Shown here: piece after piece, positions 1 through 64,000 of the stretch
Layout of the letters: each line of letters starts with the position of its first letter
How positions within the stretch are numbered: position 1 is the stretch's first letter
NCBI RefSeq assembly: GCF_014773225.1
Contig: NZ_JACXAJ010000002.1
Location: 496,001 to 560,000 of the forward strand
Direction: 5' to 3'
Length of the DNA stretch: 64,000 bases
DNA from: Pontibacter aquaedesilientis
GTDB lineage: Bacteria > Bacteroidota > Bacteroidia > Cytophagales > Hymenobacteraceae
Notes under the pieces: model-generated
Databases searched by the model: none
Seen by the model: the letters and a program-made list of their open reading frames with translations, nothing else
What the model was told of the DNA's origin: nothing
Made by a program: the position numbers and the translations under genes

Positions 1-401
1 AAGAAAAGCCAAAGAAGCCAAAATCAAGCTACGCAGTGCCAGGGCTCTACTTCTACGACAACGAGGTGGTGGAGATCGCCAAGAGACTAGAGCCAAGCGT
101 AAGGGGCGAGTATGAAATCACCGATGTAAACCGCGAGTACCTGCGTAGGGGGAAGCTAAAGGTTGGTATCCTAGATAGGGGCACGGCATGGCTTGACACG
201 GGCACTATTCAGTCTCTGATGCAGGCGGCCACCTTCGTGCAGGTGATCGAGGAGCGGCAGGGCCTCAAGATCGGCTGCATTGAGGAGGTGGCCTGGCGCA
301 TGGGCTTCATTAATGATGAAGAGCTAAGGGAAGTGGCAGAGCAATTACGCAAGAGCGGCTACGGAGAGTACCTGCTAGAGCTGTTAAGCGATAAGGTTTA
401 A
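1..401 (+). CDS. rfbA: Glucose-1-phosphate thymidylyltransferase, 3' end only
   Basis: RfbA makes dTDP-glucose from dTTP and glucose-1-phosphate in the cytoplasm, the first step toward dTDP-deoxysugars. The reading frame is already open at base 3 and gives [20 protein letters not shown], the conserved stretch after the nucleotidyl-transfer core. It is followed by [12 protein letters not shown] and GTAWLDTGT, which carry sugar-binding and catalytic residues of the family. The visible 132 residues are roughly the C-terminal 45% of a protein of about 290 residues; the start lies outside the window. GC content here is high (about 65% in the line at 241), unlike the AT-rich genes that begin nine bases after its stop. 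It probably supplies dTDP-sugars for the aminotransferase encoded at 1850. Confidence 0.93.
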
Positions 402-410
402 TTATATTTT

Positions 411-1853
411 GTGAGTTTACGACAGAAAACTATATCAGGACTAATCTGGACATTTAGCCAGCAGTTTGGGGTGCAACTCATTAATTTCTTAGTGTCTATT
501 GCACTAGCTAGACTATTGATGCCTTCAGAATTTGGTTTGATAGGAATGATTTCAATTTTTATAGCTATTGGTTCTAGTTTGATTGATAGTGGACTAACCT
601 CTTCATTGATACGGACCATTAATCCTGATCAAAGGGATTATTCAACTGTATTTTTCATCAACTTAGCTGGAAGTGTGGTCATATATTTTATTCTTTTTCT
701 GGCAGCTCCATTAATTGCTAATTTTTATGATCAACCTATACTTGAGAGTATAGTAAGAGTATTTACCTTCTCCTTTATTATCAATGCATTCGCAGGTGTA
801 CAAAGTGCTAGGCTTACAAAGGAAATGAACTTTAAGCTACAGATGACTATTCAGATACCATCAATTATTGTTAGTGGTATTATAGGAGTTGTTCTGGCAG
901 TTCAAGGCTATGGAGTATGGAGCTTGGTTTATATGAACTTGTCTCAGTCATTTTTATCAACACTACAACTGTGGCTGCGCAGCGGTTGGAGACCTAGCTT
1001 AATTTTGGATAAAGAAAAACTAAAACATCATTTTAAATTTGGTTATAAATTAACCTTATCAGGTCTTCTAGATACAATTTATAATAATGCTTATAATCTA
1101 ATAATTGGTAAATATTTTTCTGCTGCACAACTAGGTTACTATACAAGGGCTCAATCTTTAAAACAACTTCCTGTTAATAATATCTCTAGGGCGCTAAACA
1201 AGGTTACATACCCTCTTTTCGCTTCTATACAAAATGATAATTTAAAGCTGCGGGCTGTTTATAGTAAGATAATGCGGCAAGTAATATTTTGGCTAGCTCC
1301 GACCATGGCAATCTTATTTATTTTTGCTTTGCCTATTTTTCAGATACTGTTTGGGGAAAAATGGCTGCCGGCAGTGCCTTACTTTCAGATTTTGTGTTTT
1401 GTAGGAGTTCTTCATCCTCTGCACTCATATAATCTGAACATTTTGAAAGTTAAAGGCAGGAGCGACTTATTTTTAAAGCTAGAAATAATAAAGAAGATAT
1501 ATACAACCATAGGTATAGCTTGTGCGATTCCTTTTGGCATAATAGGGCTGCTTTGGTGGCAAGTTATATCATCAATAGTTGGATTAATCATAAATGCATG
1601 GTATAGTGGTAAATTGATTAATTACCCTCTGAATGAGCAGTTAATAGATATTGTTCCAATTTTTAGTTTATCAATAGTAGTCGGAGCTATTATTTACTCT
1701 TTTGATTACTTTTTTAGTAGTGCGATTTTATTATCAGATATCTGGAGAATAATGTTTTTCCCGATACTTTATTTTCTGTTTTACCTTGGGTTAAGTTATA
1801 TAATAAAAATAAAATCCCTAGCTGATTTTACACAATTAATTCTTAAGAAATGA
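411..1853 (+). CDS. Wzx-type polysaccharide flippase (MOP superfamily)
   Basis: This inner-membrane protein probably flips lipid-linked oligosaccharide units to the periplasmic face for polymerisation. The 480 residues are strongly hydrophobic, with about 12 to 14 likely membrane segments. The N-terminal stretch (GLIWTFSQQFGVQLINFLVSIALARLL is interrupted here by family-typical polar residues; ARLLMPSEFGLIGM follows) matches lipopolysaccharide exporters of the WzxC/polysaccharide_synt group. The start is GTG at 411, since no ATG is suitably placed and the gene begins nine bases after rfbA. Its last four bases overlap the next gene (ATGA), indicating translational coupling. Base composition drops abruptly to about 30% GC here. 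A teichoic acid or capsule exporter of the same superfamily is possible, but the context favours Wzx. Confidence 0.88.
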   Translation: MSLRQKTISGLIWTFSQQFGVQLINFLVSIALARLLMPSEFGLIGMISIFIAIGSSLIDSGLTSSLIRTINPDQRDYSTVFFINLAGSVVIYFILFLAAPLIANFYDQPILESIVRVFTFSFIINAFAGVQSARLTKEMNFKLQMTIQIPSIIVSGIIGVVLAVQGYGVWSLVYMNLSQSFLSTLQLWLRSGWRPSLILDKEKLKHHFKFGYKLTLSGLLDTIYNNAYNLIIGKYFSAAQLGYYTRAQSLKQLPVNNISRALNKVTYPLFASIQNDNLKLRAVYSKIMRQVIFWLAPTMAILFIFALPIFQILFGEKWLPAVPYFQILCFVGVLHPLHSYNLNILKVKGRSDLFLKLEIIKKIYTTIGIACAIPFGIIGLLWWQVISSIVGLIINAWYSGKLINYPLNEQLIDIVPIFSLSIVVGAIIYSFDYFFSSAILLSDIWRIMFFPILYFLFYLGLSYIIKIKSLADFTQLILKK

Positions 1854-2929
1854 TACCTGTAACAAAGCCTTTTTTGCCTTCCCAGGAAGAATATAATAAA
1901 TATTTGAGTGCAATATGGGAGCGCCAATGGCTTACCAATAATGGACCACTCGTAAATGAGTTAGAGTTGAGGTTAAAAGATTATTTAAAAGTTAAGCACC
2001 TTTTATATGTATCTAATGGAACATTGGCATTACAGATAGCAATTAAAGCCTTGGATCTAAAAGGAGAAATAATTACTACTCCTTTCTCTTTTTCTGCTAC
2101 TACTGGTAGTATAGTGTGGGAGGGGTGTGAGCCTGTATTTGTTGATATAGATGCAGACACACTGAATATTGACCCTACAAGCATAGAGGCAGCAATAACA
2201 CCTAAAACGACTGCTATTTTAGCAACACATGTATATGGTAATGCCTGTGATATTAATAGCATTGATTCTATCGCAAAGAAATATAATCTAAAGGTTATTT
2301 ATGATGCAGCTCATTGCTTTGGAGTCAAATATAAAGGGCAATCTATTTTCAATTTTGGAGATATAAGTACAACGAGCTTTCATGCAACAAAGCTCTTTCA
2401 TACAATTGAAGGTGGAGCATTAGTGACTAACTCACCTGAATTAACATACAAAATGTCTTATTTGAGAAGCTTTGGAAACATTAGCCCTGAAGAATTTGCA
2501 GGAGTTGGGACTAATGCTAAAAACTCTGAGTTTCATGCCGCAATGGGATTATGCGTACTAGAGCGGATTGATCAAATTTTGAATGTAAGAAAAGTTATTT
2601 GTGAGCGTTATAATTTAATGCTTAGTACATTAAACGCTAAAAGAATTAAAATACAATCTGAATGCTCTTGGAATCACTCGTATTTTCCTATAATCTTTGA
2701 AACTGAGGAAGCTTTGCTAAAAGCATTAAAATTATTGAATGATAATAAGGTTTACCCAAGAAGGTACTTTTACCCATCTTTAAATACCTTGCCATTCCTT
2801 AAAAGTCAAGAAATGCCAATTGCTGAAAGTGTGTCTAAAAGGATACTCTGCCTTCCTTTATACCATACCCTAAATATTGAAGAAGTGGATTTTATAGCTA
2901 GATTACTTTTAAGAGCACAAAATAATTAG
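1850..2929 (+). CDS. DegT/DnrJ/EryC1/StrS-family sugar aminotransferase
   Basis: This is a PLP-dependent enzyme expected to transfer an amino group from glutamate to a keto-sugar nucleotide, probably dTDP-4-keto-6-deoxyglucose, given rfbA nearby. The 359 residues have the family's signatures: VSNGTLALQIA near 54-64 binds the cofactor phosphate, YDAAH has the ring-binding Asp at about 152, and HATKLFHTIEGG holds the Schiff-base lysine at about 181. The KLFHTIEGG form resembles VioA/FdtB-type enzymes, so Qui4N or a 3-amino-6-deoxyhexose is a reasonable product, but the regiochemistry cannot be read from the sequence. It overlaps the flippase gene by four bases and is followed after one base by wbqC, forming a tight operon. 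Confidence 0.9.
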   Translation: MIPVTKPFLPSQEEYNKYLSAIWERQWLTNNGPLVNELELRLKDYLKVKHLLYVSNGTLALQIAIKALDLKGEIITTPFSFSATTGSIVWEGCEPVFVDIDADTLNIDPTSIEAAITPKTTAILATHVYGNACDINSIDSIAKKYNLKVIYDAAHCFGVKYKGQSIFNFGDISTTSFHATKLFHTIEGGALVTNSPELTYKMSYLRSFGNISPEEFAGVGTNAKNSEFHAAMGLCVLERIDQILNVRKVICERYNLMLSTLNAKRIKIQSECSWNHSYFPIIFETEEALLKALKLLNDNKVYPRRYFYPSLNTLPFLKSQEMPIAESVSKRILCLPLYHTLNIEEVDFIARLLLRAQNN

Positions 2930-2930
2930 T

Positions 2931-3641
2931 ATGACACTAGCTATAATGCAGCCTTACATATTCCCCTATATTGGCTATTTTCAGCTTATAAATGCTGTAG
3001 ATAAATTTGTCATTTATGATGATGTTAATTTTATTAAGCAAGGGTGGATAAATAGGAACAGAATTTTACTACATGGGAAAGAGCACCTTTTTACAGTACC
3101 ATTAGAAGGAGCAAGTTCATTCAAACTTATTAGAGAAACAGAACTAAATTACAAGTCTTATAGAACTTGGGAAGTGAAGTTCTTGAAATCCCTTGAACAG
3201 TCTTATAAAAAGGCATCCAACTTTGGAGATTGTTTTGAGCTCATGCAAAAGGTATTCAAAAGGATAGAAGGTCAAACTAATATTGCTGATTTAGCCGTAG
3301 CAAGTATAGTAGAAGTTTGCAATTATTTAGAATTAAAAACTGAAATAAAGTTAACATCTACAATTTATGATAATCAAAATTTGTCTGCACAAAGTAGAGT
3401 GATAGACATATGTATTAAAGAGGCAGCTTTAAAATATATAAATCCAGAGGGTGGCCAAAGCCTATATGATCACATGGTTTTTGAAGAACATGGTCTTCAA
3501 TTAAAATTTATTAAAGTTGGTTTAGATGAGTACAAGCAGTTTAATCTACCTTTTTCAAAGGGATTATCCATTATAGATGTTTTGATGTTTAACCCTAGAG
3601 AAAGGGTAAAACAAATGGTAAATAATTATAATCTACTTTAA
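2931..3641 (+). CDS. WbqC-family protein
   Basis: A 236-residue cytoplasmic protein of the WbqC family, recognised by its N-terminal MQPYIFPYIGYFQL and the following YDDVNFIKQGWINRNRI (residues about 6-43). The family recurs in O-antigen clusters next to amino-sugar aminotransferases, and is suspected to modify or acylate the amino group, but I know of no firmly established reaction. Here it sits directly between the aminotransferase and an acyltransferase, which fits a role in tailoring a dTDP-amino-sugar. There is no signal peptide or membrane segment. The later sequence (INPEGGQSLYDH, about 167-178) is also conserved in the family. The gene starts one base after the previous stop. Confidence 0.87.
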   Translation: MTLAIMQPYIFPYIGYFQLINAVDKFVIYDDVNFIKQGWINRNRILLHGKEHLFTVPLEGASSFKLIRETELNYKSYRTWEVKFLKSLEQSYKKASNFGDCFELMQKVFKRIEGQTNIADLAVASIVEVCNYLELKTEIKLTSTIYDNQNLSAQSRVIDICIKEAALKYINPEGGQSLYDHMVFEEHGLQLKFIKVGLDEYKQFNLPFSKGLSIIDVLMFNPRERVKQMVNNYNLL

Positions 3642-3664
3642 ATAATCTTAAAAGTATAATAAAA

Positions 3665-4351
3665 ATGGAACAGAAAAAAATTATAATATTTGGTGTGAGT
3701 CAACTGGCAAGTCTTGCTCATTTCTACTTCAAATATGATAGCCCTCATGCAGTAGTAGCCTTCACTGTTGATAAGGATTATATACAAGCTGATACTTTTG
3801 AAGGGTTGCCTGTAGTTCCATTTGAAGATATAGAGAAACTGTATTCAACGGAAGAATATTATATGTTCTTGCCTATCAGTTTCAAACAAATGAGCCATTT
3901 AAGGCGTGAAAAATATGAAGCAGCAAAGGCTAAAGGGTACAAGTGCGTAAGCTATGTTAGCTCTAAAGCGACAACTTGGCCAGATCTAAATATTGGTGAA
4001 AATTGCTTTATCTTCGAGGATAATACAATCCAACCATATGTGAAGATAGGTAATAACTGTGTCTTATGGAGTGGTAACCATATTGGGCATCATACAGAAA
4101 TTAAAGATCATGTCTTCTTGACATCACATGTAGTTATATCTGGTTGCTGTGTAGTAGAAGAGAATTCATTTTTTGGGGTGAATTCTACTGTCCGTGATGA
4201 AACAATAATAGGCAAGGAAACATTAGTGGGTATGGGTGCTATAATTACGAAAGACACACCAGAAGGTAGTATCTGGATTGGTGCAAAAAGTACTCAAAGA
4301 GAATCTAAAAGTAATCAGATAGATAGTATATCTCACAAAACTAATGGCTAA
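3665..4351 (+). CDS. PglD/NeuD-like sugar O- or N-acyltransferase, left-handed beta-helix
   Basis: This 228-residue protein has two parts. An N-terminal Rossmann-like PglD_N domain (KIIIFGVSQLASLAHFYF, from residue about 5) is followed from about 110 by imperfect hexapeptide repeats (IGENCFIFEDNTIQPYVKIG and onward) that build a left-handed beta-helix. SGNHIGHHTEI at about 137 contains the histidine that acts as general base in PglD-type acetyltransferases. It probably acylates a sugar amino group with an acyl-CoA. Placement after the aminotransferase and wbqC suggests it acts on that dTDP-amino sugar. It could instead serve the UDP-sugar made by the PglF/PglE pair, because no other PglD-like gene is visible near them. 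Confidence 0.85.
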   Translation: MEQKKIIIFGVSQLASLAHFYFKYDSPHAVVAFTVDKDYIQADTFEGLPVVPFEDIEKLYSTEEYYMFLPISFKQMSHLRREKYEAAKAKGYKCVSYVSSKATTWPDLNIGENCFIFEDNTIQPYVKIGNNCVLWSGNHIGHHTEIKDHVFLTSHVVISGCCVVEENSFFGVNSTVRDETIIGKETLVGMGAIITKDTPEGSIWIGAKSTQRESKSNQIDSISHKTNG

Positions 4352-4353
4352 TT

Positions 4354-5292
4354 ATGTGGGAAAAAAAAGGAGTATTATTTAATACTGATAACAATTACGA
4401 ATGGATGGTAAGCCATGCATGCGTTCCTACTGCTTTGGTGTTACCAGACAACAGAATTAGGATATACTTCGCTCCTAGAAATAACAAGGGGCAAAGTATA
4501 CCTACATATATTGAGGTCTCTGGAGAGAACCCATCTGAAGTGCTTTATGTACACGACAAACCAATTTTGCCATTAGGTAAAATTGGTACATTCGATGACG
4601 GTGGTATCATGCCATGTTCTGTAGTTGAAACTGAAGGCAAGATATACATATACTATGTGGGCTGGAATCCCAGTGTGTCTGTTCCTTATAGGAATGCAAT
4701 TGGGTTAGCTATCAGTAAAGACGGAGGAAAAAGCTTCAATAAATTATTTGATGGTCCTGTGGTTGATCGTAATAGATATGAGCCTTACTTTACTGCATCT
4801 CCGTTTGCATATAAGGACAAAGACTGTTGGCACCTGTGGTATGCTTCATCTACAGGGTTTGTGATGGTACAGGGTAAGCCTGAGCCTTTATACGTTATCA
4901 AATACGCGTCATCTATTGATGGTATTAACTGGGAAAGAAATAATAAAATTTGTATCGAACCCAAAAGTGAATTCGAAGCTAATGCTAGGCCCACTGTTAT
5001 AAAAGAAAATTCTCTTTATAAAATGTGGTTTTGCTATAGAGACAGTTATGACTATAGAGATGGTACAGGTAGTTATAAAATAGGTTATGCAGAATCTTTT
5101 GACGGGGTTACCTGGAACAGAAAAGATGAAGAGGCTGGTATTGTACTTTCAAAAACTGGATGGGATAGTCTTATGCAAACTTATCCTTCAGTCATTGATT
5201 GGAAGGGCCGTAAGTATATGTTTTATAACGGTAATGGATTCGGGAAAACTGGTATTGGTTGGGCAGAATGGCATGACCAGTTATCAAGTTAA
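4354..5292 (+). CDS. Beta-propeller protein of the GH43/GH32/GH130-like fold, no signal peptide
   Basis: This 312-residue protein shows the blade pattern of five-bladed propeller glycosidases: repeated strand pairs such as RIRIYFAPRN, KIYIYYVGWN, CWHLWYAS, YKMWFCYRD and KYMFYNGNGFG, each with SxDG-type turns (ISKDGGKSF, SSIDGINW, ESFDGVTW). No export signal is present, so it probably works in the cytoplasm. Similar genes occur in other glycan-assembly clusters, but I do not know their reaction; a hydrolase, a phosphorylase or a transferase on a nucleotide- or lipid-linked sugar are all possible. It follows the acyltransferase gene by two bases and precedes a GT2 gene by seven. I cannot assign catalytic acids with confidence. 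Confidence 0.75.
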   Translation: MWEKKGVLFNTDNNYEWMVSHACVPTALVLPDNRIRIYFAPRNNKGQSIPTYIEVSGENPSEVLYVHDKPILPLGKIGTFDDGGIMPCSVVETEGKIYIYYVGWNPSVSVPYRNAIGLAISKDGGKSFNKLFDGPVVDRNRYEPYFTASPFAYKDKDCWHLWYASSTGFVMVQGKPEPLYVIKYASSIDGINWERNNKICIEPKSEFEANARPTVIKENSLYKMWFCYRDSYDYRDGTGSYKIGYAESFDGVTWNRKDEEAGIVLSKTGWDSLMQTYPSVIDWKGRKYMFYNGNGFGKTGIGWAEWHDQLSS

Positions 5293-5299
5293 ATAAACT

Positions 5300-6217
5300 A
5301 TGGATATAAAACCGATGGTTAGTGTTTCACTAATCACATATAATCAAGTAAGATATATTCGTAGAGCAATAGAAAGTATTCTTGCTCAAAAGATAAATTT
5401 TGAATACGAAATAATTGTTGGTGATGATTTTTCATCTGATGGAACGAGAGAAATCCTATTAGAATATCAACAAAAATTTCCAGCTATTATAAAGCCTATT
5501 TTGCATTCTCAACGGAATAATGGCATACCAGGAAAATTAAATTATATATCAACAATATATGCGGCAACTGGTAAGTATATTGCCTTATTAGATGGTGATG
5601 ATTATTGGGATGATCCTAGTAAATTACAAAAGCAGGTAAGTTTTTTAGAGCAAAATCCTGAATATGTTATCTCGTTTCATGATAGTGTAGTTGTTGATGG
5701 AGAAGGAAATCTATTGAAAAAGTCAAAGCTCGGGGTACAGAGGCAAAGGAACTTAACCGGTGAAGAAGTAATTAATGGGGCATTAATACCGGCAAATACT
5801 GCTCTCTTTAGAAATAGATTATTCAGATCTTTTCCAGACGAATTTTATAGTGTATTGAATGGTGACACCTTTACATTTGCACTGTTAGCACAACATGGTA
5901 ACGCCTATTATCATGCTGATATAGTGCCGAGCGGTTATACAATGCATAATACTGGTGTATGGAGTCAAAGCAACCTAGAATTTAGGCATAATGAAACACT
6001 ACATACATATGAGATGCTATTAAATGTTATTGATATTAAGTATAAAAGTATTGTAAAAAAACATCTATTCATTAAAAAAATAAAAACTGTAAAATTCCAA
6101 AATACTAAGATTAAAAAATTAAAAACCTATTTTTCTTCCTTTAAATACTTCTTCTTTGATAAAAATATTATCAATGTTGCGATATACAGCGCATATTCAA
6201 TGCTAAGAGGCAGATGA
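5300..6217 (+). CDS. Glycosyltransferase family 2
   Basis: A 305-residue GT-A glycosyltransferase that should add a sugar from a nucleotide donor to the growing lipid-linked glycan at the cytoplasmic side of the inner membrane. The N-terminus SVSLITYNQVRYIRRAIESI is the usual GT2 opening. VGDDFSSDGT (about 40-49) and YIALLDGDDYWDD (about 92-104) contain the nucleotide- and metal-binding acidic residues (DGDD as the DxD motif). The C-terminal part is Lys-rich with a hydrophobic end (YFFFDKNIINVAIYSAYSM), possibly a membrane contact. Donor and linkage cannot be predicted. AT-rich like its neighbours. Confidence 0.9.
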   Translation: MDIKPMVSVSLITYNQVRYIRRAIESILAQKINFEYEIIVGDDFSSDGTREILLEYQQKFPAIIKPILHSQRNNGIPGKLNYISTIYAATGKYIALLDGDDYWDDPSKLQKQVSFLEQNPEYVISFHDSVVVDGEGNLLKKSKLGVQRQRNLTGEEVINGALIPANTALFRNRLFRSFPDEFYSVLNGDTFTFALLAQHGNAYYHADIVPSGYTMHNTGVWSQSNLEFRHNETLHTYEMLLNVIDIKYKSIVKKHLFIKKIKTVKFQNTKIKKLKTYFSSFKYFFFDKNIINVAIYSAYSMLRGR

Positions 6218-6257
6218 AATAAGTTGTATATCATAGCTCTTTTAAATTTTACCATAA

Positions 6258-7118
6258 ATGCCTTCTGTTTCAGTAATTATTCCAATATATAACTCTGCTA
6301 AAACTATTAGGAGAGCAGTAGAATCTGCCTTAAATAATAATAGTGTTAAAGAAGTTATTTTAATTGAAGACGGTTCTTCAGATGAATCTTTAGAGAAATG
6401 TAAGGAATTGATAGAGACATATCCTTTATTAAAATTACTAACCCATGAAGATGGTATAAATAAAGGGGCAAATGTAAGTAGAAATTTAGGCTTGTATGAA
6501 GCGTCAGGCGAATGGATTCAGTTTTTAGACGCTGATGATGAGCTATTAAACAACAAAATAGATCATCAGATAAAGTTAGTAAAAAATAATCCTTCAAGTA
6601 ATCTGGTAATTGGGAATTATGTCTATATTAAAGCAAAATCACAGCTAAAAATTAAGTCAAATCTGTCACCTTGGCTAGGGCTAATTGATAGTAATCTAGG
6701 GATCACTAGTGCTAATTTGTGGAAAACAGATGCAATTAGAAGAGTTGGAGGATGGGAAACAGCATTAACTAGTAGTCAGGAGTATGATTTAATTTTTAGG
6801 CTTATGCAAAATAATCCTTTGGTAATATATGATGATGCTTTTTTAACTAAAATCCATGCAGCACAGAACTCTATTTCAAGATCGAAAAATAGAATCCAAG
6901 AAAATACAATAAACCGACTTAAGCTTAGAATAGAAATTAGAGATTATTTAAAAAAGAATAACTTATTGACTATAGACAAAAAGCTTTTCTTAGACGGCTT
7001 TATAGGAAGAAATGTGAACTATTTAAAACGAGAGGAAAGAAGCAAATTTAAATTTAATCCTTTACTATTCAGTATGTATAAATTATACCTGAGAGTAAAC
7101 AGATTAAATATTATTTGA
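6258..7118 (+). CDS. Glycosyltransferase family 2
   Basis: A 286-residue GT2 enzyme. SVSVIIPIYNSAKTIRRAVE opens the GT-A domain, LIEDGSSDES (about 35-44) binds the nucleotide, and WIQFLDADDELL (about 90-101) supplies the DxD-type metal site. SQEYDLIFRLMQNNP at about 173-187 contains the acidic patch expected to hold the catalytic base (the family's ED/QEYD region). The protein is probably cytoplasmic and acts on a lipid-linked acceptor. It differs clearly from the GT2 enzymes encoded at 5300 and 8138, so each may form a different linkage. It is separated from the previous gene by 40 AT-rich bases. Confidence 0.9.
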   Translation: MPSVSVIIPIYNSAKTIRRAVESALNNNSVKEVILIEDGSSDESLEKCKELIETYPLLKLLTHEDGINKGANVSRNLGLYEASGEWIQFLDADDELLNNKIDHQIKLVKNNPSSNLVIGNYVYIKAKSQLKIKSNLSPWLGLIDSNLGITSANLWKTDAIRRVGGWETALTSSQEYDLIFRLMQNNPLVIYDDAFLTKIHAAQNSISRSKNRIQENTINRLKLRIEIRDYLKKNNLLTIDKKLFLDGFIGRNVNYLKREERSKFKFNPLLFSMYKLYLRVNRLNII

Positions 7119-7149
7119 TGCTGTAGCCCGATAGAACCGGAGTAATATA

Positions 7150-7221
7150 ATGTCAGAATATATCATCAAGTTAAAAGAATATCTTCAATTACCTACAAGC
7201 ATAACAATATGCCTTTACTAA
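7150..7221 (+). other. Short open frame, possible leader peptide or gene remnant
   Basis: An ATG at 7150 opens a 23-codon frame (MSEYIIKLKEYLQLPTSITI, then CLY and stop) that runs 13 bases into the TupA-like gene at 7209. It is preceded by a modest purine run. Nothing shows that it is translated. It may be the surviving start of a lost cluster gene or simply chance in AT-rich DNA. It is recorded because it overlaps a real start. Confidence 0.15.
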
Positions 7222-8081
7222 AACTTGTAAATAAATTAAATAGAAAACTGAATTCTAATAATGAGTTTTTCAAGAGAATCAAATATAGGCATACTACTTT
7301 CTGGTTGAACGGTAATGATAAGGACAATATATCACATAGAGTTCAGTACGCTACAGACTCTGTTGAGGAATGGAAGGATGTTGAAAATTGGCAACGTAAG
7401 CTAAGCAACAAACACAACTCCAGGGAATTTGCTATTAAGTTTGGTTGTAGAGTACCTTATTTATACTGGCAGGGCAGAAATTTTAATAGTATACCTTTTG
7501 ACACCTTGCCAGATAATTATGTTATTCGGCCAACTACTGGTGCGGGCGGTAAGATGGTATTTGTAATGCAAAAGGGGCTAAATTTATTTGATGGCCATAC
7601 TTATGCACCTCAGCAAATAATAGATGTTTTGTCTGTAGCTGCTGCTAAGAAGCCTGATTTAGAATTTCTTATAGAGGAGTTTGTTACAAATGAAAAGGGA
7701 GAGTTTAAAATTCCTGATGACTATAAGTTATACATGTTTAATGGAAAAGTGGCATGTATACAAGTGATTAACCGACAGAGCCCTTCTAAAGGCAGAGTTC
7801 AGTTTTATGACGAAAATTGGGGCAATTTAAAGAGAGTTCAGTTTTCATATGAAAATGGTGAGCGACAAGACCCGCCGAAATGTTTACCAGAGATGTTGGA
7901 ATATGCTAAGAGGATTAGTAAAGAATATCAAATCTTTGCAAGGATTGATTTTTATGCAACGCACAATGGAGCTGTTTTTGGTGAAATCACCCCTACTCCA
8001 TTTCAAGGAAAGGGATTCACTTTTTTCGGGAATAAACTTTTGATAAAGTATTGGGATACATATTGTAAGGGATTGATATAA
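7209..8081 (+). CDS. TupA-like ATP-grasp ligase
   Basis: A 290-residue ATP-grasp enzyme related to TupA, the amidoligase linked to teichuronopeptide synthesis. Such enzymes activate a carboxylate with ATP and join it to an amine. The central fold is visible as NYVIRPTTGAGGKMVFVM (about 102-119, nucleotide-binding strand and glycine-rich loop), FLIEEFVTN (about 155-163), DDYKLYMFNGKV (about 173-184) and FARIDFYA...FGEITPTPFQGKG (about 241-270, the metal-binding region). It probably attaches an amino acid or another carboxylic group to a sugar of this glycan. It lies between two GT2 genes. The substrate is unknown. No membrane segment or signal peptide is seen. Confidence 0.82.
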   Translation: MPLLKLVNKLNRKLNSNNEFFKRIKYRHTTFWLNGNDKDNISHRVQYATDSVEEWKDVENWQRKLSNKHNSREFAIKFGCRVPYLYWQGRNFNSIPFDTLPDNYVIRPTTGAGGKMVFVMQKGLNLFDGHTYAPQQIIDVLSVAAAKKPDLEFLIEEFVTNEKGEFKIPDDYKLYMFNGKVACIQVINRQSPSKGRVQFYDENWGNLKRVQFSYENGERQDPPKCLPEMLEYAKRISKEYQIFARIDFYATHNGAVFGEITPTPFQGKGFTFFGNKLLIKYWDTYCKGLI

Positions 8082-8137
8082 TATATAACTGTAAAACGAG
8101 CTCCGATAAGCTTCTTAAATATCCTTGCCCTTTTAAA

Positions 8138-8992
8138 ATGATAGAATCGTTTGCTAAAAAAGATGGTGCAATGCCTTTAGTGTCAATAGTTGTACCAACT
8201 TATAACAGAGGTGATATAATAAGTACTACTATCGAAAGTATAATCAAACAAACTTATATCTGCTGGGAATTACTGATAGTAGATGATGGGTCTACGGATG
8301 ACACTGAAGATATAGTTAAATCTTTTGCTGCTGTAGATATTAGAATTAAATATTACGCAAGGCCGAACAATAGGAAGAAAGGGGCCAACAGTTGCCGAAA
8401 TTATGGATATGAGCACGCTAAAGGAAAATTTATCAAGTGGGTTGACTCAGATGATATTTTGATTCCTGAGGCATTATTTAAACAAATTCAATTAATATCA
8501 ATTGACCCAGAATATAAGGTTTGCTTTGCTTATGGTCGCTTTTTCAATGATGAAACCTCGGAATTAGAAGAAGGCTGGGCACGAAAATACACTTCTGAGA
8601 ATCTGCTTTGGGATTATATTCGAAATATTATAAGATGGCCAGTAGGAGGACCATTATGGGAAATGAGTTTTTTTGAAAGTTCACCCTTTAATGAAAAACT
8701 GAAGAATTCCCAAGAGTGGTTAATGCATGGCGAGCAAGTCATTAAACTGAAGACCAATAATTATGTTATATTATCCGAAGATATATATCTTATAAGAAGG
8801 GGTAATGTAAGGATGAGTTCTAGCAGAAGTAGTGGGTATTATTATAATTCTGCGAAAGCAAGAACATCCTTATTACTAAGTCATCTTAAATCTAAAGCTG
8901 TTTCTTCAAGCATTATTATAGAGTTAACAAAGCAGATACTTGTGTTTTCTTATCATACAACTAAAAGTGCTGTGTTAACAATTACAAAATAG
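8138..8992 (+). CDS. Glycosyltransferase family 2
   Basis: A GT2 enzyme of up to 284 residues. PLVSIVVPTYNRGDIISTTI, VDDGSTDDT (about 48-56) and FIKWVDSDDIL (about 99-109) are the classic GT-A motifs, the last holding the metal-binding DSDD. NNRKKGANSCRNYG is the conserved region between them. Two starts are possible: ATG at 8138, or ATG at 8171, which gives MPLVSIVVPTYN and matches typical family starts better; the longer form is listed because both are in frame. EWLMHGEQ near 191 may carry the catalytic base. It is expected to act on lipid-linked intermediates at the cytoplasmic membrane face. Confidence 0.88.
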   Translation: MIESFAKKDGAMPLVSIVVPTYNRGDIISTTIESIIKQTYICWELLIVDDGSTDDTEDIVKSFAAVDIRIKYYARPNNRKKGANSCRNYGYEHAKGKFIKWVDSDDILIPEALFKQIQLISIDPEYKVCFAYGRFFNDETSELEEGWARKYTSENLLWDYIRNIIRWPVGGPLWEMSFFESSPFNEKLKNSQEWLMHGEQVIKLKTNNYVILSEDIYLIRRGNVRMSSSRSSGYYYNSAKARTSLLLSHLKSKAVSSSIIIELTKQILVFSYHTTKSAVLTITK

Positions 8993-9011
8993 ACTAGCGT
9001 ATCAAAATCTA

Positions 9012-9977
9012 ATGAAGCGAATAACAAAGGAGCATATTGATTTTATTATAGGCTTAGTGGTCAAGAAGAGATTTTTTCTGACTGAAACTTTCAGGTACTT
9101 TTCTCATCCTAATAAAATTATTATTAATGGCTTTGCCAAGTCTACGAATTTTGGTGATGCTCTTAATATCCCTCTAGTAGAATATTTAAGTGAGAAGAAA
9201 GCATTGCCGTATAAGTATCTTTTATTAAGTAATAAAAGGCTTAAGCAACTAGACCATTATACCGTAATAGGGAGTATATTGCAATCAGCCAAAGAAGGCT
9301 CCTTGGTTTGGGGTAGTGGCTTTATATCAAATACTAATTCGGTAATTAAAAGGCCTAAGAAAGTTTATGCTGTCAGAGGACCTCTGACTAGGGAAATTTA
9401 TCTTAAAAATAAGATTGATTGCCCGGCAGTTTTCGGGGACCCTGCTTTGCTGCTTCCATTTATCTATAATCCTCAATCTATTGAAAGATGCAAAATAGGA
9501 ATCATACCTCATTACATAGATAAGAAAAGTTCATGGCTTTTTAAGCAAAAGAATAAGCATAATGTTGTAGTGATTGATATAGAGACTGGTTATAATTGGG
9601 AACAATTTTTGAATCAGGTACTGAAGTGTAAAGTTGTAATTACTAGTTCTCTACACGCTATAATAATAGCTAATGCCTATAACATACCTTCAATCTGGGT
9701 GAGTTTTTCTGATAAAATAACTGGAGGCAATTTCAAATTCAGGGATTACTACTTATCTGTTGGAAAGCAGATTACTACTCCTTTCAATATTGCAGAAAGC
9801 ACTCAGTTAGAAGAACTTTTTGACAACTTAGATTATGAGTCTAATCATATTAATTTAAATTTATTGGTAGATGCCTGCCCTTTCGCCACTGACCAAAAAA
9901 AAGAATTGTTAAAATCTAGAATTCAAGAGTCAGTTAAGAATAGTGTTCCTAATACTCCAAACATAAGTATAAATTAA
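9012..9977 (+). CDS. Polysaccharide pyruvyltransferase family protein
   Basis: A 321-residue member of the PS_pyruv_trans family (CsaB/WcaK/EpsO type), which transfers pyruvate from phosphoenolpyruvate onto a sugar to form a ketal and gives the glycan negative charge. The recognisable parts are STNFGDALNIPLVEYL (about 43-58), LVWGSGFIS (about 98-106), VRGPLTREIYL (about 119-129), FGDPALLLP (about 141-149), IGIIPHY (about 160-166) and VVITSSLHAIIIANAYNIP (about 212-230). These include the His and Asp/Arg positions used for PEP binding in the family. It is cytoplasmic, between GT2 and GT4 genes. The family also contains members with other donors, so pyruvylation is likely but not certain. Confidence 0.83.
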   Translation: MKRITKEHIDFIIGLVVKKRFFLTETFRYFSHPNKIIINGFAKSTNFGDALNIPLVEYLSEKKALPYKYLLLSNKRLKQLDHYTVIGSILQSAKEGSLVWGSGFISNTNSVIKRPKKVYAVRGPLTREIYLKNKIDCPAVFGDPALLLPFIYNPQSIERCKIGIIPHYIDKKSSWLFKQKNKHNVVVIDIETGYNWEQFLNQVLKCKVVITSSLHAIIIANAYNIPSIWVSFSDKITGGNFKFRDYYLSVGKQITTPFNIAESTQLEELFDNLDYESNHINLNLLVDACPFATDQKKELLKSRIQESVKNSVPNTPNISIN

Positions 9978-9997
9978 CTAGCCCAAAGCATAAATTA

Positions 9998-11062
9998 ATG
10001 AAAATACTCCGTGTTACAACAGAGCTTAATTATGGAGGAATAGAAAAAGTATTTGAGTTGCACGCCAAATATCATGATAAATCCTATGACTTGGTTTTTG
10101 TTGCTTTAGGAAATGGAGGTAATACCGAAGTGCTGTTACAAAAATTAGGTTACAAAGTAATAGTGTTGAATGCTATAAAAGTTACTATCCCATCTCTAAA
10201 ACTCATAAGTGCTTTAACGAAAGTCATCAAAGAAGAAAACCCTGATGTTGTCCATGCTGCTGGAGCTGAAGCTAACTTTCATGCAACTCTAGCAGCGAAA
10301 ATATCAGGTGTTAAAAAGATTATTTGTGAAGAGATAGGTATACCTAGTCATTCTATAAAAGCGAAACTTTTTTTTCGTTTAATATATAGTTTCTCAGATA
10401 AAGTAATAGCAATTTCTAAAGCCGTTGAGACCTATTTAGTTGAATCTAAGGAATCACCCGCAAATAAGGTTGTACTTATATATAATCCTGTTAATGAATT
10501 TGTAAAAGTAGAGGAAGTTAAAAAGGAGGAGTTTTTGATTACTATAGTAGCAAGACTTGAGCCTGTTAAAAATATTGATTTACTTATTGAAGCGTTTGCT
10601 GAATTGATTAAAAGATTTCCTAAAGCCAAGTTAAGTATTATTGGTAATGGGAGTTTAAGAAACGTGTTACAGAAACAGGCTGAGCGGCTTCATATGGATG
10701 AGAATATTTCTTTTAAAGGCTATCTTGTGGATCCTTACCCTGAACTGCTTAAAAGTACTTTTTTTGTGCTACCATCCTTATTTGAAGGTTTTGGGCTAGC
10801 TTGCATTGAGGCCATACAGACAGAAAATATTGTTATATGTACTGATTCGGGAGGTATTCCAGAATTTGTAAGTGATGGAGAGCATGGATTTCTTTTCAAT
10901 CCTACTTCAAAGGAAGCATTATTAGAAAAGTTGGAGAAAGCGATATTGTTGCCCGAAACTGAAAAGGCTAGAATGATAAATTCTGCACAAGTCAAAGTTA
11001 AGCAAATGTTTTCTCCTGCAAAGTATTTGAGCCAGCTTCAGGAACTGTACCAATTAACATGA
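9998..11062 (+). CDS. Glycosyltransferase family 4
   Basis: A 354-residue GT-B enzyme. The N-terminal domain begins MKILRVTTELNYGGIEKVFE with the glycine turn used for acceptor binding. The C-terminal Rossmann domain has IVARLEPVKNIDLLIEAF (about 185-202) and FEGFGLACIEAI (about 262-273), the EX7E nucleotide-sugar motif, followed by TDSGGIPEFV. It is expected to be a retaining transferase that uses a nucleotide sugar. Donor and linkage are not predictable. It is followed by an 80-bp AT-rich spacer and then a second, clearly divergent GT4 gene. Confidence 0.91.
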   Translation: MKILRVTTELNYGGIEKVFELHAKYHDKSYDLVFVALGNGGNTEVLLQKLGYKVIVLNAIKVTIPSLKLISALTKVIKEENPDVVHAAGAEANFHATLAAKISGVKKIICEEIGIPSHSIKAKLFFRLIYSFSDKVIAISKAVETYLVESKESPANKVVLIYNPVNEFVKVEEVKKEEFLITIVARLEPVKNIDLLIEAFAELIKRFPKAKLSIIGNGSLRNVLQKQAERLHMDENISFKGYLVDPYPELLKSTFFVLPSLFEGFGLACIEAIQTENIVICTDSGGIPEFVSDGEHGFLFNPTSKEALLEKLEKAILLPETEKARMINSAQVKVKQMFSPAKYLSQLQELYQLT

Positions 11063-11142
11063 ACACTTTCTTTACATTTAACGCATAAGAAATTTTTATA
11101 CTCTCTAATAAGAGTGAGTTAAATTATCATTAATCAATCTTA

Positions 11143-12270
11143 ATGAAGATACGAGTATTATATGTTCAAGAGACTATAAGTAGTGGAGGTGTAGAACGCA
11201 GACGACATTCTTTAGCAAAGCTATTACCAAAAGAAATATTTGAGATTAAAATAATTTGCACACAAGTTATTGGACCTTTAGCCAGTGATATTTCTAAAGA
11301 AGGAGTAGAAATTATAGAAATCGGGCTATTAGGAAAAATTTGGAATTTAAGTAAGTATAAAGCCGTATTAAAAGTTATAAAAAGTTATAAACCCCATATC
11401 ATACATGGGGCCGTATTTGAGGGAGTATTACTTGCCACAATTGCTGGTAGACTTGGCAAGGTCCCTATAGTTATCGCAGAAGAAACTTCCGATCCAAAAA
11501 CCAGATCAAAAAAAGCAGATAAGTTACTTAAAGGGTTGTCTCTTTTAGCAGACGCCTTTGTTGGGGTTTCACCTGCTGCGTATGATTATTTGTTATCACG
11601 AGCTAGGGTTAGTCCAAATAAATTAAGACTAATTGTAAATGGTGTTTTTCCCCCTCAACAAGTTAACCAAGAGCTAATTTCTAATCTTAGGATGTCTTTA
11701 AATATTTCTCAAGGCGATTTTGTAATAGGAAGTGTTGGTAGACTGTTTAATAAAGTAAAATTATTTACTGATTTAGTGGATGCTATAGCATTGCTAAGGG
11801 ATAGATTTGAGAATATTAAACTTGTAATTGTAGGGGATGGTCCAGATAAGCATTATTTAGAAACTTACATAAGTGAATTAGGTCTGGAGTCACATATAAT
11901 ATTGGTAGGGTTTCAGTATGATCCTCATCCTTACTTTAAAATAATGGATGTTTTCGGAATCGTTTCATCCACAGAATCCTTTGGTCTAGTCGTTGTTGAG
12001 GCAATGTATCACAAGTTGCCGGTTATTGCCTCAAAAATAGGAGGCTTGAAAGATATTGTAGAGGATGGTAAGACTGGTATTTTAGTAGATGTAAATAGTC
12101 CTGAACAAATTGCAGAAGCATTAATAGAACTTATGTCAGACCCGCTTAAAATGAAGGAAATGGGCGAAACAGGTTTTACAAATGCCTATGCTAAATATAG
12201 TGCAGAACGATACGTGAAGGATGTAGAAAGCTTGTATGATGAACTACTAATTCGAAAACGAATAATATGA
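11143..12270 (+). CDS. Glycosyltransferase family 4
   Basis: A 375-residue GT-B enzyme. It opens with MKIRVLYVQETISSGGVERR (a GGVERR acceptor loop as in many GT4 proteins). PHIIHGAVFEGVLLATIAGR lies near 87-106, SVGRLFNKVKLFTDLVDAI near 197-215, and STESFGLVVVEAM near 287-299 supplies the EX7E motif, followed by ASKIGGLKDIVEDG. It should be a retaining glycosyltransferase at the cytoplasmic membrane face. The stop overlaps the next start by four bases (ATGA), so the two GT genes are translationally coupled and may act in consecutive steps. Confidence 0.91.
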   Translation: MKIRVLYVQETISSGGVERRRHSLAKLLPKEIFEIKIICTQVIGPLASDISKEGVEIIEIGLLGKIWNLSKYKAVLKVIKSYKPHIIHGAVFEGVLLATIAGRLGKVPIVIAEETSDPKTRSKKADKLLKGLSLLADAFVGVSPAAYDYLLSRARVSPNKLRLIVNGVFPPQQVNQELISNLRMSLNISQGDFVIGSVGRLFNKVKLFTDLVDAIALLRDRFENIKLVIVGDGPDKHYLETYISELGLESHIILVGFQYDPHPYFKIMDVFGIVSSTESFGLVVVEAMYHKLPVIASKIGGLKDIVEDGKTGILVDVNSPEQIAEALIELMSDPLKMKEMGETGFTNAYAKYSAERYVKDVESLYDELLIRKRII

Positions 12271-13478
12271 AATTATTATTTGTAACCTGGAATGGGCCTG
12301 ATGTAACTTATATTGAAGGATTGTTCCTTCCCATATTTGAGAGATTGAGTAAACAATATGCTGTTGAATGTCATATTTTACAATTTACATGGGGTAATGA
12401 AGATTATGTTTCTAGAGTAGAACTTGCCTGCAAGGATAAGAGCTGCTACTATGAAGTGATAAAAGTAAACCGTCGTTTTGTACCTGCTGCATTGCTAAAA
12501 GCTAATTTGATAGATAGTAAAAAGGTAAAGAAGTATATACAGAAACACGGAATTGATATTGTGATGCCGAGGGCAACTGTTGCTGCTGCAATAGTACTTA
12601 AAGCTATAGATGGTTTGCATAAAGTAAGACTGCTTTTTGATGCAGATGGGCTACAACAGGATGAACGTGTTGATTTTAGTGGGTGGGAACCTTCCGGCCT
12701 TCAATATCGGATTTACCGGGATATAGAATTCAAAGCCCTAAGAAGATCTGATGGTGTGCTTGTACGTTCTAATCAGGCTAAGTTGATATTAGCGAGTAGG
12801 GCAGGAGCTCTCTTCAATGAAAACATTATAACAGTAATTAACAATGGAAGAGATAAAAATTTATTTGCTCCTAAATTTGATGAAGCCTTAAAAAAAGAAA
12901 TTTTCAATTCTTCTACAGAAGACTTCCCTGTGCTGGTATATGCGGGGTCGATAGGGCCGCAGTATTGTTTCGATGAAATGATGTATATATTTAGTAAAGT
13001 ACATCAACTTAATTCACTTACTAAGTTCTTGATTCTAACAGGTCAACCTGAAATAGTTGAAAAGAATCTGGAAGCTTATAATACTTTAAGAGCGAATTGT
13101 CTGGTTAAGAAAGTCGCTGCCGAAGAAGTGCCCATCTATTTGTCTATAGCAGATATAGCCTTTGCGTTACGTAGACCAACTTTTTCAATGAAAGCAGTTG
13201 CACCTATTAAACTTGGAGAGTACCTGTTGTGCGGTGTGCCAGTATTAGCGACGAAAGGTATTGGTGACACAGAACTATATATCCAAGGTGTAACATGTGC
13301 TCACATGCTGACTGATTTAGAAACAAGTCATTTAGACGCTTCTGTTCAATGGGTTTACCAAACGCTAAGCCAGGACAGAAGGACTGTTCGGGATGAAGCA
13401 AGGCGGATTGGCGAAAGATACTTTGATTTAGAAAAGACTGTCAGCCAATACATGCTTGCCATACAATCCTTAGGTTAG
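12267..13478 (+). CDS. Divergent GT4-like glycosyltransferase
   Basis: A 403-residue protein with the outline of a GT-B glycosyltransferase: MKLLFVTWNGPDVTYIEGLF at the start, IDIVMPRATVAAAIVLKAI near 94-112, LLFDADGLQQDERVDF near 122-137, VRSNQAKLILASRAGA near 167-182, and a C-terminal Rossmann domain with LVYAGSIGPQYCFDEMMYIF and KLGEYLLCGVPVLATKGIGD. The usual EX7E is weakened: the second element is replaced by the KLGEYLLCGVPV form seen in divergent members. The overall call is secure but the donor is unknown. It overlaps the previous gene by four bases. A 51-bp spacer follows before the next GT gene. Confidence 0.8.
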   Translation: MKLLFVTWNGPDVTYIEGLFLPIFERLSKQYAVECHILQFTWGNEDYVSRVELACKDKSCYYEVIKVNRRFVPAALLKANLIDSKKVKKYIQKHGIDIVMPRATVAAAIVLKAIDGLHKVRLLFDADGLQQDERVDFSGWEPSGLQYRIYRDIEFKALRRSDGVLVRSNQAKLILASRAGALFNENIITVINNGRDKNLFAPKFDEALKKEIFNSSTEDFPVLVYAGSIGPQYCFDEMMYIFSKVHQLNSLTKFLILTGQPEIVEKNLEAYNTLRANCLVKKVAAEEVPIYLSIADIAFALRRPTFSMKAVAPIKLGEYLLCGVPVLATKGIGDTELYIQGVTCAHMLTDLETSHLDASVQWVYQTLSQDRRTVRDEARRIGERYFDLEKTVSQYMLAIQSLG

Positions 13479-13529
13479 TTAAAGTGTAAATGTATTACCT
13501 TTACACCTTAACACCATTACAGATTAGAC

Positions 13530-14594
13530 TTGAAAATTTTATTTTTCCCGAAGTATACCCGCTTAGGAGCTAGCAGCAGGCTGCGCACTTATCAGTATAT
13601 TCCTTATTTTGAGGAACAGGGAATTGCCTGTGAATATAGTCCCCTCTTTGATGATCAATACTTGCTTTGTTTATATCAAAAGAAAACCATTAATAAGCTA
13701 AACATTATTATAGCCTATTTTTATAGGTTAATAAAGCTTTTTACCGTCTCAAGATATGATTTAATAATCATAGAAAAAGAACTCTTTCCTTATTTTCCTG
13801 CGTTTGCAGAACAGGTACTTGCCTTACTAAGGGTCAAGTATATTGTAGATTATGACGATGCTATTTTCCATAACTATGACCTTCATCCAAATAAATGGGT
13901 TCGCTTTTTATTAAAAAACAAAATTGCACAGGTGATGAAGGGCGCCTCATTGGTTGTAGCAGGCAATACGTACTTGCAGTCTTATGCAAATAAGGCGGGA
14001 GCAAACCAAATAATTGTAATTCCGACAGTAATTGATACAGATTTGTATATAATTAAGGGCCAAGAGCAGTCTCCCAAAGTGATTATAGGGTGGATTGGCT
14101 CTCCTTCTACCTTGAAGTATGTCAAAAACATTCTTCCAGTATTGCAGGAACTTAGCAGCAAATATCCTATTAGGTTACATATTATTGGAGGAAAAGATGG
14201 GATTGGTTTTGAAGGTTATGAAGAGGTCATAGAATGGACTGAAACTTCGGAAGTAAATTTAATTAGAGAAATTGACATAGGTATTATGCCACTAAACGAC
14301 GATGCTTGGGAAAAAGGGAAGTGTGGTTATAAACTTATCCAATATATGGGTTGTGGTGTACCTGTGGTTGGTAGCCCTGTAGGCGTTAATGATGAAATAA
14401 TAGTAGATGGTGTTAATGGTTTCAAGGCCTCTAACCTGTCAGAATGGAAGAAAGCCTTAGAAATCCTCTTAACCAATCGAGATCTTAGAAGGAGCCTGGG
14501 AGAGCATGGCCGTATGATGGTAGAAGAAAAGTACTCTTCTAGAAAAGCCAAGTCTATTTGGCTTGAAAATCTTTTGCATTTGCAAAAATCATAA
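13530..14594 (+). CDS. Glycosyltransferase family 4
   Basis: A 354-residue GT-B enzyme. It starts at a TTG codon (13530); the resulting MKILFFPKYTRLGASSRLRT matches GT4 proteins with the xxASSRLR acceptor loop, and no ATG is suitably placed. YIVDYDDAIFHNYD (about 108-121) is characteristic of this subgroup. IGWIGSPSTLKYVKNILP opens the nucleotide-binding domain near 188-205, and KCGYKLIQYMGCGVPVVGSPVGVN (split here after KCGYKLIQYM) near 262-285 replaces the strict EX7E. It probably adds one sugar to the lipid-linked repeat. Expression may be weaker than its neighbours because of the start codon. Confidence 0.87.
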   Translation: MKILFFPKYTRLGASSRLRTYQYIPYFEEQGIACEYSPLFDDQYLLCLYQKKTINKLNIIIAYFYRLIKLFTVSRYDLIIIEKELFPYFPAFAEQVLALLRVKYIVDYDDAIFHNYDLHPNKWVRFLLKNKIAQVMKGASLVVAGNTYLQSYANKAGANQIIVIPTVIDTDLYIIKGQEQSPKVIIGWIGSPSTLKYVKNILPVLQELSSKYPIRLHIIGGKDGIGFEGYEEVIEWTETSEVNLIREIDIGIMPLNDDAWEKGKCGYKLIQYMGCGVPVVGSPVGVNDEIIVDGVNGFKASNLSEWKKALEILLTNRDLRRSLGEHGRMMVEEKYSSRKAKSIWLENLLHLQKS

Positions 14595-14619
14595 TAATAT
14601 ACATTGAATCTAATTATAT

Positions 14620-15822
14620 ATGATGGGGATATTCGATGTTATTATATTGTTGCTAATTCCCTACTTAGTTAAAGTAGCGATACCATATTTTTCAAGTAAA
14701 GCTGGTGTTAAGAGTACAAAATGGTTGTACTACTTATGGTACTATCATGTAGCTTTTGGATTAATTTATATTGTTTACGTTAATATTTTTGGTGGAGATG
14801 CTCTAGGATACTGGCGAAAATCTTATTTGACTCTTAACCAATACTTAAATCAAGGCCAAGGTACAGCATTTATGCATGCATTTAATTATGTATTTGTAAA
14901 TGTAATGGACATCTCTTTTTTTACAGGATCCATGATTTATACCTTTATTGGGTTCCTGGGAGTAATGTTTTTTTATCTATCTACTGTTAACTTAGTCAAG
15001 ACTAATGTTAAAGTTTATGGCTATAGTATTTTCCCTTATATCTTTTTTCTGCCTAATCTTCATTTCTGGTCTGTCGGCGTAGGTAAAGACACATTGGTAT
15101 TTTTCTGCGTAGGATTGTTTCTCTTCAGTGTAATGAAGCCAATGGGCCGCAAATTGGGAATTGCAATTGCTTTGATTTTGTCATATAATATACGACCTCA
15201 CATTACAATTTTTATATTAGTTTCATTTGGGGTAGGATTCCTTTTTGATAATAGATTAAAGCCAGTACAGAAATTATTTCTTTCTTTCTGTATGGCAGTG
15301 GGTGCTGTGCTGATCTTTGATCAGGTAATGAACTTTGTAAAGTTAGAGGAGCTCTCAATTGATGGTATAGAACAATCTACAAGCACGAGGGTTTCTAACT
15401 TAAGTAGAGGACATACTGGGTCTAGCGTAGATATTTCCTCTTATCCACTTCCATTAAAAGTTTTTACTTTCTTATTTAGGCCATTATTCTTTGATGTACA
15501 CAACATAATGGGTGTTTTCGCCTCTATAGAAAATTTGATACTATTGATTCTTTTTGGTAAGATAATAAACATGAAAACACTTAAACTGCTTAAACAAGCT
15601 CCATATCAACTCAAAGGTCTATTTTTCTTTTTCTTTATAGGTAGTGTTGCCTTCTCTACTACCTTAGGAAATCTGGGTATTATGATGAGGCAGAAAAACA
15701 TGTTAGTCCCCGGATTGATTATTTTTATGTTTTGGGTTCTTAGTGTCAGAAAAGAGGAACTCATAATTAAGTATAATCGGCTTAAGGCAAAAGTATCGCC
15801 TAATAATAATCCCCTTACTTAA
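14620..15822 (+). CDS. Polytopic membrane protein, probable O-antigen/capsule polymerase (Wzy-like)
   Basis: A 400-residue integral membrane protein with roughly ten hydrophobic segments, beginning MMGIFDVIILLLIPYLVKVA. A larger polar stretch of about 40 residues (about 245-280, ELSIDGIEQSTSTRVSNLSR and following) looks like the periplasmic loop typical of Wzy polymerases. HFWSVGVGKDTLVFF and YNIRPHITIF contain the Arg and Lys residues expected in such loops. Wzy proteins diverge so much that the call rests on topology and on this being the only polymerase-like gene among the flippase, transferases and initiating enzyme. It would join repeat units at the periplasmic face. Confidence 0.65.
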   Translation: MMGIFDVIILLLIPYLVKVAIPYFSSKAGVKSTKWLYYLWYYHVAFGLIYIVYVNIFGGDALGYWRKSYLTLNQYLNQGQGTAFMHAFNYVFVNVMDISFFTGSMIYTFIGFLGVMFFYLSTVNLVKTNVKVYGYSIFPYIFFLPNLHFWSVGVGKDTLVFFCVGLFLFSVMKPMGRKLGIAIALILSYNIRPHITIFILVSFGVGFLFDNRLKPVQKLFLSFCMAVGAVLIFDQVMNFVKLEELSIDGIEQSTSTRVSNLSRGHTGSSVDISSYPLPLKVFTFLFRPLFFDVHNIMGVFASIENLILLILFGKIINMKTLKLLKQAPYQLKGLFFFFFIGSVAFSTTLGNLGIMMRQKNMLVPGLIIFMFWVLSVRKEELIIKYNRLKAKVSPNNNPLT

Positions 15823-15918
15823 TGCTGAAATGAATATAGATGAATAATTTAATTCAAGAGATGAAGGGTTACTCAAGCGTAAGTTTTATTGATTTTTTGG
15901 TTAAAGGATAATTTAGGG

Positions 15919-17103
15919 ATGGGCAAAGTTTTAGTTAGAATCGCTACAGTGCCGATTTCCCTTAAAAATTTAATTAGAGGACAGCTGCCTTATATGCGGT
16001 CTAGGGGGTTTGAGCCGGTGATGGTTTCTGCAGCTGGGCCCGAATCCGAGACTGTTAAAATTGAGCAGGAGTCTCCTCTAATTGAAATCAACCTTACTCG
16101 GAAAATTACCCCAGTGCAGGACCTGAAAGCATTATGGCAATTCTATAAGGTATGCAAGAAATATAAACCGACCATTGTCCATTCCCATACTCCCAAGGCT
16201 GGTGTAATAGGTATGTTGGGTGGAGCTCTTGCTGGAGTACCTATACGATTGCATACAGTGGCAGGGCTACCCTTGATGGAAGAAGCAGGATTAAAGCGCC
16301 ATATATTGAATGTCGTCGAGAAAATCACATATGCCTGTGCTACTAAGATCTACCCAAACTCTACAATATTAAAAGAATATATTCTGAACAGCAGTTTTTG
16401 CGGACAGGAGAAAGTGAAGGTTATTGGTAATGGTAGCAGCAATGGTATAAACACACATTTTTTCAGTTTGGATGCTCTTGATGTTTCTAAATTGCATCAG
16501 CTGAAGCAGGAGCTTGCTATTAAACCTGAAGATTTTGTATTTGTCTTTATTGGCCGGCTTGTTAAAGATAAAGGAATTCAGGAATTAGTCACTGCTTTTA
16601 AATCCTTATGTGGCAAGTACAAGCATTTAAAACTTTTACTAGTAGGCTCTCTAGAGCAGCATCTGGATCCATTAAGTGCAGAAATTATTCAAGAAATAGA
16701 ACATAACCCTGCAATACTATCGGTAGGTTACCAAAATGAAGTGCGCCCATACCTTGCATTAAGTCATGCATTAGCCTTTCCATCTTACCGAGAAGGATTT
16801 CCCAATGTTCCTATGCAAGCAGGCTGCTTTGAACTGCCATGTATAGTAACAAACATAAATGGCTGTAACGAGATTATTGTAGAAGGTGAGAATGGATTAA
16901 TTATACCTCCTAAAAATGCTCGGAAGTTACAGGAGGCCATGGAAAGGTTCCTCAGAGAAGAAACACTGTATGAGCATTTAAAGTCGAATGCTCGTCGCAT
17001 GATTGTGGAGCGTTATGATCAAGGCCATTTTTGGGAGTTGTTGTATCAAGAATATCAGGAACATCTGAAGGAGCATGAATTCGCTATATCGAAATTATCT
17101 TAA
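15919..17103 (+). CDS. PglA-like GT4 glycosyltransferase
   Basis: A GT-B enzyme of 394 residues from the ATG at 15919 (a TTG 30 bases upstream, at 15889, is also in frame but gives an atypical start). VRIATVPISLKNLIRGQLPY is the hallmark opening of a subgroup that adds the second sugar to lipid-linked diNAcBac-type sugars. HSHTPKAGVIGMLGGALAGV (about 92-111) lines the acceptor site, FIGRLVKDKGIQELVTAF (about 209-226) starts the donor domain, and SYREGFPNVPMQAGCFELP (about 295-313) corresponds to the EX7E region. Its last 29 bases overlap the PglC-like transferase gene, so the two are probably coupled and catalyse the first two steps of assembly. Confidence 0.87.
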   Translation: MGKVLVRIATVPISLKNLIRGQLPYMRSRGFEPVMVSAAGPESETVKIEQESPLIEINLTRKITPVQDLKALWQFYKVCKKYKPTIVHSHTPKAGVIGMLGGALAGVPIRLHTVAGLPLMEEAGLKRHILNVVEKITYACATKIYPNSTILKEYILNSSFCGQEKVKVIGNGSSNGINTHFFSLDALDVSKLHQLKQELAIKPEDFVFVFIGRLVKDKGIQELVTAFKSLCGKYKHLKLLLVGSLEQHLDPLSAEIIQEIEHNPAILSVGYQNEVRPYLALSHALAFPSYREGFPNVPMQAGCFELPCIVTNINGCNEIIVEGENGLIIPPKNARKLQEAMERFLREETLYEHLKSNARRMIVERYDQGHFWELLYQEYQEHLKEHEFAISKLS

Positions 17104-17710
17104 ACGCATCATTGATTTTATAGTAAGCTTAGTTGCTTTTGTTATACTGCTACCGGTTTTCGTAGTAGTGACGGCACTGCTTTACATTGCTAATCAAGGG
17201 AAGCCTTTTTTTCTTCAACCCCGTCCGGGCAAAAATGGCAAAATCTTTAGGGTAATCAAATATAAAACCATGAATGACCTGAAGGATGCCCATGGCAAGT
17301 TACTACCGGATGATGTGCGTCTGACTCCCGTTGGTAAGTTTGTTCGTAAGACCTCTCTGGATGAAGTTCCACAATTACTGAATGTATTAAAAGGAGAAAT
17401 GTCATTGATAGGCCCACGCCCCTTGCTAGTTGAGTACCTGCCACATTACAGCAAAGAGCAGCAAAGGCGTCATGAAGTCAGGCCGGGTATTACTGGTTGG
17501 GCGCAGGTAAATGGACGCAATGCCATTAGCTGGGATGAAAAATTTAAGTACGACGTTTGGTACGTAGACAATATGTCCTTTGCTTTGGACATTAAGATTA
17601 TTGGCTTAACAATTATTAAAGTGTTAAAGTCGGAAGGTATAACTGCAGAGGGACATGTCACTATGCCTACTTTTACAGAATATGTTCGGCAAAGGAAAAA
17701 CAATATTTAA
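17075..17710 (+). CDS. PglC-type initiating sugar-phosphate transferase
   Basis: A 211-residue monotopic phosphoglycosyl transferase that moves a sugar-1-phosphate from UDP-sugar to undecaprenyl phosphate and starts glycan assembly. One membrane-embedded helix is seen at about 11-37. KTMND and RLTPVGKFVRKTSLDEVPQ (about 82-100) contain the catalytic Asp-Glu pair at about 96-97. GEMSLIGPRPLLVEYL (about 107-122) and RPGITGWAQVNGRN complete the Bac_transf signature. The small size, without the extra four-helix domain of WbaP/WcaJ, puts it in the PglC group, which fits the PglE- and PglF-like genes downstream. It begins inside the 3' end of the preceding GT4 gene. Confidence 0.93.
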   Translation: MNSLYRNYLKRIIDFIVSLVAFVILLPVFVVVTALLYIANQGKPFFLQPRPGKNGKIFRVIKYKTMNDLKDAHGKLLPDDVRLTPVGKFVRKTSLDEVPQLLNVLKGEMSLIGPRPLLVEYLPHYSKEQQRRHEVRPGITGWAQVNGRNAISWDEKFKYDVWYVDNMSFALDIKIIGLTIIKVLKSEGITAEGHVTMPTFTEYVRQRKNNI

Positions 17711-18751
17711 ATGAAAAGAATACTTGTAACAGGTGCTGGCGCATTACTTGGCCAGGGAATATTACGCTGCCTCAACGTTTCATCAAACGAATACTATATA
17801 GTAACAGCTGACCCTGACTACAGAGCCCAAGGTCACAGTCTAGGAAATAAAGCCTATACTATTCCGATGGCAAGTGATCCTAAGTTTTTAAACTTTATTG
17901 AAGGGTTAATAAAGGATGGGCAAATAGATGTCGTACTAATTGGTACAGATGTAGAATTGCCAATCTTTGCCAAATATAAAGAGCAACTAGAGCAGCAGCA
18001 TGGAGTAAAAGTTATTGTTTCTAGCCTCGATGTAATTAACATTGCCAATAACAAATGGTTAACGGCTCAGTTTCTTAAAGTGAATGGCTTTCCTTACCCT
18101 TTATCAGCTCTTACTACAGATAAAGAGGCTATAAAAGAACTGCGTGAAAGTCGTCCTTTCCCCTTCATAGCTAAGCCCGTTGATGGTGCTCGCTCCAAAG
18201 GCATCAAAATTATCGAAAATGACGATGACCTGCAGGAGGTCTGTTCTTATCCTAACAATCTTGTAGTTCAAGAAATGATTGGAGAACAAGAAGGTGAGTT
18301 TACCACGGGCTGTATGGTAGTAGATGGTAAGTGTCTAGCTATAGTGTCGCTTAAGAGAGACTTGCGTGACGGGAACACTTATAGAGCCTACAGAGATGGT
18401 AAAAATACTTATGACGCAGTTATCGCTAGCATAGCCGAACGCTTAGGGGTGGATGGACCTGCCAATTTCCAGTACAGGATAAAGGACGGACAACCTATAG
18501 TATTTGAAATAAATGGTAGGTTCAGCGGTACCACGCCTCTGCGTTACATGTTTGGGTTTAATGAGGTTGAGGCTCTCCTGAATCATTTGTTTAAAGTAGA
18601 AGAGATGAAGCAGCCTAATCTTAGGAATGGAGCTGTATTCAGAACTTGGTCTGATATCTTTGTGGAACCATCTCAGCTAGACGAGTTAAAAGAAAAAGGA
18701 GTACTGGAAGATTATAAAAGCCAGTATTATCCATTTAAAGCTAAGCCTTAA
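17711..18751 (+). CDS. ATP-grasp enzyme, CarB/PylC-like
   Basis: A 346-residue ATP-grasp protein. The N-terminal part begins MKRILVTGAGALLGQGILRC (pre-ATP-grasp Rossmann-like domain). IAKPVDGARSKGIKII (about 152-167) forms the ATP-binding loop, VVQEMIGEQEGEFTTGCMV (about 183-201) the grasp hinge, and FQYRIKDGQPIVFEINGRFSG (split: FQYRIKDGQP, VFEINGRFSG; about 255-275) the Mg-binding Glu-Ile-Asn motif. It resembles carbamoyl-phosphate synthase large-chain-like proteins often found in LPS clusters. It probably ligates a carboxylate to an amine on a sugar or precursor. It starts immediately after the PglC-type gene and shares one base with the following epimerase gene (TAATG). Confidence 0.82.
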   Translation: MKRILVTGAGALLGQGILRCLNVSSNEYYIVTADPDYRAQGHSLGNKAYTIPMASDPKFLNFIEGLIKDGQIDVVLIGTDVELPIFAKYKEQLEQQHGVKVIVSSLDVINIANNKWLTAQFLKVNGFPYPLSALTTDKEAIKELRESRPFPFIAKPVDGARSKGIKIIENDDDLQEVCSYPNNLVVQEMIGEQEGEFTTGCMVVDGKCLAIVSLKRDLRDGNTYRAYRDGKNTYDAVIASIAERLGVDGPANFQYRIKDGQPIVFEINGRFSGTTPLRYMFGFNEVEALLNHLFKVEEMKQPNLRNGAVFRTWSDIFVEPSQLDELKEKGVLEDYKSQYYPFKAKP

Positions 18752-19641
18752 TGAAGTATTTGATATTCGGAGCCGGTGGCTTTCTTGGCAGTACCATGGT
18801 TCAGTTTCTAAAAGAGTCTGGAGAAGTAGTGTATGAGGTGGCACGTAATGCTGACAAAGGGTTTATACCTGTTGACATTACAAAGCCGGAGCAATTCGAT
18901 AGCATAGTTGTATTACCTGACATTATTATAAACTGTGCATCAGCCTTGCCAGATGTCTCCAAACGTTTTGATGACCCTAATTATCTTAGAACTTTGTTTG
19001 AAACCAACACGATAGGGGGGGCAAACATTATGAACTGGGCTGCATCTAAAGGGATTCGAAGAATTATTAATTGCTCCACACTGGTTGTTGTAAATAAACC
19101 TTGGCCTGTTCCATTAACAGAGGTAGAAAAGACCTATCCGAAAGGAAGCCATGTAGGGTACAGTGCATCAAAGTTGTCGCAGGAGTTAATTATGAGTTCG
19201 ATTGCAGAAGCACATAGCTTGGAGTTATTGCACATGCGCATATCAGCCCTTTATGGTCCAGGTATGAAAGAGGGAGGAATTCTCCAGAAACTAATCCAGC
19301 AAGCAAGGTCTCATGAAGCCCTACAGTTGACAAATGGCAATAATGTCAGTTTTGATTTTTTACATGTTTATGACGCAGTTAAAGCTCTATATCACGTTTC
19401 TAAAATGGAGGCTTGGCCAGATCGGATATTAAATTTAGCTTCAGGTGAAGAAGTTTCGCTTCTGGAATTGGCCGAAAAAATTTACCAATTCACTGGAAAC
19501 TCCAGTGACCTAATCACTAATATCGATAATGAGAATGTTTCTTCTAGAGCAAAAGTCGATACTAGCCTTTTGGAAAAATATTTAGAGGGTTCAGGCATAA
19601 GTACTAAATCTTTCGCCGAGAAAGTAAAAAGTATGCTGTAA
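18751..19641 (+). CDS. NAD-dependent epimerase/dehydratase (extended SDR)
   Basis: A 296-residue short-chain dehydrogenase/reductase of the sugar-nucleotide type. The NAD-binding FGAGGFLGS is at residues 6-14. The catalytic YxxxK is Tyr137-Ser-Ala-Ser-Lys141, with the helper Ser-Thr in CSTLVV near 109. RISALYGPGM (about 163-172) and SFDFLHVYDAVKALYHV (about 197-213) are the substrate-side motifs. It could epimerise, reduce or dehydrate a nucleotide sugar; the product is not predictable. Its position between an ATP-grasp gene and a phosphoesterase gene, in a unit otherwise devoted to the first sugar of the glycan, suggests that it makes or modifies an unusual substituent. Confidence 0.86.
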   Translation: MKYLIFGAGGFLGSTMVQFLKESGEVVYEVARNADKGFIPVDITKPEQFDSIVVLPDIIINCASALPDVSKRFDDPNYLRTLFETNTIGGANIMNWAASKGIRRIINCSTLVVVNKPWPVPLTEVEKTYPKGSHVGYSASKLSQELIMSSIAEAHSLELLHMRISALYGPGMKEGGILQKLIQQARSHEALQLTNGNNVSFDFLHVYDAVKALYHVSKMEAWPDRILNLASGEEVSLLELAEKIYQFTGNSSDLITNIDNENVSSRAKVDTSLLEKYLEGSGISTKSFAEKVKSML

Positions 19642-19656
19642 TGGGGCTACGAACGT

Positions 19657-20304
19657 ATGCGGGTACTGATATTTGGTGATGTACATGGAAATCTTGTTGC
19701 GCTCGAGAAAATGCTGCAGCATGTCAGTCCAGAGGTAGACTTGATGGTGAGCCATGGGGATGTTGTAAACTATGGCCCTTGGAGTAATGAGTGTGTAGAG
19801 CTTTTACAAAGTATTCAATGCATGTGCTTACTTGGTAATCATGAATCTTATTTCATAGAAGGGAGTTATCCAGGTGAAAATAAAATAGCACAGGCTTTTT
19901 TTAACCACTGCTATGCCTCATTTAACCAACAAAAACTTATTTTGACTTATAGGGACAATATAAAAGTAGGTGACTTCGAAGTTCAGCACACAGTAAATAA
20001 TCAGTACGTCTTTCCAGATACAGACTTAGAAGAGCTTAATATTGAGGGTAATTATATTATAGGTCACTCTCATCACCAGTTTTCCGGTGTAACTAATTCA
20101 GGCAAACAAATAATAAACACAGGAAGCGTCGGTCAAAATAGAAAATTCATTAATTTGATCAATTACATTATTTATGATACAGTTTCTTCGGAGGTTAAGC
20201 TGGAGTCATTAGTGTATGATATAAATCCTGTTATTGATAAAATGAAGAGTGAAAATTACCCTCAAGTTTGCCTTGACTACTATTTGAATAAAAGCAGAAT
20301 ATGA
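19657..20304 (+). CDS. YfcE-like metallophosphoesterase
   Basis: A 215-residue calcineurin-like phosphoesterase. All metal ligands of the fold are visible: GDVHGN (Asp8, His10), SHGDVVNYGP (Asp35), LGNHES (Asn61, His62) and IIGHSHHQFSG (the two C-terminal histidines, about 134-140). NTGSVGQ near 152-158 is typical of the YfcE/MJ0936 group. It hydrolyses a phosphomonoester or phosphodiester, substrate unknown. Being inside a glycan cassette it may remove a phosphate during synthesis of a sugar substituent. It ends with a four-base overlap onto the PglE-like gene, exactly where base composition jumps from AT-rich to GC-rich. Confidence 0.86.
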   Translation: MRVLIFGDVHGNLVALEKMLQHVSPEVDLMVSHGDVVNYGPWSNECVELLQSIQCMCLLGNHESYFIEGSYPGENKIAQAFFNHCYASFNQQKLILTYRDNIKVGDFEVQHTVNNQYVFPDTDLEELNIEGNYIIGHSHHQFSGVTNSGKQIINTGSVGQNRKFINLINYIIYDTVSSEVKLESLVYDINPVIDKMKSENYPQVCLDYYLNKSRI

Positions 20305-21443
20305 AAACAAAGATCTGGCTCTCTTCCCCACATATGGGGACAAATGAGTTCAATAACATCAAGGAAGCCTTCGATACGAACTGGATCGCACCGCTTGGTC
20401 CGCACGTGGATGGCTTTGAAAAAGACCTGGCCGACTTCCTGGGGGAAGGCGTGCATGTCGCTGCCCTAAGCTCGGGTACAGCCGCTCTGCACCTGGCCCT
20501 AATTATGCTGGGCGTGCAGGCCGGGGATGAGGTGATTTGCCAGAGCATGACCTTCTCGGCTTCAGCCAACCCTATTGCCTACCAGGGAGCTATACCTGTT
20601 TTTGTGGATAGTGAGAATCGCACCTGGAATATGTCGCCCGATCTGCTGGAGACGGCTATACAGGATAGGTTGCGCAAAGGCAAAAAGCCCAAAGCCATCA
20701 TCGTGGTGCACCTCTATGGTATGCCAGCTGAAATGGATCGCATCATGGAGATTGCGAACCGCTTTGATATACCGGTAGTAGAAGATGCAGCGGAGGCGCT
20801 GGGCTCTTCTTACAAAGGTCGCAGGCTGGGTACCTTTGGGGCGATGAGTATTTTGTCTTTTAACGGCAACAAGATTATCACCACTTCGGGTGGCGGTGCA
20901 TTGGTGTCGAATAACGAGGCATATATTAAACAGGCCCGTTTTCTGGCCACACAGGCCCGCGATGCGGCGCCTCACTACCAGCACTCGCACATTGGCTATA
21001 ATTACCGCATGAGTAATATCTGCGCCGCCATTGGCCGCGGACAAATGGATGTGTTGCCGGATCGTGTGCAGCAGCGCCGTGCCAACTATACTTTCTACAA
21101 AGAAGCCTTTGCCAAATTGCCTGCCATACAGTTTCCGGATGAGCCAAGTCTAGAATATTATTCTAATCGCTGGTTGAGCACTGTGTTAGTTGATGATACA
21201 AAAGGTGTGAGCCGGGAGGACATCCGCCTGGCGCTGAAAGAAGAGAACATTGAGTCGCGTCCGCTTTGGAAGCCTATGCACCTGCAGCCAGTGTTCGCCA
21301 ACGCTCCTTTTTATGGCGATGGAACTAGCGAGCGGCTCTTCGAGAAGGGCCTCTGCCTGCCATCCGGATCCAACATGACGGACGAGGAACGTGCGCGGGT
21401 AGCAACTAAGATAAAAGCTTGTTTTAAGGAAGTAACGGTCTAG
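20301..21443 (+). CDS. PglE-like UDP-4-keto-sugar aminotransferase (DegT family)
   Basis: A 380-residue PLP enzyme that should convert UDP-4-keto-6-deoxy-GlcNAc into the 4-amino sugar. LSSGTAALHLALIMLGV (about 54-70) binds the cofactor phosphate, VVEDAAEALGS (about 155-165) holds the ring-binding Asp, and SFNGNKIITTSGGG (about 186-199) has the Schiff-base lysine at 191. NYRMSNICAAIGRGQ and SRPLWKPMHLQPVF match enzymes of the PglE/PseC-like group found with PglC and PglF. Its GC-rich sequence (about 60% in the line at 20401) contrasts with everything from 402 to 20300, so it probably belongs to the conserved backbone rather than to the exchanged cassette. Confidence 0.9.
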   Translation: MKTKIWLSSPHMGTNEFNNIKEAFDTNWIAPLGPHVDGFEKDLADFLGEGVHVAALSSGTAALHLALIMLGVQAGDEVICQSMTFSASANPIAYQGAIPVFVDSENRTWNMSPDLLETAIQDRLRKGKKPKAIIVVHLYGMPAEMDRIMEIANRFDIPVVEDAAEALGSSYKGRRLGTFGAMSILSFNGNKIITTSGGGALVSNNEAYIKQARFLATQARDAAPHYQHSHIGYNYRMSNICAAIGRGQMDVLPDRVQQRRANYTFYKEAFAKLPAIQFPDEPSLEYYSNRWLSTVLVDDTKGVSREDIRLALKEENIESRPLWKPMHLQPVFANAPFYGDGTSERLFEKGLCLPSGSNMTDEERARVATKIKACFKEVTV

Positions 21444-21868
21444 GCTAGTTCCAATTATTGGCATTGAATTACTTTGGAGTGGCAAGCACTTCATAGAAGC
21501 GAGAGAAGTTAACTGATTGGAATCAGTGCAAAATTTCTGATCTGAGCTAAAAGGCTATGCTTCAATTGATAATTCTTCTATATTAAATATAAAATGCTGT
21601 ATTTTAGGATTTTTATAATTAATTTTGGGCTAGCAATTGACTCTAAATCAAAGCGAACTGATTTTTGGGGGTTGTTAATGTTATTTAAAATTTAGTGTAG
21701 GGCTTTCGTAAAAAAGAAACACGGTAAACAGTTTTAAAATCCTTTGGATGGATAAATAACATATTAAATTAAACTAAAACGAATGCCTGGAAGAGGCCGT
21801 AATTAGGGCCTAGGCTATCAACAAGCGTCTTTACCTGCCCGCTTACAAACCTGACCCAAAACAGTTAT
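21444..21868 (+). other. 425-bp AT-rich intergenic region between the PglE- and PglF-like genes
   Basis: There is no convincing gene here. The first 300 bases are AT-rich and full of stops in all frames. The last 90 bases are GC-richer and contain a short inverted repeat, AGGCC at about 21794 and GGCCT at about 21807, that could fold just upstream of the PglF-like start. No clear terminator follows the PglE-like gene and no TAnnTTTG box was seen. The region probably carries the promoter or attenuator of the PglF-like gene. Confidence 0.4.
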
Positions 21869-23800
21869 ATGAAAACATTTCTACAGAATAAGGCATTGCC
21901 AAAATGGATCATCCTGATTATAGATCAGGTGATTACGACCTGGTCTTTTGCTTTATCCTTTTTCATTATAAGGCAGTTCGATTTCGAAAATATCCTGCGC
22001 GGGCACTTCTTTGTTTATGTCGGGGTCTACTTTCTTGTCTCGGTAACAGTATTTTACCTGATGCGCATCCATACCGGATTGATCAGGTACTCCAGCACCG
22101 ATGACATTTACCGGATCTTTACCGCCGTGCTTATCTCTAGTCTGGCCTATGCCGCTATCGTGGGATTTTGGGTAGAGCCTGAGTTCCGGATTCACTCTGT
22201 TAACATTTACGTTGTCCTGCTGGTCAATTTTTTCATCTGCTCCTCTGTGCTGGTGATGATGCGCATCGGGGCCAAAGCCCTGTTTTATTTCATCAAGCGT
22301 GGTACCACAGGCGATAAAGAGACGGTATTGATTTATGGGGCCAACAGCTTTGCCATTCTGGTGAAGCAGGCGCTGGAGGTTAGTACGGCAGGCCGCTTTA
22401 CAATTGCTGGTTTTGTGGATGATAACCCGAACAAGATCGATAAGAACATCCAGCAAAAGCGGGTCTACCACATCAACGACATCGAAAAATTACAGAGTAA
22501 ACTACACATTGATAAGCTCGTGATTTTGAGCGAGGACTTAAAATCCGAGGCGCGTAAGAACGCCATTGAGAAGTGTGTGGAGCTCGGCATTAAAGTAGTG
22601 ACCGTGCCGCCCACCGAGCAGTGGATGTCAGGGCATCTACGTATGAGCCAGATTCAGGACTTACGCATTGAAGACCTGTTGCAGCGCCCGCCAATTGTAA
22701 TCGAAAATGACAAAATATCGGCTGACCTGGCAGGCAAGCGTATCCTGATTACAGGTGGTGCTGGGTCTATTGGGTCAGAAATTGTGCGTCAGGTACTGTC
22801 TTATAAGCCAGAACTTGTCATTATCTGTGACCAGGCCGAATCGCCGTTGCATGAGTTGCAACTGGAAATGGAGGAGCAGTTCCCGGAGGCAAACCTGAAG
22901 TTGTGCATTGCCGATATCCAGAACTTCAATCGCATGTATGCTCTATTCAAAGAGTATAACCCGCAGATGGTTTACCACGCAGCCGCCTACAAGCATGTGC
23001 CGATGATGGAGAACAATCCATCGGAAGCCATTCTGACGAACGTGATGGGCACCAAAAATCTGGCAGATCTTTCCATGACCTTTGATGTGGAAAAGTTTGT
23101 GATGATCTCAACAGACAAGGCTGTGAACCCAACCAATATTATGGGGGCATCCAAGCGCATAGCGGAGATTTACATCCAGTCGCTGAACAACCTAAATGAC
23201 CAAACAAAGCTACGTGATAATGTGAAAGGCACTGCGTTGCAGCAAACAAGGTTTATCACAACGCGTTTTGGCAACGTGCTGGGGTCCAATGGCTCTGTCA
23301 TCCCACGTTTCCGCTCCCAGATCGAGCGTGGTGGCCCGATCACAGTGACGCACCCGGATATTACCCGATATTTCATGACGATACCGGAAGCGGTGCAGTT
23401 GGTGCTTGAGGCTGGCACAATGGGTATGGGAGGCGAAATCTTCATCTTTGATATGGGGCAGCCTGTCAGGATCGTGGATCTGGCCAAAAAAATGATCAAG
23501 CTCGCCGGCCTGACATCAAATGACATCGAGATCGTATTCTCCGGTCTTCGTCCAGGCGAGAAGCTCTACGAGGAACTCCTGAACCAGGAGGAGCTAACGA
23601 TTCCTACCCATCACGACAAGATCAAGATCTCAAAAGTGCGCGAGTATACCTACAACAAAGTAGTTTCCAATATCAACGAACTGCTCACGCTCAACAAAGA
23701 CGGCGATGAGACTGATGTTGTAAAGAAGATGAAGCACATCGTACCTGAGTTCAAAAGCAAGAACTCTCGTTTCGAAGAACTGGATTCGATGGTGCAGTAA
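21869..23800 (+). CDS. PglF/CapD-like UDP-GlcNAc 4,6-dehydratase, membrane-bound
   Basis: A 643-residue inner-membrane enzyme that dehydrates UDP-GlcNAc to the 4-keto-6-deoxy sugar used by the PglE-like aminotransferase. Four membrane helices occupy about 13-125. A Rossmann 'CoA-binding-like' domain follows (VLIYGANSFAILVKQAL, about 152-168). The catalytic extended SDR domain starts with the GGAGSIG dinucleotide loop at 296-302 and contains ISTDKAVNPTNIMGASKR (about 412-429), with the Met-Gly-Ala-Ser-Lys arrangement that replaces YxxxK in this family, and SGLRPGEKLYEELL near 558-571. Length and layout match FlaA1/WbpM/PglF long forms. A hairpin terminator lies 20 bases after the stop. Confidence 0.93.
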   Translation: MKTFLQNKALPKWIILIIDQVITTWSFALSFFIIRQFDFENILRGHFFVYVGVYFLVSVTVFYLMRIHTGLIRYSSTDDIYRIFTAVLISSLAYAAIVGFWVEPEFRIHSVNIYVVLLVNFFICSSVLVMMRIGAKALFYFIKRGTTGDKETVLIYGANSFAILVKQALEVSTAGRFTIAGFVDDNPNKIDKNIQQKRVYHINDIEKLQSKLHIDKLVILSEDLKSEARKNAIEKCVELGIKVVTVPPTEQWMSGHLRMSQIQDLRIEDLLQRPPIVIENDKISADLAGKRILITGGAGSIGSEIVRQVLSYKPELVIICDQAESPLHELQLEMEEQFPEANLKLCIADIQNFNRMYALFKEYNPQMVYHAAAYKHVPMMENNPSEAILTNVMGTKNLADLSMTFDVEKFVMISTDKAVNPTNIMGASKRIAEIYIQSLNNLNDQTKLRDNVKGTALQQTRFITTRFGNVLGSNGSVIPRFRSQIERGGPITVTHPDITRYFMTIPEAVQLVLEAGTMGMGGEIFIFDMGQPVRIVDLAKKMIKLAGLTSNDIEIVFSGLRPGEKLYEELLNQEELTIPTHHDKIKISKVREYTYNKVVSNINELLTLNKDGDETDVVKKMKHIVPEFKSKNSRFEELDSMVQ

Positions 23801-23820
23801 TGCGGCTTGTGCGATAATCA

Positions 23821-23852
23821 AAAAAAGGCTCCGAGTAATCGGGGCCTTTTTT
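23821..23852 (+). terminator. Rho-independent terminator after the PglF-like gene
   Basis: GGC-CCGA and TCGG-GCC arms face each other around GTAA, flanked by AAAAAA on the left and TTTTTT on the right. It starts 20 bases after the stop and can work in both directions. Confidence 0.85.
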
Positions 23853-23863
23853 GTTCAAGCGGG

Positions 23864-23907
23864 GTCCAACCACCCCTAACCCCTCCTTGTCTAAGGCGGG
23901 GGATTTT
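23864..23907. repeat. Left arm of the DUF559-flanking inverted repeat
   Basis: A 44-bp arm. The hairpin core lies at 23880-23901. The 3' end includes two bases of the DUF559 stop codon, so the repeat also acts as the natural end of that gene. Confidence 0.9.
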
Positions 23908-24265
23908 ACTTACTGAAGCTACTGCTGATTTCCTGTAGCAAGGCTTCTATATTCTGGAACACATCTTTGTTTTCGAAGCGAAGTACTTTAATGCCAAACT
24001 CTTGTAAAACCTGATCACGCTCATGGTCCATGTTGTGGACAATTGCACTATGGTGTACTTGCCCATCTAATTCAATAGCCAGTTTTTCTGAAGAACAGTA
24101 GAAGTCAAGAATGAAGTTGCCAACGCTGTGTTGACGCCTAAACTTGCGGCCACTTAACTGGCCTCCTCTTAAGTATTTCCATAGCTCGTCTTCCGCTGGA
24201 GTTGAGTGATTTCTCAAATCCTTCCTTTTTCCTTTCAAGTATCCTCTGTTGTGCAGTTGCATCAT
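23906..24265 (-). CDS. DUF559 protein, small PD-(D/E)XK/Vsr-like nuclease family
   Basis: A 119-residue protein of the DUF559 family, related to very-short-patch-repair endonucleases. Recognisable parts are LRNHSTPAEDELWKYLRGGQ (about 17-36), GRKFRRQHSVGNFILDFYC (about 39-57, with Asp54) and KLAIELDGQVHH (about 61-72, with Glu65 and Asp67), the acidic residues expected for metal-dependent DNA cleavage. GIKVLRFENKDVF follows. A substrate is not established for the family as far as I know. The gene is transcribed with fahA's strand but is isolated by repeats on both sides. Codon use includes several A/T-ending codons compared with its neighbours, which hints at separate origin. Confidence 0.85.
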   Translation of the reverse strand: MMQLHNRGYLKGKRKDLRNHSTPAEDELWKYLRGGQLSGRKFRRQHSVGNFILDFYCSSEKLAIELDGQVHHSAIVHNMDHERDQVLQEFGIKVLRFENKDVFQNIEALLQEISSSFSK

Positions 24266-24305
24266 CTATATCGTTGGCTGTAACCATACAACAGTGGAGC
24301 CCCAA

Positions 24306-24349
24306 AAATTCCCCGCCTTAGACAAGGAGGGGTTAGGGGTGGTTGGACT
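24306..24349. repeat. Right arm of the DUF559-flanking inverted repeat
   Basis: Inverse copy of the left arm (43/44). It starts 15 bases beyond the fahA stop on the minus strand, and its hairpin core at 24312-24333 could serve as the fahA terminator. Confidence 0.9.
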
Positions 24350-24364
24350 TGAAGTGAAAACCGC

Positions 24365-25636
24365 CTACAACGCCGGCAAAACCTTCGCCTTTACTTCACC
24401 AAACCCAATACGTATACCTTGTCTCTCTGCATAGCCGCGCATGATGACGGTGTCGTAGTCGTTGATGAACTTGCGCTCGGTACCGTCGGATAGCTTGATA
24501 GGCTGTGTGCCACGCCAGGTTAGTTCGAGCATAGAGCCATAGGAGGTCTTGTCGGGGCCGCTGATCGTGCCGGAGGCATACATGTCGCCAACCTGGATAT
24601 TACAGCCGTTGCTGCTTTGATGGGCCAACTGCTGATTCATGTTCCAGTACATGTACTTGAAGTTGGAGTGACAGATACTGTTCTCCTCACCATCTTCTGG
24701 CTGAATGAGTACTTCCAGATTAATATCGTAGTTATGTTCGCCGCTGAACTGCAGGTAGGGAAGTGGCTTGGGATCTTGTACCGGACCTTTCACACGGAAT
24801 GGCTCCAGGGCGTCTAAGGTTACCACCCAAGGTGAGATGGAGGAAGCAAAGCTCTTTGCCAGGAACGGCCCAAGGGGTACGTACTCCCAGGTCTGCATGT
24901 CGCGTGCCGACCAATCGTTAAACAGCACCAGGCCAAAGATGTAATCATCCGCTTCATTAGGAGTGATCATGTCACCCAGCTTCGTTTCGCGACCTGTAAT
25001 AAACGCTACCTCCAACTCAAAATCGAGCAGGCGGGATGGGCCAAAAGTAGGTGCTTCGGCATCCGGCGCTTTGGTTTGGCCATTGGGTCGTCGAACATCA
25101 GTGCCAGACACCAAGATGGAAGAAGCACGTCCGTGATAGCCGATCGGGATATGTTTCCAGTTCGGTAACAGGGCGTTCTTCGGGTCACGGAACATGGTGC
25201 CCACGTTTGTAGCATGTTCAATGCTGGAGTAAAAATCTGTGTAGTTCCCCACCTTCACCGGCATCAGCATGCTTACTTCATTGCGCTTCGCCAGGCATTC
25301 ATGCATAAGTTTGCTGTTTCCGCTTATCTCCTCGTTGTCATTGCGGAGCAATTCCGACACCCGGTTGCGCACTGCCCGCCAGGTTGGTTTGCCTAGGGCA
25401 ATAAAGTCGTTCAGGTATGGGCGGTGAAATACAGTTGGGTCAATATCAAGCAGTTCAAACAGGTTATACTGCGCTACGGCATACAGGTCGAGTACATAGT
25501 CGCCAATAGCAACACCCACACGAGGGTCTTTGGTGTCTGATGTGAAAATGCCGAAGGGTAGGTTTTGTATCGGGAAATCGCTCTCAGGCGCTATCTCTAT
25601 CCAGGAATGCAGGAAGGGGTCGTTCGCTTTTATCAT
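24365..25636 (-). CDS. fahA: Fumarylacetoacetase
   Basis: A 423-residue cytoplasmic enzyme that cleaves fumarylacetoacetate to fumarate and acetoacetate, the last step of tyrosine and homogentisate breakdown. NLPFGIFTSDTKDPRVGVAI (about 24-43) belongs to the FAH N-terminal domain. DFYSSIEHATNVGTMF (about 132-147) contains the metal-binding Asp and catalytic His. LDFELEVAFITGRET (about 205-219) and YIFGLVLFNDWSARDMQTWE (about 232-251) supply the Glu/Asp metal ligands and the Arg. SYGSMLELTWRGTQP lies near the end. Length matches the eukaryote-like FAH. No other tyrosine-catabolic gene is adjacent. A TATCTTTG promoter box stands 27 bases before the start. Confidence 0.95.
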   Translation of the reverse strand: MIKANDPFLHSWIEIAPESDFPIQNLPFGIFTSDTKDPRVGVAIGDYVLDLYAVAQYNLFELLDIDPTVFHRPYLNDFIALGKPTWRAVRNRVSELLRNDNEEISGNSKLMHECLAKRNEVSMLMPVKVGNYTDFYSSIEHATNVGTMFRDPKNALLPNWKHIPIGYHGRASSILVSGTDVRRPNGQTKAPDAEAPTFGPSRLLDFELEVAFITGRETKLGDMITPNEADDYIFGLVLFNDWSARDMQTWEYVPLGPFLAKSFASSISPWVVTLDALEPFRVKGPVQDPKPLPYLQFSGEHNYDINLEVLIQPEDGEENSICHSNFKYMYWNMNQQLAHQSSNGCNIQVGDMYASGTISGPDKTSYGSMLELTWRGTQPIKLSDGTERKFINDYDTVIMRGYAERQGIRIGFGEVKAKVLPAL

Positions 25637-25662
25637 AGTGCAAATGAATCAGGATTGATAAA

Positions 25663-25670
25663 CAAAGATA
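25663..25670 (-). promoter_or_regulatory. Candidate -7 box (TATCTTTG) for fahA
   Basis: The complement reads TATCTTTG, a full match to the Bacteroidota TAnnTTTG consensus, 27 bases before the fahA start. A TTG lies about 23 bases further upstream, slightly wider than usual for the -33 element. Confidence 0.6.
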
Positions 25671-25696
25671 TAGATTTTGAAGCGGATGGGAAACAA

Positions 25697-25733
25697 AAAA
25701 GCAGGTACTGAACATCAGCACCTGCTTTTTCTA
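25697..25733 (-). terminator. Terminator of the mrp-nfu unit
   Basis: GCAGGT-CTG and CAG-ACCTGC arms with AAAAAA/TTTTT flanks, about 20 bases past the nfu stop on the minus strand. Confidence 0.85.
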
Positions 25734-25753
25734 AATATAATAAGGTATACCGC

Positions 25754-26020
25754 CTAAGGTATAGGTGTCACATTTACGGCTTCCACGGATTTAATCTCAG
25801 GCACGGCTTTGAGTACCGATTGCTCCACGCCCGCCTTGAGCGTCATGGTAGACATCGGGCAGGAACCACAGGCCCCGAGCAGCTCAAGCTTGAGCACCAT
25901 CTCATCCGTTACCTCCAGCACTTTCACGTTGCCGCCGTCAGCTTCCAGGTATGGCCTGATTTGGTCGAGGGCGTCTTCTATGCGAAGTAAAAAATCGTTA
26001 TCAACGTTTATGGTTGCCAT
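25754..26020 (-). CDS. Nfu-type Fe-S scaffold/carrier protein
   Basis: An 88-residue protein made only of the NifU C-terminal domain. It carries a transient iron-sulfur cluster on the Cys51-Gly-Ser-Cys54 pair within LLGACGSCPMSTMTLKAGVE. IRPYLEADGGNVKVLEV (about 21-37) is the other conserved part. It is a cytoplasmic carrier that passes clusters to target enzymes. The gene starts five bases after mrp ends on the same strand, so the two Fe-S factors form one operon, which agrees with a shared function. The stop is followed by a strong terminator. Confidence 0.93.
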   Translation of the reverse strand: MATINVDNDFLLRIEDALDQIRPYLEADGGNVKVLEVTDEMVLKLELLGACGSCPMSTMTLKAGVEQSVLKAVPEIKSVEAVNVTPIP

Positions 26021-26025
26021 TTGTC

Positions 26026-27129
26026 TTAGCTTTTAATTTCTACAGGTTGTGTTTTGGCCAACGTCGCGTTACGAACAGATACCTGCTGGGCAACAGCTTG
26101 GGCCAACTCTCTAAAAACACCGGAGGCAGGAGAATCGTTCTGCAACGCAACAGGAGTTCCCTCGTCACCGCACTCGCGTATACCTTGCACCAACGGTACC
26201 TGGCCGAGTACCGGCACATCAAACTTCTTAGCGAGGTTTTGGCCGCCTTCCTGTCCGAAGATATAATATTTGTTCTCAGGCAGCTCGGCTGGCGTAAAAT
26301 AAGCCATGTTCTCAACCACGCCTAATACAGGAACATTGATCTGAGGCTGACGGAACATCTGTAATCCCTTCTGTGCGTCCGCAATAGCTACTTTCTGTGG
26401 GGTCGTCACAATCACAGCACCGGTTACTGGCAGCACCTGCACCATGGTCAGGTGAATGTCAGAGGTTCCCGGAGGGAGGTCAAGCAGCAGGTAGTCCAAC
26501 TCACCCCACTCCACATCCGAAATAAACTGCTTCAGGGCCGAACTGGCCATTGGGCCACGCCAGATCACGGCATGGTCCGGAGGAGTCAGGAAGCCAATCG
26601 ACATCAGTTTGACGCCATACTTCTCAACCGGTATAATGTAATTCTTGCCATGATCGCCCTGCACCATATGCGGTCGCTCAGCTTCCACACCGAACATGGT
26701 AGGTATAGACGGACCGAAAATATCCGCATCGATCAGGCCAACCTTAGCGCCGGACTGTGCCAGCGCGATGGCCAGGTTACTAGTCACGGTAGACTTGCCT
26801 ACGCCGCCTTTGCCCGAAGCGATGGCGATGATGTTTTTCACCCCAGTCAGTACCTCGTTGTTGCCGGCGCGTCCAGAAGTCACGCGGGATGTCATGTTTA
26901 CCGTTACTTCTGCGTCTTTGTCCACCATAGTATGGATGGCACGGATACAGGCGTTACGGATCAGGTCTTTGAGGGGGCAGGCGGGTGTGGTCAGGATAAC
27001 GGTAAAGCTAATGTTCTTACCATCTACCTGAACGTCCTCGATCATGTTGAGCGTCACCAGGTCCTTGCCCAGGTCTGGTTCCTCCACATAACTGAGGGCT
27101 TTGAGTATATCTTCTTTTGAAATTGCCAT
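26026..27129 (-). CDS. mrp: Mrp/ApbC-family Fe-S cluster carrier ATPase
   Basis: A 367-residue cytoplasmic P-loop ATPase that helps load Fe-S clusters. An N-terminal MIP18/DUF59 domain covers about 1-85, with TPACPLKD near 48-55. The deviant Walker A loop GKGGVGKS is at 106-113, GLIDADIFGPSIPTMFGV near 135-152, and DYLLLDLPPGTSDIHLT (about 212-228) is Walker B. The CPxC pair that bridges a cluster in Nbp35/ApbC dimers is absent: ENMAYFTPAELPENKYYIFG occupies the position. This form seems common in the phylum and suggests a different cluster mode, with the adjacent Nfu as partner. It is divergent from dnaG and has its own TATCTTTG box. Confidence 0.92.
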   Translation of the reverse strand: MAISKEDILKALSYVEEPDLGKDLVTLNMIEDVQVDGKNISFTVILTTPACPLKDLIRNACIRAIHTMVDKDAEVTVNMTSRVTSGRAGNNEVLTGVKNIIAIASGKGGVGKSTVTSNLAIALAQSGAKVGLIDADIFGPSIPTMFGVEAERPHMVQGDHGKNYIIPVEKYGVKLMSIGFLTPPDHAVIWRGPMASSALKQFISDVEWGELDYLLLDLPPGTSDIHLTMVQVLPVTGAVIVTTPQKVAIADAQKGLQMFRQPQINVPVLGVVENMAYFTPAELPENKYYIFGQEGGQNLAKKFDVPVLGQVPLVQGIRECGDEGTPVALQNDSPASGVFRELAQAVAQQVSVRNATLAKTQPVEIKS

Positions 27130-27156
27130 AGTATAATCTGCTTTTGTGAAGCCTTA

Positions 27157-27164
27157 CAAAGATA
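27157..27164 (-). promoter_or_regulatory. Candidate -7 box (TATCTTTG) for mrp-nfu
   Basis: The minus strand reads TATCTTTG 28 bases before the mrp start. The spacing equals that of fahA, supporting a real promoter. Confidence 0.6.
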
Positions 27165-27246
27165 CAAACAAAAAAACTTTAAACATGATTTAGGAAGTGG
27201 TAGATATGAATTCGGGGTTCATTACATTTTAGTACTGCTCTCGCTC

Positions 27247-27275
27247 GCGTCCCGTGAGTGTGAGCATTGGGACGC
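27247..27275. repeat. Inverted repeat between mrp and dnaG
   Basis: GCGTCCC (27247-27253) and GGGACGC (27269-27275) are perfect 7-bp arms around 15 bases. A second imperfect inverted repeat (GCTC...GAGC type) overlaps it. It is GC-rich within an AT-rich gap. It could be a REP-like remnant or a divergent-promoter control site. Confidence 0.45.
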
Positions 27276-27317
27276 AGAAATCGCCGCCTACAGTATAGCC
27301 ATTCAACAATTTAAATT

Positions 27318-27325
27318 TATCTTTG
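27318..27325 (+). promoter_or_regulatory. Candidate -7 box (TATCTTTG) for dnaG
   Basis: TATCTTTG lies 22 bases before the dnaG ATG. No convincing -33 TTG was found at the usual distance. Confidence 0.6.
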
Positions 27326-27347
27326 TATCCCCTCAAGCAGCATACCC

Positions 27348-29276
27348 ATGTCCCTGATCCCAAAAGAAATAGTTGACCAGATTTTAGCCCAGGCCGATAT
27401 CACGGAGGTAGTGGGGGATTTTGTGTCGCTTAAGAAGAAGGGGCAGAACATGTGGGCAAACTGCCCCTTCCACCATGAAAAGTCGCCGTCCTTTTCGGTT
27501 TCGCCGGCCAAGGGCATTTATAAGTGCTTCGGTTGCGGTAAGGCAGGTAACTCAGTTCAGTTTATCATGGATGTGGAAGGCACCAGCTTTCCGGAGGCGC
27601 TTAAGTACCTGGCCAAGAAATACGGCATTGAGGTGCCTGAGGAGCAGCCTAACCCAGAATATGCCCGGGAGCAGAGCGAGCGCGACAGTCTGTACATCGT
27701 CTCGGATTTTGCCAATAAGCATTACCAGCAAATACTGCAGACCCATGAGCAGGGGAGTATAGGACAATCCTATCTGAAAGAGCGTGGCCTGACAAATAAC
27801 ACCATCCGTAAGTTTGAGCTGGGGTATAGCCTAGATGCTTGGTCTGACCTGACGGACGCCGCCCTCAAAGCAGGGTTTAAGCAGCAGTACTTGGAGGCAA
27901 CAGGCCTGACCATTGTCAAGGAAGACGGTAAGAAGTATGACCGTTTCCGGGGGCGTGTGATGTTCCCGATCCATAACATTTCGGGCCGCGTAATTGGCTT
28001 TGGTGCCCGTACGCTCAAATCCAACGACAAGAAGAGCCCCAAGTACCTCAATTCCCCGGAGTCGGAAATCTACCACAAGAGCAATGTGCTCTACGGCATG
28101 TACCAGGCCCGGCAGGCCGTTCGCATGCAGGATATGTGCTACATGGTGGAGGGCTACTTGGATGTGTTGTCGCTGCACCAGGGCGGTATCGAGAATGTGG
28201 TGTCCTCGTCCGGCACCTCGCTCACCGAAGGGCAGATCAAGCTGATCGCTCGCTATACCCAGAACATTACAGTGCTGTACGATGGCGATGCGGCAGGTAT
28301 AAAAGCATCCCTCAGAGGTATAGACCTGATCCTGGAGAACGGGCTCAATGTGAATGTGGTGACTTTCCCGACGGGGGAAGATCCGGATTCATACATCCAT
28401 AAAGTGGGCGATGAGAAATTCAAAGCCTATGTAAAAGAGCATTCCCAAGACTTTATCTCTTTCAAAACCAGCCTGTACGCCGAAGAGTCAAAGGGCAATC
28501 CAGTGAAGAAGGCCGAAGCTATACGGGAAATCGTTACGTCTATTTCCAAAATTCCGGACCCGATCAAGCGGACGGTATTCTTCCAGAGTTGTAGCCTGAT
28601 CTTCGACATCGATGAGCAACTGCTCATTTCGGAGTATAACAAGATGCACCTGCAGGAGCGCCAGCAGCAACAGCAGCAACGATCAGGCAGTGCGGCAGAC
28701 TTTGCAGAAGCCGAGTACTACGAGCAGGAAGAAGCAGCTGCCCGGCCAGCCACCGAAGCTGATGGGCTGAAGCGGTATGAGCGGGAGATTGTGCGCATGT
28801 TGCTCAATTACCCAGACCGCGTGCTGGTAGACGGACAGAATACCTGCCAGTATATGCTGGAGCAGCTGGAAGATGTGGAATTCCGGACGCCACTCTATGC
28901 CCGTCTGGTGGAAGTGGTAAAAGAGAAGCTAAGCCAAGGAGTTATACCTACGGCAGAGGATTTCATCAATTACCCGGACCAGGAAATACGCACGGAGGCC
29001 ACCAACCTGCTTTCAGATCCCTATGAACTGAGCCAAAACTGGGAAACACACCAGATTTACGTACCCCACGAGTCTGACCTACTGCCTTACGGAGCCGAAC
29101 GGGCCGTGCTGCGCCTGAAGTGGCGCAATGTGCAGCTGCTTATGAAAGCCGAGATGGAGAAACTACGTCTCGTGACAGACCCCGCCGAGCAGGACCGTGT
29201 ACTCCAGGTCATCTTCAGCCTCAAATCCTTCGAAAAACAGATCGGTGACTTATTGGGGATTGTGGTGAATAAGTAA
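27348..29276 (+). CDS. dnaG: DNA primase DnaG
   Basis: A 642-residue primase that makes RNA primers at the replication fork together with DnaB. The N-terminal zinc-binding domain has Cys39, His42, Cys60 and Cys63 (NCPFHHEKSP and YKCFGCGKAGN). The catalytic core contains YDRFRGRVMFPIHNISGRVI (about 197-216). The TOPRIM domain shows MVEGYLDVLSLHQ (Glu, about 266-278) and VLYDGDAAGIKASLRG (Asp-x-Asp, about 309-324). A Gln-rich linker (about 437-450) separates it from the C-terminal helicase-interaction domain. Size is normal for Bacteroidota DnaG. It is monocistronic here and divergent from mrp. Confidence 0.97.
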   Translation: MSLIPKEIVDQILAQADITEVVGDFVSLKKKGQNMWANCPFHHEKSPSFSVSPAKGIYKCFGCGKAGNSVQFIMDVEGTSFPEALKYLAKKYGIEVPEEQPNPEYAREQSERDSLYIVSDFANKHYQQILQTHEQGSIGQSYLKERGLTNNTIRKFELGYSLDAWSDLTDAALKAGFKQQYLEATGLTIVKEDGKKYDRFRGRVMFPIHNISGRVIGFGARTLKSNDKKSPKYLNSPESEIYHKSNVLYGMYQARQAVRMQDMCYMVEGYLDVLSLHQGGIENVVSSSGTSLTEGQIKLIARYTQNITVLYDGDAAGIKASLRGIDLILENGLNVNVVTFPTGEDPDSYIHKVGDEKFKAYVKEHSQDFISFKTSLYAEESKGNPVKKAEAIREIVTSISKIPDPIKRTVFFQSCSLIFDIDEQLLISEYNKMHLQERQQQQQQRSGSAADFAEAEYYEQEEAAARPATEADGLKRYEREIVRMLLNYPDRVLVDGQNTCQYMLEQLEDVEFRTPLYARLVEVVKEKLSQGVIPTAEDFINYPDQEIRTEATNLLSDPYELSQNWETHQIYVPHESDLLPYGAERAVLRLKWRNVQLLMKAEMEKLRLVTDPAEQDRVLQVIFSLKSFEKQIGDLLGIVVNK

Positions 29277-29288
29277 GATTAAACTTTT

Positions 29289-29296
29289 TACCTTTG
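29289..29296 (+). promoter_or_regulatory. Candidate -7 box (TACCTTTG) for ribBA
   Basis: TACCTTTG matches TAnnTTTG and starts 12 bases after the dnaG stop, giving a 5' leader of about 60 bases. Confidence 0.55.
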
Positions 29297-29328
29297 CAGC
29301 GCATTTCATAGTATAGACAATCAGCCTG

Positions 29329-29354
29329 CTATACCTTAGGTAGGGCAGGTATAG
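29329..29354 (+). promoter_or_regulatory. Leader hairpin before ribBA
   Basis: CTATACC (29329-29335) and GGTATAG (29348-29354) form a perfect 7-bp stem, ending 10 bases before the ATG. A nested TACC/GGTA pair offers an alternative fold. It overlaps the ribosome-binding zone and could affect translation. It does not resemble an FMN riboswitch. Confidence 0.3.
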
Positions 29355-29364
29355 GAAGTAACAC

Positions 29365-30606
29365 ATGGAAACTAATTCACTAGAGCCAATCAAGCTCGAT
29401 TCAATAGAAGACGCGATCGAAGACATCCGCCAGGGTAAGATCATTATTGTGGTAGACGACGACGACCGGGAGAATGAGGGCGATTTCATTTGCGCCGCCG
29501 AAATGGTGACGCCGGAGATCATCAACTTCATGGCCACGCATGGTCGCGGTCTTGTTTGCTGCCCGCTGACAGAGGAACGTTGCGATGAACTGGGGCTGGA
29601 ACTGATGGTAGGCCGTAACACGGCGCTGCATGCCACTCCGTTCACCGTATCAGTTGATCTGATCGGGCATGGCTGTACCACTGGTATATCCGCTTCTGAC
29701 CGCGCCAAGACCATTCAGGCTCTGGTAGACCCTAACACAGACCCGCACTCTCTTGGCAAGCCGGGGCACATTTTTCCGTTGAAGGCCAAGAAAGAAGGCG
29801 TACTGCGTCGTCCGGGACATACCGAGGCATCCGTTGACCTGGCTCGCCTGGCAGGCCTGGCTCCGGCTGGCGTTCTGATCGAGATCATGAACGAAGACGG
29901 TACCATGGCGCGCCTTCCTGACCTGGTCAAGGTGGCTGAGCGCTTCAACCTCAAGCTTATTTCGATCAAGGATCTGGTGGAATACCGCCTGAAAAAAGAA
30001 AGCCTGATTGACCGGGAGATTGCCGTGGAGCTTCCAACTGACTTTGGCGACTTTGACCTGTACGCCTTTACGCAGCGCAGCAACGATGCCAAGCATCTGG
30101 CCCTGGTAAAAGGCACCTGGGCCGAAGAGGAGCCCGTATTGGTGCGCGTTCACTCTTCCTGCGTGACCGGCGATATCTTCGGCTCCTGCCGTTGCGACTG
30201 CGGTCCACAACTGCACGAAGCCATGCGCATGATCGAGCGTGAGGGAAAAGGTGTGATCGTCTACATGAACCAGGAAGGACGCGGTATCGGTCTGATCAAT
30301 AAACTGAAAGCCTACAAGCTGCAAGAGCAGGGCCGCGACACTGTGGAGGCGAACCTGGAGCTCGGCTTCGGGATGGATGACCGCGACTACGGTGTAGGGG
30401 CTCAAATTCTGCGCGACCTCGGTGTGAAAAAGATGAGGCTGATCACCAATAACCCGAAGAAACGCGGCGGTCTGATTGGCTATGGTTTGGAAGTGGTGGA
30501 AAACGTGGCCATCGAAATAGCGCCGAATCCGCATAACCAAAGCTACCTGACAACCAAGCGGGACAAGCTGGGTCATGAGATCCTGAAGAACACATCCGTC
30601 CGATAG
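29365..30606 (+). CDS. ribBA: Bifunctional DHBP synthase / GTP cyclohydrolase II
   Basis: A 413-residue enzyme that catalyses both entry steps of riboflavin synthesis: ribulose-5-phosphate to 3,4-dihydroxy-2-butanone-4-phosphate, and GTP ring opening. The RibB half (about 1-210) has [16 protein letters not shown] (about 31-46, acidic metal and substrate site) and [11 protein letters not shown]. The RibA half (about 215-413) has [14 protein letters not shown] followed by CRCDCG, with the zinc ligands Cys266, Cys277 and Cys279, then [17 protein letters not shown] with the catalytic Arg, and ITNNPKKR. Both active sites look intact. It stands alone between two terminators, apart from other rib genes. 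Confidence 0.97.
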
Positions 30607-30646
30607 ATTTATACCTGCATATACCTGATCCTGATACAGGAATAAG

Positions 30647-30675
30647 CCCGTGCCTAAGAGGTACGGGTTTTTTTT
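30647..30675 (+). terminator. Rho-independent terminator of ribBA
   Basis: CCCGTGCCT and AGGTACGGG arms around AAG, followed by eight T residues, about 40 bases after the ribBA stop. Confidence 0.88.
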
Positions 30676-30833
30676 GTGCCCTTTTATTTAAATTAATTCT
30701 AAAAATTTAACATACAACGCATACACCCAAGTGATTCTAATGCGTTATCATTTATATGTAAACATTTGTGCAACAGTAAGTTGAGTGGGGGTGTGTGAGA
30801 TGAGGTAGTTGTGATGTTTTTAGTTTTATGCCC

Positions 30834-31502
30834 ATGAAGAAGTTGGATACTAATAGTCGTTTTTTACTGGTGCTTGTGGTTCTGCTTGGCTGGCCATTGT
30901 TAACTTATGGACAATTCCGGGATAGTTTCGAGACACAGGAGTGGCATTTTGGAAAGGTTGTGCTGGCGACCGGTGTGAGCCTGAGCGGGCAGGTAGTATA
31001 TCATCCGGCCAAAGAAGTGGTGCAAGTTTCGTCAGATGACGGGGCTATCAGTTCGTTCTCGCCAGTCAATGTGAGTTATTTTGTCGTTAACGACATTTAC
31101 ACAGGCAAACCACAGTTGTTTCGCTCGATATTCTGGAACCTGGGAAAGCAGGACACCGATTTTAAAAAGCCTGTTTTCTTTGAACAACTGAACGACGGCA
31201 GGCTGGTCCTGATCAAAAGACAGACCGGCGTTGTAGCCAAACCCACCGATAATCAGATCAGGGATCCTTATCAGGAAGCCCTTTACCCCCACACGCGGGG
31301 CACATCGGAAAGTATACAGGAAGCCTATTACGCACTGTTACCCAATGGTGAAATCGTGCCACTGCGCAAAAAGAAGCGAGACCTGCTCCAGCTTTTCGGG
31401 GAGAAGTCGGACCAGGTAAAGCAGTTTGCGAAGTCCAACAAACTGGACTACAACAACCCCAATCAGCTGGTTACCATTGTTAATTATTTCAACTCGCTTT
31501 AG
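30834..31502 (+). CDS. Exported protein of unknown function
   Basis: A 222-residue protein from the ATG at 30834 (an ATG at 30828 is also in frame). A signal peptide is clear: MKKLDTNSRF, a hydrophobic core LLVLVVLLGWPLL, and a likely cleavage after TYG in TYGQF. The mature part starts with DSFETQEWHFGKVVLATGVS and has strand-rich segments (LSGQVVYHPAKEVVQVSSDD, VNVSYFVVND), then a basic helical C-terminus (PLRKKKRDLLQLFGEK...). It probably resides in the periplasm or outer membrane. I recognise no named family. The upstream gap is AT-rich; it converges with the ABC permease gene seven bases away. Confidence 0.75.
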   Translation: MKKLDTNSRFLLVLVVLLGWPLLTYGQFRDSFETQEWHFGKVVLATGVSLSGQVVYHPAKEVVQVSSDDGAISSFSPVNVSYFVVNDIYTGKPQLFRSIFWNLGKQDTDFKKPVFFEQLNDGRLVLIKRQTGVVAKPTDNQIRDPYQEALYPHTRGTSESIQEAYYALLPNGEIVPLRKKKRDLLQLFGEKSDQVKQFAKSNKLDYNNPNQLVTIVNYFNSL

Positions 31503-31508
31503 AAGGGC

Positions 31509-32279
31509 CTACAAATCCCTGAAGCGGAGCAACAGGTAGGAGCCAAGCAACAGCAGGCCGATATACCCCAAAGCAGGCAGCACGGCCCAGGCAGGCGAGA
31601 GCGCTTGCGTAGGAGATGTCAGTTGGTCGATGATTTCCTGGCCGGGCGTAGGTGTCAGGCTGCCAAATACCTTTATCGGCATGTACTTATCCAGGCTATC
31701 ATCCAATTGATAGTGTATGATCGGCTCCACTAGTTTGGCCCAGGCAAGGTAGGCTATGATCGCCAAACCACTTTTGCGGACCAGAAAGGCAAAGAACATG
31801 GCCAGCGTCATGTAGCCCACTGACTGCACAAAGAAGTAAGACAAATGGTCAATTTGCCCCAAGACGGCACTAAAGCTTTTGTCTTTGCTGAAGAGGAGAC
31901 CGAAGATCAACCCAAGCGCCAACAGAAAAACCGTGCTGAACACAGCCAGGCCGAGTGCCACACAAAATTTTGCAAGCACCAGTTCTTTCCGCGAAAGCCC
32001 GTCGATGACTTGTTGGCGGAAGGTCCGGAAGCTGTACTCGTCGGTGATGAGCACGATAATAAGTATACCCAGCAGCAGATTGAAAAAGTAGGCGATAAAG
32101 GAAAACCGTGCCCACAGGCCGGGAAATTCAAACATAGAGGCCCCGACAGTCTGACCACTGATCAAAACGCTTTTGCTTACATAGATCGAAAGCAGGAGCA
32201 GCAGCGCATAAATGCCCAGGATCACCCAGAAAGTGCGGTATAGGAATATCTTCCGAAATTCGATTTGTAGCAGGTTCAT
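31509..32279 (-). CDS. ABC-2 type transporter permease
   Basis: A 256-residue inner-membrane protein with about six hydrophobic segments. The frame is open further upstream (to 32369), but that part is the shadow of the ATPase gene's 3' end. MNLLQIEFRKIFLYRTFWVI at 32279 is a typical ABC-2 start and follows the ATPase stop by a single base. DEYSFRTFRQQVIDGLSRKE (about 77-96) is the conserved cytoplasmic coupling stretch of such permeases. With the upstream ATPase it forms a transporter of unknown substrate, usually an exporter in this class. It ends seven bases from the convergent gene, without a clear terminator between. Confidence 0.88.
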   Translation of the reverse strand: MNLLQIEFRKIFLYRTFWVILGIYALLLLLSIYVSKSVLISGQTVGASMFEFPGLWARFSFIAYFFNLLLGILIIVLITDEYSFRTFRQQVIDGLSRKELVLAKFCVALGLAVFSTVFLLALGLIFGLLFSKDKSFSAVLGQIDHLSYFFVQSVGYMTLAMFFAFLVRKSGLAIIAYLAWAKLVEPIIHYQLDDSLDKYMPIKVFGSLTPTPGQEIIDQLTSPTQALSPAWAVLPALGYIGLLLLGSYLLLRFRDL

Positions 32280-32280
32280 C

Positions 32281-33177
32281 TTAAGCTTCTTCTTTAGTGA
32301 TTTCCAGGAACTGCGCCTCCAGGCTTTTGCGGCGCACCAGCAGCTGCGACAGCACAATGCCCTGCGCAAACATATCGCGGTTGAGGTCGGTGCTGGTATA
32401 GCCTTCGGTCAGAGTGAGGGTAATGTCCTCTTTTTCCTGCCCAAACTGCGCCACGTAGGGGAGTCGCTCCAGCAGCTGCAGCACAGGGGCCAGGTTCTCG
32501 GCGCTGATCAGAAGCTGATCCTGAGCTGAGAGGATGTTGCCAACCGGCCCGTTGGCCTTCAGCCTGCCGGATTGCAGCACCGCCACATGGGTACATACCT
32601 TCTCTACCTCATCCAGCAGGTGACTTGCCAGCACAATGGTTTTGCCCTGCCCGGCAATGCGCAGAATAAGGTCGCGTACCTCGGCTATACCTTGCGGATC
32701 AAGCCCGTTGGTGGGTTCATCCAACACAAGTACTTCCGGGTCGTTGAGCATAGCGGCTGCCAGCGCCAGGCGCTGCTTCATCCCCAGCGAAAAACCTTTG
32801 AAAGTGGTATGGCTCCGTGTGCCCAGGCCAACCAGGTCCAGCATTTTGTTGATGTTCTTTGGGTCCGCCTGCTTGACGTCGGCGATCACCTGCAGGTTGC
32901 GTTTGGCAGTCAGGTAAGGGTAGAAGTTCGGCGTTTCGAGCAAGGCCCCGACCCGCTGCTTGGTCTCTTTGCTGATAGATTTTCCAAACCACAAAAAGCT
33001 CCCGCCGCTTGGCCGGATCACGTCCAGTACCATGCCGAGCGTGGTGGTTTTGCCGCTTCCATTCGGGCCGAGCAAACCGTAAATGCTGCCGGCTTCTACC
33101 TGTAGGGTCAGCCGGTCCAGCGCCTGCAGGCTGCCGTACTTTTTGGAAAGCTCATCAAGGTATAAGACTGTTGCCAT
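32281..33177 (-). CDS. ABC transporter ATP-binding protein
   Basis: A cytoplasmic ATPase of 298 residues from ATG 33177 (MATVLYLDELSKKYG); the frame stays open 51 bases further but that part looks non-coding. LLGPNGSGKTTTLGM (about 36-50) is Walker A, SLGMKQRLALAAAM (about 131-144) the signature motif, EVLVLDEPTNGLDPQG (about 149-164) Walker B and D-loop, and VLASHLLDEVEKV the switch His region. The C-terminal domain (about 210-298) is of the type seen in ABC-2 exporters. It is coupled to the permease gene one base downstream. The hairpin at 33235-33270 separates it from the DUF2490 gene. Confidence 0.93.
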   Translation of the reverse strand: MATVLYLDELSKKYGSLQALDRLTLQVEAGSIYGLLGPNGSGKTTTLGMVLDVIRPSGGSFLWFGKSISKETKQRVGALLETPNFYPYLTAKRNLQVIADVKQADPKNINKMLDLVGLGTRSHTTFKGFSLGMKQRLALAAAMLNDPEVLVLDEPTNGLDPQGIAEVRDLILRIAGQGKTIVLASHLLDEVEKVCTHVAVLQSGRLKANGPVGNILSAQDQLLISAENLAPVLQLLERLPYVAQFGQEKEDITLTLTEGYTSTDLNRDMFAQGIVLSQLLVRRKSLEAQFLEITKEEA

Positions 33178-33234
33178 AGCTGCGTTAGTTTTAACAAATA
33201 TACCTTTTTTCTGATATAGAAAAGACAAAACAAA

Positions 33235-33270
33235 GCAGCCCCGGCAAAGCGTGTCGCTTGCCGGGGCTGC
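33235..33270 (-). terminator. Strong terminator hairpin after the DUF2490 gene
   Basis: GCAGCCCCGGCAA-type left arm (33235-33251) and its complement (33255-33270) form a stem of about 16 bp with one bulge. A-rich DNA on the left gives U-rich RNA on the minus strand. Confidence 0.8.
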
Positions 33271-33297
33271 CTAGGTATACAAACAATAAAACTCGCT

Positions 33298-34044
33298 TTA
33301 TTCTGTGAAGTTCAGGTGGTAGAACAAACTCACCTGCAAGGTATGGTTGTGCTCAAAAACCACCCCGTTGGCTTTCTGCACGATCTGGTTGAGGTAACCG
33401 AGTTCCAGCGTGGCTGCATTGCTAAACTTGTAGCCCAATGCGGCATAGGCTCGGTTCTGGTCGAAGATGTTACGCTGAATATTGTTTCCGAAACCTACAA
33501 AGACCTCATCATAAACAGCCAAAAATGGCTCTTTGGCCTCAAGTGTGGGACCTACAAGCGGGAGCGTCGCTTTGATCATGTAACGGGCACGGTTGAGGTA
33601 GGTATAGCTGTCTGCATCTGCAGGCTTTATCCAGCGCTGCTCGAGGCGGTAGCGGTGCATGAGCCCCACCCGGTCCAGGTTGCTTTTAAGTTGCAACTGT
33701 TCATAGATACGATGTTCCGGAAAGGTGCCCGCCGCCGGAAAGTCTCCGTAAGGATGGGTTTCGATGAAGCCGTAACCCAGCGTGAACATTGCAGCAGGGG
33801 TGAGATCATAGTTGATGCCTGTCCGGATAAGCAGTTGCTGCGGATCTTTGATGAGGTTATGCCGGCGCCACTGCAATTCGGTGTGCAGTCCCCATTTGCT
33901 GTGAAGCTTATGGTCGCCAAAATACATGTACCAGCCATTGTTGTTGAAATCCTTGATGCGGCTACTCTGTGCCTGTATGGTTTGTGTCAGTAGCGCCAGG
34001 CTCAAGCCTACTGCCAGTTTGCAAAGTATGTGCTTTGTATTCAT
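33298..34044 (-). CDS. DUF2490 outer-membrane-like protein
   Basis: A 248-residue exported protein. The chosen start (ATG 34044) yields a standard signal peptide, MNTKHILCKLAVGLSLALLT, cleaved near IQAQSS; the frame extends 36 bases upstream without improving it. The mature part is rich in alternating strands with aromatic girdles (GWYMYFGDHKL, LHTELQWRRHNLI, FTLGYGFIET, HRYRLEQRWI, RYMIKATLPL, ALGYKFSNAATLELGYLNQI) and ends with Phe-rich strands (LQVSLFYHLNF), fitting a small beta-barrel. Members of DUF2490 have no settled function. It stands alone, ending at the shared terminator. Confidence 0.85.
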   Translation of the reverse strand: MNTKHILCKLAVGLSLALLTQTIQAQSSRIKDFNNNGWYMYFGDHKLHSKWGLHTELQWRRHNLIKDPQQLLIRTGINYDLTPAAMFTLGYGFIETHPYGDFPAAGTFPEHRIYEQLQLKSNLDRVGLMHRYRLEQRWIKPADADSYTYLNRARYMIKATLPLVGPTLEAKEPFLAVYDEVFVGFGNNIQRNIFDQNRAYAALGYKFSNAATLELGYLNQIVQKANGVVFEHNHTLQVSLFYHLNFTE

Positions 34045-34174
34045 GGGGGTAAAGTTCGACTTCAAAAGATTGCTTTTCAACTTGATTCCGGTCTTTTTTC
34101 TTTAGGTAAGAAATAACGTTATCTTTTCTGTTGAATTGAAAAAGGGGGCTATAATTGATCCGACTTAAAAACCT

Positions 34175-34771
34175 ATGTTACCAGGAAACGAAAAATTCAG
34201 GAAGATAGAACGCAGCATGACAGCGGCTGAGGCCAACGTGCGGGCCCTCGTTTTCATGCTGCCCATCGTACTCATTTACGTGACTACTTATGCGTTTATC
34301 TGGTCCGAGCAGTTTTCAGCGGAAAATCTCAGGGAGCTGATACAAACCCACCGCACCCTGCTAATGTTTTCGCCGCTTGTCATGATGGGGGTGTTTGTGC
34401 TGGGGGCTGTGGTGCATGAGTTGCTGCATGGGCTCACCTGGGCTGCTTTTTGCGAAAACGGACTCAAGTCGATACAATACGGGGTTTACTGGAAAGTGCT
34501 GACACCTTATTGCCATTGCAAAGAGGTACTGCCACTCAAGCACTATGCGATAGGCGGGATGATGCCGGGCCTGGTGATGGGCTTTCTTCCGGCGCTGGCA
34601 GGTATAGCGACCGGGCATTTTCTGCTTTTCCTGTTCGGTTTGTTCTTCTCGATGGCTGCTGCCGGCGATTTGCTCATCCTCTGGATGCTCCGCCACCAAC
34701 ACAGCACCGACCTCATACAGGATCATCCGGACAAGATCGGTTACTTTGTGCTTATACCCGTTGCACCCTAG
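34175..34771 (+). CDS. DUF3267 putative zincin membrane peptidase
   Basis: A 198-residue inner-membrane protein with four hydrophobic segments (about 25-45, 65-80, 120-140, 145-165). VVHELLHGLTWAAF (about 75-88) holds an HExxH zinc motif directly within a membrane segment, and YCHCKEVLPLKHYAIGGMMP (about 110-129) is the second conserved region, as in DUF3267 proteins. It may be an intramembrane metalloprotease, but the substrate is unknown. It is followed 65 bases downstream by a dipeptidase gene on the same strand. Confidence 0.83.
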   Translation: MLPGNEKFRKIERSMTAAEANVRALVFMLPIVLIYVTTYAFIWSEQFSAENLRELIQTHRTLLMFSPLVMMGVFVLGAVVHELLHGLTWAAFCENGLKSIQYGVYWKVLTPYCHCKEVLPLKHYAIGGMMPGLVMGFLPALAGIATGHFLLFLFGLFFSMAAAGDLLILWMLRHQHSTDLIQDHPDKIGYFVLIPVAP

Positions 34772-34836
34772 CGGCAGCGCTTTGGTCAGGTAGGTATTGT
34801 GGCCGCAAATGGCTATATTTATTTAAAATCTATTCT

Positions 34837-36030
34837 ATGAACTACAAAAAGGTATACGGCAGCCTGCTCGCGACGGCTCTTGCCATCGGTAGTTTGCCGG
34901 CAGTGGCGCAGGATTACAAGGAGCTGCACCAGAAAGCCATCGTGGTAGACACACACAACGATGTGCTCATCTCGGTATTGGAGGGCTTGCGGCTAGAAGA
35001 TGATTTGCGTGGCAAAACGCACTCCGACCTGGCCCGTTTCAAAGAAGGTGGCGTGGATGTGCAGATTTTTTCGGTGTGGAGCGACGAGACCTATGGCAAA
35101 GGCAAAGGCTTTAAATTTGCCAATCTGCAGATTGACTCGCTTTACGCCATCGTGGAGCGCAACCCGGACAAGATGATGATCGCCAAAACGCCAGCCGACA
35201 TTATGAAGGCGGTGCAGCAAAATAAACTGGCCACCATGATCGGGCTTGAAGGCGGTCACATGATCGAGGATAACCTGAACTACCTGGAGGAACTGCACCA
35301 GCGCGGTACCAGCTACATGACGCTTACCTGGAACAACTCTACTTCCTGGGCCAGTTCTGCCATGGATGAGTCAGGTGGTAAAATGCGGAAGTCGAAACGG
35401 GGACTGAACAAGTTTGGCAAGCAGGTGGTGCGCAAAATGAATGAACTGGGTATGATGGTGGACCTGAGCCACGTAGGAGAGCGCACTTTCTGGGATGCCA
35501 TGGCCACCACCACCAAACCGGTGATAGTCTCGCACAGCTGCGTACATCATTTTAACCCGCACTTCCGCAACCTGAAGGACGATCAGATCAAGGCCATCGC
35601 CAAGAACGGTGGCGTGATTCATCTGAACTTCTTCTCAGGTTTCCTGGATCCGGGTTATGACAAGCGGATGAACGCCTTTCGGGAAAAACACAAGACTGAA
35701 GTAGACGCATTGCGCAAAGCAGGCAACAACTCAATCCAGATTTACGACTGGGCTATGGAAAATTATCCGGAAGAGGCATCTGAGTTGCGTCCACCACTCT
35801 CATTGCTGCTCGACCACCTGGACCATATCGTGAAATTAGTAGGAGCGGATTATGTTGGCTTAGGGTCAGATTTTGACGGCATCACCTCCACCCCGCAGCA
35901 ACTCGACAGCGTAGCCGATATGCCCTTGATTACCAAAGAGCTGCTCGCACGTGGGTATAGCGAAGAAGATGTGAAGAAGATTTTGGGTGAGAATTTTATG
36001 CGCGTGTTCCGTGCCAATGTAGGATCGTAG
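34837..36030 (+). CDS. Membrane dipeptidase (peptidase M19, renal dipeptidase family)
   Basis: A 397-residue exported zinc dipeptidase. An open frame runs back to 34450 but that part is the other frame of the DUF3267 gene; ATG 34837 gives a signal peptide (MNYKKVYGSLLATALAIGSL, cleavage near PAVAQ). The metal ligands are visible: VVDTHND (His40, Asp42), GLEGGHM (Glu138), DLSHVGE (His212) and VSHSCVHHF (His233). GLGSDFDGI (about 345-353) has the conserved Asp. It hydrolyses dipeptides in the periplasm, with possible action on D-amino-acid-containing peptides. A hairpin terminator follows. Confidence 0.93.
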   Translation: MNYKKVYGSLLATALAIGSLPAVAQDYKELHQKAIVVDTHNDVLISVLEGLRLEDDLRGKTHSDLARFKEGGVDVQIFSVWSDETYGKGKGFKFANLQIDSLYAIVERNPDKMMIAKTPADIMKAVQQNKLATMIGLEGGHMIEDNLNYLEELHQRGTSYMTLTWNNSTSWASSAMDESGGKMRKSKRGLNKFGKQVVRKMNELGMMVDLSHVGERTFWDAMATTTKPVIVSHSCVHHFNPHFRNLKDDQIKAIAKNGGVIHLNFFSGFLDPGYDKRMNAFREKHKTEVDALRKAGNNSIQIYDWAMENYPEEASELRPPLSLLLDHLDHIVKLVGADYVGLGSDFDGITSTPQQLDSVADMPLITKELLARGYSEEDVKKILGENFMRVFRANVGS

Positions 36031-36049
36031 GAAGGTATAGGTATGAATG

Positions 36050-36089
36050 AAAAAAGGTCAGGCTCCAACGTGGGCTCTGACCTTTTTTT
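36050..36089 (+). terminator. Bidirectional terminator
   Basis: AAAAAAGGTCAG and CTGACCTTTTTT arms with an inner imperfect pairing, 20 bases after the dipeptidase stop. It can also end the convergent sugar dehydrogenase gene. Confidence 0.85.
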
Positions 36090-36130
36090 GTTTAAGTAGG
36101 GGTGGGACAATCATACTGTGAAAGCAATCA

Positions 36131-37606
36131 TTACTCCACAGGCACCACCCTGTAAATTATACCGGGATTCTCCACCGCTACATAGATATACCCATCCGGT
36201 GCCATGCGCACGTCGCGCACACGACCAATGTTTTTGAGGAGCTTCTCTTCGCTCACGATCTTGTTGCCATCCATTTTGAGTTTGCTCAGGAACTGGAAGC
36301 GGAGGGAACCCACCAACAGGTCGCCTTCCCAGGCTTTGTAGCGGTTGCCCGTCACGAAGGCCATGCCGGATGGGGCGATGGAAGGCACCCAGTACCAAAG
36401 CGGTTGCTCCATCCCTTCTTTCTTGGTCAGCTCCGTGAGCACGGTGCCATTGTAGTTAATGCCGTAGGAGATAACCGGCCAACCGTAGTTTTTACCCTTC
36501 TCGGCAATGTTCACTTCGTCACCGCCTCGTGGGCCGTGTTCGTTGGTCCAGATAGCGCCGGTTTTTGGGTGTATGGTCATACCTTGGATGTTGCGGTTAC
36601 CGATGGTATAGATTGTGGCTACTGCGCCCTTCTCATTGGCAAACGGGTTGTCGGCAGGTATAGCGCCGTCGTCTTGGATGCGGTGTACCTTGCCTGGCGC
36701 GCGTTCTATGGTTTGGGCATTCTCGTGGTGCTGGCCACGGTCGCCTACCGATATGTACAGCATGCCGTCACGGCCAAACTCTAGGCGAGACCCGTAATGG
36801 TGGCGGGTTCTGGCCCAGGGTTGGGCTTCAAAGATCACTTTCTTATCTGTTAGTTTGTTGCCTTCCAGCCTGGCACGCATAACGGCCGTAGTCGAGAGTG
36901 TCTGGTTATCCTCCTGCTTGAAAGCAGAGTAAGAGAGGTAAATGGTGTTGTTTTTGGCAAAGTCCGGGTGCAGCTCCACGTCCAGCAGTCCGCCCTGGCC
37001 TTGAGCCAGTACTTCCGGTGTACCGGCAATCTTCTGCAATTGCTTCGTGTCCTTGGGTAGACGATAGAAAGAGCCGTTTCGGTCGGTGATCAGCATGTCG
37101 CCGTTGGGCAGGAAAGCCATTCCCCAAGGCACCTGCAGGCCGGTTGCCACCGTGTCGAGGCGGTAACGGAGGGTTTCGGAGGTATAGACTTCGGTACGCT
37201 TTGACTCTTCACTGAAATCGTACTGCTTCACATTCTGTATACCTTCCTGTATGTAGGCAACCAGGCCCGTGATCTCGTCATCGGTGAAGGTCTGGTCAAA
37301 GCCTGGCATACCTTCGTCGGAGTAACCGTGCTTGATGGCGGCAAAAAGGTTTTCGGCGGAGTTGCCGTGTTTCCATTTGCGGTCGGTGAAGGCTTCCATC
37401 TGCTCGCCGTGGCAGCCAGAACAATAGCTGGCGTAATTGGTGCGGGCTTTTGCTAGCTGTGCGTCTGTTAAAGCTGTTTCCTTGACAGAAACTTCGGCTA
37501 CGGTATTGGCATCGGTCGTGCTGGTGCTGGAACTGGAGCCTGTGCAGCTTTCGAAGCTGATCAGGGCTAATCCCAACAGTGAAAGTAAGTATGAGGTATT
37601 TCGCAT
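36131..37606 (-). CDS. Cytochrome c - PQQ-dependent sugar dehydrogenase fusion lipoprotein
   Basis: A 491-residue lipoprotein from ATG 37606 (the frame extends to 37702, but only this start gives a lipobox: ALISFESC with Cys21). Residues about 45-135 are a class I cytochrome c with heme motif CSGCH (Cys62, Cys65, His66) and a distal Met region (DEGMPGFDQT). Residues about 150-491 are a six-bladed glucose/sorbosone dehydrogenase: VPWGMAFLPNGDMLITDRNG, SRLEFGRDGMLYISVGDRGQ, ITIGNRNIQGM-type and TNEHGPRGGDEVNI. It would oxidise a sugar with PQQ as cofactor and pass electrons directly to its own heme in the periplasm. Heme is at the N-terminus. Confidence 0.9.
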   Translation of the reverse strand: MRNTSYLLSLLGLALISFESCTGSSSSTSTTDANTVAEVSVKETALTDAQLAKARTNYASYCSGCHGEQMEAFTDRKWKHGNSAENLFAAIKHGYSDEGMPGFDQTFTDDEITGLVAYIQEGIQNVKQYDFSEESKRTEVYTSETLRYRLDTVATGLQVPWGMAFLPNGDMLITDRNGSFYRLPKDTKQLQKIAGTPEVLAQGQGGLLDVELHPDFAKNNTIYLSYSAFKQEDNQTLSTTAVMRARLEGNKLTDKKVIFEAQPWARTRHHYGSRLEFGRDGMLYISVGDRGQHHENAQTIERAPGKVHRIQDDGAIPADNPFANEKGAVATIYTIGNRNIQGMTIHPKTGAIWTNEHGPRGGDEVNIAEKGKNYGWPVISYGINYNGTVLTELTKKEGMEQPLWYWVPSIAPSGMAFVTGNRYKAWEGDLLVGSLRFQFLSKLKMDGNKIVSEEKLLKNIGRVRDVRMAPDGYIYVAVENPGIIYRVVPVE

Positions 37607-37866
37607 GGTTGTATGTTTCAGTCGCTGGACTGTACGTGAATAGTAAGCTTGTGTATACAAATATAGGCTTCTATGCCGGTTTCGCCTTACAGGAATATCC
37701 AATTATGTAATTAAACAGGTATAGTGTGCTGACTTACCTTGTTTAATGCTTTATCAGTGGCGCATCTGCTTTGGACAACTTCCGCCTTTTTGCTTAACTT
37801 TCAAGCTATAAAGGGCCAGCATACAAGATACTGGGCAAACCGACAACACGAAAAGATAAAGACTTG

Positions 37867-38652
37867 ATGAAAATAAAACTGTATCAGATAGATGCCTTCA
37901 CGGAACAGGTATTTGGTGGCAACCCTGCCGCTGTTTGTATACTGGACGAGTGGCTAAGTGATACACTGATGCAGCAGATCGCAGGTGAAAATAACCTGGC
38001 AGAAACAGCATTTGTGGTAAAGTCAGCTGAGAATTTTGAGATCAGGTGGTTTACGCCGACCGTTGAGGTTGATTTATGTGGACATGCTACGCTGGCTGCT
38101 GCGCATGTACTTTTCCACTACTATAATTATCCCACAAATCTTATCAATTTCTACTCGACCCGTAGTGGCTTGCTGAGGGTTACAAAAGGGAGCGATGGCC
38201 TCACGTTAGACTTCCCGACGGATACTTTTGAAGAAGTTGATACGCCAGAAGTGCTTGTGAGGGCATTCGGAAAGAGACCTGAAAAGGCTTTCAAAGGAAA
38301 AACTGATTATCTGTTACTTTACACGGCTCAACAAGACATTGAGGCGATGCAACCTGATTTGGGGCTGGTGGCAACCGTTGGTGGAAGAGGCGTGATCGTA
38401 TCCGCTCCAGGTATAGAAGTCGATTTCGTATCCCGTTTTTTTGCCCCACAGGCAGGTATAGACGAAGATCCTGTAACCGGATCGGCTCATACAACGCTAA
38501 CGCCTGTGTGGAGCGAAAAGCTAGGCAAGAAAGTTCTTAGCGCGCAACAGTTATCTAAGAGGCGCGGCAGTTTGAAATGCGAATTTCTTGGTGATAGAGT
38601 TAAAATAACCGGAAAAGCAGTAACTTACTTAGTAGGGGAAATAGAAATTTAG
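37867..38652 (+). CDS. PhzF-family isomerase/epimerase-like protein
   Basis: A 261-residue cytoplasmic protein of the PhzF/DapF-like fold, two similar halves around a central cleft. The ATG at 37867 is preferred to the adjacent TTG at 37864. IDAFTEQVFGGNPAAVC (about 8-24) and NLAETAFV with the catalytic Glu46 are diagnostic. IRWFTPTVEVDLCGHATLAA (about 58-77) follows, and DEDPVTGSAHTTLTPVW (about 199-215) has the conserved GSA(H) loop. Family members isomerise small acids, such as phenazine precursors, but most are of unknown substrate. No phenazine genes are near. A terminator follows. Confidence 0.93.
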   Translation: MKIKLYQIDAFTEQVFGGNPAAVCILDEWLSDTLMQQIAGENNLAETAFVVKSAENFEIRWFTPTVEVDLCGHATLAAAHVLFHYYNYPTNLINFYSTRSGLLRVTKGSDGLTLDFPTDTFEEVDTPEVLVRAFGKRPEKAFKGKTDYLLLYTAQQDIEAMQPDLGLVATVGGRGVIVSAPGIEVDFVSRFFAPQAGIDEDPVTGSAHTTLTPVWSEKLGKKVLSAQQLSKRRGSLKCEFLGDRVKITGKAVTYLVGEIEI

Positions 38653-38660
38653 CAATTAGA

Positions 38661-38692
38661 AAAGCCACCTTCATCAGGTGGCTTTCACTTTT
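38661..38692. terminator. Bidirectional terminator between the PhzF and M14 genes
   Basis: AAAGCCACCT and AGGTGGCTTT arms (10 bp, perfect) around TCATC. It lies between two convergent genes. Confidence 0.85.
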
Positions 38693-38708
38693 TGAGGTAG
38701 TTCAGTTA

Positions 38709-40460
38709 CTACAACGGCAATTTCATATCCTGCATCAGTCTCCCTACCGGGTACATTTGGTGGGTTGGCTCATAGTGCGGAGAGTTTCTGTAAACGAAGT
38801 CCAGCTGGGCGCGGGCGTTCTTGGCGAATTCCGGGTCCTGCTTCTTACGCTCTTCCAGGCGCTTCCTCAAATCCGGGTTTTGCTTCAGAATATCAGCAGC
38901 CAGGTCTTCAAAAACATAACTGGAGAAGTACTCTTTCTGCATAAGGATGCTGTCGAAGAAATTCCAGTTGAAGTAGGAGTCCACGGCCTGCGGCTCCAAA
39001 GCCTCTACCAAAAAGCGGTTTGCTTCCTGGTTCAGGTATACCACGTAGTCGCCTTTCCGGAATTGGCGTGGTAGGGTGCGCGTCTCCACTTGGGTGCTGT
39101 AGTGCAGATAATGGCCCTCATAAGGACGCTGCCCTGTTTTATAGTCGGTGATGTAGTACGTGTCGAGCGTGAGGGTAGTGTCGCGGGTAAGTTGGCGCAT
39201 TTCCACTTTGTTCAGCTTGAGGCGGTCAATTACTTCGCGCCAGGCCTGTGGGATGATATAGGCCACTGGCTTCTCCACTGTTAATGCAGGGGCAAAGGTA
39301 TTGTAGTAATTGATGATTTTGGAATAAGGCGCTTTGCGGTCGTAGTAAAGTCGCTCGAGTCCGCTTACCTCACTGGGTTTGTATTTGGCAGCATAGCCCA
39401 AGAAAGGAATTTGATCGACTTTAGTTGTATCCAGCTTCCAGTCCAGCGCAAAGGTTTTCTGCGTCAGTGTTTGCTGCTTGGCATTAGCTCGCAGCTCTCC
39501 TATCTCTTTGGCATCGCGGCTCACGGTGTTGATCATGTGCTCCATCAGCTTGTAGGTGGACTTTACCCGCTGGTCGAAAGGCTTGAGCATATGTGTTTCG
39601 GGTACAAAGCCGATGGTGTTGTAGAGGGTCGTGTACCCGGTGGCATAGCGGGGCGATTCCATGAAACCTACTATACCTTTGTCCGGCGTCTCGTCAATAG
39701 TATTCATGTAGGGCACCATCGGGAACTTGTCCTTTTTCATGCCTTCATAAAGCGATGGCAGCATTTTGCCCTGCAGGTAACCAGCCAGTGTTGGGTTGAG
39801 TTTGTTGTGCTGCGTGGCGATGAGCGTCATCACGTGCTGGTAGTCGGCCCCGTTGGAGGTATGGTTGTCCATGAACACATCCGGATCCCAGTCGCGGAAG
39901 ATCTGGTGAAAGGTTTGTGCGTTTCTGGAATCGGTTTTGAGGTAATCACGGTTCAGGTCGAGGTTGCGGGCATTGCCCCGAAAGCCGTAGCTTTCCGGCC
40001 CGTTTTGGTTGGTGCGGGTATGGCTGTTGCGATTCAGTGTCCCGCCGATGTTATAGACAGGTATAATGACCAGCACCACATTGTCGAGCTGCCTGCGCTT
40101 TTTCCTGTCCTGCAGGTAATCGCGGGCCAGCAGCATGGTGGCGTCTATACCTTCGGGCTCACCCGGGTGAATACCGTTCTGGATCAGGAGTACGCGCTTG
40201 TTCTTTTGCCTGATCGAAGCCGGGTCGAAATCTTTGTCGGTGGAGATGATGACCAGGTGCAACGGATGACCGGAATCCGTGCTGCCGTAGGGCACCATTT
40301 TCACTTCGTCGTAGGCGGCGTCCAGTTTGCTATACCAGTCGATGGCCTCGTCGTAGGTGGCGGTTTGGTTGCCGTTTCCTTTTTCGTAAGGGGTCTTGAG
40401 GTCTGTTTTATCAGGTGTTCCGGTAGCCAGCAGCGCGGCCAGGAGTAGGGTGGTTAACAT
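38709..40460 (-). CDS. M14-family zinc carboxypeptidase
   Basis: A 583-residue exported peptidase; a short signal peptide is present (MLTTLLLAALLATGTP). The M14 domain covers about 30-350: the zinc ligands His98 and Glu101 lie in QNGIHPGEPEG, substrate-binding residues in NRNSHTRTNQNGPESYG and FRGNARNLDLNRDYLK, the third ligand in MDNHTSNGADYQH, and the catalytic Glu in VPETHMLKPF. The remaining about 230 residues form a C-terminal region common to Bacteroidota relatives. It probably trims peptides in the periplasm or outside. It is alone in its unit. Confidence 0.92.
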   Translation of the reverse strand: MLTTLLLAALLATGTPDKTDLKTPYEKGNGNQTATYDEAIDWYSKLDAAYDEVKMVPYGSTDSGHPLHLVIISTDKDFDPASIRQKNKRVLLIQNGIHPGEPEGIDATMLLARDYLQDRKKRRQLDNVVLVIIPVYNIGGTLNRNSHTRTNQNGPESYGFRGNARNLDLNRDYLKTDSRNAQTFHQIFRDWDPDVFMDNHTSNGADYQHVMTLIATQHNKLNPTLAGYLQGKMLPSLYEGMKKDKFPMVPYMNTIDETPDKGIVGFMESPRYATGYTTLYNTIGFVPETHMLKPFDQRVKSTYKLMEHMINTVSRDAKEIGELRANAKQQTLTQKTFALDWKLDTTKVDQIPFLGYAAKYKPSEVSGLERLYYDRKAPYSKIINYYNTFAPALTVEKPVAYIIPQAWREVIDRLKLNKVEMRQLTRDTTLTLDTYYITDYKTGQRPYEGHYLHYSTQVETRTLPRQFRKGDYVVYLNQEANRFLVEALEPQAVDSYFNWNFFDSILMQKEYFSSYVFEDLAADILKQNPDLRKRLEERKKQDPEFAKNARAQLDFVYRNSPHYEPTHQMYPVGRLMQDMKLPL

Positions 40461-40521
40461 GAATGTGTCTACAATTGGTGTTGTAAGGCAATGTTAGCCA
40501 TTTCCGGACAAAAATCCTGCG

Positions 40522-40968
40522 CTATACCTGAAACGTCGCCCTGTTTTTGTTGGTCGGGAAGAAAAACTTATCGAGGCTGTACTTGCCGGGGCCGATGAAG
40601 AAGAGAGAGAAAAACAGAATAGCAGCCTCCAGCGCATGGGAGTAACCGCCGAAGCCATCCCCGGCGCTCATATGGCGCAGGGCCGCAACCAGCATGGTAA
40701 CAAACAGCAAAATCAGGACGGGACGGAATAGCAGGCCAAGAGCAAGCAGCAGGCCACCTGCCGTTTCGGCAAAAGCAGCCATAAAACCCCAGAACTCCGG
40801 CGCAAACCCGATTCCCAGCAATTGCATGTTGGCTCCTATCTTAGCCCAAAGCTCCGGACCGCCCATCATCTTGGGCCAGCCATGCAGGATAAACATAATA
40901 CCAATGCCGATGCGGAGCAGCAGCAGTCCTGTGTTTCGATAGTGATAGCGGGTTCGGAATATTGCCAT
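40522..40968 (-). CDS. DoxX-family membrane protein
   Basis: A 148-residue inner-membrane protein with four hydrophobic helices (about 13-30, 54-75, 78-98, 110-130). GLLLLRIGIGIMFILHGWPK (about 14-33) and AAFAETAGGLLLALGLLFRP (about 64-83) match the DoxX consensus. DoxX proteins have been linked to thiosulfate oxidation, sulfur stress and membrane redox complexes, but most, including this one, have no proven role. No sulfur-metabolism genes are adjacent. The C-terminal tail is basic and short. Confidence 0.9.
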   Translation of the reverse strand: MAIFRTRYHYRNTGLLLLRIGIGIMFILHGWPKMMGGPELWAKIGANMQLLGIGFAPEFWGFMAAFAETAGGLLLALGLLFRPVLILLFVTMLVAALRHMSAGDGFGGYSHALEAAILFFSLFFIGPGKYSLDKFFFPTNKNRATFQV

Positions 40969-41008
40969 GAGAGCAATAATACGTATTTCTATATTATATT
41001 ACAAAAAT

Positions 41009-41623
41009 CTAATATACTAGTATGCCTTTTACCAGTGTGTTAGCCAGAATATCCTCGGGCTTCAGGTTGTTGCGTTGTATTTTGTTGAGTTGGTCTTTGT
41101 CGAGAACGAAGGAGAAACCGGCGGCCTTGCTAACAGCCACAAAACCTGCCTCGCCCTGGGCGGTATAGTCGATGGGGTAATGCTGCTGCACCTCGCTAAA
41201 CTTGGAGCCAATGCCTATGCCTTGGGCGGTCTTGTAATCATCGTCGCGGATGCTCAGGCGCCATACCTGGCAGGTTGGTTCACATTGTTGCTCTATTACC
41301 AATCCGCTAGGGCTGATGTCACTACTTAGTACGTGAGCGGTATAGTTTTGCCCTTCCAGGCGCAGGGTCGTGTCTTTTAACTGTAAACCCGGAAGTTTAA
41401 GCTGGCGCATTTCATCGATGGGCATGCCAATCCGTATACTGCCTACACGCCCTTTGGCAATGAGGAACTCGGCTGGGTTCGGAACAGGTATAGCATCTTC
41501 TGAGGTGACTTCTGTGGCAATGGCTTCTTCTGAGGTAATGCCGGACGCTGCATCGTCGCGGTCGGCAAGGCAAGCTGCCATGCCCACTCCCAGCAGGATG
41601 GCATATAGTAGGTTCTTAAGCAT
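41009..41623 (-). CDS. Lipoprotein of unknown function
   Basis: A 204-residue protein. The N-terminus MLKNLLYAILLGVGMAACLA carries a lipobox (GMAAC, Cys18), so it is probably lipid-anchored in the periplasm. A Glu/Ala/Ser-rich linker with a repeated TSEEAIATE / TSEDAIPVP segment follows (about 30-47). The C-terminal domain has VGSIRIGMPIDEMRQLKLPG (about 59-78) and GIGIGSKFSEVQQHYPIDY (about 135-153), two copies of a GxxxG...M/F-x-E/D pattern, suggesting an internal duplication of a small beta-alpha unit. No named family was recognised. Confidence 0.75.
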   Translation of the reverse strand: MLKNLLYAILLGVGMAACLADRDDAASGITSEEAIATEVTSEDAIPVPNPAEFLIAKGRVGSIRIGMPIDEMRQLKLPGLQLKDTTLRLEGQNYTAHVLSSDISPSGLVIEQQCEPTCQVWRLSIRDDDYKTAQGIGIGSKFSEVQQHYPIDYTAQGEAGFVAVSKAAGFSFVLDKDQLNKIQRNNLKPEDILANTLVKGILVY

Positions 41624-41744
41624 AAGGTGGTATTAAGGAATCATGATATTCTTTATTAACCTTTTCGTGGCGGCAGGGGTTGTCGTATATTAGCACGGAA
41701 ACGCAATTCGTTTAATTTGTTATACATCAACTAAGAATAATAAA

Positions 41745-42518
41745 ATGGCTAAACCGCTAATCCTGGTTTCTAATGACGACGGTATCACGGCACCGGGCAT
41801 CCGGACGCTGGTAAAAGTGGCAAAATCGATAGGGGAGGTGATCGTAGTGGCGCCCGACGGACCACAGTCAGGTATGGGGCATGCCATTACCATTGGCAAC
41901 ACACTCCGACTGGACAAGTCCATAGCGTTCGATGATTTGGGTATAGAGGCCTATGAATGCTCCGGCACACCGGCCGACTGCGTGAAACTGGCCAAGCACC
42001 ATGTGCTGAAAGAACGCCGCCCCGATCTGGTGGTGAGCGGCATTAACCACGGTTCCAATTCCAGCATCAGTGTGTTGTATTCGGGCACCATGTCGGCTGC
42101 CATCGAGGCGGCTATCGAGGGACTTCCGGCCATTGGCTTCTCACTCTGCGACTACGGGCACGAGGCGGACTTTTCGCATACCGAGGAATTTGTGGAAGTG
42201 ATCATCCGGCAGGCTTTACAGCACGGCATACCCGAGAACACGGCCCTGAATGTGAACCTGCCCAAAAAGAGCAGTGAGCCGATCAAAGGCATAAAAGTGT
42301 GCCGGCAGGCGCATGCCAAGTGGCAGGAGGAGTTTGACGAGCGCCTCGACCCACGCAACCGCCGCTACTTCTGGATGACGGGCAGCTTCGTGAACTTCGA
42401 CAAAGGCGAGGACACAGACGAGTGTGCGCTTTTGAACAATTACGTGTCGGTAGTGCCCTGCCAGTATGATATGACCGCTTACCATGCCATGGCCCGGCTC
42501 AATGAATGGGATATTTAA
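41745..42518 (+). CDS. surE: 5'/3'-nucleotidase SurE
   Basis: A 257-residue cytoplasmic nucleotidase that removes phosphate from nucleoside monophosphates and is tied to stationary-phase survival in other bacteria. ILVSNDDGITAPGIRTL (about 6-22) contains the metal-binding Asp11-Asp12. VVAPDGPQSGMGHAIT (about 34-49) holds the conserved Ser/Asn region. ECSGTPADCVKLAKHHVL and VVSGINHGSNSSISVLYSGT (about 96-115) complete the active site. It starts with ATG after an AT-rich gap, and ends at an exceptionally long perfect hairpin. Confidence 0.96.
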   Translation: MAKPLILVSNDDGITAPGIRTLVKVAKSIGEVIVVAPDGPQSGMGHAITIGNTLRLDKSIAFDDLGIEAYECSGTPADCVKLAKHHVLKERRPDLVVSGINHGSNSSISVLYSGTMSAAIEAAIEGLPAIGFSLCDYGHEADFSHTEEFVEVIIRQALQHGIPENTALNVNLPKKSSEPIKGIKVCRQAHAKWQEEFDERLDPRNRRYFWMTGSFVNFDKGEDTDECALLNNYVSVVPCQYDMTAYHAMARLNEWDI

Positions 42519-42535
42519 GGTATAGCAGCAAGTAA

Positions 42536-42592
42536 GTACAAAGACAAAGCGCAGCTCCTTAACAGATTCGGAGCTGCGCTTTGTCTTTGTAC
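42536..42592. terminator. Long perfect-stem hairpin between surE and the TonB gene
   Basis: The arms 42536-42558 and 42570-42592 are exactly complementary over 23 bases around an 11-base loop. The outer part (GTACAAAGACAAAG) gives A-rich/U-rich sides. It lies between convergent genes and probably ends both transcripts. Confidence 0.85.
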
Positions 42593-42630
42593 CTTGTCAG
42601 GTCAGTCAAACCCTATCAGGTATCGGGTGG

Positions 42631-43494
42631 TTATTTGGATTGTCCGGTTCCAGTGCTGAGGAACTGAACCGGTAAGGTTAACTCCGTTGCTACTGGCTGT
42701 CCGTTTTTTAAAGCCGGTTCCCACTGGCCGGAAGTAGCCTTTACGGCAGCCATGGCGGCTTCCGACAGTTTGGCCAGAATAGCCTTGTTCTGCAACTGGA
42801 AGGTGGAGGCATCCATATAATCCAATTCAGAGCCAGGACCAACCGCTTTTTTAAGCTTGGTGTTTTCCAGTTTCAGCTTTGATACGCTGCCGTCCGGCTC
42901 CACAGTAAACTTCACTATAACGCGGGCATTCAGGTTTTCTTGTCTGGCCTCGGCCGGCAGTGTGAGGTGCTCCATCATGGTTTGTTGCATGGCTTCCTGA
43001 CCTCCTTTGAATTGCGGCATGCGGTTAGCTTTTTCGATGGCGGCTTTTCTATCCGCCTCTGTCATGGCAAACCGAAGTGGCAAGGTATAGCGCACCCGCA
43101 CGGCTTTGCCGCTCTGGCGACCAGCTGTCCATTGGCCGCTCATCATTTTCACGACCCGCATGGCTTCTTCATCGGTGCCATGGCCAAGCGATTTAACGGT
43201 TTGGATTTCCTGTATAGTGCCGTCTTTCTCCACCACAAAGCTCACCACTACCAAACCTTCTATGCCATTCTCAATGGCTGCTTTAGGGTATTTTATGTTC
43301 GTTCCGAGAAATTTCAACATTTCCCCTTCCCCGCCTTCGAATTGAGGCATCTGCTCAACATAGGTATAGGGCTTGTTTTGTTCTGTGGCAGTTGATAATT
43401 TTTGTGCGAATGACGGGGTTTGTGAACCTAGAGCCAAGGCCAATGCCAACATCGGAGCGGCCAGCATGCTTTTTTTGATGTTTTTGTTTTTCAT
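42631..43494 (-). CDS. Protein with two TonB C-terminal domains
   Basis: A 287-residue exported protein. The signal peptide is MKNKNIKKSMLAAPMLALAL with cleavage near SFAQK. It has two TonB_C-like units: about 45-145 (YVEQMPQFEGGEGEMLKFLG, GIEGLVVVSFVVEKDGTI) and about 158-282 (RMPQFKGGQEAM, NARVIVKFTVEPDGS). The second unit is more divergent. No N-terminal TM anchor remains, so it is unlikely to transmit energy like classical TonB. The first unit closely copies the C-terminus of the M56 protein encoded upstream, indicating local duplication. It probably shares the regulation of the blaI-M56 unit, but a 92-bp gap separates them. Confidence 0.85.
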   Translation of the reverse strand: MKNKNIKKSMLAAPMLALALALGSQTPSFAQKLSTATEQNKPYTYVEQMPQFEGGEGEMLKFLGTNIKYPKAAIENGIEGLVVVSFVVEKDGTIQEIQTVKSLGHGTDEEAMRVVKMMSGQWTAGRQSGKAVRVRYTLPLRFAMTEADRKAAIEKANRMPQFKGGQEAMQQTMMEHLTLPAEARQENLNARVIVKFTVEPDGSVSKLKLENTKLKKAVGPGSELDYMDASTFQLQNKAILAKLSEAAMAAVKATSGQWEPALKNGQPVATELTLPVQFLSTGTGQSK

Positions 43495-43586
43495 GAGAGG
43501 TGAGTTTTATGGTTTGAAAAGGCAATACGGTTCTGTTCCAGCTTATTCGGCTGGATTAATCAGGGAAAAGAAAGTATAGGGTGTTG

Positions 43587-45020
43587 TTATTTTATGGCAA
43601 ACCGGATGGGCAAGGTGTAACGGACCGGTACAGCTTTGCCGTTTTGCTTTCCGGCAATCCACTGGCCGTTCATTGTTTCAACTACCCGAACGGCCTCACG
43701 GTCGAGGTCATCATGCAATTTCTTTAGCACAGCGATATCGTACAGGCTGCCATCCGTATCCACAACGAAACTCACCACAACAAGCCCTTCCATTCCAGCT
43801 TCCTGTGCAGTTTTAGGGTACTTGATGTTAGTGCCCAGAAACTTCAGCATTTCTACTTCTCCTCCTTTGAACTCGGGCATTTGTTCTACATAGGTATAAG
43901 GCCTTGCTTTTTCATTGGGAGAAACGACTGCTTCTCCCGACTCGGAATTTTCTATTTCTCTTTCAGGATTGGAAACTGGTGTTGACTTTTCAGGTATGGA
44001 CGGTGCTGTCCTTGTACCTGCTGTACTCTTGCTTTCTGAATCTATGGAAGGTATAGCAGCCGCTTTATGAGCCGGTACATTTTCCATAGCTTCGTTCAAT
44101 GAGGCAGGTTTAGCTAAGGTAGTAGCGATATCGGCGCGAACCCTATTATTGGAGAATGCAACCAGTAACACTAACAACAATGGAAGTACCAGCAGTGAGC
44201 GCATCATGCTGCCTTGGCGACCGTGCTGCTGCAGCATGTGCAGGCGTCGGAACACCTGCGGCTTCTGGAAATAACTGCCTACCGGTATACCTGTTGTGTA
44301 GAGTACTTCTTTAGCTAAAAGAGAGCTGTATTCATTGGCCTGAAAATCGGACAGTACCTCGGCGTCTGCCTGATACTCATGTACGTCACGCAGCTCTTCC
44401 TTCAGCAACCAAACCAACGGGTTGAACCAGAGTAGGGCCGTCAGGACTTCGTAATACAGAATGTCGTAGGTATGGCGCAGGCGCACATGGGCCAGTTCAT
44501 GGGCCAGTATCTGGTGCTGCTCTTTTTCGGTTAGGTGTGGCTGTCGGCTCAGGAAAACATAGTGGAGGAAGGCAAATGTAGGAGAGTGGCCTTCTGTCTG
44601 CAAAACTGATGCTTCTGTTCCATTATCCTCCAACGGTACTGATACGGCTGCCAGCCTTTGTATTTGCAGCAGCTGCCAAGCCAGCCTGCCCCACATTATC
44701 AGGCTCACCAAGGTATAGAGTCCAATCAGCACAACCGCAAGTGGCAGCGAGTCCGTCGCCCCAGGTCCCGATTCGCTATGCCCTATTACGGCGACTTCCG
44801 GCAGCTGAAAAGTAGGTATAGCTGCTGCCACCGGCAGCGCATCAGCCAAGGGCAAAGGCAAACGGATCAGGGGAGCAGCCAAAGCCACAGCCGGTGCCAG
44901 CAGCAGGAACAAGCGGTTGTAGCGCAGGCTAGGCTGCTTACGCAGCAGCAGCACATAAAACAGGTATAGCATCAGCAGACCGAGGCCTGACTGTAGCAAA
45001 TAATTAACGGTCGTTTCCAT
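43587..45020 (-). CDS. M56 (BlaR1/MecR1-like) membrane metallopeptidase with TonB C-terminal domain
   Basis: A 477-residue inner-membrane protein. Four membrane segments are seen (about 8-26, 36-53, 93-118, 258-275). The peptidase motif HELAH (174-178, in QILAHELAHVRLRH) and the downstream EYQAD (about 219-223) match M56 sensors, which cleave their partner repressor. Instead of a penicillin-binding domain, the periplasmic part has a low-complexity linker (about 300-380) and a TonB_C domain (about 385-477: YVEQMPEFKGG, GMEGLVVVSFVVDTDGSL). Its start overlaps the BlaI-type gene by 17 bases, so the two are coupled. It probably senses an envelope signal rather than beta-lactam. Confidence 0.9.
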   Translation of the reverse strand: METTVNYLLQSGLGLLMLYLFYVLLLRKQPSLRYNRLFLLLAPAVALAAPLIRLPLPLADALPVAAAIPTFQLPEVAVIGHSESGPGATDSLPLAVVLIGLYTLVSLIMWGRLAWQLLQIQRLAAVSVPLEDNGTEASVLQTEGHSPTFAFLHYVFLSRQPHLTEKEQHQILAHELAHVRLRHTYDILYYEVLTALLWFNPLVWLLKEELRDVHEYQADAEVLSDFQANEYSSLLAKEVLYTTGIPVGSYFQKPQVFRRLHMLQQHGRQGSMMRSLLVLPLLLVLLVAFSNNRVRADIATTLAKPASLNEAMENVPAHKAAAIPSIDSESKSTAGTRTAPSIPEKSTPVSNPEREIENSESGEAVVSPNEKARPYTYVEQMPEFKGGEVEMLKFLGTNIKYPKTAQEAGMEGLVVVSFVVDTDGSLYDIAVLKKLHDDLDREAVRVVETMNGQWIAGKQNGKAVPVRYTLPIRFAIK

Positions 45021-45396
45021 CGGGCTGGTCCTCTTCTTTTAAGTCATCTTTTACATGGCGTAGCAGCTGATCGAGCTCCTTTACATCCAGGTTGTTGTCT
45101 TTGGCAAAAAAGGAAACCAGTTTCTCGAAAGAGCCTCCAAAGTAGCCGCTCATAAAGTTTTTCAAAAAGAAACTCTTGTACTTGTCCTCAGCCACTAGGG
45201 GGAAGTACTCATGTGACTTGCCGAAAGCGGTGTAGCCCACAAAGCCCTTCTTCTCTAGAATCCGGACGATGGTTGAAACCGTGTTATAGGCTGGCTTGGG
45301 TTCAGGCATCTGTTCGATAATATCTTTCACGAAACCTTTTTCCAGCTTCCAGAGAATCTGCATGATCTCTTCTTCGGCTTTGGTGAGCTCTTTCAT
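45004..45396 (-). CDS. BlaI/MecI-family transcriptional repressor
   Basis: A 130-residue winged-helix regulator. LTKAEEEIMQILWKLEKGFV (about 4-23) and AYNTVSTIVRILEKKGFVGY (about 36-55) form the DNA-binding domain, the latter holding the recognition helix. A C-terminal dimerisation helix pair follows (about 70-120, ending in a highly acidic tail). In the family, the repressor is cleaved by the partner M56 peptidase after a signal. It overlaps that gene by 17 bases. Two matching palindromes upstream (45430-45467) are probably its own operator, giving autoregulation of the unit. Confidence 0.94.
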   Translation of the reverse strand: MKELTKAEEEIMQILWKLEKGFVKDIIEQMPEPKPAYNTVSTIVRILEKKGFVGYTAFGKSHEYFPLVAEDKYKSFFLKNFMSGYFGGSFEKLVSFFAKDNNLDVKELDQLLRHVKDDLKEEDQPDGNDR

Positions 45397-45429
45397 AGGC
45401 GGTGTATCAGTTTGATAGAATAAATATAT

Positions 45430-45467
45430 AACTAAATACTTAGTTTATAAACTAAATACTTAGTTTA
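45430..45467 (-). promoter_or_regulatory. Double BlaI-type operator
   Basis: Two palindromes of the form AACTAA-N4-TTAGTT lie 20 bp apart, centre to centre (two helical turns), at 45430-45445 and 45450-45465. The distal copy extends to TAAACTAA-N4-TTAGTTTA (45448-45467). Both have ATAC in the middle. They begin 34 bases before the repressor start, in the expected promoter position. Confidence 0.75.
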
Positions 45468-45492
45468 TTCTGAAATAAATTGATGGACAATA

Positions 45493-45523
45493 AAAAAAGG
45501 CTCCCCGATCGGGGAGCCTTTTC
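45493..45523. terminator. Terminator after the SusD-like gene
   Basis: A perfect palindrome centred on GATC: AAGGCTCCCC and GGGGAGCCTT arms with A-rich and T-rich flanks. It lies about 20 bases past the SusD-like stop (minus strand) and upstream of the blaI operators. Confidence 0.9.
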
Positions 45524-45543
45524 ATATATAGGTCAGTTCTGGC

Positions 45544-46917
45544 TTAGTAACCAGGGTTCTGAGTCAAGCTTGGGTTAACCTCTATCTGCTGCAGCGGAAT
45601 AGGCCACAGGTTACGGAAGTCAGTGCCTGTATCAGGGCAGAAGCCAAGTAGCGTACAAGTCAGGTTGTAACGCTTCAGGTCCATGAAACGAAGGCCTTCA
45701 CCTACGAACTCCAAACGACGCTGCTCCAGGATCTCTGTCAGTGCCTGTGCGTTTGTCAGCGCCAAAAGTGGAGCAAGTCCGGCTCTTGTTCTGATCATGT
45801 TGATATCAGCCAGCACCTGTGGGGCAACCGGAAGGACATTATTTCCTCCGCTCGCTGTCATCCTTACTGCGGCCTCTGCTCTGATCAGGTACATTTCAGC
45901 CAGACGGATAACCATTACGTTATCGGCGTTGTTGGCGATGTCCTCATATTTGAGCAAACGCATGCGGTTGTTCTGGATACGGGTAGTTGCTTCAAACCTC
46001 TTGTCACCCTTTTGTCCCGAAGCCGACAGTGCGTTGTAGGCACCGGATCGCAGGTAGAATTTCTGCCCGGCAGATGTCGGGTCAGATGCCGTACCCAAGC
46101 CATTGGCATCGTTTAGGGTGAAGTCCACTTCAAAAATGGACTCTGCGTTACCCTCTGTCGTGAAAAGCTCAGCGAAGTTAGGCAGCAACGAAGACTCGCC
46201 ATTCACAATCACCTGGTTGGCTTTTGCGAATGCCTGCTCATTGTTACCACGCTGCAACTGTACACGAGCCTGAAGTGCGATAGCAGCTTCGGCTGTAGCT
46301 CGTCTCGGGTTCGATCCGCCGGCAGCGCTCAGCATAGTTTCAGCCTTCTGCAAGTCAGAAAGCACCGCATTGTATACCTCAGCTACCGGAGTTCTGCCCA
46401 AAGACTGAATCTCAGCAATTGTAGTAGTAGGAGCCAGCACCACCGGTACAGCACCGAAAACTTTCACAAGGTCGAAGTGAACCAGTGCCCGAAGGAACAT
46501 CATCTCGCCTTTGATCTGGTTGCGCTGTGCATCTGTGATGTTGGTCAGACGGTCCGCATCGCGCAGCACAATGTTCGCGCGGTTAATGGCGCTATACATG
46601 GTTGCCCAAGTGCTTGAAATCTGCAGGTTGGACGCGTTGATACGGCGACCAGACACTTCACGGTCAGTTGTGAAGGTACCTGAATGGAACAGGTTATCAG
46701 CATACACATCCTGATAAAGCAGGTAACGCATGCCATAGTAGTTCGAGGACTGGATGATGCTATAGGCACCCAGGGCAGAACGGTTAAGGGTGGTAAAGTC
46801 AATTACAGCGCCTTCTGCCTCAATTGCTGTAGTTGGTTCAACGTCTAGCACATCGTTACAGCTGGTAAAGGTTCCCAGGCCGAGTGCTGCTAATAGTATA
46901 ATCGAATATTTTTTCAT
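45544..46917 (-). CDS. SusD/RagB-family outer-membrane lipoprotein
   Basis: A 457-residue surface lipoprotein. The signal peptide MKKYSIILLAALGLGTFTSC ends in a lipobox with Cys20. SusD-like helices hold TPR-type repeats (for example GEMMFLRALVHFDLVKVFGA, about 135-154; ATAEAAIALQARVQLQRGNN, about 203-222). The C-terminal RagB part has VMVIRLAEMYLIRAEAAVRM (about 331-350) and ILEQRRLEFVGEGLRFMDLK (about 391-410). It binds a nutrient, usually a glycan or peptide, and acts as the lid of the SusC channel. It begins 21 bases after the SusC-like gene. No glycoside hydrolase or peptidase gene is attached. Confidence 0.94.
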   Translation of the reverse strand: MKKYSIILLAALGLGTFTSCNDVLDVEPTTAIEAEGAVIDFTTLNRSALGAYSIIQSSNYYGMRYLLYQDVYADNLFHSGTFTTDREVSGRRINASNLQISSTWATMYSAINRANIVLRDADRLTNITDAQRNQIKGEMMFLRALVHFDLVKVFGAVPVVLAPTTTIAEIQSLGRTPVAEVYNAVLSDLQKAETMLSAAGGSNPRRATAEAAIALQARVQLQRGNNEQAFAKANQVIVNGESSLLPNFAELFTTEGNAESIFEVDFTLNDANGLGTASDPTSAGQKFYLRSGAYNALSASGQKGDKRFEATTRIQNNRMRLLKYEDIANNADNVMVIRLAEMYLIRAEAAVRMTASGGNNVLPVAPQVLADINMIRTRAGLAPLLALTNAQALTEILEQRRLEFVGEGLRFMDLKRYNLTCTLLGFCPDTGTDFRNLWPIPLQQIEVNPSLTQNPGY

Positions 46918-46938
46918 GATTGCTTTTCCTTTTGCTCG

Positions 46939-49900
46939 TTAGAAACCTACGTTAACACCAAAAGTGATTGTGCGTGCCTGCGGGAATGTGTAGAAGTCAA
47001 CGCCAAGGGTTGTATTGGAAGTACCGGCGAAGTTAACTTCAGGGTCAAAGCCAGGGTAGTCTGTGAATGTAAACAGGTTCTGGGCTTGTGCGTACACACG
47101 CAGACTTCTCATCTTCATGCGCTCAGTCAATGATGTTGGCAAGGTATAGCCAAGGATCACGTTCTTGAAACGCAGGTAAGAGCCGTCGTAAATAAATCTG
47201 TCAGAGTTGCTACGGTTGTTGTTGTTCAAATCGTCTACAGTCGCTCTAGGTACGTTCGTCACGTCACCTTCTTGCTGCCAGCGGTCTCTAACAAGGCCCA
47301 GCATGTTGTCATCCAGGAAGTCGTTGCCGAGGTGCTGCTGATACTGGGAAGCAGGGTTGGCGATATCGTTGCCCTGAGAGAACTGCATGAAAACGTTCAG
47401 ATCGAATCCTTTGAAGCGGAAGTTGTTGGTGAAACCACCCACGAACTTAGGCTGAGCGCTACCGATAATGGTCAGGTCGTCATCTGTGATCACGCCGTCA
47501 CCGTTTACATCCACAAACTTCACGTCACCAGCCTGTGTGCCTTGTGCCTGGATAGTAGATGGAATCTCATCCGTTGTGCTGTATACGCCATTTGTCTTGA
47601 AACCGTAGAACGTACCGATAGGCTGTCCTTCACGCAATACAAGTGAGTTACCACCGAAACCGTAGAAAATGTCCTGTCCTTCATAAAGCTCCAGCACCTT
47701 GTTTCTGTTGAAAGAGATGTTGAAATCAGACGTCCAGTTAAAGCCATTGTCTCTGTTGTCGATGTTCACCGTGTTCAGGGCAAGTTCAAGACCTTTGTTC
47801 TCGATAGAACCGATGTTAGACTGGTAGCTGCCAAAACCGTTCTGAGTCGGGATAGGGCGGGCAAACAACAGGTCGTTTGTCTTCTTGATGTAGTAGTCAA
47901 CGGCCAGGTTCACGCGGTTGTTGATGAAACCGAAGTCAGCACCAACGTTGAACTGCTGCGTCTCTTCCCACTTCAAGTCCGGGTTAGGGATTTGAGTAAG
48001 GCCGATGCCTGGCTGATCCAGGTAGTTAGATCCTGAGTAAAGCGCCAGGTAGGCGAAGTCACCAAATGATTGGTTACCCGTGATACCGTATGAAGCACGC
48101 AGCTTCAGTTCGCTCATAAAGTCAAGGCCAGACATAAAGTCTTCTTCGATCACTCTCCAGCCAGCTGAAATGGATGGGAAGTAACCAAAGCGGTTTTCGT
48201 CACCGAAACGGGTAGAACCATCCGCACGGAAGTTAAGGCCCAACAGGTATCTGTCTTTGAAGTTGTAGTTTACACGACCGAAGTAAGAAAGCAGAGCGCT
48301 TTCGATCAACGTGTTAGAACCTTCGTTCACGCGGGCTGCACTGGCAATGTAACGGAAGCGCTCACCAGGGAAACCCACACCTGTTACGAAGGCCGAACGG
48401 CGCTTGTCCTGTTCTGTACTTACACCGAACACACTGGAGATGCTGTGCACGTCGTTGAAGGTCTTGTTGTAGCTGGCAGTAGACTCAAGCAAAAGCTTGG
48501 TAACGGTAGCCGTGGCGTTTGTGCCTGAACCACCAACTGCTGTGGCAAAAGAGCCAGGGTAGTTGGTTGGCGTATAGCGGCGCTCATCCACGTTCAGGGC
48601 GTCAATACCACCTTTTACTTGCACATCAAGGCCTGGCAGGATCGTGTAACGGGCAAATGCGTTACCGATCGCACGCAGGTTCTGCGTCAGGTCGTCGTTC
48701 TCAGTTCCTTCCGCCACCGGGTTGGTGTAGAAGTAGTTAGGACGCGTGTATTGCTTTGTAGCCTCGTCAAAATAAATAGGCCAGATCGGAGAAGCAGCCA
48801 GTGAGTTGGCAAACGGACCGTACAGGGTGTTGTCACTCACGATACGGTTGTTGTCAGAGCGGCTCAGCTGTACGCTTGTGCCGATTGTCATCTTGTCGTT
48901 CACCTGGTGGTCCAGGTTCAGACGAGTAGAGAAGCGCTCGTAACGGCTACCGATTACGATACCTTTCTGGTCAAAATAGCTACCTGACAGGTAGTATCTT
49001 GTCTTGGCATCGCCACCGCTAAGTGAGATCTCGTAGTTAGAGATACCCGCGTTTCTGGTAACAGCGTCAATCCAGTCCGTATCAGTCGGCTCGAAATCAA
49101 GACCACCGTAGTACCAGTCTGTAAAATCTTCGAATGTTGCGTCCGGAGCAAAGTAACCATCGTTTACATAGGCTTCCAGCATGATTTCCTTATACTCATC
49201 AGCTCTCAGGAAGTCAGGCTTTTTCCACATGCTCTGTGTACCTGTGTAGGCGTTGAAATTGATCTGCGTTTTCTTGGCAGAGCCACGCTTGGTTGTGATG
49301 AGTACCACACCGTTGGCAGCACGCGAACCGTAGATAGCCGCAGCCGAGGCGTCTTTCAGAACGTCGATTGACTCGATGTCGTTCGGGTTCAGGTCAGACA
49401 CCGCGTTCACGGACTGGCCACCGTAGCCCAGCTGCGAGTAGTCACCAGAAGTAAGCGGCACGCCGTCTACTACATAAAGTGGCTGGTTGCTGGCAGAGAT
49501 AGACGAAGAACCACGTACACGCACGCTGATACCACCACCTGGCGTACCAGAGTTCTGTGAAATCTGCACACCGGCCGCACGACCCTGCAGGGCCTGGTCA
49601 ACGCCAACTACTGGTAGGTTTTTGATGGTTTCGGAAGTTACTTTGGCTGTTGCGCCCGTTACCTCGCGACGCTCCTGCGTACCGTAACCCACTACCACTA
49701 CCTCACTTAATTGTTTCTCGTCGGTAGCCAGCTGCACGTTGATGCTCGTACGTCCGCCAACCGCGATTTCCTGTCTTGTCATACCAATGAAAGAGAACAC
49801 GAGCGTCGCATTCGGTTTCACAGAAATGGTATATTCACCATTGATGCCTGTTGTTGCACCGTTGGTAGTGCCGCGCTCCAGTACGGTAACGCCTGGCAGG

Positions 49901-50013
49901 GCAGAGCCGTCGGAGGCTGCTGTCACTCTACCGGATACAGTTTGAGTCTGCGCCCACACACTGCTAACCAGCGCCAGGACTAAAAAGAAGCTCAAGAGTA
50001 CACTCTTCCTCAT
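46939..50013 (-). CDS. SusC/RagA-family TonB-dependent outer-membrane transporter
   Basis: A 1024-residue outer-membrane beta-barrel that imports large nutrients using TonB energy. The signal peptide is MRKSVLLSFFLVLALVSSVW, cleaved near AQ. Residues about 22-105 form the carboxypeptidase-regulatory-like domain (VSGRVTAASDGSALPGVTV). The plug follows with QLSEVVVVGYGTQERREVTG (about 97-116), GVQISQNSGTPGGGISVRVR and the SusC-specific INDIESIDVLKDASAAAIYGSRAANG-type stretch near 200-230. The barrel ends with ITFGVNVGF, the expected terminal aromatic. It is complete. A TAGATTTG box lies about 100 bases upstream. Confidence 0.95.
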   Translation of the reverse strand: MRKSVLLSFFLVLALVSSVWAQTQTVSGRVTAASDGSALPGVTVLERGTTNGATTGINGEYTISVKPNATLVFSFIGMTRQEIAVGGRTSINVQLATDEKQLSEVVVVGYGTQERREVTGATAKVTSETIKNLPVVGVDQALQGRAAGVQISQNSGTPGGGISVRVRGSSSISASNQPLYVVDGVPLTSGDYSQLGYGGQSVNAVSDLNPNDIESIDVLKDASAAAIYGSRAANGVVLITTKRGSAKKTQINFNAYTGTQSMWKKPDFLRADEYKEIMLEAYVNDGYFAPDATFEDFTDWYYGGLDFEPTDTDWIDAVTRNAGISNYEISLSGGDAKTRYYLSGSYFDQKGIVIGSRYERFSTRLNLDHQVNDKMTIGTSVQLSRSDNNRIVSDNTLYGPFANSLAASPIWPIYFDEATKQYTRPNYFYTNPVAEGTENDDLTQNLRAIGNAFARYTILPGLDVQVKGGIDALNVDERRYTPTNYPGSFATAVGGSGTNATATVTKLLLESTASYNKTFNDVHSISSVFGVSTEQDKRRSAFVTGVGFPGERFRYIASAARVNEGSNTLIESALLSYFGRVNYNFKDRYLLGLNFRADGSTRFGDENRFGYFPSISAGWRVIEEDFMSGLDFMSELKLRASYGITGNQSFGDFAYLALYSGSNYLDQPGIGLTQIPNPDLKWEETQQFNVGADFGFINNRVNLAVDYYIKKTNDLLFARPIPTQNGFGSYQSNIGSIENKGLELALNTVNIDNRDNGFNWTSDFNISFNRNKVLELYEGQDIFYGFGGNSLVLREGQPIGTFYGFKTNGVYSTTDEIPSTIQAQGTQAGDVKFVDVNGDGVITDDDLTIIGSAQPKFVGGFTNNFRFKGFDLNVFMQFSQGNDIANPASQYQQHLGNDFLDDNMLGLVRDRWQQEGDVTNVPRATVDDLNNNNRSNSDRFIYDGSYLRFKNVILGYTLPTSLTERMKMRSLRVYAQAQNLFTFTDYPGFDPEVNFAGTSNTTLGVDFYTFPQARTITFGVNVGF

Positions 50014-50422
50014 AGTAGTTTGAATTTGATTAAAAAAATTGTTTAAAATAAAAGGGAATTTAACTGTCAGGTTCTCAAAGAGAGCCGCTAAAGCCCATCA
50101 CTCACTTTGGCAAATCTAAGAAAAAATGAAACACGGTTTATTAAATATCTGAGTTTTGTAATAGATGGACAAACAGAGGAATAACACATTGCCTGTGAAT
50201 AGGTTTTAGCGGTAAAGGATTTTATTGCCTCCAAACAACGCTGGTTCAAAAAGCTTGATGGTGCGCAATGCTGTTGTTTTCAAGATATGGTAGCTGGATT
50301 TGAGTCCTTTGGCCCGGTTTGGGTTATTCAGTATACTGTTTAATTAAGATGAAGTTGCGGAATGCCGGTGTCGGGCCAGTTGAAAAATGCAGGTGCCTGT
50401 CAGTCAGACACTAAAATTTGTC
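50014..50422 (-). other. 409-bp upstream region of the SusC/SusD unit
   Basis: No gene is seen. On the minus strand the region holds a candidate -7 box TAGATTTG (50111-50118), giving a leader of about 95 bases, and a small inverted repeat (GGTTCTC...GAGAGCC, about 50071-50087) within that leader. The rest, up to the phosphatase stop at 50423, is AT-rich without recognised structure. Confidence 0.4.
50111..50118 (-). promoter_or_regulatory. Candidate -7 box (TAGATTTG) for the SusC/SusD unit
   Basis: The minus strand reads TAGATTTG, matching TAnnTTTG, about 98 bases before the SusC start. No clear -33 element was found. Confidence 0.4.
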
Positions 50423-51049
50423 TTAGGCTGTCTGTTTCTCCAGCACCGTGACGCCCAAAAAGCCGCTTCCCTCGTGCAGACTCGATTTCCAGCCCATGTC
50501 CTGCAAATACCATCGGATGAAATTATTGAGCAGACCGTGGGCCACCAGAATAACCGTTTGTTGGGTGCCGGCTTCCTGGGCCAGCAAGGCCGCACACTCC
50601 CGGGCGCGTGCCTTGGCCTGGTGGAACGTTTCGATGCCTTTGCTGTTGAATCCCAACATCCACAGGGCACGGGCACTCAGCAGCCAGAAGCGTATGGGCA
50701 GCTTGAGTAAGGGGAGGGAGAAGATCTTGCGCTCAAACTCCCGGAACTCGTGGCGGACGATCAGCTCAACATCCTCCCCGAAAATAGCCTGGGCTGTCAG
50801 TTGGGAGCGCAACAGGGTGCTGCAGTATACCTGCTTAATCTCTTGATAAGGTATAGCCTCATGCCGCATCACAAACTCCTCCACCGCTGCCGCATCGTAG
50901 TCGCTGATAAACGCGCGGGCATCGGATGCGCTAAAAAAGCCCTTTTTGGAAACCAGGGGGCGGGCATGGCGGATCAAAAAGATTTTGCTCGGTCGTTTGT
51001 GCTCTGTTGTGGTGCTGCTCAAGGTATAGGGTTGCTGATGGTATGGCAC
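50423..51049 (-). CDS. Histidine phosphatase superfamily protein (phosphoglycerate-mutase-like)
   Basis: A 208-residue cytoplasmic protein. KIFLIRHARPLVSKKGFF (about 22-39) carries the nucleophilic-His RHx motif at about 27-29. VYCSTLLRSQLTAQAIFGED (about 79-98) has the phosphate-binding Arg. The acid Glu is probably within REFERKIFS (about 107-115), and the second histidine is in VILVAHGLLNNFIRWYL (about 169-185). The RHA form (instead of RHG) is seen in divergent members. The substrate is unknown. It follows the GNAT gene with only a three-base gap, so the two may be co-transcribed. Confidence 0.85.
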   Translation of the reverse strand: MPYHQQPYTLSSTTTEHKRPSKIFLIRHARPLVSKKGFFSASDARAFISDYDAAAVEEFVMRHEAIPYQEIKQVYCSTLLRSQLTAQAIFGEDVELIVRHEFREFERKIFSLPLLKLPIRFWLLSARALWMLGFNSKGIETFHQAKARARECAALLAQEAGTQQTVILVAHGLLNNFIRWYLQDMGWKSSLHEGSGFLGVTVLEKQTA

Positions 51050-51052
51050 TGT

Positions 51053-51670
51053 TTATACGGTGCTGCGGCGCTGTAGATTTTCGGGGGTAAGTAGATCCCC
51101 AAATCGTTCCTGTCGAATGCGCTGCCACTCGGGCCGCAGGATGCTATAATAGATCGTGTCGCGCCGCCGGCCGTCCTGCATCAGGGTATGGCTGCGCAGT
51201 ATGCCTTCTTCCGTGGCCCCGGTTTTGAGCATAGCGCTCCGTGACCTTAGGTTGAGCACGTCCGTTTTCTGCTCTACACGCTCATACTGCAGTACCTCAA
51301 ACGCATAGGAGAAGAGCAGGAACTTTACCTGCTTGTTCATGCCAGTACCCCGGAAATCCCTCCCCAGCCAAGTCCAGCCGATCTCCAGCCGCTTGTCCCG
51401 GTCCGAAATGTTGCCGAATGCAGTGGAGCCTGCCAGCCTCCCGGTAGCCTTGTCGATGATCACAAAGACGTAGCGCTGCCTGCTTTTCCTGTCCTGCAGT
51501 GCCGCGTTCATCCAATCCGTCAATTCTTGTTTGTTGCCAATGCGGGTCGGCATGTAGCGCCAGATGTCCTCATCCAGGGCGATGGCCTCCAACTGGGGCA
51601 GATCATGCTCTGAGACTGGCCTGAGCAGCACCAGTTCGTTTTCAAGTACGAGGTCGTGGTCGAATTTCAT
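51053..51670 (-). CDS. GNAT N-acetyltransferase (RimJ/RimL-like)
   Basis: A 205-residue acetyltransferase from ATG 51670 (the frame stays open to 51769, but the extra 33 residues are hydrophobic and not typical of the family). MKFDHDLVLENELVLLRPVS opens a RimJ-like domain. AGSTAFGNISDRDKRLEIGW (about 78-97) is followed by GRDFRGTGMNKQVKFLLFSY (about 102-121), which contains the Q/RxxGxG/A acetyl-CoA loop in the form RGTGMN. VEQKTDVLNLRSRSAMLKTG (about 129-148) is also conserved. It acetylates an unknown amine, perhaps a protein N-terminus. It probably forms a unit with the phosphatase gene. Confidence 0.9.
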   Translation of the reverse strand: MKFDHDLVLENELVLLRPVSEHDLPQLEAIALDEDIWRYMPTRIGNKQELTDWMNAALQDRKSRQRYVFVIIDKATGRLAGSTAFGNISDRDKRLEIGWTWLGRDFRGTGMNKQVKFLLFSYAFEVLQYERVEQKTDVLNLRSRSAMLKTGATEEGILRSHTLMQDGRRRDTIYYSILRPEWQRIRQERFGDLLTPENLQRRSTV

Positions 51671-52131
51671 TGGATAAAGGATTTTGCAGATAGCTACCAT
51701 ACCTGCAGCGACCAGCAGAAAGGGCGCCTTGGTATTCGCTGAGAAATTAACAGAAAAATAAAGAAACATACTAACGTATTCGGGGGCAAGTGCGTATTAG
51801 AAGGCACTGACAGGGGGTGGCCTGCATCTGGCAAGGTTTTTAAGCCTGGACCATCGCCAGCCCCTCTATACAGCGCTCCGACGCACTCTACAAAGAAAAT
51901 TTCAGGGTATCTCAGGCCATAAGGGCCCCGGTGAAGGCAAATTTATACCTGATCTATACCCATACTATAACTTGTTTTTTAGCGAAAGCGCTTCCTGTCC
52001 TTCACAGCTTCCTGCAGCAGCATCGTGCGGGGGCACGACAGCTGGCAACCCATCCCGCAAGTGGGTTTGGCTACAGGCATTAGAGCATTCAGACCAAATA
52101 GCAGATGATACAACATTTTACAGCAGATATT
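51671..52131. other. 461-bp divergent intergenic region
   Basis: This lies between the GNAT gene (minus) and the GT4 gene (plus). It contains two TATACC copies near 51945-51960, a small AGCG-AAAG-CGCT hairpin at 51981-51992, and no convincing gene. An ATG at 52105 is in frame with the GT4 gene and could extend it by nine residues. Confidence 0.4.
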
Positions 52132-53241
52132 ATGATGAAAGCACCGCATTACCCATCCAAAATCCTGATGACGGCAGATACGGTTGGCAGTGTCTGGACC
52201 TACGCACTGGAACTGACGCGTGCCATGGCCCAACACGGCACCGAGGTGGCGCTGGCCACCATGGGAGCCCCCATGAACGAAGAGCAACGGGAAGAGGCTG
52301 CACAAATCGGCAACCTGACAGTATACGAAAGTGAATATAAACTGGAGTGGATGGACAACCCCTGGGAGGATGTGGAGCAAGCCGGGGAGTGGCTCTTGAA
52401 ACTGCGCGACGAGGTACAGCCCGACCTGATCCACCTTAACGGATTGGCCCATGGCAGCCTGGACTGGGGCAAGCCTGTCCTGATGGTCGTGCACTCCTGC
52501 GTGCTGTCGTGGTGGAGGGCCGTGAAAAACGAGGAAGCCCCAAAAGCCTGGAAACGATACAGTGACATGGTGCGCCAAGGCTTGCAGGCCGCCGATGTGG
52601 TGGTGGCGCCTACACAGGCCATGATGCATCAGGCCGAAGAACTCTACGGACCCTTCAACCAGAGCGCCGTGGTGTATAACGGACGCGGACAGCACCATTT
52701 CCAATTCGGTCGCAAAGAGCCCTTTGTGTTCAGCCTGGGGCGCGTGTGGGACGAGGCCAAAAACATTTCTATGCTGGCGCACATCGCATCGGACCTGCGA
52801 TGGCCTGTCTACATTGCCGGAGAAGGGCGCCACCCGGCTACAGGCGAGATCGTGGAACTGGAAAACGTGCATTTCCTGGGGCAGTTGACCAACGAGGAGG
52901 TTTCCGACTGGCTGTCGCGGGCGTCGATTTACGCCTTGCCGGCCAAGTACGAGCCCTTCGGCCTGACCGTGCTGGAGGCTGCCATGTCGGGCTGCGCCCT
53001 GGTGGTGGGCAAAACCGAAAGCCAGGCAGAGGTATGGGGCAATGCGGCCCGCTACGTGGACCCTCGCAGCGCCGACGAATTGCGCGACACCATCAGCAAG
53101 CTGATTGACGACGAATTTGGGCGCAACATCATGGCATGCCGTGCCGTGAAGCGTTCCCATGGCTTTACCGCCGACCAGATGGCGCAGGACTACAGTCATC
53201 TGTACGGTCAGTTAATAAAAGCACCGGCTACGGTTTACTAA
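52132..53241 (+). CDS. Glycosyltransferase family 4
   Basis: A 369-residue GT-B enzyme (ATG 52132; alternatives 52105 and 52135). The N-terminal domain begins ILMTADTVGSVWTYALELTR, where GSVWTYAL is the acceptor loop. PVLMVVHSCVLSWWRAV follows at about 119-135. The donor domain shows FSLGRVWDEAKNISMLAHIA (about 202-221), IYALPAKYEPFGLTVLEAAM (about 272-291, EX7E motif) and SGCALVVGKTESQAEVWGNA. It uses a nucleotide sugar, identity unknown. It is followed 40 bases downstream by a CgeB-like transferase gene, and this pair probably acts together on one glycan or glycolipid, away from the main cluster. Confidence 0.9.
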   Translation: MMKAPHYPSKILMTADTVGSVWTYALELTRAMAQHGTEVALATMGAPMNEEQREEAAQIGNLTVYESEYKLEWMDNPWEDVEQAGEWLLKLRDEVQPDLIHLNGLAHGSLDWGKPVLMVVHSCVLSWWRAVKNEEAPKAWKRYSDMVRQGLQAADVVVAPTQAMMHQAEELYGPFNQSAVVYNGRGQHHFQFGRKEPFVFSLGRVWDEAKNISMLAHIASDLRWPVYIAGEGRHPATGEIVELENVHFLGQLTNEEVSDWLSRASIYALPAKYEPFGLTVLEAAMSGCALVVGKTESQAEVWGNAARYVDPRSADELRDTISKLIDDEFGRNIMACRAVKRSHGFTADQMAQDYSHLYGQLIKAPATVY

Positions 53242-53252
53242 TGATTTGTTCT

Positions 53253-53260
53253 TACTTTTG
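53253..53260 (+). promoter_or_regulatory. Candidate -7 box (TACTTTTG) for the CgeB-like gene
   Basis: TACTTTTG fits TAnnTTTG and lies 22 bases before the chosen ATG (53282), the same spacing as in dnaG. It starts inside the short gap after the GT4 stop and could give an extra promoter. Confidence 0.45.
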
Positions 53261-53281
53261 CGCACCAAACAAGGCAATGCC

Positions 53282-54376
53282 ATGAATATCGTATTACTTG
53301 GCCTATCGATCACTTCTTCCTGGGGCAACGGCCATGCCACCACATACCGCAGTCTGGTGAAGGCACTGCAAAACAGGGGGCACCAAGTGTTGTTCCTGGA
53401 GCGTGAAGCCGTTAAACAGGCAGGCCGGCAGGACCTCCCGCAGCCCGACTATTGCCAGGTCGCCCATTATACCTCGGTCAGCGAGCTAGGCAAAAGGTTT
53501 GAGGAGCAGGTTCGCGAAGCCGAAATGGTGATCGTGGGGTCCGGACTGCAGGATGGAAAAGCGATAGGAGAGTGGGTGTTTAAGACAGCAGGTGGCATCA
53601 AAGCCTTTTATGATTTGGACGCCCCCACTACGATTGCCGGACTGGAACAGGGAAACCTGCCCTACCTGAATGCCAAGATGGTGCCGCGCTTTGATCTATA
53701 CCTGTCGTGCTCAGGCGGCCCAACCTTGCAACTGCTGGAGCAGAAGTACGGCTCCCCAATGGCACGGCCACTTTATTTCTCCTTCGACCCGGAGCTATAC
53801 TTCCACGAGTACCGCGAGATAAAATGGGACCTGGGCTACCTGGGCACGTACTCCGAAGACCGGATGCCGGGACTGACCAAATTGATGCTGGACGCTGCCG
53901 ACCAGTGGCCCAATGGCCGTTTTGCCGTAGCCGGCGCACGCTACCCCAGCGACATGGGCTGGACATCCAATGTCACCATGCTGCAACACCTTAGTCCGGC
54001 AGAGCACCGCGACTTCTTCAACAGCCAACGCTTCACGCTCAGCATCGCCCGTGCCGAAATGAGCCGGATCGGCTATACGCCCAGCATGCGCCTGTTCGAA
54101 GCCGCAGCCTGCTGTGTCCCGATCATTTCTGACCACTGGGAAGGTATAGAAACCCTATTTGAGCCAGAGACCGAAATCCTGATCTCGGCAGGTGCAAAGG
54201 ACACCCTGCGCTATCTGCGGGAAATCTGCAACACCGAGCGGAAGACGATCGGGTCGAGAGCACGCCGGAAGGTGTTGTCATTACACACAGCCGATCATCG
54301 GGCGCAGGAACTGGAGGGATTTGTGGCCGAACTCATGACGCTTGACACCCGTGGGGAGAAACAACTGGCGCTATAG
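53282..54376 (+). CDS. CgeB-like glycosyltransferase
   Basis: A 364-residue protein related to CgeB, a GT-B-like family first noted in spore-coat glycosylation. ATG 53282 gives MNIVLLGLSITSSWGNGHAT; the frame is open 36 bases upstream but a promoter box overlaps there. EMVIVGSGLQDGKAIGEWVF (about 83-102) and KAFYDLDAPTTIAGLEQGNL (about 110-129) are typical, and TLSIARAEMSRIGYTPSMRL (about 257-276) with FEAAACCVPIISDHWEGIET (about 277-296) forms the donor-binding Glyco_trans_1_2 end. It is cytoplasmic, and probably works with the GT4 enzyme encoded before it. A terminator follows. Confidence 0.86.
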   Translation: MNIVLLGLSITSSWGNGHATTYRSLVKALQNRGHQVLFLEREAVKQAGRQDLPQPDYCQVAHYTSVSELGKRFEEQVREAEMVIVGSGLQDGKAIGEWVFKTAGGIKAFYDLDAPTTIAGLEQGNLPYLNAKMVPRFDLYLSCSGGPTLQLLEQKYGSPMARPLYFSFDPELYFHEYREIKWDLGYLGTYSEDRMPGLTKLMLDAADQWPNGRFAVAGARYPSDMGWTSNVTMLQHLSPAEHRDFFNSQRFTLSIARAEMSRIGYTPSMRLFEAAACCVPIISDHWEGIETLFEPETEILISAGAKDTLRYLREICNTERKTIGSRARRKVLSLHTADHRAQELEGFVAELMTLDTRGEKQLAL

Positions 54377-54424
54377 CCCAAAAGTCATTTAATCAGGATC
54401 AATAAGATAAACTTTTCAAAATCT

Positions 54425-54469
54425 GCCATACCTGCCGTTTCTTTGGATAGCGGCAGGTATGGCTCTTTT
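54425..54469 (+). terminator. Terminator after the CgeB-like gene
   Basis: GCCATACCTGCCG (54425-54437) and CGGCAGGTATGGC (54451-54463) are perfect 13-bp arms, followed by TCTTTT. It contains the recurring GGTAT signature in its stem. Confidence 0.85.
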
Positions 54470-54516
54470 ATGTACTCAGGGCGGTGACAATGTGCCGCCT
54501 CAATCAAGAGCTAATT

Positions 54517-55074
54517 ATGGAAACCAAAAGTATAGAGCGCTGGAAAACGCTGAAGTCCGAGATTGTATTCGAGCACAAGTGGTATACCCTGCGGCGCGAC
54601 CATGTAGAGCTTCCAAACGGGCAGGAGATGGATGACTACTTTGTGAGCGTGCGGCCGGATGTGGTGCTGACCTTTCCGGTTACAGAAGACGGCCAGGTGC
54701 TGTTTGTGCGGCAGTACAAGCATGCAGCCGGCGACATCTTCATAGAGTTGCCGGGCGGCGTGATCGATGCCCATGAAACTGAGCCCCTGGCCGCTGCCAA
54801 GCGGGAGCTGCTAGAGGAAACAGGCTATACCTCTGACGATGTGGAGCCGCTGCTGCAGGTGATCGATAACCCGACAAAGGACACCAACCGCGTCTATTAC
54901 TTCCTGGCCCGCAACGTGCGCGAAGTGGCTGCGCAGGACCTGGATGAAAGTGAGAACATCGAGGTCCTGAAAGTGCCGCTGCATGAAGTAGAACAGATGA
55001 TTCTAAACGGCCAGATCAACGTGGCCGGTTCAGTGGCGCTTTGCCTGCTGGCCCTCCGGAAACTAGCAAAGTAG
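54517..55074 (+). CDS. Nudix hydrolase (ADP-ribose-pyrophosphatase-like)
   Basis: A 185-residue cytoplasmic enzyme from ATG 54517; an ATG/ACG stretch from 54484 adds 11 atypical residues. RPDVVLTFPVTEDGQVLFVR (about 46-65) leads into the Nudix box at about 80-104: GGVIDAHETEP, then KRELLEETGY with the catalytic Glu residues in REL-EE. One extra residue is present between the first Glu and the Arg relative to the canonical spacing. It likely cleaves a nucleotide diphosphate derivative, such as ADP-ribose or a nucleotide sugar. It converges with the aminotransferase-GRAS gene, whose stop is only six bases away. Confidence 0.9.
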   Translation: METKSIERWKTLKSEIVFEHKWYTLRRDHVELPNGQEMDDYFVSVRPDVVLTFPVTEDGQVLFVRQYKHAAGDIFIELPGGVIDAHETEPLAAAKRELLEETGYTSDDVEPLLQVIDNPTKDTNRVYYFLARNVREVAAQDLDESENIEVLKVPLHEVEQMILNGQINVAGSVALCLLALRKLAK

Positions 55075-55080
55075 CGTATG

Positions 55081-57237
55081 TTAGGCCTCGGCTCGCCAGG
55101 CTGTGCTGGCAATGATGCTGGTGCCTTTCCAGTGCAAAGTATAGCCCGCTCCATTTTGCACCAGGCTAAAATCAGGATGTAACCGCAGCTCATCGGTGAG
55201 GTCCTGTGCCAGATCCGGATGTGCAATTGGGCCAAAGCCGTTGCGAACCAAACGGCGTTGCCAGGCATCGCTGCGCTCGTGCCGCTCTACCCGGTCCGCG
55301 CCCTCGCTGGCGACCACATTGATGATCTCACGTCCAAAAAATTCCTGCTCGATGATCTGCCGCTCCGGCATGTCCTGCGGCAACAGCGTGTCCAGCACAT
55401 CAAACACGGTATGGTAATGGCGGAGCGACTCGCGCAGGCGCGGCAGGTAGTCCAGCTTGTTGTGTTCTGAGTCCGGCTCAGTCAGGGTAAACACCAGTGG
55501 CTTCAAAGCCCTGATCTGGCGCAGTACCTTGTCACGCTCATCAGGCTGCGCCACCAGTTGGTCAGGTATGTGGTGCAGCGTCAGGGCGGAGTTAATCACC
55601 AGGGCCTGCTCCGGGGCTATGCGGAGCGTGCTGAGGTCAAAGTCCTCGAGCCGCGATGCGATACCCTCGTAGCTGAACGGGATACCGAGCCTGCGGGCAT
55701 GCTCCTCCAGCCGTATACCTGTCTCCTGCAGTCGGCGTGCCGGCTCCTCGGCGCTGTCCGGAATGTCTATACCTGTCAGGTGCAGGGAGGGGCTGCCGCC
55801 GGGCAACTTGGCCAGCTGCTCCAGGAGGTGAAACCACTGCAGTCCGCTTCCTATACCTAAATCCAGCAGGTATACCTTGTTTGCTCCGGCTATGGCTGAC
55901 AAAATGATCTGGTTGGCAAACCGATGTCCGAACGAGACCAGCGGCGTGGCGTTCACCAGCACATTGAAGGCCGAGATCATGTCCATCACCCCGTAAGTGG
56001 AGTTGTAGAGGTTGCCGGCGTGAAGAGTGGTTTGCTGGTTTCTGGCCGCTAATGCCCTGGCAAAGGCCAAGGCCACCCTATCCGCAGCATTGTGCAGTCC
56101 CGAAGCCGCCGTTATCAGCTCGTTTATTTTTTCAGAGGCATCGGCTGTGTCGTGCTGCAGGCTGTTTCCCGTCGCCAGCACCTGGGCCAGCAAGGGCTGC
56201 TGCGGGTATAGGGCGGTGGGGTGAAGTATGTTTTCTAGCATAGCGATAAGGTATAGTTGGTTTTCATCTGGTCCGACGGTGATGCGCAGGCTAAAGCTGT
56301 CTTCAGTGCGGCGCGACTGTATCTGGTGTTCCAGCAGGTGCCTGTCAATTACCTCGGCTTTGATGCCCGCGTCCAGCAGCAGGAAGTTGCTCTGCGATGG
56401 CCAGTACTGCACACCCAGGCGCTGCAGTGCCTGCTCCAGTTTGAACTTCCCGCATCGGGTTGCGGCCAGTGTCTGGTTTAAGAAGTGCCCGTCTGCCAGC
56501 GCAGCCAAAGCAGCCACCTGCGCCAGTTGGTTCACATTATAGGGCTGCTTCACTTGCAGTACCTTTTCGATCACTCCTTCCTGTGCGATCATATACCCTA
56601 TCCGGAGCGAGGCAAGGCCATAGGCTTTGGAGAAGGTGCGCAGAATAACCAGGTTTGGAAATTGCGGAAGCAAGGCAAGTGCGTCGCCATAGTCGGGGGC
56701 TGTCACATATTCGATATAGGCCTCATCCACGACTAGTATCACATGCGGGGGCAGCTTACGCAGCAAATACTCCAGTTCCGACATGGGCAGGTAAGTGCCT
56801 GTCGGGTTGTTGGGGTTGCACAGAAAGCACAGCCGGGTGGAGTCATCGACTTTGCTTAGCAGGGAGTGAACATCCACCTCGTAGGCACTGGTAAGCGGGG
56901 CTATCCGAAATGGGACGTGTAAGGCTTGCGCCTCTTGCCTGTACAGCGGATAAGAGGGGCTAAGCGAAAGCACACTTTCTACCCGTGAAGGACTGCAAAA
57001 CCGGCGCACCAACAAGGAGATCAGTTCAGCAGACCCGCTGCCGACAAGGATTTCGGAAGGGCGTATACCTAACTTGGACGCAAGGACGGTCCGCAAGGGG
57101 GCGGCATCCGGATGCGGATAGCTGTTGATTTGAAAAAGGGCCTGCTGCAAGGCTTCCATCACTTTAGGGGAAGTGCCAAAGAGGTTTTCGTTTGAAGCGG
57201 CGCAGTAAGCGGGTCTGGTGTTCCCCATGAGGCTCAA
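55081..57237 (-). CDS. HisC-like PLP aminotransferase fused to a bacterial GRAS domain
   Basis: A 718-residue two-domain protein. Residues about 10-340 are a class I/II aminotransferase of the histidinol-phosphate type: NPNNPTG (141-147), DEAY (171-174) with the ring Asp, TFSKAYGL with the Schiff-base Lys204, and LRIGY with the phosphate-binding Arg. Residues about 345-718 carry every landmark of GRAS proteins in order: a leucine-rich helical part, a VHIID-like VYLLDLGIGSGLQW (455-468), RPGG-like LPGGSPSLHLTGI (478-490), INSALTLHHI (548-557), HYHTVFDVLD and EFFGREIINVVASEGADRVE (632-651), and a SAW-like end with W703 and STAW (711-714). GRAS domains are Rossmann methyltransferase-like. No membrane part or signal. 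Divergent from a MarR-type gene. Confidence 0.88.
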   Translation of the reverse strand: MSLMGNTRPAYCAASNENLFGTSPKVMEALQQALFQINSYPHPDAAPLRTVLASKLGIRPSEILVGSGSAELISLLVRRFCSPSRVESVLSLSPSYPLYRQEAQALHVPFRIAPLTSAYEVDVHSLLSKVDDSTRLCFLCNPNNPTGTYLPMSELEYLLRKLPPHVILVVDEAYIEYVTAPDYGDALALLPQFPNLVILRTFSKAYGLASLRIGYMIAQEGVIEKVLQVKQPYNVNQLAQVAALAALADGHFLNQTLAATRCGKFKLEQALQRLGVQYWPSQSNFLLLDAGIKAEVIDRHLLEHQIQSRRTEDSFSLRITVGPDENQLYLIAMLENILHPTALYPQQPLLAQVLATGNSLQHDTADASEKINELITAASGLHNAADRVALAFARALAARNQQTTLHAGNLYNSTYGVMDMISAFNVLVNATPLVSFGHRFANQIILSAIAGANKVYLLDLGIGSGLQWFHLLEQLAKLPGGSPSLHLTGIDIPDSAEEPARRLQETGIRLEEHARRLGIPFSYEGIASRLEDFDLSTLRIAPEQALVINSALTLHHIPDQLVAQPDERDKVLRQIRALKPLVFTLTEPDSEHNKLDYLPRLRESLRHYHTVFDVLDTLLPQDMPERQIIEQEFFGREIINVVASEGADRVERHERSDAWQRRLVRNGFGPIAHPDLAQDLTDELRLHPDFSLVQNGAGYTLHWKGTSIIASTAWRAEA

Positions 57238-57444
57238 ATTAGGTAGCAGGTTGGATGATTTTAAAGAAAATCTTGGAGCAAGATAACAATTAAAGAGAGA
57301 AGAATACGGAAATAACTATACACTGGGGACAAACATTATTCAATGATTTTTTTTTGTTTTAGATAGTCAGTTTGTAAACGGTTGACTGGCAGAAACTAAA
57401 ACTGCCTATAGGTTGTATATACAATAGTTGCAAAAGCTTATATT

Positions 57445-57918
57445 ATGCGTTTAGAAGAAGAACTAAGGATGAATAAGTTCAGGAGCGTCTTTCAGAAAGC
57501 CTCCCTGAACCTGATGTTTACAGGGGAGTGGCTGATGGCGCGGGTAGACAGCCTGCTGAAACCTTACGATATTTCGTCGCAGCAATACAATGTGCTGCGG
57601 ATTCTGAGAGGGCAGCAGGGCAAGCCCCTCAACCTGTACGCCATACAGGAGCGTATGCTCAACCGCATGTCCAACGCAACGCGGCTAGTGGAAAAGCTGC
57701 GACTCAAAGGCTTGGTAACGCGGGAGCAGTGCGAAGCAAACCGCCGAAAAGTAGAGATCGCGATCACCGAAAAAGGGCTACAACTCCTCGACAAACTCGA
57801 CCCCATGATTGAGCAGATGGAAGAGGATACTTTCAAAGGTGTATCGAGGGCAGAAGCTGGCAGGCTAAGCGATACGCTCGACGCGCTCCGGGAAGAACAT
57901 AGGGCGGCTGGTGGCTAA
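57445..57918 (+). CDS. MarR-family transcriptional regulator
   Basis: A 157-residue winged-helix protein. LLKPYDISSQQYNVLRILRG (about 37-56) starts the DNA-binding domain, QERMLNRMSNATRLVEKLRL (about 68-87) is the recognition helix region, and VTREQCEANRRKVEIAITEK (about 92-111) is the wing with the typical DxRxxx-like ANRRKVEI. The C-terminal helix dimerises. Starts at ATG 57445 or 57469. It is transcribed away from the aminotransferase-GRAS gene across a 207-bp AT-rich gap, the usual arrangement for a MarR regulator and its target. The ligand is unknown. Confidence 0.93.
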   Translation: MRLEEELRMNKFRSVFQKASLNLMFTGEWLMARVDSLLKPYDISSQQYNVLRILRGQQGKPLNLYAIQERMLNRMSNATRLVEKLRLKGLVTREQCEANRRKVEIAITEKGLQLLDKLDPMIEQMEEDTFKGVSRAEAGRLSDTLDALREEHRAAGG

Positions 57919-57968
57919 CCTGCCGTCTCCCCGGCACGTTATACCTGAACCAATCTTAACGAACAGCT

Positions 57969-58784
57969 ATGGAACAGGAACAGACTGCATTATTAAAAGA
58001 TTATACCATCGAGGAAAGGGGGGCCTACCTGGCTGCCCTGGCCACCATAGCCTCTGTCGATGGACATGCATCAGAAGAGGAACTTGAGTTTTTGAAACTC
58101 CTGGGCGAAGCGGCCGAAATGCCGGAAAATGTAGAGCAAGAGGTATTGGAGATAGCCAAGAATCCCTCTCAAATCAGCCTGCAGCGCGTGCTTGATGTGC
58201 TCAAGAAGAGTCAGCTGCGTTTCTCCTTTATCACCGACATCATCAGTTTTGCCAAAGCCGATGGCCAGTATACCTCACAAGAGCAGCAGCGCATACAGGA
58301 GATAGCCGACTACCTGGGGGTGGACCAGAAGCAGTACAGCCTGCTAGAGCAGTTCGTGAGCAAAGCCGACGATGCGCAGCAACACGGGGAAGACCCGACT
58401 TCGCAGTCCTTCATGAGCAAGAACGGCTTTAGCGACATGTTCAAGAATGTCGGTATTTCGTCACAAATGGTGCAGGGGATACTGGGCATAGCCGCGCCTA
58501 TTGTGCTGGCCCGCCTGATGAGTGGCGGCAGACGGCGTAGTGGCGGTATGACGGGAGGCATGGGCGGTGGCCTTTTAGGTGGATTGCTCGGTGGCCTGAT
58601 GACAGGCCGTGGCGGGCTGATGGGCGGTGGCCGACGCTCCACAAGTGGCCTGGGCTCGATGGCCTCGGTACTGGGCGGCCTGAACGGACGCAACCGTTAT
58701 GGCAGCATGGGATCTGGCGGACTGGGTGGCTTGCTGGGAGGTTTGCTGGGCGGCGGCAAGCGGGGCAGTGGTACCAGTTGGTAG
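57969..58784 (+). CDS. TerB-domain protein with Gly-rich C-terminus
   Basis: A 271-residue protein. The N-terminal half (about 10-135) is all-helical and TerB-like: AALATIASVDGHASEEELEF (about 22-41) and FITDIISFAKADGQYTSQEQ (about 86-105) are two acidic, metal-binding-type helix-loop motifs (SVDGxASExE and KADGxxTxxE). A hydrophobic segment, VQGILGIAAPIVLARLMSGG (about 171-190), is followed by about 80 residues of Gly/Arg/Met/Leu repeats (GGLLGGLLGGLM, GLGGLLGGLLGGG). Such tails may associate with membranes or self-assemble. The role is unknown; TerB is otherwise linked to tellurite and envelope stress. A terminator follows. Confidence 0.8.
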   Translation: MEQEQTALLKDYTIEERGAYLAALATIASVDGHASEEELEFLKLLGEAAEMPENVEQEVLEIAKNPSQISLQRVLDVLKKSQLRFSFITDIISFAKADGQYTSQEQQRIQEIADYLGVDQKQYSLLEQFVSKADDAQQHGEDPTSQSFMSKNGFSDMFKNVGISSQMVQGILGIAAPIVLARLMSGGRRRSGGMTGGMGGGLLGGLLGGLMTGRGGLMGGGRRSTSGLGSMASVLGGLNGRNRYGSMGSGGLGGLLGGLLGGGKRGSGTSW

Positions 58785-58835
58785 GTATAGCCGGGAATGT
58801 ACATCACCCTTTACAAGGTATAAACTGAGGAGTAG

Positions 58836-58868
58836 AGCTGGAGGCGTAAATGTCTCCAGCTTTTTTTG
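58836..58868 (+). terminator. Terminator after the TerB-domain gene
   Basis: AGCTGGAG (58836-58843) and CTCCAGCT (58854-58861) arms followed by a run of seven T, about 50 bases past the stop. Confidence 0.85.
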
Positions 58869-58939
58869 TGATAGTCAGACCAAATCAGATATGATATATT
58901 TCGTAGCTTTAAGAAGTATTTCCCAAACATTCAGGCACT

Positions 58940-60130
58940 ATGACAAAAAGTAAACTCCTATACCTGGCACTGGCGCTGAGCCTTAGCTTTTCTGCCTGCC
59001 AGCAACAGCCGCAGCAGCCCTCAGTAACCACCCAAACACAATCTGCTGCAGCCAAGCTATACTTCCCGGGCAAGGGCGATAACTGGGAGAAGAAGCGGCC
59101 TGAGCAACTAGGTATGGACGCAGCCCTACTGCAAGAAGCAGTGGAGTGGGCCAAACAGCAGGAAACTACCCAAATGCCCAAGGACTTCTCCACCCAGGAA
59201 GAGATCTTCGGTAAAATGCTCGGCCCTATACCTAACGACCGGGCCAGCACCAACGGCATCATCCTGAAGAACGGCTACATCGTGGCCGAGTGGGGCGAAA
59301 CAGAGCGGGTAGACCCAACCTATAGCGTGGCCAAAAGCGTGCTCTCCACCATACTGGGCATCACCATCGACCGCGGCATGATCAAAGACATCAAAGACCC
59401 GGTGGCGAGCTATGTGCAGGACGGCGGTTACGACTCGGAGCAGAACCGCAAAGTAACCTGGGAGCACCACGTTCGGCAGACCACTGAGTGGGAAGGGGAA
59501 TTGTGGGGCAAAAAGCATGACTTTGTAGGAAAAGAAGAGTATGGCAGAGGCGAGCGCAAACCCCGAGAACTGCAGGAGCCAGGCACTTTCTACGAGTACA
59601 ACGACGTGCGCATCAACCGCTTTGCCCTGTCTTTGCTGCGCCTTTGGAAGAAGCCTCTACCTGAGGTTTTCAAAGACGAAGTCATGGACCCGATCGATGC
59701 TTCCAATACCTGGCAGTATGTGCCTTATCGCAATTCTACTATTGAGATTGACGGCAAGCGCATGGCATCAGTGAGCGGGGGGACCCGCTGGGGTGGCGGT
59801 CTCTGGATCAGCGCCCGCGACGAAGCCCGATTCGGGTACCTGTTTTTGCGCAATGGCCGCTGGAAGGACAAGCAGATTGTATCGGAAGCGTGGGTGAAGG
59901 AAGCGACTACTGCCCGTGGGCCAGTGGGGCCAGACTACGGCTACCTGTGGTGGCTCAACACCGAGGGTAAAGCCTGGCCAAATGCGCCTACTACCAGCTA
60001 CGCCGCTTTAGGCGCCGGGCAGAACACCATTTGGGTTGATCCGGAACATGATATCGTGATTGTGTGGCGCTGGCATGATGGCAAACAGGATGAGTTGATT
60101 AAAAGGGTGCTGGCGGCAGTGAAAGAGTAG
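58940..60130 (+). CDS. Serine hydrolase of the beta-lactamase/class C-like family, lipoprotein
   Basis: A 396-residue protein. The N-terminus MTKSKLLYLALALSLSFSAC has a lipobox (Cys20), then a Gln-rich linker. DPTYSVAKSVLSTILGI contains the SxxK nucleophile pair (Ser129, Lys132). FYEYNDVRINRFAL (about 217-230) supplies the Tyr-Asn-Asp motif (Tyr220), and GGGLWISARDEARFGYLFL (about 279-297) is the region of the third motif. It probably hydrolyses an ester or amide in the periplasm, and is not likely to be a true antibiotic-resistance beta-lactamase. The methyltransferase gene begins at its stop codon. Confidence 0.9.
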   Translation: MTKSKLLYLALALSLSFSACQQQPQQPSVTTQTQSAAAKLYFPGKGDNWEKKRPEQLGMDAALLQEAVEWAKQQETTQMPKDFSTQEEIFGKMLGPIPNDRASTNGIILKNGYIVAEWGETERVDPTYSVAKSVLSTILGITIDRGMIKDIKDPVASYVQDGGYDSEQNRKVTWEHHVRQTTEWEGELWGKKHDFVGKEEYGRGERKPRELQEPGTFYEYNDVRINRFALSLLRLWKKPLPEVFKDEVMDPIDASNTWQYVPYRNSTIEIDGKRMASVSGGTRWGGGLWISARDEARFGYLFLRNGRWKDKQIVSEAWVKEATTARGPVGPDYGYLWWLNTEGKAWPNAPTTSYAALGAGQNTIWVDPEHDIVIVWRWHDGKQDELIKRVLAAVKE

Positions 60131-60135
60131 TGTAC

Positions 60136-60882
60136 ATGGGCAACAAGGAAGTGAAAACACAGGCAGAAAAGGTTGATATCTATTCCGAGGATTTTGTGTC
60201 GGGACTTTTTGACAGTATGTCCGCTACCTATGGACTAACAAATTACATCTCTTCTTTTGGCTTTACAGAGCGTTGGCGGCATTGCTGTATAGAACAGTTG
60301 CCCAAACAGGCGCATTTTATGAAGGGCTATGACCTCATGACCGGGATGGGGGAGGTTTGGGCTTCGCTAGACAGAAGATTTGCAAAAGCTGATATCACTG
60401 CACTTGATATTTCGCCCATGATGTTAGCCCGCGCAGGGGCAAATGTATCCAGGTATACCTATCAAATTTCGTTGTTGCAGGCAGACGTGCTGTCGAACAC
60501 CATACCTGATCATTCCGCGGATTTTGTTATTTCTACTTTCGGTCTGAAGACTTTTAACGAAGCGCAGCAAAGTTTACTGGCCGATGAGGTCGTACGCATC
60601 TTGAAGCCTGGCGGTGTATTCTCATTCATAGAAATTTCAGTACCCCAAAATATGCTTCGTCCATTTTATATGTTTTACCTAAAGCGCGTGATACCCGTTA
60701 TTGGTAGACTGTTTCAAGGTAATGCTGACAATTACAGAATGCTTGGCCGATACACGTCCAATTTTAAGGATTGCAGTACTTTTTTTCAGCTCTTAGCCGA
60801 TAGGGGGCTAAACGTTAGGTTTACAAATTATTTTTGGGGCTGCGCCACAGGTGTATCTGGCAGTAAACCATCGCAAAAATAA
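60136..60882 (+). CDS. Class I SAM-dependent methyltransferase (UbiE-like)
   Basis: A 248-residue cytoplasmic enzyme. ATG 60136 is chosen; a GTG at 60130 overlaps the preceding stop. SGLFDSMSATYGLTNYISSF (about 22-41) is the UbiE-like N-terminal helix. The SAM site is YDLMTGMGEVW (about 65-75), a variant of the usual DxGxGxG. ALDISPMMLARAG (about 89-101) binds the SAM ribose, and DFVISTFGLKTFNEAQQSLL (about 128-147) and EVVRILKPGGVFSFIE (about 150-165) are motifs II and III. The acceptor is unknown; quinone or fatty-acid-like substrates are usual for relatives. It may be co-transcribed with the serine hydrolase. Confidence 0.9.
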   Translation: MGNKEVKTQAEKVDIYSEDFVSGLFDSMSATYGLTNYISSFGFTERWRHCCIEQLPKQAHFMKGYDLMTGMGEVWASLDRRFAKADITALDISPMMLARAGANVSRYTYQISLLQADVLSNTIPDHSADFVISTFGLKTFNEAQQSLLADEVVRILKPGGVFSFIEISVPQNMLRPFYMFYLKRVIPVIGRLFQGNADNYRMLGRYTSNFKDCSTFFQLLADRGLNVRFTNYFWGCATGVSGSKPSQK

Positions 60883-60886
60883 CTGC

Positions 60887-61744
60887 CTAAAACCGCTTCA
60901 AGTGGTTCCGCTGGAAAGTCCATTCCGGGGTAAGGAGAGGTCCGCTGAAATTGGCGCTGTACCAAGGGCTTATACTTGGATTCATGGGATTCTTGAGAAT
61001 CTGAATTTCCTGAGCCGGCATGTAGCTTTGAGCCAGCAAAAACAGCTTTTCCCCGGTCTGGTCATGCACAGCCATATCCATCACAATCACGGCATGGCCG
61101 GGACTTCCGCCCTTGATGAACACGTCGCCAATCTGAATGTCATTAATCGAAACAGCTTTCATCTCTTTCTCTAGCGACAAAGTGCCGGCATAGGTGAAGA
61201 CCACGTGGAGGTAATCCTTGAAAGAAGCAGAGGCTGTTGACGGGGCGGCTTTCTTGACCCAAGAGCAATCGTTCCCCTTTACCTGTACGCGGTAGCCTTG
61301 CCGCCACTTGCTGTAGTCGGCCCGGAAACCGCTCGTGAAGTTGAAGTGAATGGCATCATACCTTTCCTGCCCATACAAATACTCTGCCCGCAAACGCATC
61401 ACAGCATCGGCGCATTGTTGCAAATCCCGGTTGCCAACATCTATGTCGAGCACGGCGTCATAAATACCGTCATTTGGTTTAACCGCTCCATTGTAATAAT
61501 GCACCTTTACGCCATGTGGCTTTAGTTTGAAATGCTGGAGGTAAGCGCCAAAGCTGTTATCTGGCTGTACTTTTCTTTTGTAGCCTCTGGGCGGTAGAAA
61601 CCTTTCTACTATTGTCTTCCCTGTAGGATCGACCAGCACTGCGGTTTCAGCCATAATGTCCGGAGCATCTACAGCCGCCTTTTCGGCTTTGGAGCCGCAG
61701 GCAGTGAGCATGACGAAGAGAAGACTGTACAGGTATAGCGGCAT
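60887..61744 (-). CDS. DUF4846 lipoprotein
   Basis: A 285-residue protein from ATG 61744 (the frame is open to 61807; the shorter form has a lipobox, LLFVMLTAC, Cys16). Conserved DUF4846 parts include FLPPRGYKR (about 48-56), FGAYLQHFKLKPHG (about 63-76), VLDIDVGNRDLQQCADAVMR (about 95-114) and HFNFTSGFRADYSKWRQGYR (about 131-150), with GDVFIKGGSPGHAVIVMDMA (about 210-229) holding a conserved His. The latter resembles a papain-like or NlpC-like active site, so enzymatic function is possible but unproven. It is anchored in the periplasm. It converges with the methyltransferase gene four bases away. Confidence 0.85.
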   Translation of the reverse strand: MPLYLYSLLFVMLTACGSKAEKAAVDAPDIMAETAVLVDPTGKTIVERFLPPRGYKRKVQPDNSFGAYLQHFKLKPHGVKVHYYNGAVKPNDGIYDAVLDIDVGNRDLQQCADAVMRLRAEYLYGQERYDAIHFNFTSGFRADYSKWRQGYRVQVKGNDCSWVKKAAPSTASASFKDYLHVVFTYAGTLSLEKEMKAVSINDIQIGDVFIKGGSPGHAVIVMDMAVHDQTGEKLFLLAQSYMPAQEIQILKNPMNPSISPWYSANFSGPLLTPEWTFQRNHLKRF

Positions 61745-61904
61745 CTTACAGGTGATAGGTTTCAATCTGAGGTGATCATTCGCAAGCAATTTATACTTGT
61801 TGCTCACTATTAGTATACGACTATAGGATTGATAGAACGAGTTTTGACTGGATCAGATACTTCCCCAGCAGGATTACAAGTATAGGACTCATGCTCTTCA
61901 TACC

Positions 61905-62681
61905 TTACTTTCTTTTGCCAATAAAGCGTTCTTTTACCCGAGGGTATCCTTTTTGTGTGAAAGGCTTTGTATCATCCCCATAGGTATAGTTTACCTCAAT
62001 CGAGTCAGGCGAGGTTAAAACAGCCCAGGCATCCACCCCTTTGCAGCCATCGCCATACCAGGCATGGTTATAGAATCTGTGCACCCGCGCCCCTCTGCCT
62101 CCTGTCCAGGTTAGCCCACTGGGCATACATCCCTTGTTTATGTTTCTAATATAATATTTTGGAAAGCCATCCACATCAAACTCTCTGCTGATCTCAAACT
62201 CAAACACATCGTTCGGGCTACTCACGTTGTAGCCTACGTATTTGCCGATCGCGAATGAGTAACCCCAGTCCATCACATGGAATGTTTTGGTGAGCGTGTC
62301 AATACCCGGGTCATCTGGGAAATTGATCAGGTCGGGCTCGTAGGTTACAATTAACTGTACATCCACGTTGCCTTCCGGGTGCATGAAACGCAGCGCGAAG
62401 GAAGGCTTATCGAAAGTACGTTCATCATTCCCTACCTTCCACTGATAGCTTTTGTACTTCTTGTTTTTGGCAGCTTTAAAGACAATGCCATTATACATGA
62501 GCACTGTATCAGCAACAAAAAGACTGTCACTTACATTTTCGTAAATAGTGAAGTCAGCTCTGGTTCTGATTGGCTCTTCTAACTCTTTTGGGTTAACCGT
62601 AGGCTTCCTATCACAACTGCTTACCCCAAATCCTGCCAAAATAAATGCAAAGCATGCCTGTATCAAATAATTTGTTTTCAT
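61905..62681 (-). CDS. Lipoprotein of unknown function
   Basis: A 258-residue protein with a lipoprotein signal (MKTNYLIQACFAFILAGFGV, then SSC with the anchor Cys at about 23). The mature part seems beta-rich with PKD-like features: YKSYQWKVGNDERTF (about 76-90), VDVQLIVTYEPD (about 105-116). A Cys pair in NKGCMPSGLTW and YGDGCKGVDAW (about 184 and 213) may form a disulfide. I do not recognise a family. It may be a surface lipoprotein. The AT-rich upstream gap of about 150 bases contains no clear promoter box. Confidence 0.75.
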   Translation of the reverse strand: MKTNYLIQACFAFILAGFGVSSCDRKPTVNPKELEEPIRTRADFTIYENVSDSLFVADTVLMYNGIVFKAAKNKKYKSYQWKVGNDERTFDKPSFALRFMHPEGNVDVQLIVTYEPDLINFPDDPGIDTLTKTFHVMDWGYSFAIGKYVGYNVSSPNDVFEFEISREFDVDGFPKYYIRNINKGCMPSGLTWTGGRGARVHRFYNHAWYGDGCKGVDAWAVLTSPDSIEVNYTYGDDTKPFTQKGYPRVKERFIGKRK

Positions 62682-62784
62682 GATGATGAATGCGGGAAAG
62701 TATGCTAAAGTAATAATAGTGGATAAAATTGAATATTACAATTCTTTAATGCTTTTAGTATAAACTTATACCTGTAAAAACAAA

Positions 62785-62812
62785 ACGAGCCGACTCTTTT
62801 GAGTCGGCTCGT
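62785..62812. terminator. Terminator after the amidohydrolase gene
   Basis: ACGAGCCGACTC and GAGTCGGCTCGT are perfect 12-bp arms around TTTT, about 25 bases beyond the amidohydrolase stop on the minus strand; A-rich DNA on its left supplies the U-tract. Confidence 0.85.
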
Positions 62813-62837
62813 TCATTATTAGGTTATACCTTTAATC

Positions 62838-64000
62838 TTAGTGACGGCAGGTACAATGCTCACCGGCTATACCTTCAAAGCGGGTGTCCGTGCCTTCGTG
62901 CCAGTCGAAGGCCGAAGCATACTTGTTGTTTTCCCACCAGAATTTGCCCGGCTTGCGGTCGTAGTTGCCAATCTCGTTCATGGTCGCGGCATCATACAGG
63001 CGACCGTTTATCATGGTGTAGCGCACGTGCTCGGAGTTTTGGATGTTCTCAAGTGGGTTCTGGTCCAGCACGATCAGGTCGGCCAGTTTACCGGTTTCCA
63101 GCGAACCGATCTCTTTGCTCATACCCAAATATTCTGCACCGTTCATCGTAGCGGCGCGCAGGGCTTCGAGGTTAGTCATGCCACCTTGCTGCAGCATCCA
63201 AAGTTCCCAATGTGCGCCGAGGCCTTGCAGCTGTCCGTGTGCGCCAAGGTTCACTTTCACGCCAGCGTCGGTCAGAGCCTTGCAGGCTTCAGAAGTTTTA
63301 AAGTAACCGTTCTTGTATTCTTCGTCCGGCACCTGCATTACAAAGCGTGAGCGACCGTCGATGATGGAGCGTGGGGTGAACTTCAGGAGTCTTTCCTTCT
63401 CCCATACCTTGGTGTTCTGGTACCAGTAGTACTCGCCGCTGGTCGCGCCGTAGTTCACGATCAGGGTAGGGGTATAGCCGGTTTTAGAAGCTTTCCATAC
63501 TTCTACCACGTCTTTGTAAAGCGGGGCGATCGGGATGTTGTGCTCAATGCCGGAGTGGCCGTCGAGGATCATGCTCATGTTATGGAAGAACGTCGAGCCG
63601 CCTTCCGGCACCACGGTCATATCCAGTTCGCGGGCCGCCTGAATTACCTGCTGGCGCTGCTCACGGCGTGGCTGGTTGTAGCTCTTCACCGAGAAACCAC
63701 CGGCAGCCTGAATGCGGCGCAAGTGCGAACGGGCATCATCCAAGCTGTTGATCACGGCTTTGAAGTTACCGTCAGCTCCATACAGAATCGTACCGGTCGA
63801 GTAGATACGCGGACCCACCATGTGGCCTGCTTTCACGGCTTCGGACTGGCTGAACACCATCTCCGTGGTAGAAGACGGGTCGTGCGTTGTGGTTACGCCG
63901 TAAGCCAGGTTAGCCAGGTAGGACCATTGCTGTTTCGGGCTCATGCCGTTGCGGAAGGTGCCCAGGTGCGCATGTACGTCCACCAGACCCGGCATGATCG
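62838..64000 (-). CDS. Amidohydrolase family protein, N-terminus outside the window
   Basis: The frame stays open to the end of the window (IMPGLVDVHAHLG at the edge), so the true start is beyond 64000. About 387 C-terminal residues are visible. The HxH metal motif is in PGLVDVHAHLG. YGVTTTHDPSS follows about 25 residues later. A conserved Lys (GGFSVKSYNQP) and later histidines (EGGSTFFHNMS, HSGIEHNIPI, NLGAHGQLQGLG) complete the binuclear or mononuclear metal site of this superfamily. ATMNGAEYLGMSKEIGSLET and GKLADLIVLDQNPLENI are the usual C-terminal hallmarks. It hydrolyses a C-N bond of a cyclic or peptide substrate, identity unknown. Related proteins often follow a WD40-like propeller domain. 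Confidence 0.9.
   Translation of the reverse strand, partial: IMPGLVDVHAHLGTFRNGMSPKQQWSYLANLAYGVTTTHDPSSTTEMVFSQSEAVKAGHMVGPRIYSTGTILYGADGNFKAVINSLDDARSHLRRIQAAGGFSVKSYNQPRREQRQQVIQAARELDMTVVPEGGSTFFHNMSMILDGHSGIEHNIPIAPLYKDVVEVWKASKTGYTPTLIVNYGATSGEYYWYQNTKVWEKERLLKFTPRSIIDGRSRFVMQVPDEEYKNGYFKTSEACKALTDAGVKVNLGAHGQLQGLGAHWELWMLQQGGMTNLEALRAATMNGAEYLGMSKEIGSLETGKLADLIVLDQNPLENIQNSEHVRYTMINGRLYDAATMNEIGNYDRKPGKFWWENNKYASAFDWHEGTDTRFEGIAGEHCTCRH

Follow-up and report, generated by a model that had tools for sequence, protein, structure and literature searches.

The locus studied here raises the question of what a single bacterial protein does that joins a HisC-like aminotransferase (AT) to a GRAS domain, and how this domain relates to the GRAS regulators of plants. 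We analyzed a window of 64,000 nucleotides from the genome of Pontibacter aquaedesilientis, in which the gene for this protein is located.

The fused gene and its neighborhood

The fused gene occupies positions 55081–57237 of the window on the minus strand and comprises 718 codons from a TTG start codon without an internal stop. Judging from sequence alignment, the true start is perhaps not the TTG at 57237 but an ATG three codons in (57228–57226), which would yield a protein of 715 residues, because the ATG of a few relatives aligns there. A previous sequence-only reading had claimed an in-frame fusion of a GRAS domain to an aminotransferase and had proposed profile searches and a survey for the same fusion as checks. 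Both profiles matched well beyond their cut-offs: PF00155 with 167.4 bits (E = 6.8e-49) at residues 14–329, and PF03514 with 296.5 bits (E = 3.4e-88, cut-off 27 bits) at residues 361–715, the latter match spanning positions 14–374 of the 374 in the profile. The GRAS blocks named in that reading (LDLGIGSGLQW, PGG..LTGI, an FFGRE block, INVVASEGADRVERHE and a SAW-like end) were all found in the translation.

GRAS was present in 22 of 50 Pontibacter genomes, and in every one of the 22 both halves lie in a single open reading frame of 716–774 residues. The proteins from the 21 other fusion loci are 54–73% identical to the window protein, with both halves similarly conserved. Within the P. aquaedesilientis genome the fused gene is the sole GRAS match. 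A family sample of 200 Hymenobacteraceae genomes gave 22 GRAS matches, all within the genus Pontibacter; the closest named matches come from Pontibacter, apart from one in Botryobacter ruber. The unfused state does exist in other bacteria, which is the only point in favor of a sequencing error having joined two genes, but one open frame in 22 assemblies of the genus excludes an error in a single genome and refutes this explanation. With E-values and conservation of this kind, a chance match is ruled out. The open reading frame is a real gene and the fusion is genuine.

On one side the fused gene is flanked by a divergent gene for a MarR-family regulator (57445–57918, plus strand; PF01047, E = 1.9e-9). 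At the 22 fusion loci the divergent neighbor is a MarR gene in 14 cases, a nitroreductase-cluster gene in five, a pirin-cluster gene in one and another short open reading frame in two. A palindrome, TTGTATATACAA (57413–57424), is located 20 bases before the ATG of the MarR gene and approximately 175 bases from the fusion. It is exact in 12 of the 14 MarR-adjacent loci and is a likely MarR operator. The exact palindrome was found at two sites in the 4.1-Mb genome, each shortly before a MarR gene, which fits MarR autoregulation. The sequence data thus point to autoregulation via TTGTATATACAA, and control of the fusion by MarR is possible. The earlier suggestion that MarR senses the product of the enzyme appears weak, since the palindrome goes with the starts of MarR genes and MarR is the divergent neighbor in 14 of 22 loci. 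The second palindrome (L207:1501-1548; G000 C12:24522) lies 35 bases before a MarR paralog, which is followed by a gene resembling an aldo/keto reductase (names assigned by eye). A promoter scan yielded nothing usable (three candidates versus 1.5, s.d. 1.3, in shuffled sequences; no terminators versus 2.4). The NUDIX hydrolase gene at 54484–55074 (plus strand) is a convergent neighbor only; its cluster occurs in 19 of 22 loci.

Predicted folds and catalytic residues

The N-terminal half (residues 14–329; 56251–57198, minus strand) was assigned as a HisC-like PLP aminotransferase domain by PF00155, TIGR01141 and Z-scores of 30–36 with HisC-titled structures. Among PDB sequences it is closest to 3ffh, a HisC (184 bits), and to 4r2n, a phenylalanine aminotransferase (170 bits). 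The PLP-binding lysine, K204 (56626–56628, minus strand), is equivalent to K214 of E. coli HisC and is invariant in 19 rows. Residues Y55, N157, D184, Y187, S213, K214, R222, R322 and R335 of E. coli HisC are kept in 19 of 19 fused rows; in the window protein, the lysine and its partners are K204, D171, Y174, N144, R212 and Y40. In E. coli HisC, K214 is the lysine that binds PLP. The PLP residues, Lys204 among them, are kept, in line with the sequence-only reading, which had described a complete aminotransferase with its catalytic residues intact.

With 277.9 bits against a cut-off of 276.55, this half passes the TIGR01141 (HisC) model marginally, and together with the conserved R322 and R335 this could mark it as a further histidinol-phosphate aminotransferase in the histidine pathway, to which the GRAS part would be incidental. 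However, D85 of HisC is replaced by alanine in 18 and by glycine in one of the 19 fused rows, the P. aquaedesilientis genome contains a separate HisC with 365 bits, and 11 of 13 genomes searched carry a HisC with 348–377 bits. In an AT tree of 54 rows, moreover, the canonical HisC proteins including the E. coli enzyme form a clade of 12 rows (support 100/95), and the ten fused rows retained all fall outside of it. This tree, in which long branches are present, was calculated without eight fused rows and without six "other" AT rows (five identical to linked rows that were kept or dropped, and the long L078). Given the separate HisC and the position outside the HisC clade, the N-terminal half is a HisC-like aminotransferase and not the HisC of histidine synthesis; a role as a second HisC is highly improbable. 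L078 itself is an 813-residue frame in the same genome (G000 contig C13:96182-97162), in which a HisC-like aminotransferase is joined to an N-terminal region resembling, as judged by eye in the translated sequence, an adenylate-forming enzyme of the PaaK/F390-synthetase type.

The C-terminal GRAS half (residues 361–715; 55093–56157, minus strand) was modeled by AlphaFold2 with 67 bacterial GRAS rows, resulting in a pLDDT of 93.5 and a pTM of 0.92. The model of the full-length fusion is only fair (pLDDT 79.0, pTM 0.75). Superposition of the predicted GRAS model with plant GRAS structures gave Z-scores of 39.5–43.3 for 348–368 aligned residues at 28–31% identity. Plant GRAS proteins account for the first 12 Foldseek matches and for the first eight rows of a second structural comparison. 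The PDB fold matches that follow are SAM methyltransferases, led in Foldseek by PsoF, CurJ, SgvM and CmoA; the Z-scores after the plant proteins are 17.9 for CmoA, 17.8 for CysG(N-16), 17.3 for EgtD and 15.6 for SgvM. Foldseek places SgvM at rank 16, CysG at rank 25 and a Streptomyces hygroscopicus enzyme, which we take to be MppJ, at ranks 26 and 33. CmoA, CysG and EgtD were discarded as specific fold relatives because they are generic class I methyltransferases.

Class I SAM methyltransferases are marked by a DxGxGxG loop and an acidic residue after strand 2, and both are present in the window GRAS domain. We aligned 81 bacterial rows with three plant rows (DELLA1, SCL7 and RGA) and counted the residues at each site of interest. 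SAM motif I, DLGIGSGLQW (residues 459–468; 55834–55863, minus strand), is strongly conserved in the bacterial rows (D459 in 70, G461, G463 and Q467 in 81 and G465 in 79 of 81). An acid (D or E) occupies position 491 in 81 of 81 bacterial rows (D491 in the window protein), and E531 and N549 are likewise found in all 81. In the three plant rows, position 463 is K/V/N, position 491 is G/P/G and position 531 is A/H/A. Two adjacent histidines, H555 and H556, follow strand 4 (55570–55575, minus strand) and are kept in 80 and 81 of 81 bacterial rows, with H/Y/H and T/H/K in the three plant rows. At the end of strand 5, the motif E587-P588...H592 (55462–55479, minus strand) is conserved in 81, 78 and 80 of 81 rows, respectively. 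H607 (55417–55419, minus strand), 52 residues after H555, is present in 77 of 81 bacterial rows and is a tyrosine in the three plant rows.

The glycines, the acid and E531 are kept in the bacterial rows and partly lost in the plant rows, so the bacterial domain has the appearance of a functional SAM enzyme, unlike these three plant sequences. The predicted fold matches and the signature support the assignment of the GRAS half as a SAM-dependent methyltransferase-like domain with an intact SAM signature, in agreement with the description of bacterial GRAS proteins as Rossmann methyltransferase-like enzymes to which the sequence-only reading had referred. Bacterial GRAS proteins were reportedly described as Rossmann-fold methyltransferases by Zhang, Iyer and Aravind in 2012, who are also said to have placed the origin of GRAS in bacteria. 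An origin of GRAS as a bacterial methyltransferase is the established view, and that work is cited in PMC4279901, PMC4811876 and PMC9942845.

A different function is suggested by the plant GRAS proteins, which are regulators, and by several bacterial GRAS genes that adjoin sensor kinases or response regulators: the GRAS half might bind SAM or a small molecule and regulate the aminotransferase, or signal, without methylating. Against this stands the conservation of the glycines, the acid and E531 in 79–81 of 81 bacterial rows and their partial loss in the plant rows, and the kinase neighborhood is a raw occurrence. We regard a purely regulatory role as improbable and a methyltransferase-like enzyme as the better description of the bacterial domain.

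Aminotransferase pairing in other bacteria and the plant branch

Two peptide patterns retrieved 133 GRAS relatives from 84,980 genomes, and the best 80 (18 fused, 62 unfused) were kept. Among these best 80 of 133, an intact HisC-like gene is located on the GRAS strand in 20 of the 62 unfused loci. The paired genes match the AT profile with 257–397 bits, and 6–177 bases separate the matched parts in 18 of the 20 pairs (413 bases in L138 and approximately 2 kb in L133). By phylum, pairs were found in 18 of 28 Bacteroidota loci, in the single Rhodothermota locus, in one of 16 Myxococcota loci and in none of 17 others. Approximately 0.22 HisC-like neighbors would be expected by chance, as estimated from the HisC-like genes of 13 genomes after removal of the linked ones; the resulting Poisson P of ~3e-32 for 20 observed neighbors is rough, because 11 of the 13 background genomes belong to one order. 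Three further loci (L069, L070 and L071) also contain an AT and GRAS pair. This recurring pairing as separate genes is a new observation.

The aminotransferase comes first in the fusion and in both L104 and L105, and GRAS comes first in the other 18 cases. A single clade of all GRAS-linked aminotransferases was rejected in the AT tree (p-AU 0.0009; the test group was set by gene linkage, but after inspection of a first tree). This implies either that aminotransferases were recruited two or more times, in both orders, or that the pairing is old and the linkage was lost later on. GRAS and AT distances in 18 separate pairs are correlated (r = 0.74; none of 2000 permutations as high), as joint inheritance predicts, although shared descent alone would also give such a correlation.

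In the available stretch of the remaining 42 of 62 unfused loci we found no intact HisC-like gene. One of them, L155, has the aminotransferase as a 165-residue fragment only, and at some loci a partner may be missed because the stretches finish at contig ends. A paired-type aminotransferase used as query against 13 genomes with an AT-less GRAS locus (five Marinilabiliaceae and eight others) gave no match in two of them at E ≤ 1e-20 and only HisC-like proteins of 25–28% identity in 11; the positive control found itself. GRAS therefore does not always depend on this partner, and there must be cases in which it acts by itself or together with different proteins.

Other neighbors of GRAS include phosphotriesterase-family genes. 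At one Paenibacillus locus (L120:5857-8083) a D-2-hydroxyacid dehydrogenase gene comes 4 bases after the GRAS gene, and a Myxococcota GRAS domain is fused to C-terminal CBS domains (L121:5941-7548). Sensor histidine kinases, response regulators or both lie beside GRAS in L113, L119, L122, L125, L132, L158, L161 and L230; these loci come from several phyla, some of the genes were assigned by cluster alone, and the count is a raw occurrence. Small related proteins of 128–150 residues accompany GRAS in L117, L135, L136, L139, L152, L155, L160 and L164, in several loci on both sides, with no Pfam match in three tested. Another family, of 129–163 residues, adjoins GRAS in L064, L066, L067, L072, L073 and L074, from several genomes of the taxonomic order that includes P. 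aquaedesilientis; the one member tested had no Pfam match.

Of 146 genomes from the class to which the Rhodothermales MAG belongs, one contains GRAS, namely the MAG itself, and no further pairs with the aminotransferase first were detected. A pattern search of viral contigs and a search of phages gave no relative. Relatives were found in two plasmid records, both from Skermanella, one of them with an unfused GRAS gene and no annotated aminotransferase within approximately 4 kb. On these searches a mobile or viral origin was rejected. A viral-structure search returned distant methyltransferase-like matches only.

In a GRAS tree of 84 rows, the three plant sequences group with the fused proteins, L104 and L105 (support 97/80). 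An AT-less sequence on a very long branch, L114, is placed at the base of this plant-like group (100/99); it comes from a Deltaproteobacteria MAG, with no aminotransferase on its 7.3-kb contig. After removal of L114 and 14 near-duplicate rows, support rises to 100/100 for plants, fused proteins, L104 and L105, and is 98/77 for plants with the fused proteins. The tree is midpoint-rooted, holds three plant sequences on long branches and no charophyte algae, and its bacterial rows were found by two peptide patterns that were themselves drawn from bacterial rows. Within this sample, then, the bacterial sequences closest to plant GRAS are linked to an aminotransferase. The sequence-only reading had the fusion and the GRAS signature right; it did not include the occurrence of the two parts as neighboring genes or the relation to the plant branch.

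To our knowledge plant GRAS proteins have no aminotransferase half, and we know of no account of the role of GRAS before it became a plant regulator. We consider it conceivable, though less likely than not, that the plant GRAS proteins (DELLA, SCARECROW, SCL) derive from a bacterial methyltransferase that worked as partner of an aminotransferase. The ancestor would have methylated the amino or keto acid handled by the aminotransferase, and plants would have retained the fold and some of the pocket and lost SAM binding, with the AT-then-GRAS pair, which is fused in Pontibacter, as a living bacterial model. According to published work, plants acquired GRAS from soil bacteria (PMC9942845, PMC12448838), and a 2025 review describes one bacterial GRAS subgroup that forms a clade with plants (PMC12448838). 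Our literature search, which was far from exhaustive, yielded no mention of an AT linkage of this subgroup. For the bacterial branch nearest to plants in the sampled tree, the pairing provides a testable chemistry, with PLP and SAM acting on a single amino or keto acid. The search for the ancestral GRAS substrate is thereby narrowed to substrates and products of a HisC-like aminotransferase, among which small ligands of plant GRAS proteins may perhaps be sought as well.

Proposed reaction and comparison with known systems

Based on these results we propose that the fused protein is probably a bifunctional enzyme, whose PLP domain transaminates and whose GRAS domain methylates the same small amino or keto acid. 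The fusion, the two predicted folds, the intact PLP and SAM signatures and the recurrent pairing support this. The N-terminal domain would convert an amino acid (or amino phosphate) to the corresponding keto form or back. The GRAS domain, as an active SAM methyltransferase, would methylate the same compound, either ahead of transamination or following it, and fusion or gene neighborhood would keep both steps together. The pathway that transaminates and then modifies, as put forward in the sequence-only reading, is the likeliest reading of the intact SAM signature and the PLP residues; the methyltransferase activity, the single shared substrate, the order of the steps and the product are inferred. 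The 2-hydroxyacid dehydrogenase gene 4 bases past GRAS in Paenibacillus encodes another keto-acid enzyme and was counted in favor of the proposed enzyme.

In the systems of MrsA/MrsB, MppJ and GlmT, a keto acid is C-methylated next to the carbonyl and aminated to a β-methyl amino acid. By analogy, the likeliest single chemistry for the fused enzyme would be C-methylation of a keto acid next to its carbonyl, followed by amination to a β-methyl amino acid, an assignment that we favor only tentatively. The methyltransferase SgvM binds a keto acid with a zinc ion held by H244 and H296 (PMC10502145). H555 and H607 have the same sequence spacing of 52 residues, which is only suggestive of a similar metal site. 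Weak matches to TIGR04543 (2-ketoarginine methyltransferase) occur in 16 of 67 GRAS proteins (7 of 67 for the next best models), and the window GRAS half has no match at E ≤ 0.1 (cut-off 425 bits). In control searches, five of 14 genomes without a GRAS match also matched the model, and 22 weak matches (23–30 bits) were obtained in 16 of 27 genomes. These matches are unspecific, and the identity was discarded except as a hint.

EgtD methylates the amine of histidine, and CysG and BelI methylate a carboxylate. The same two-step enzyme could accordingly carry a GRAS half that methylates nitrogen or oxygen and not carbon, for which CysG(N-16) and EgtD, with Z-scores slightly above that of SgvM, might be taken to speak. 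Gaps this small do not pick a chemistry, however, Foldseek ranks SgvM above CysG, and the histidine spacing, suggestive only, is that of the SgvM zinc ligands. We consider methylation of nitrogen or oxygen slightly less likely and retain C-methylation of a keto acid as the working assignment.

The sequence-only reading knew of no described pathway with this fusion, and a literature search that was not exhaustive likewise gave no account of an AT-GRAS fusion or pairing. The fusion extends the known bacterial GRAS methyltransferases, and its wider interest lies in an aminotransferase that recurs as the partner and in the relation to the plant branch. Bacterial GRAS proteins (PF03514) have the same domain, Rossmann methyltransferase fold and SAM signature, and differ in that an aminotransferase is fused to it here. 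HisC shares the fold, the PLP residues and the match to TIGR01141 with the aminotransferase half, which lies outside the canonical clade, is additional to the true HisC, has D85 replaced and is fused to GRAS. Plant GRAS proteins (DELLA/RGA, SCARECROW, SHORT-ROOT, SCL3 and SCL7) have the fold in common with the bacterial half at 28–31% identity; the three plant rows share N549, E587, R600, F612, R649, E651 and W659 with it, whereas glycine 463 (the second one in the SAM motif), the acid after strand 2 and E531 are missing from them. A functional parallel is provided by the MrsA/MrsB, MppJ, SgvM and GlmT pairs, which follow the same logic of an aminotransferase and a SAM methyltransferase and whose SgvM/MppJ-type structures are among the fold matches, but which show no family-level sequence match to the GRAS half.
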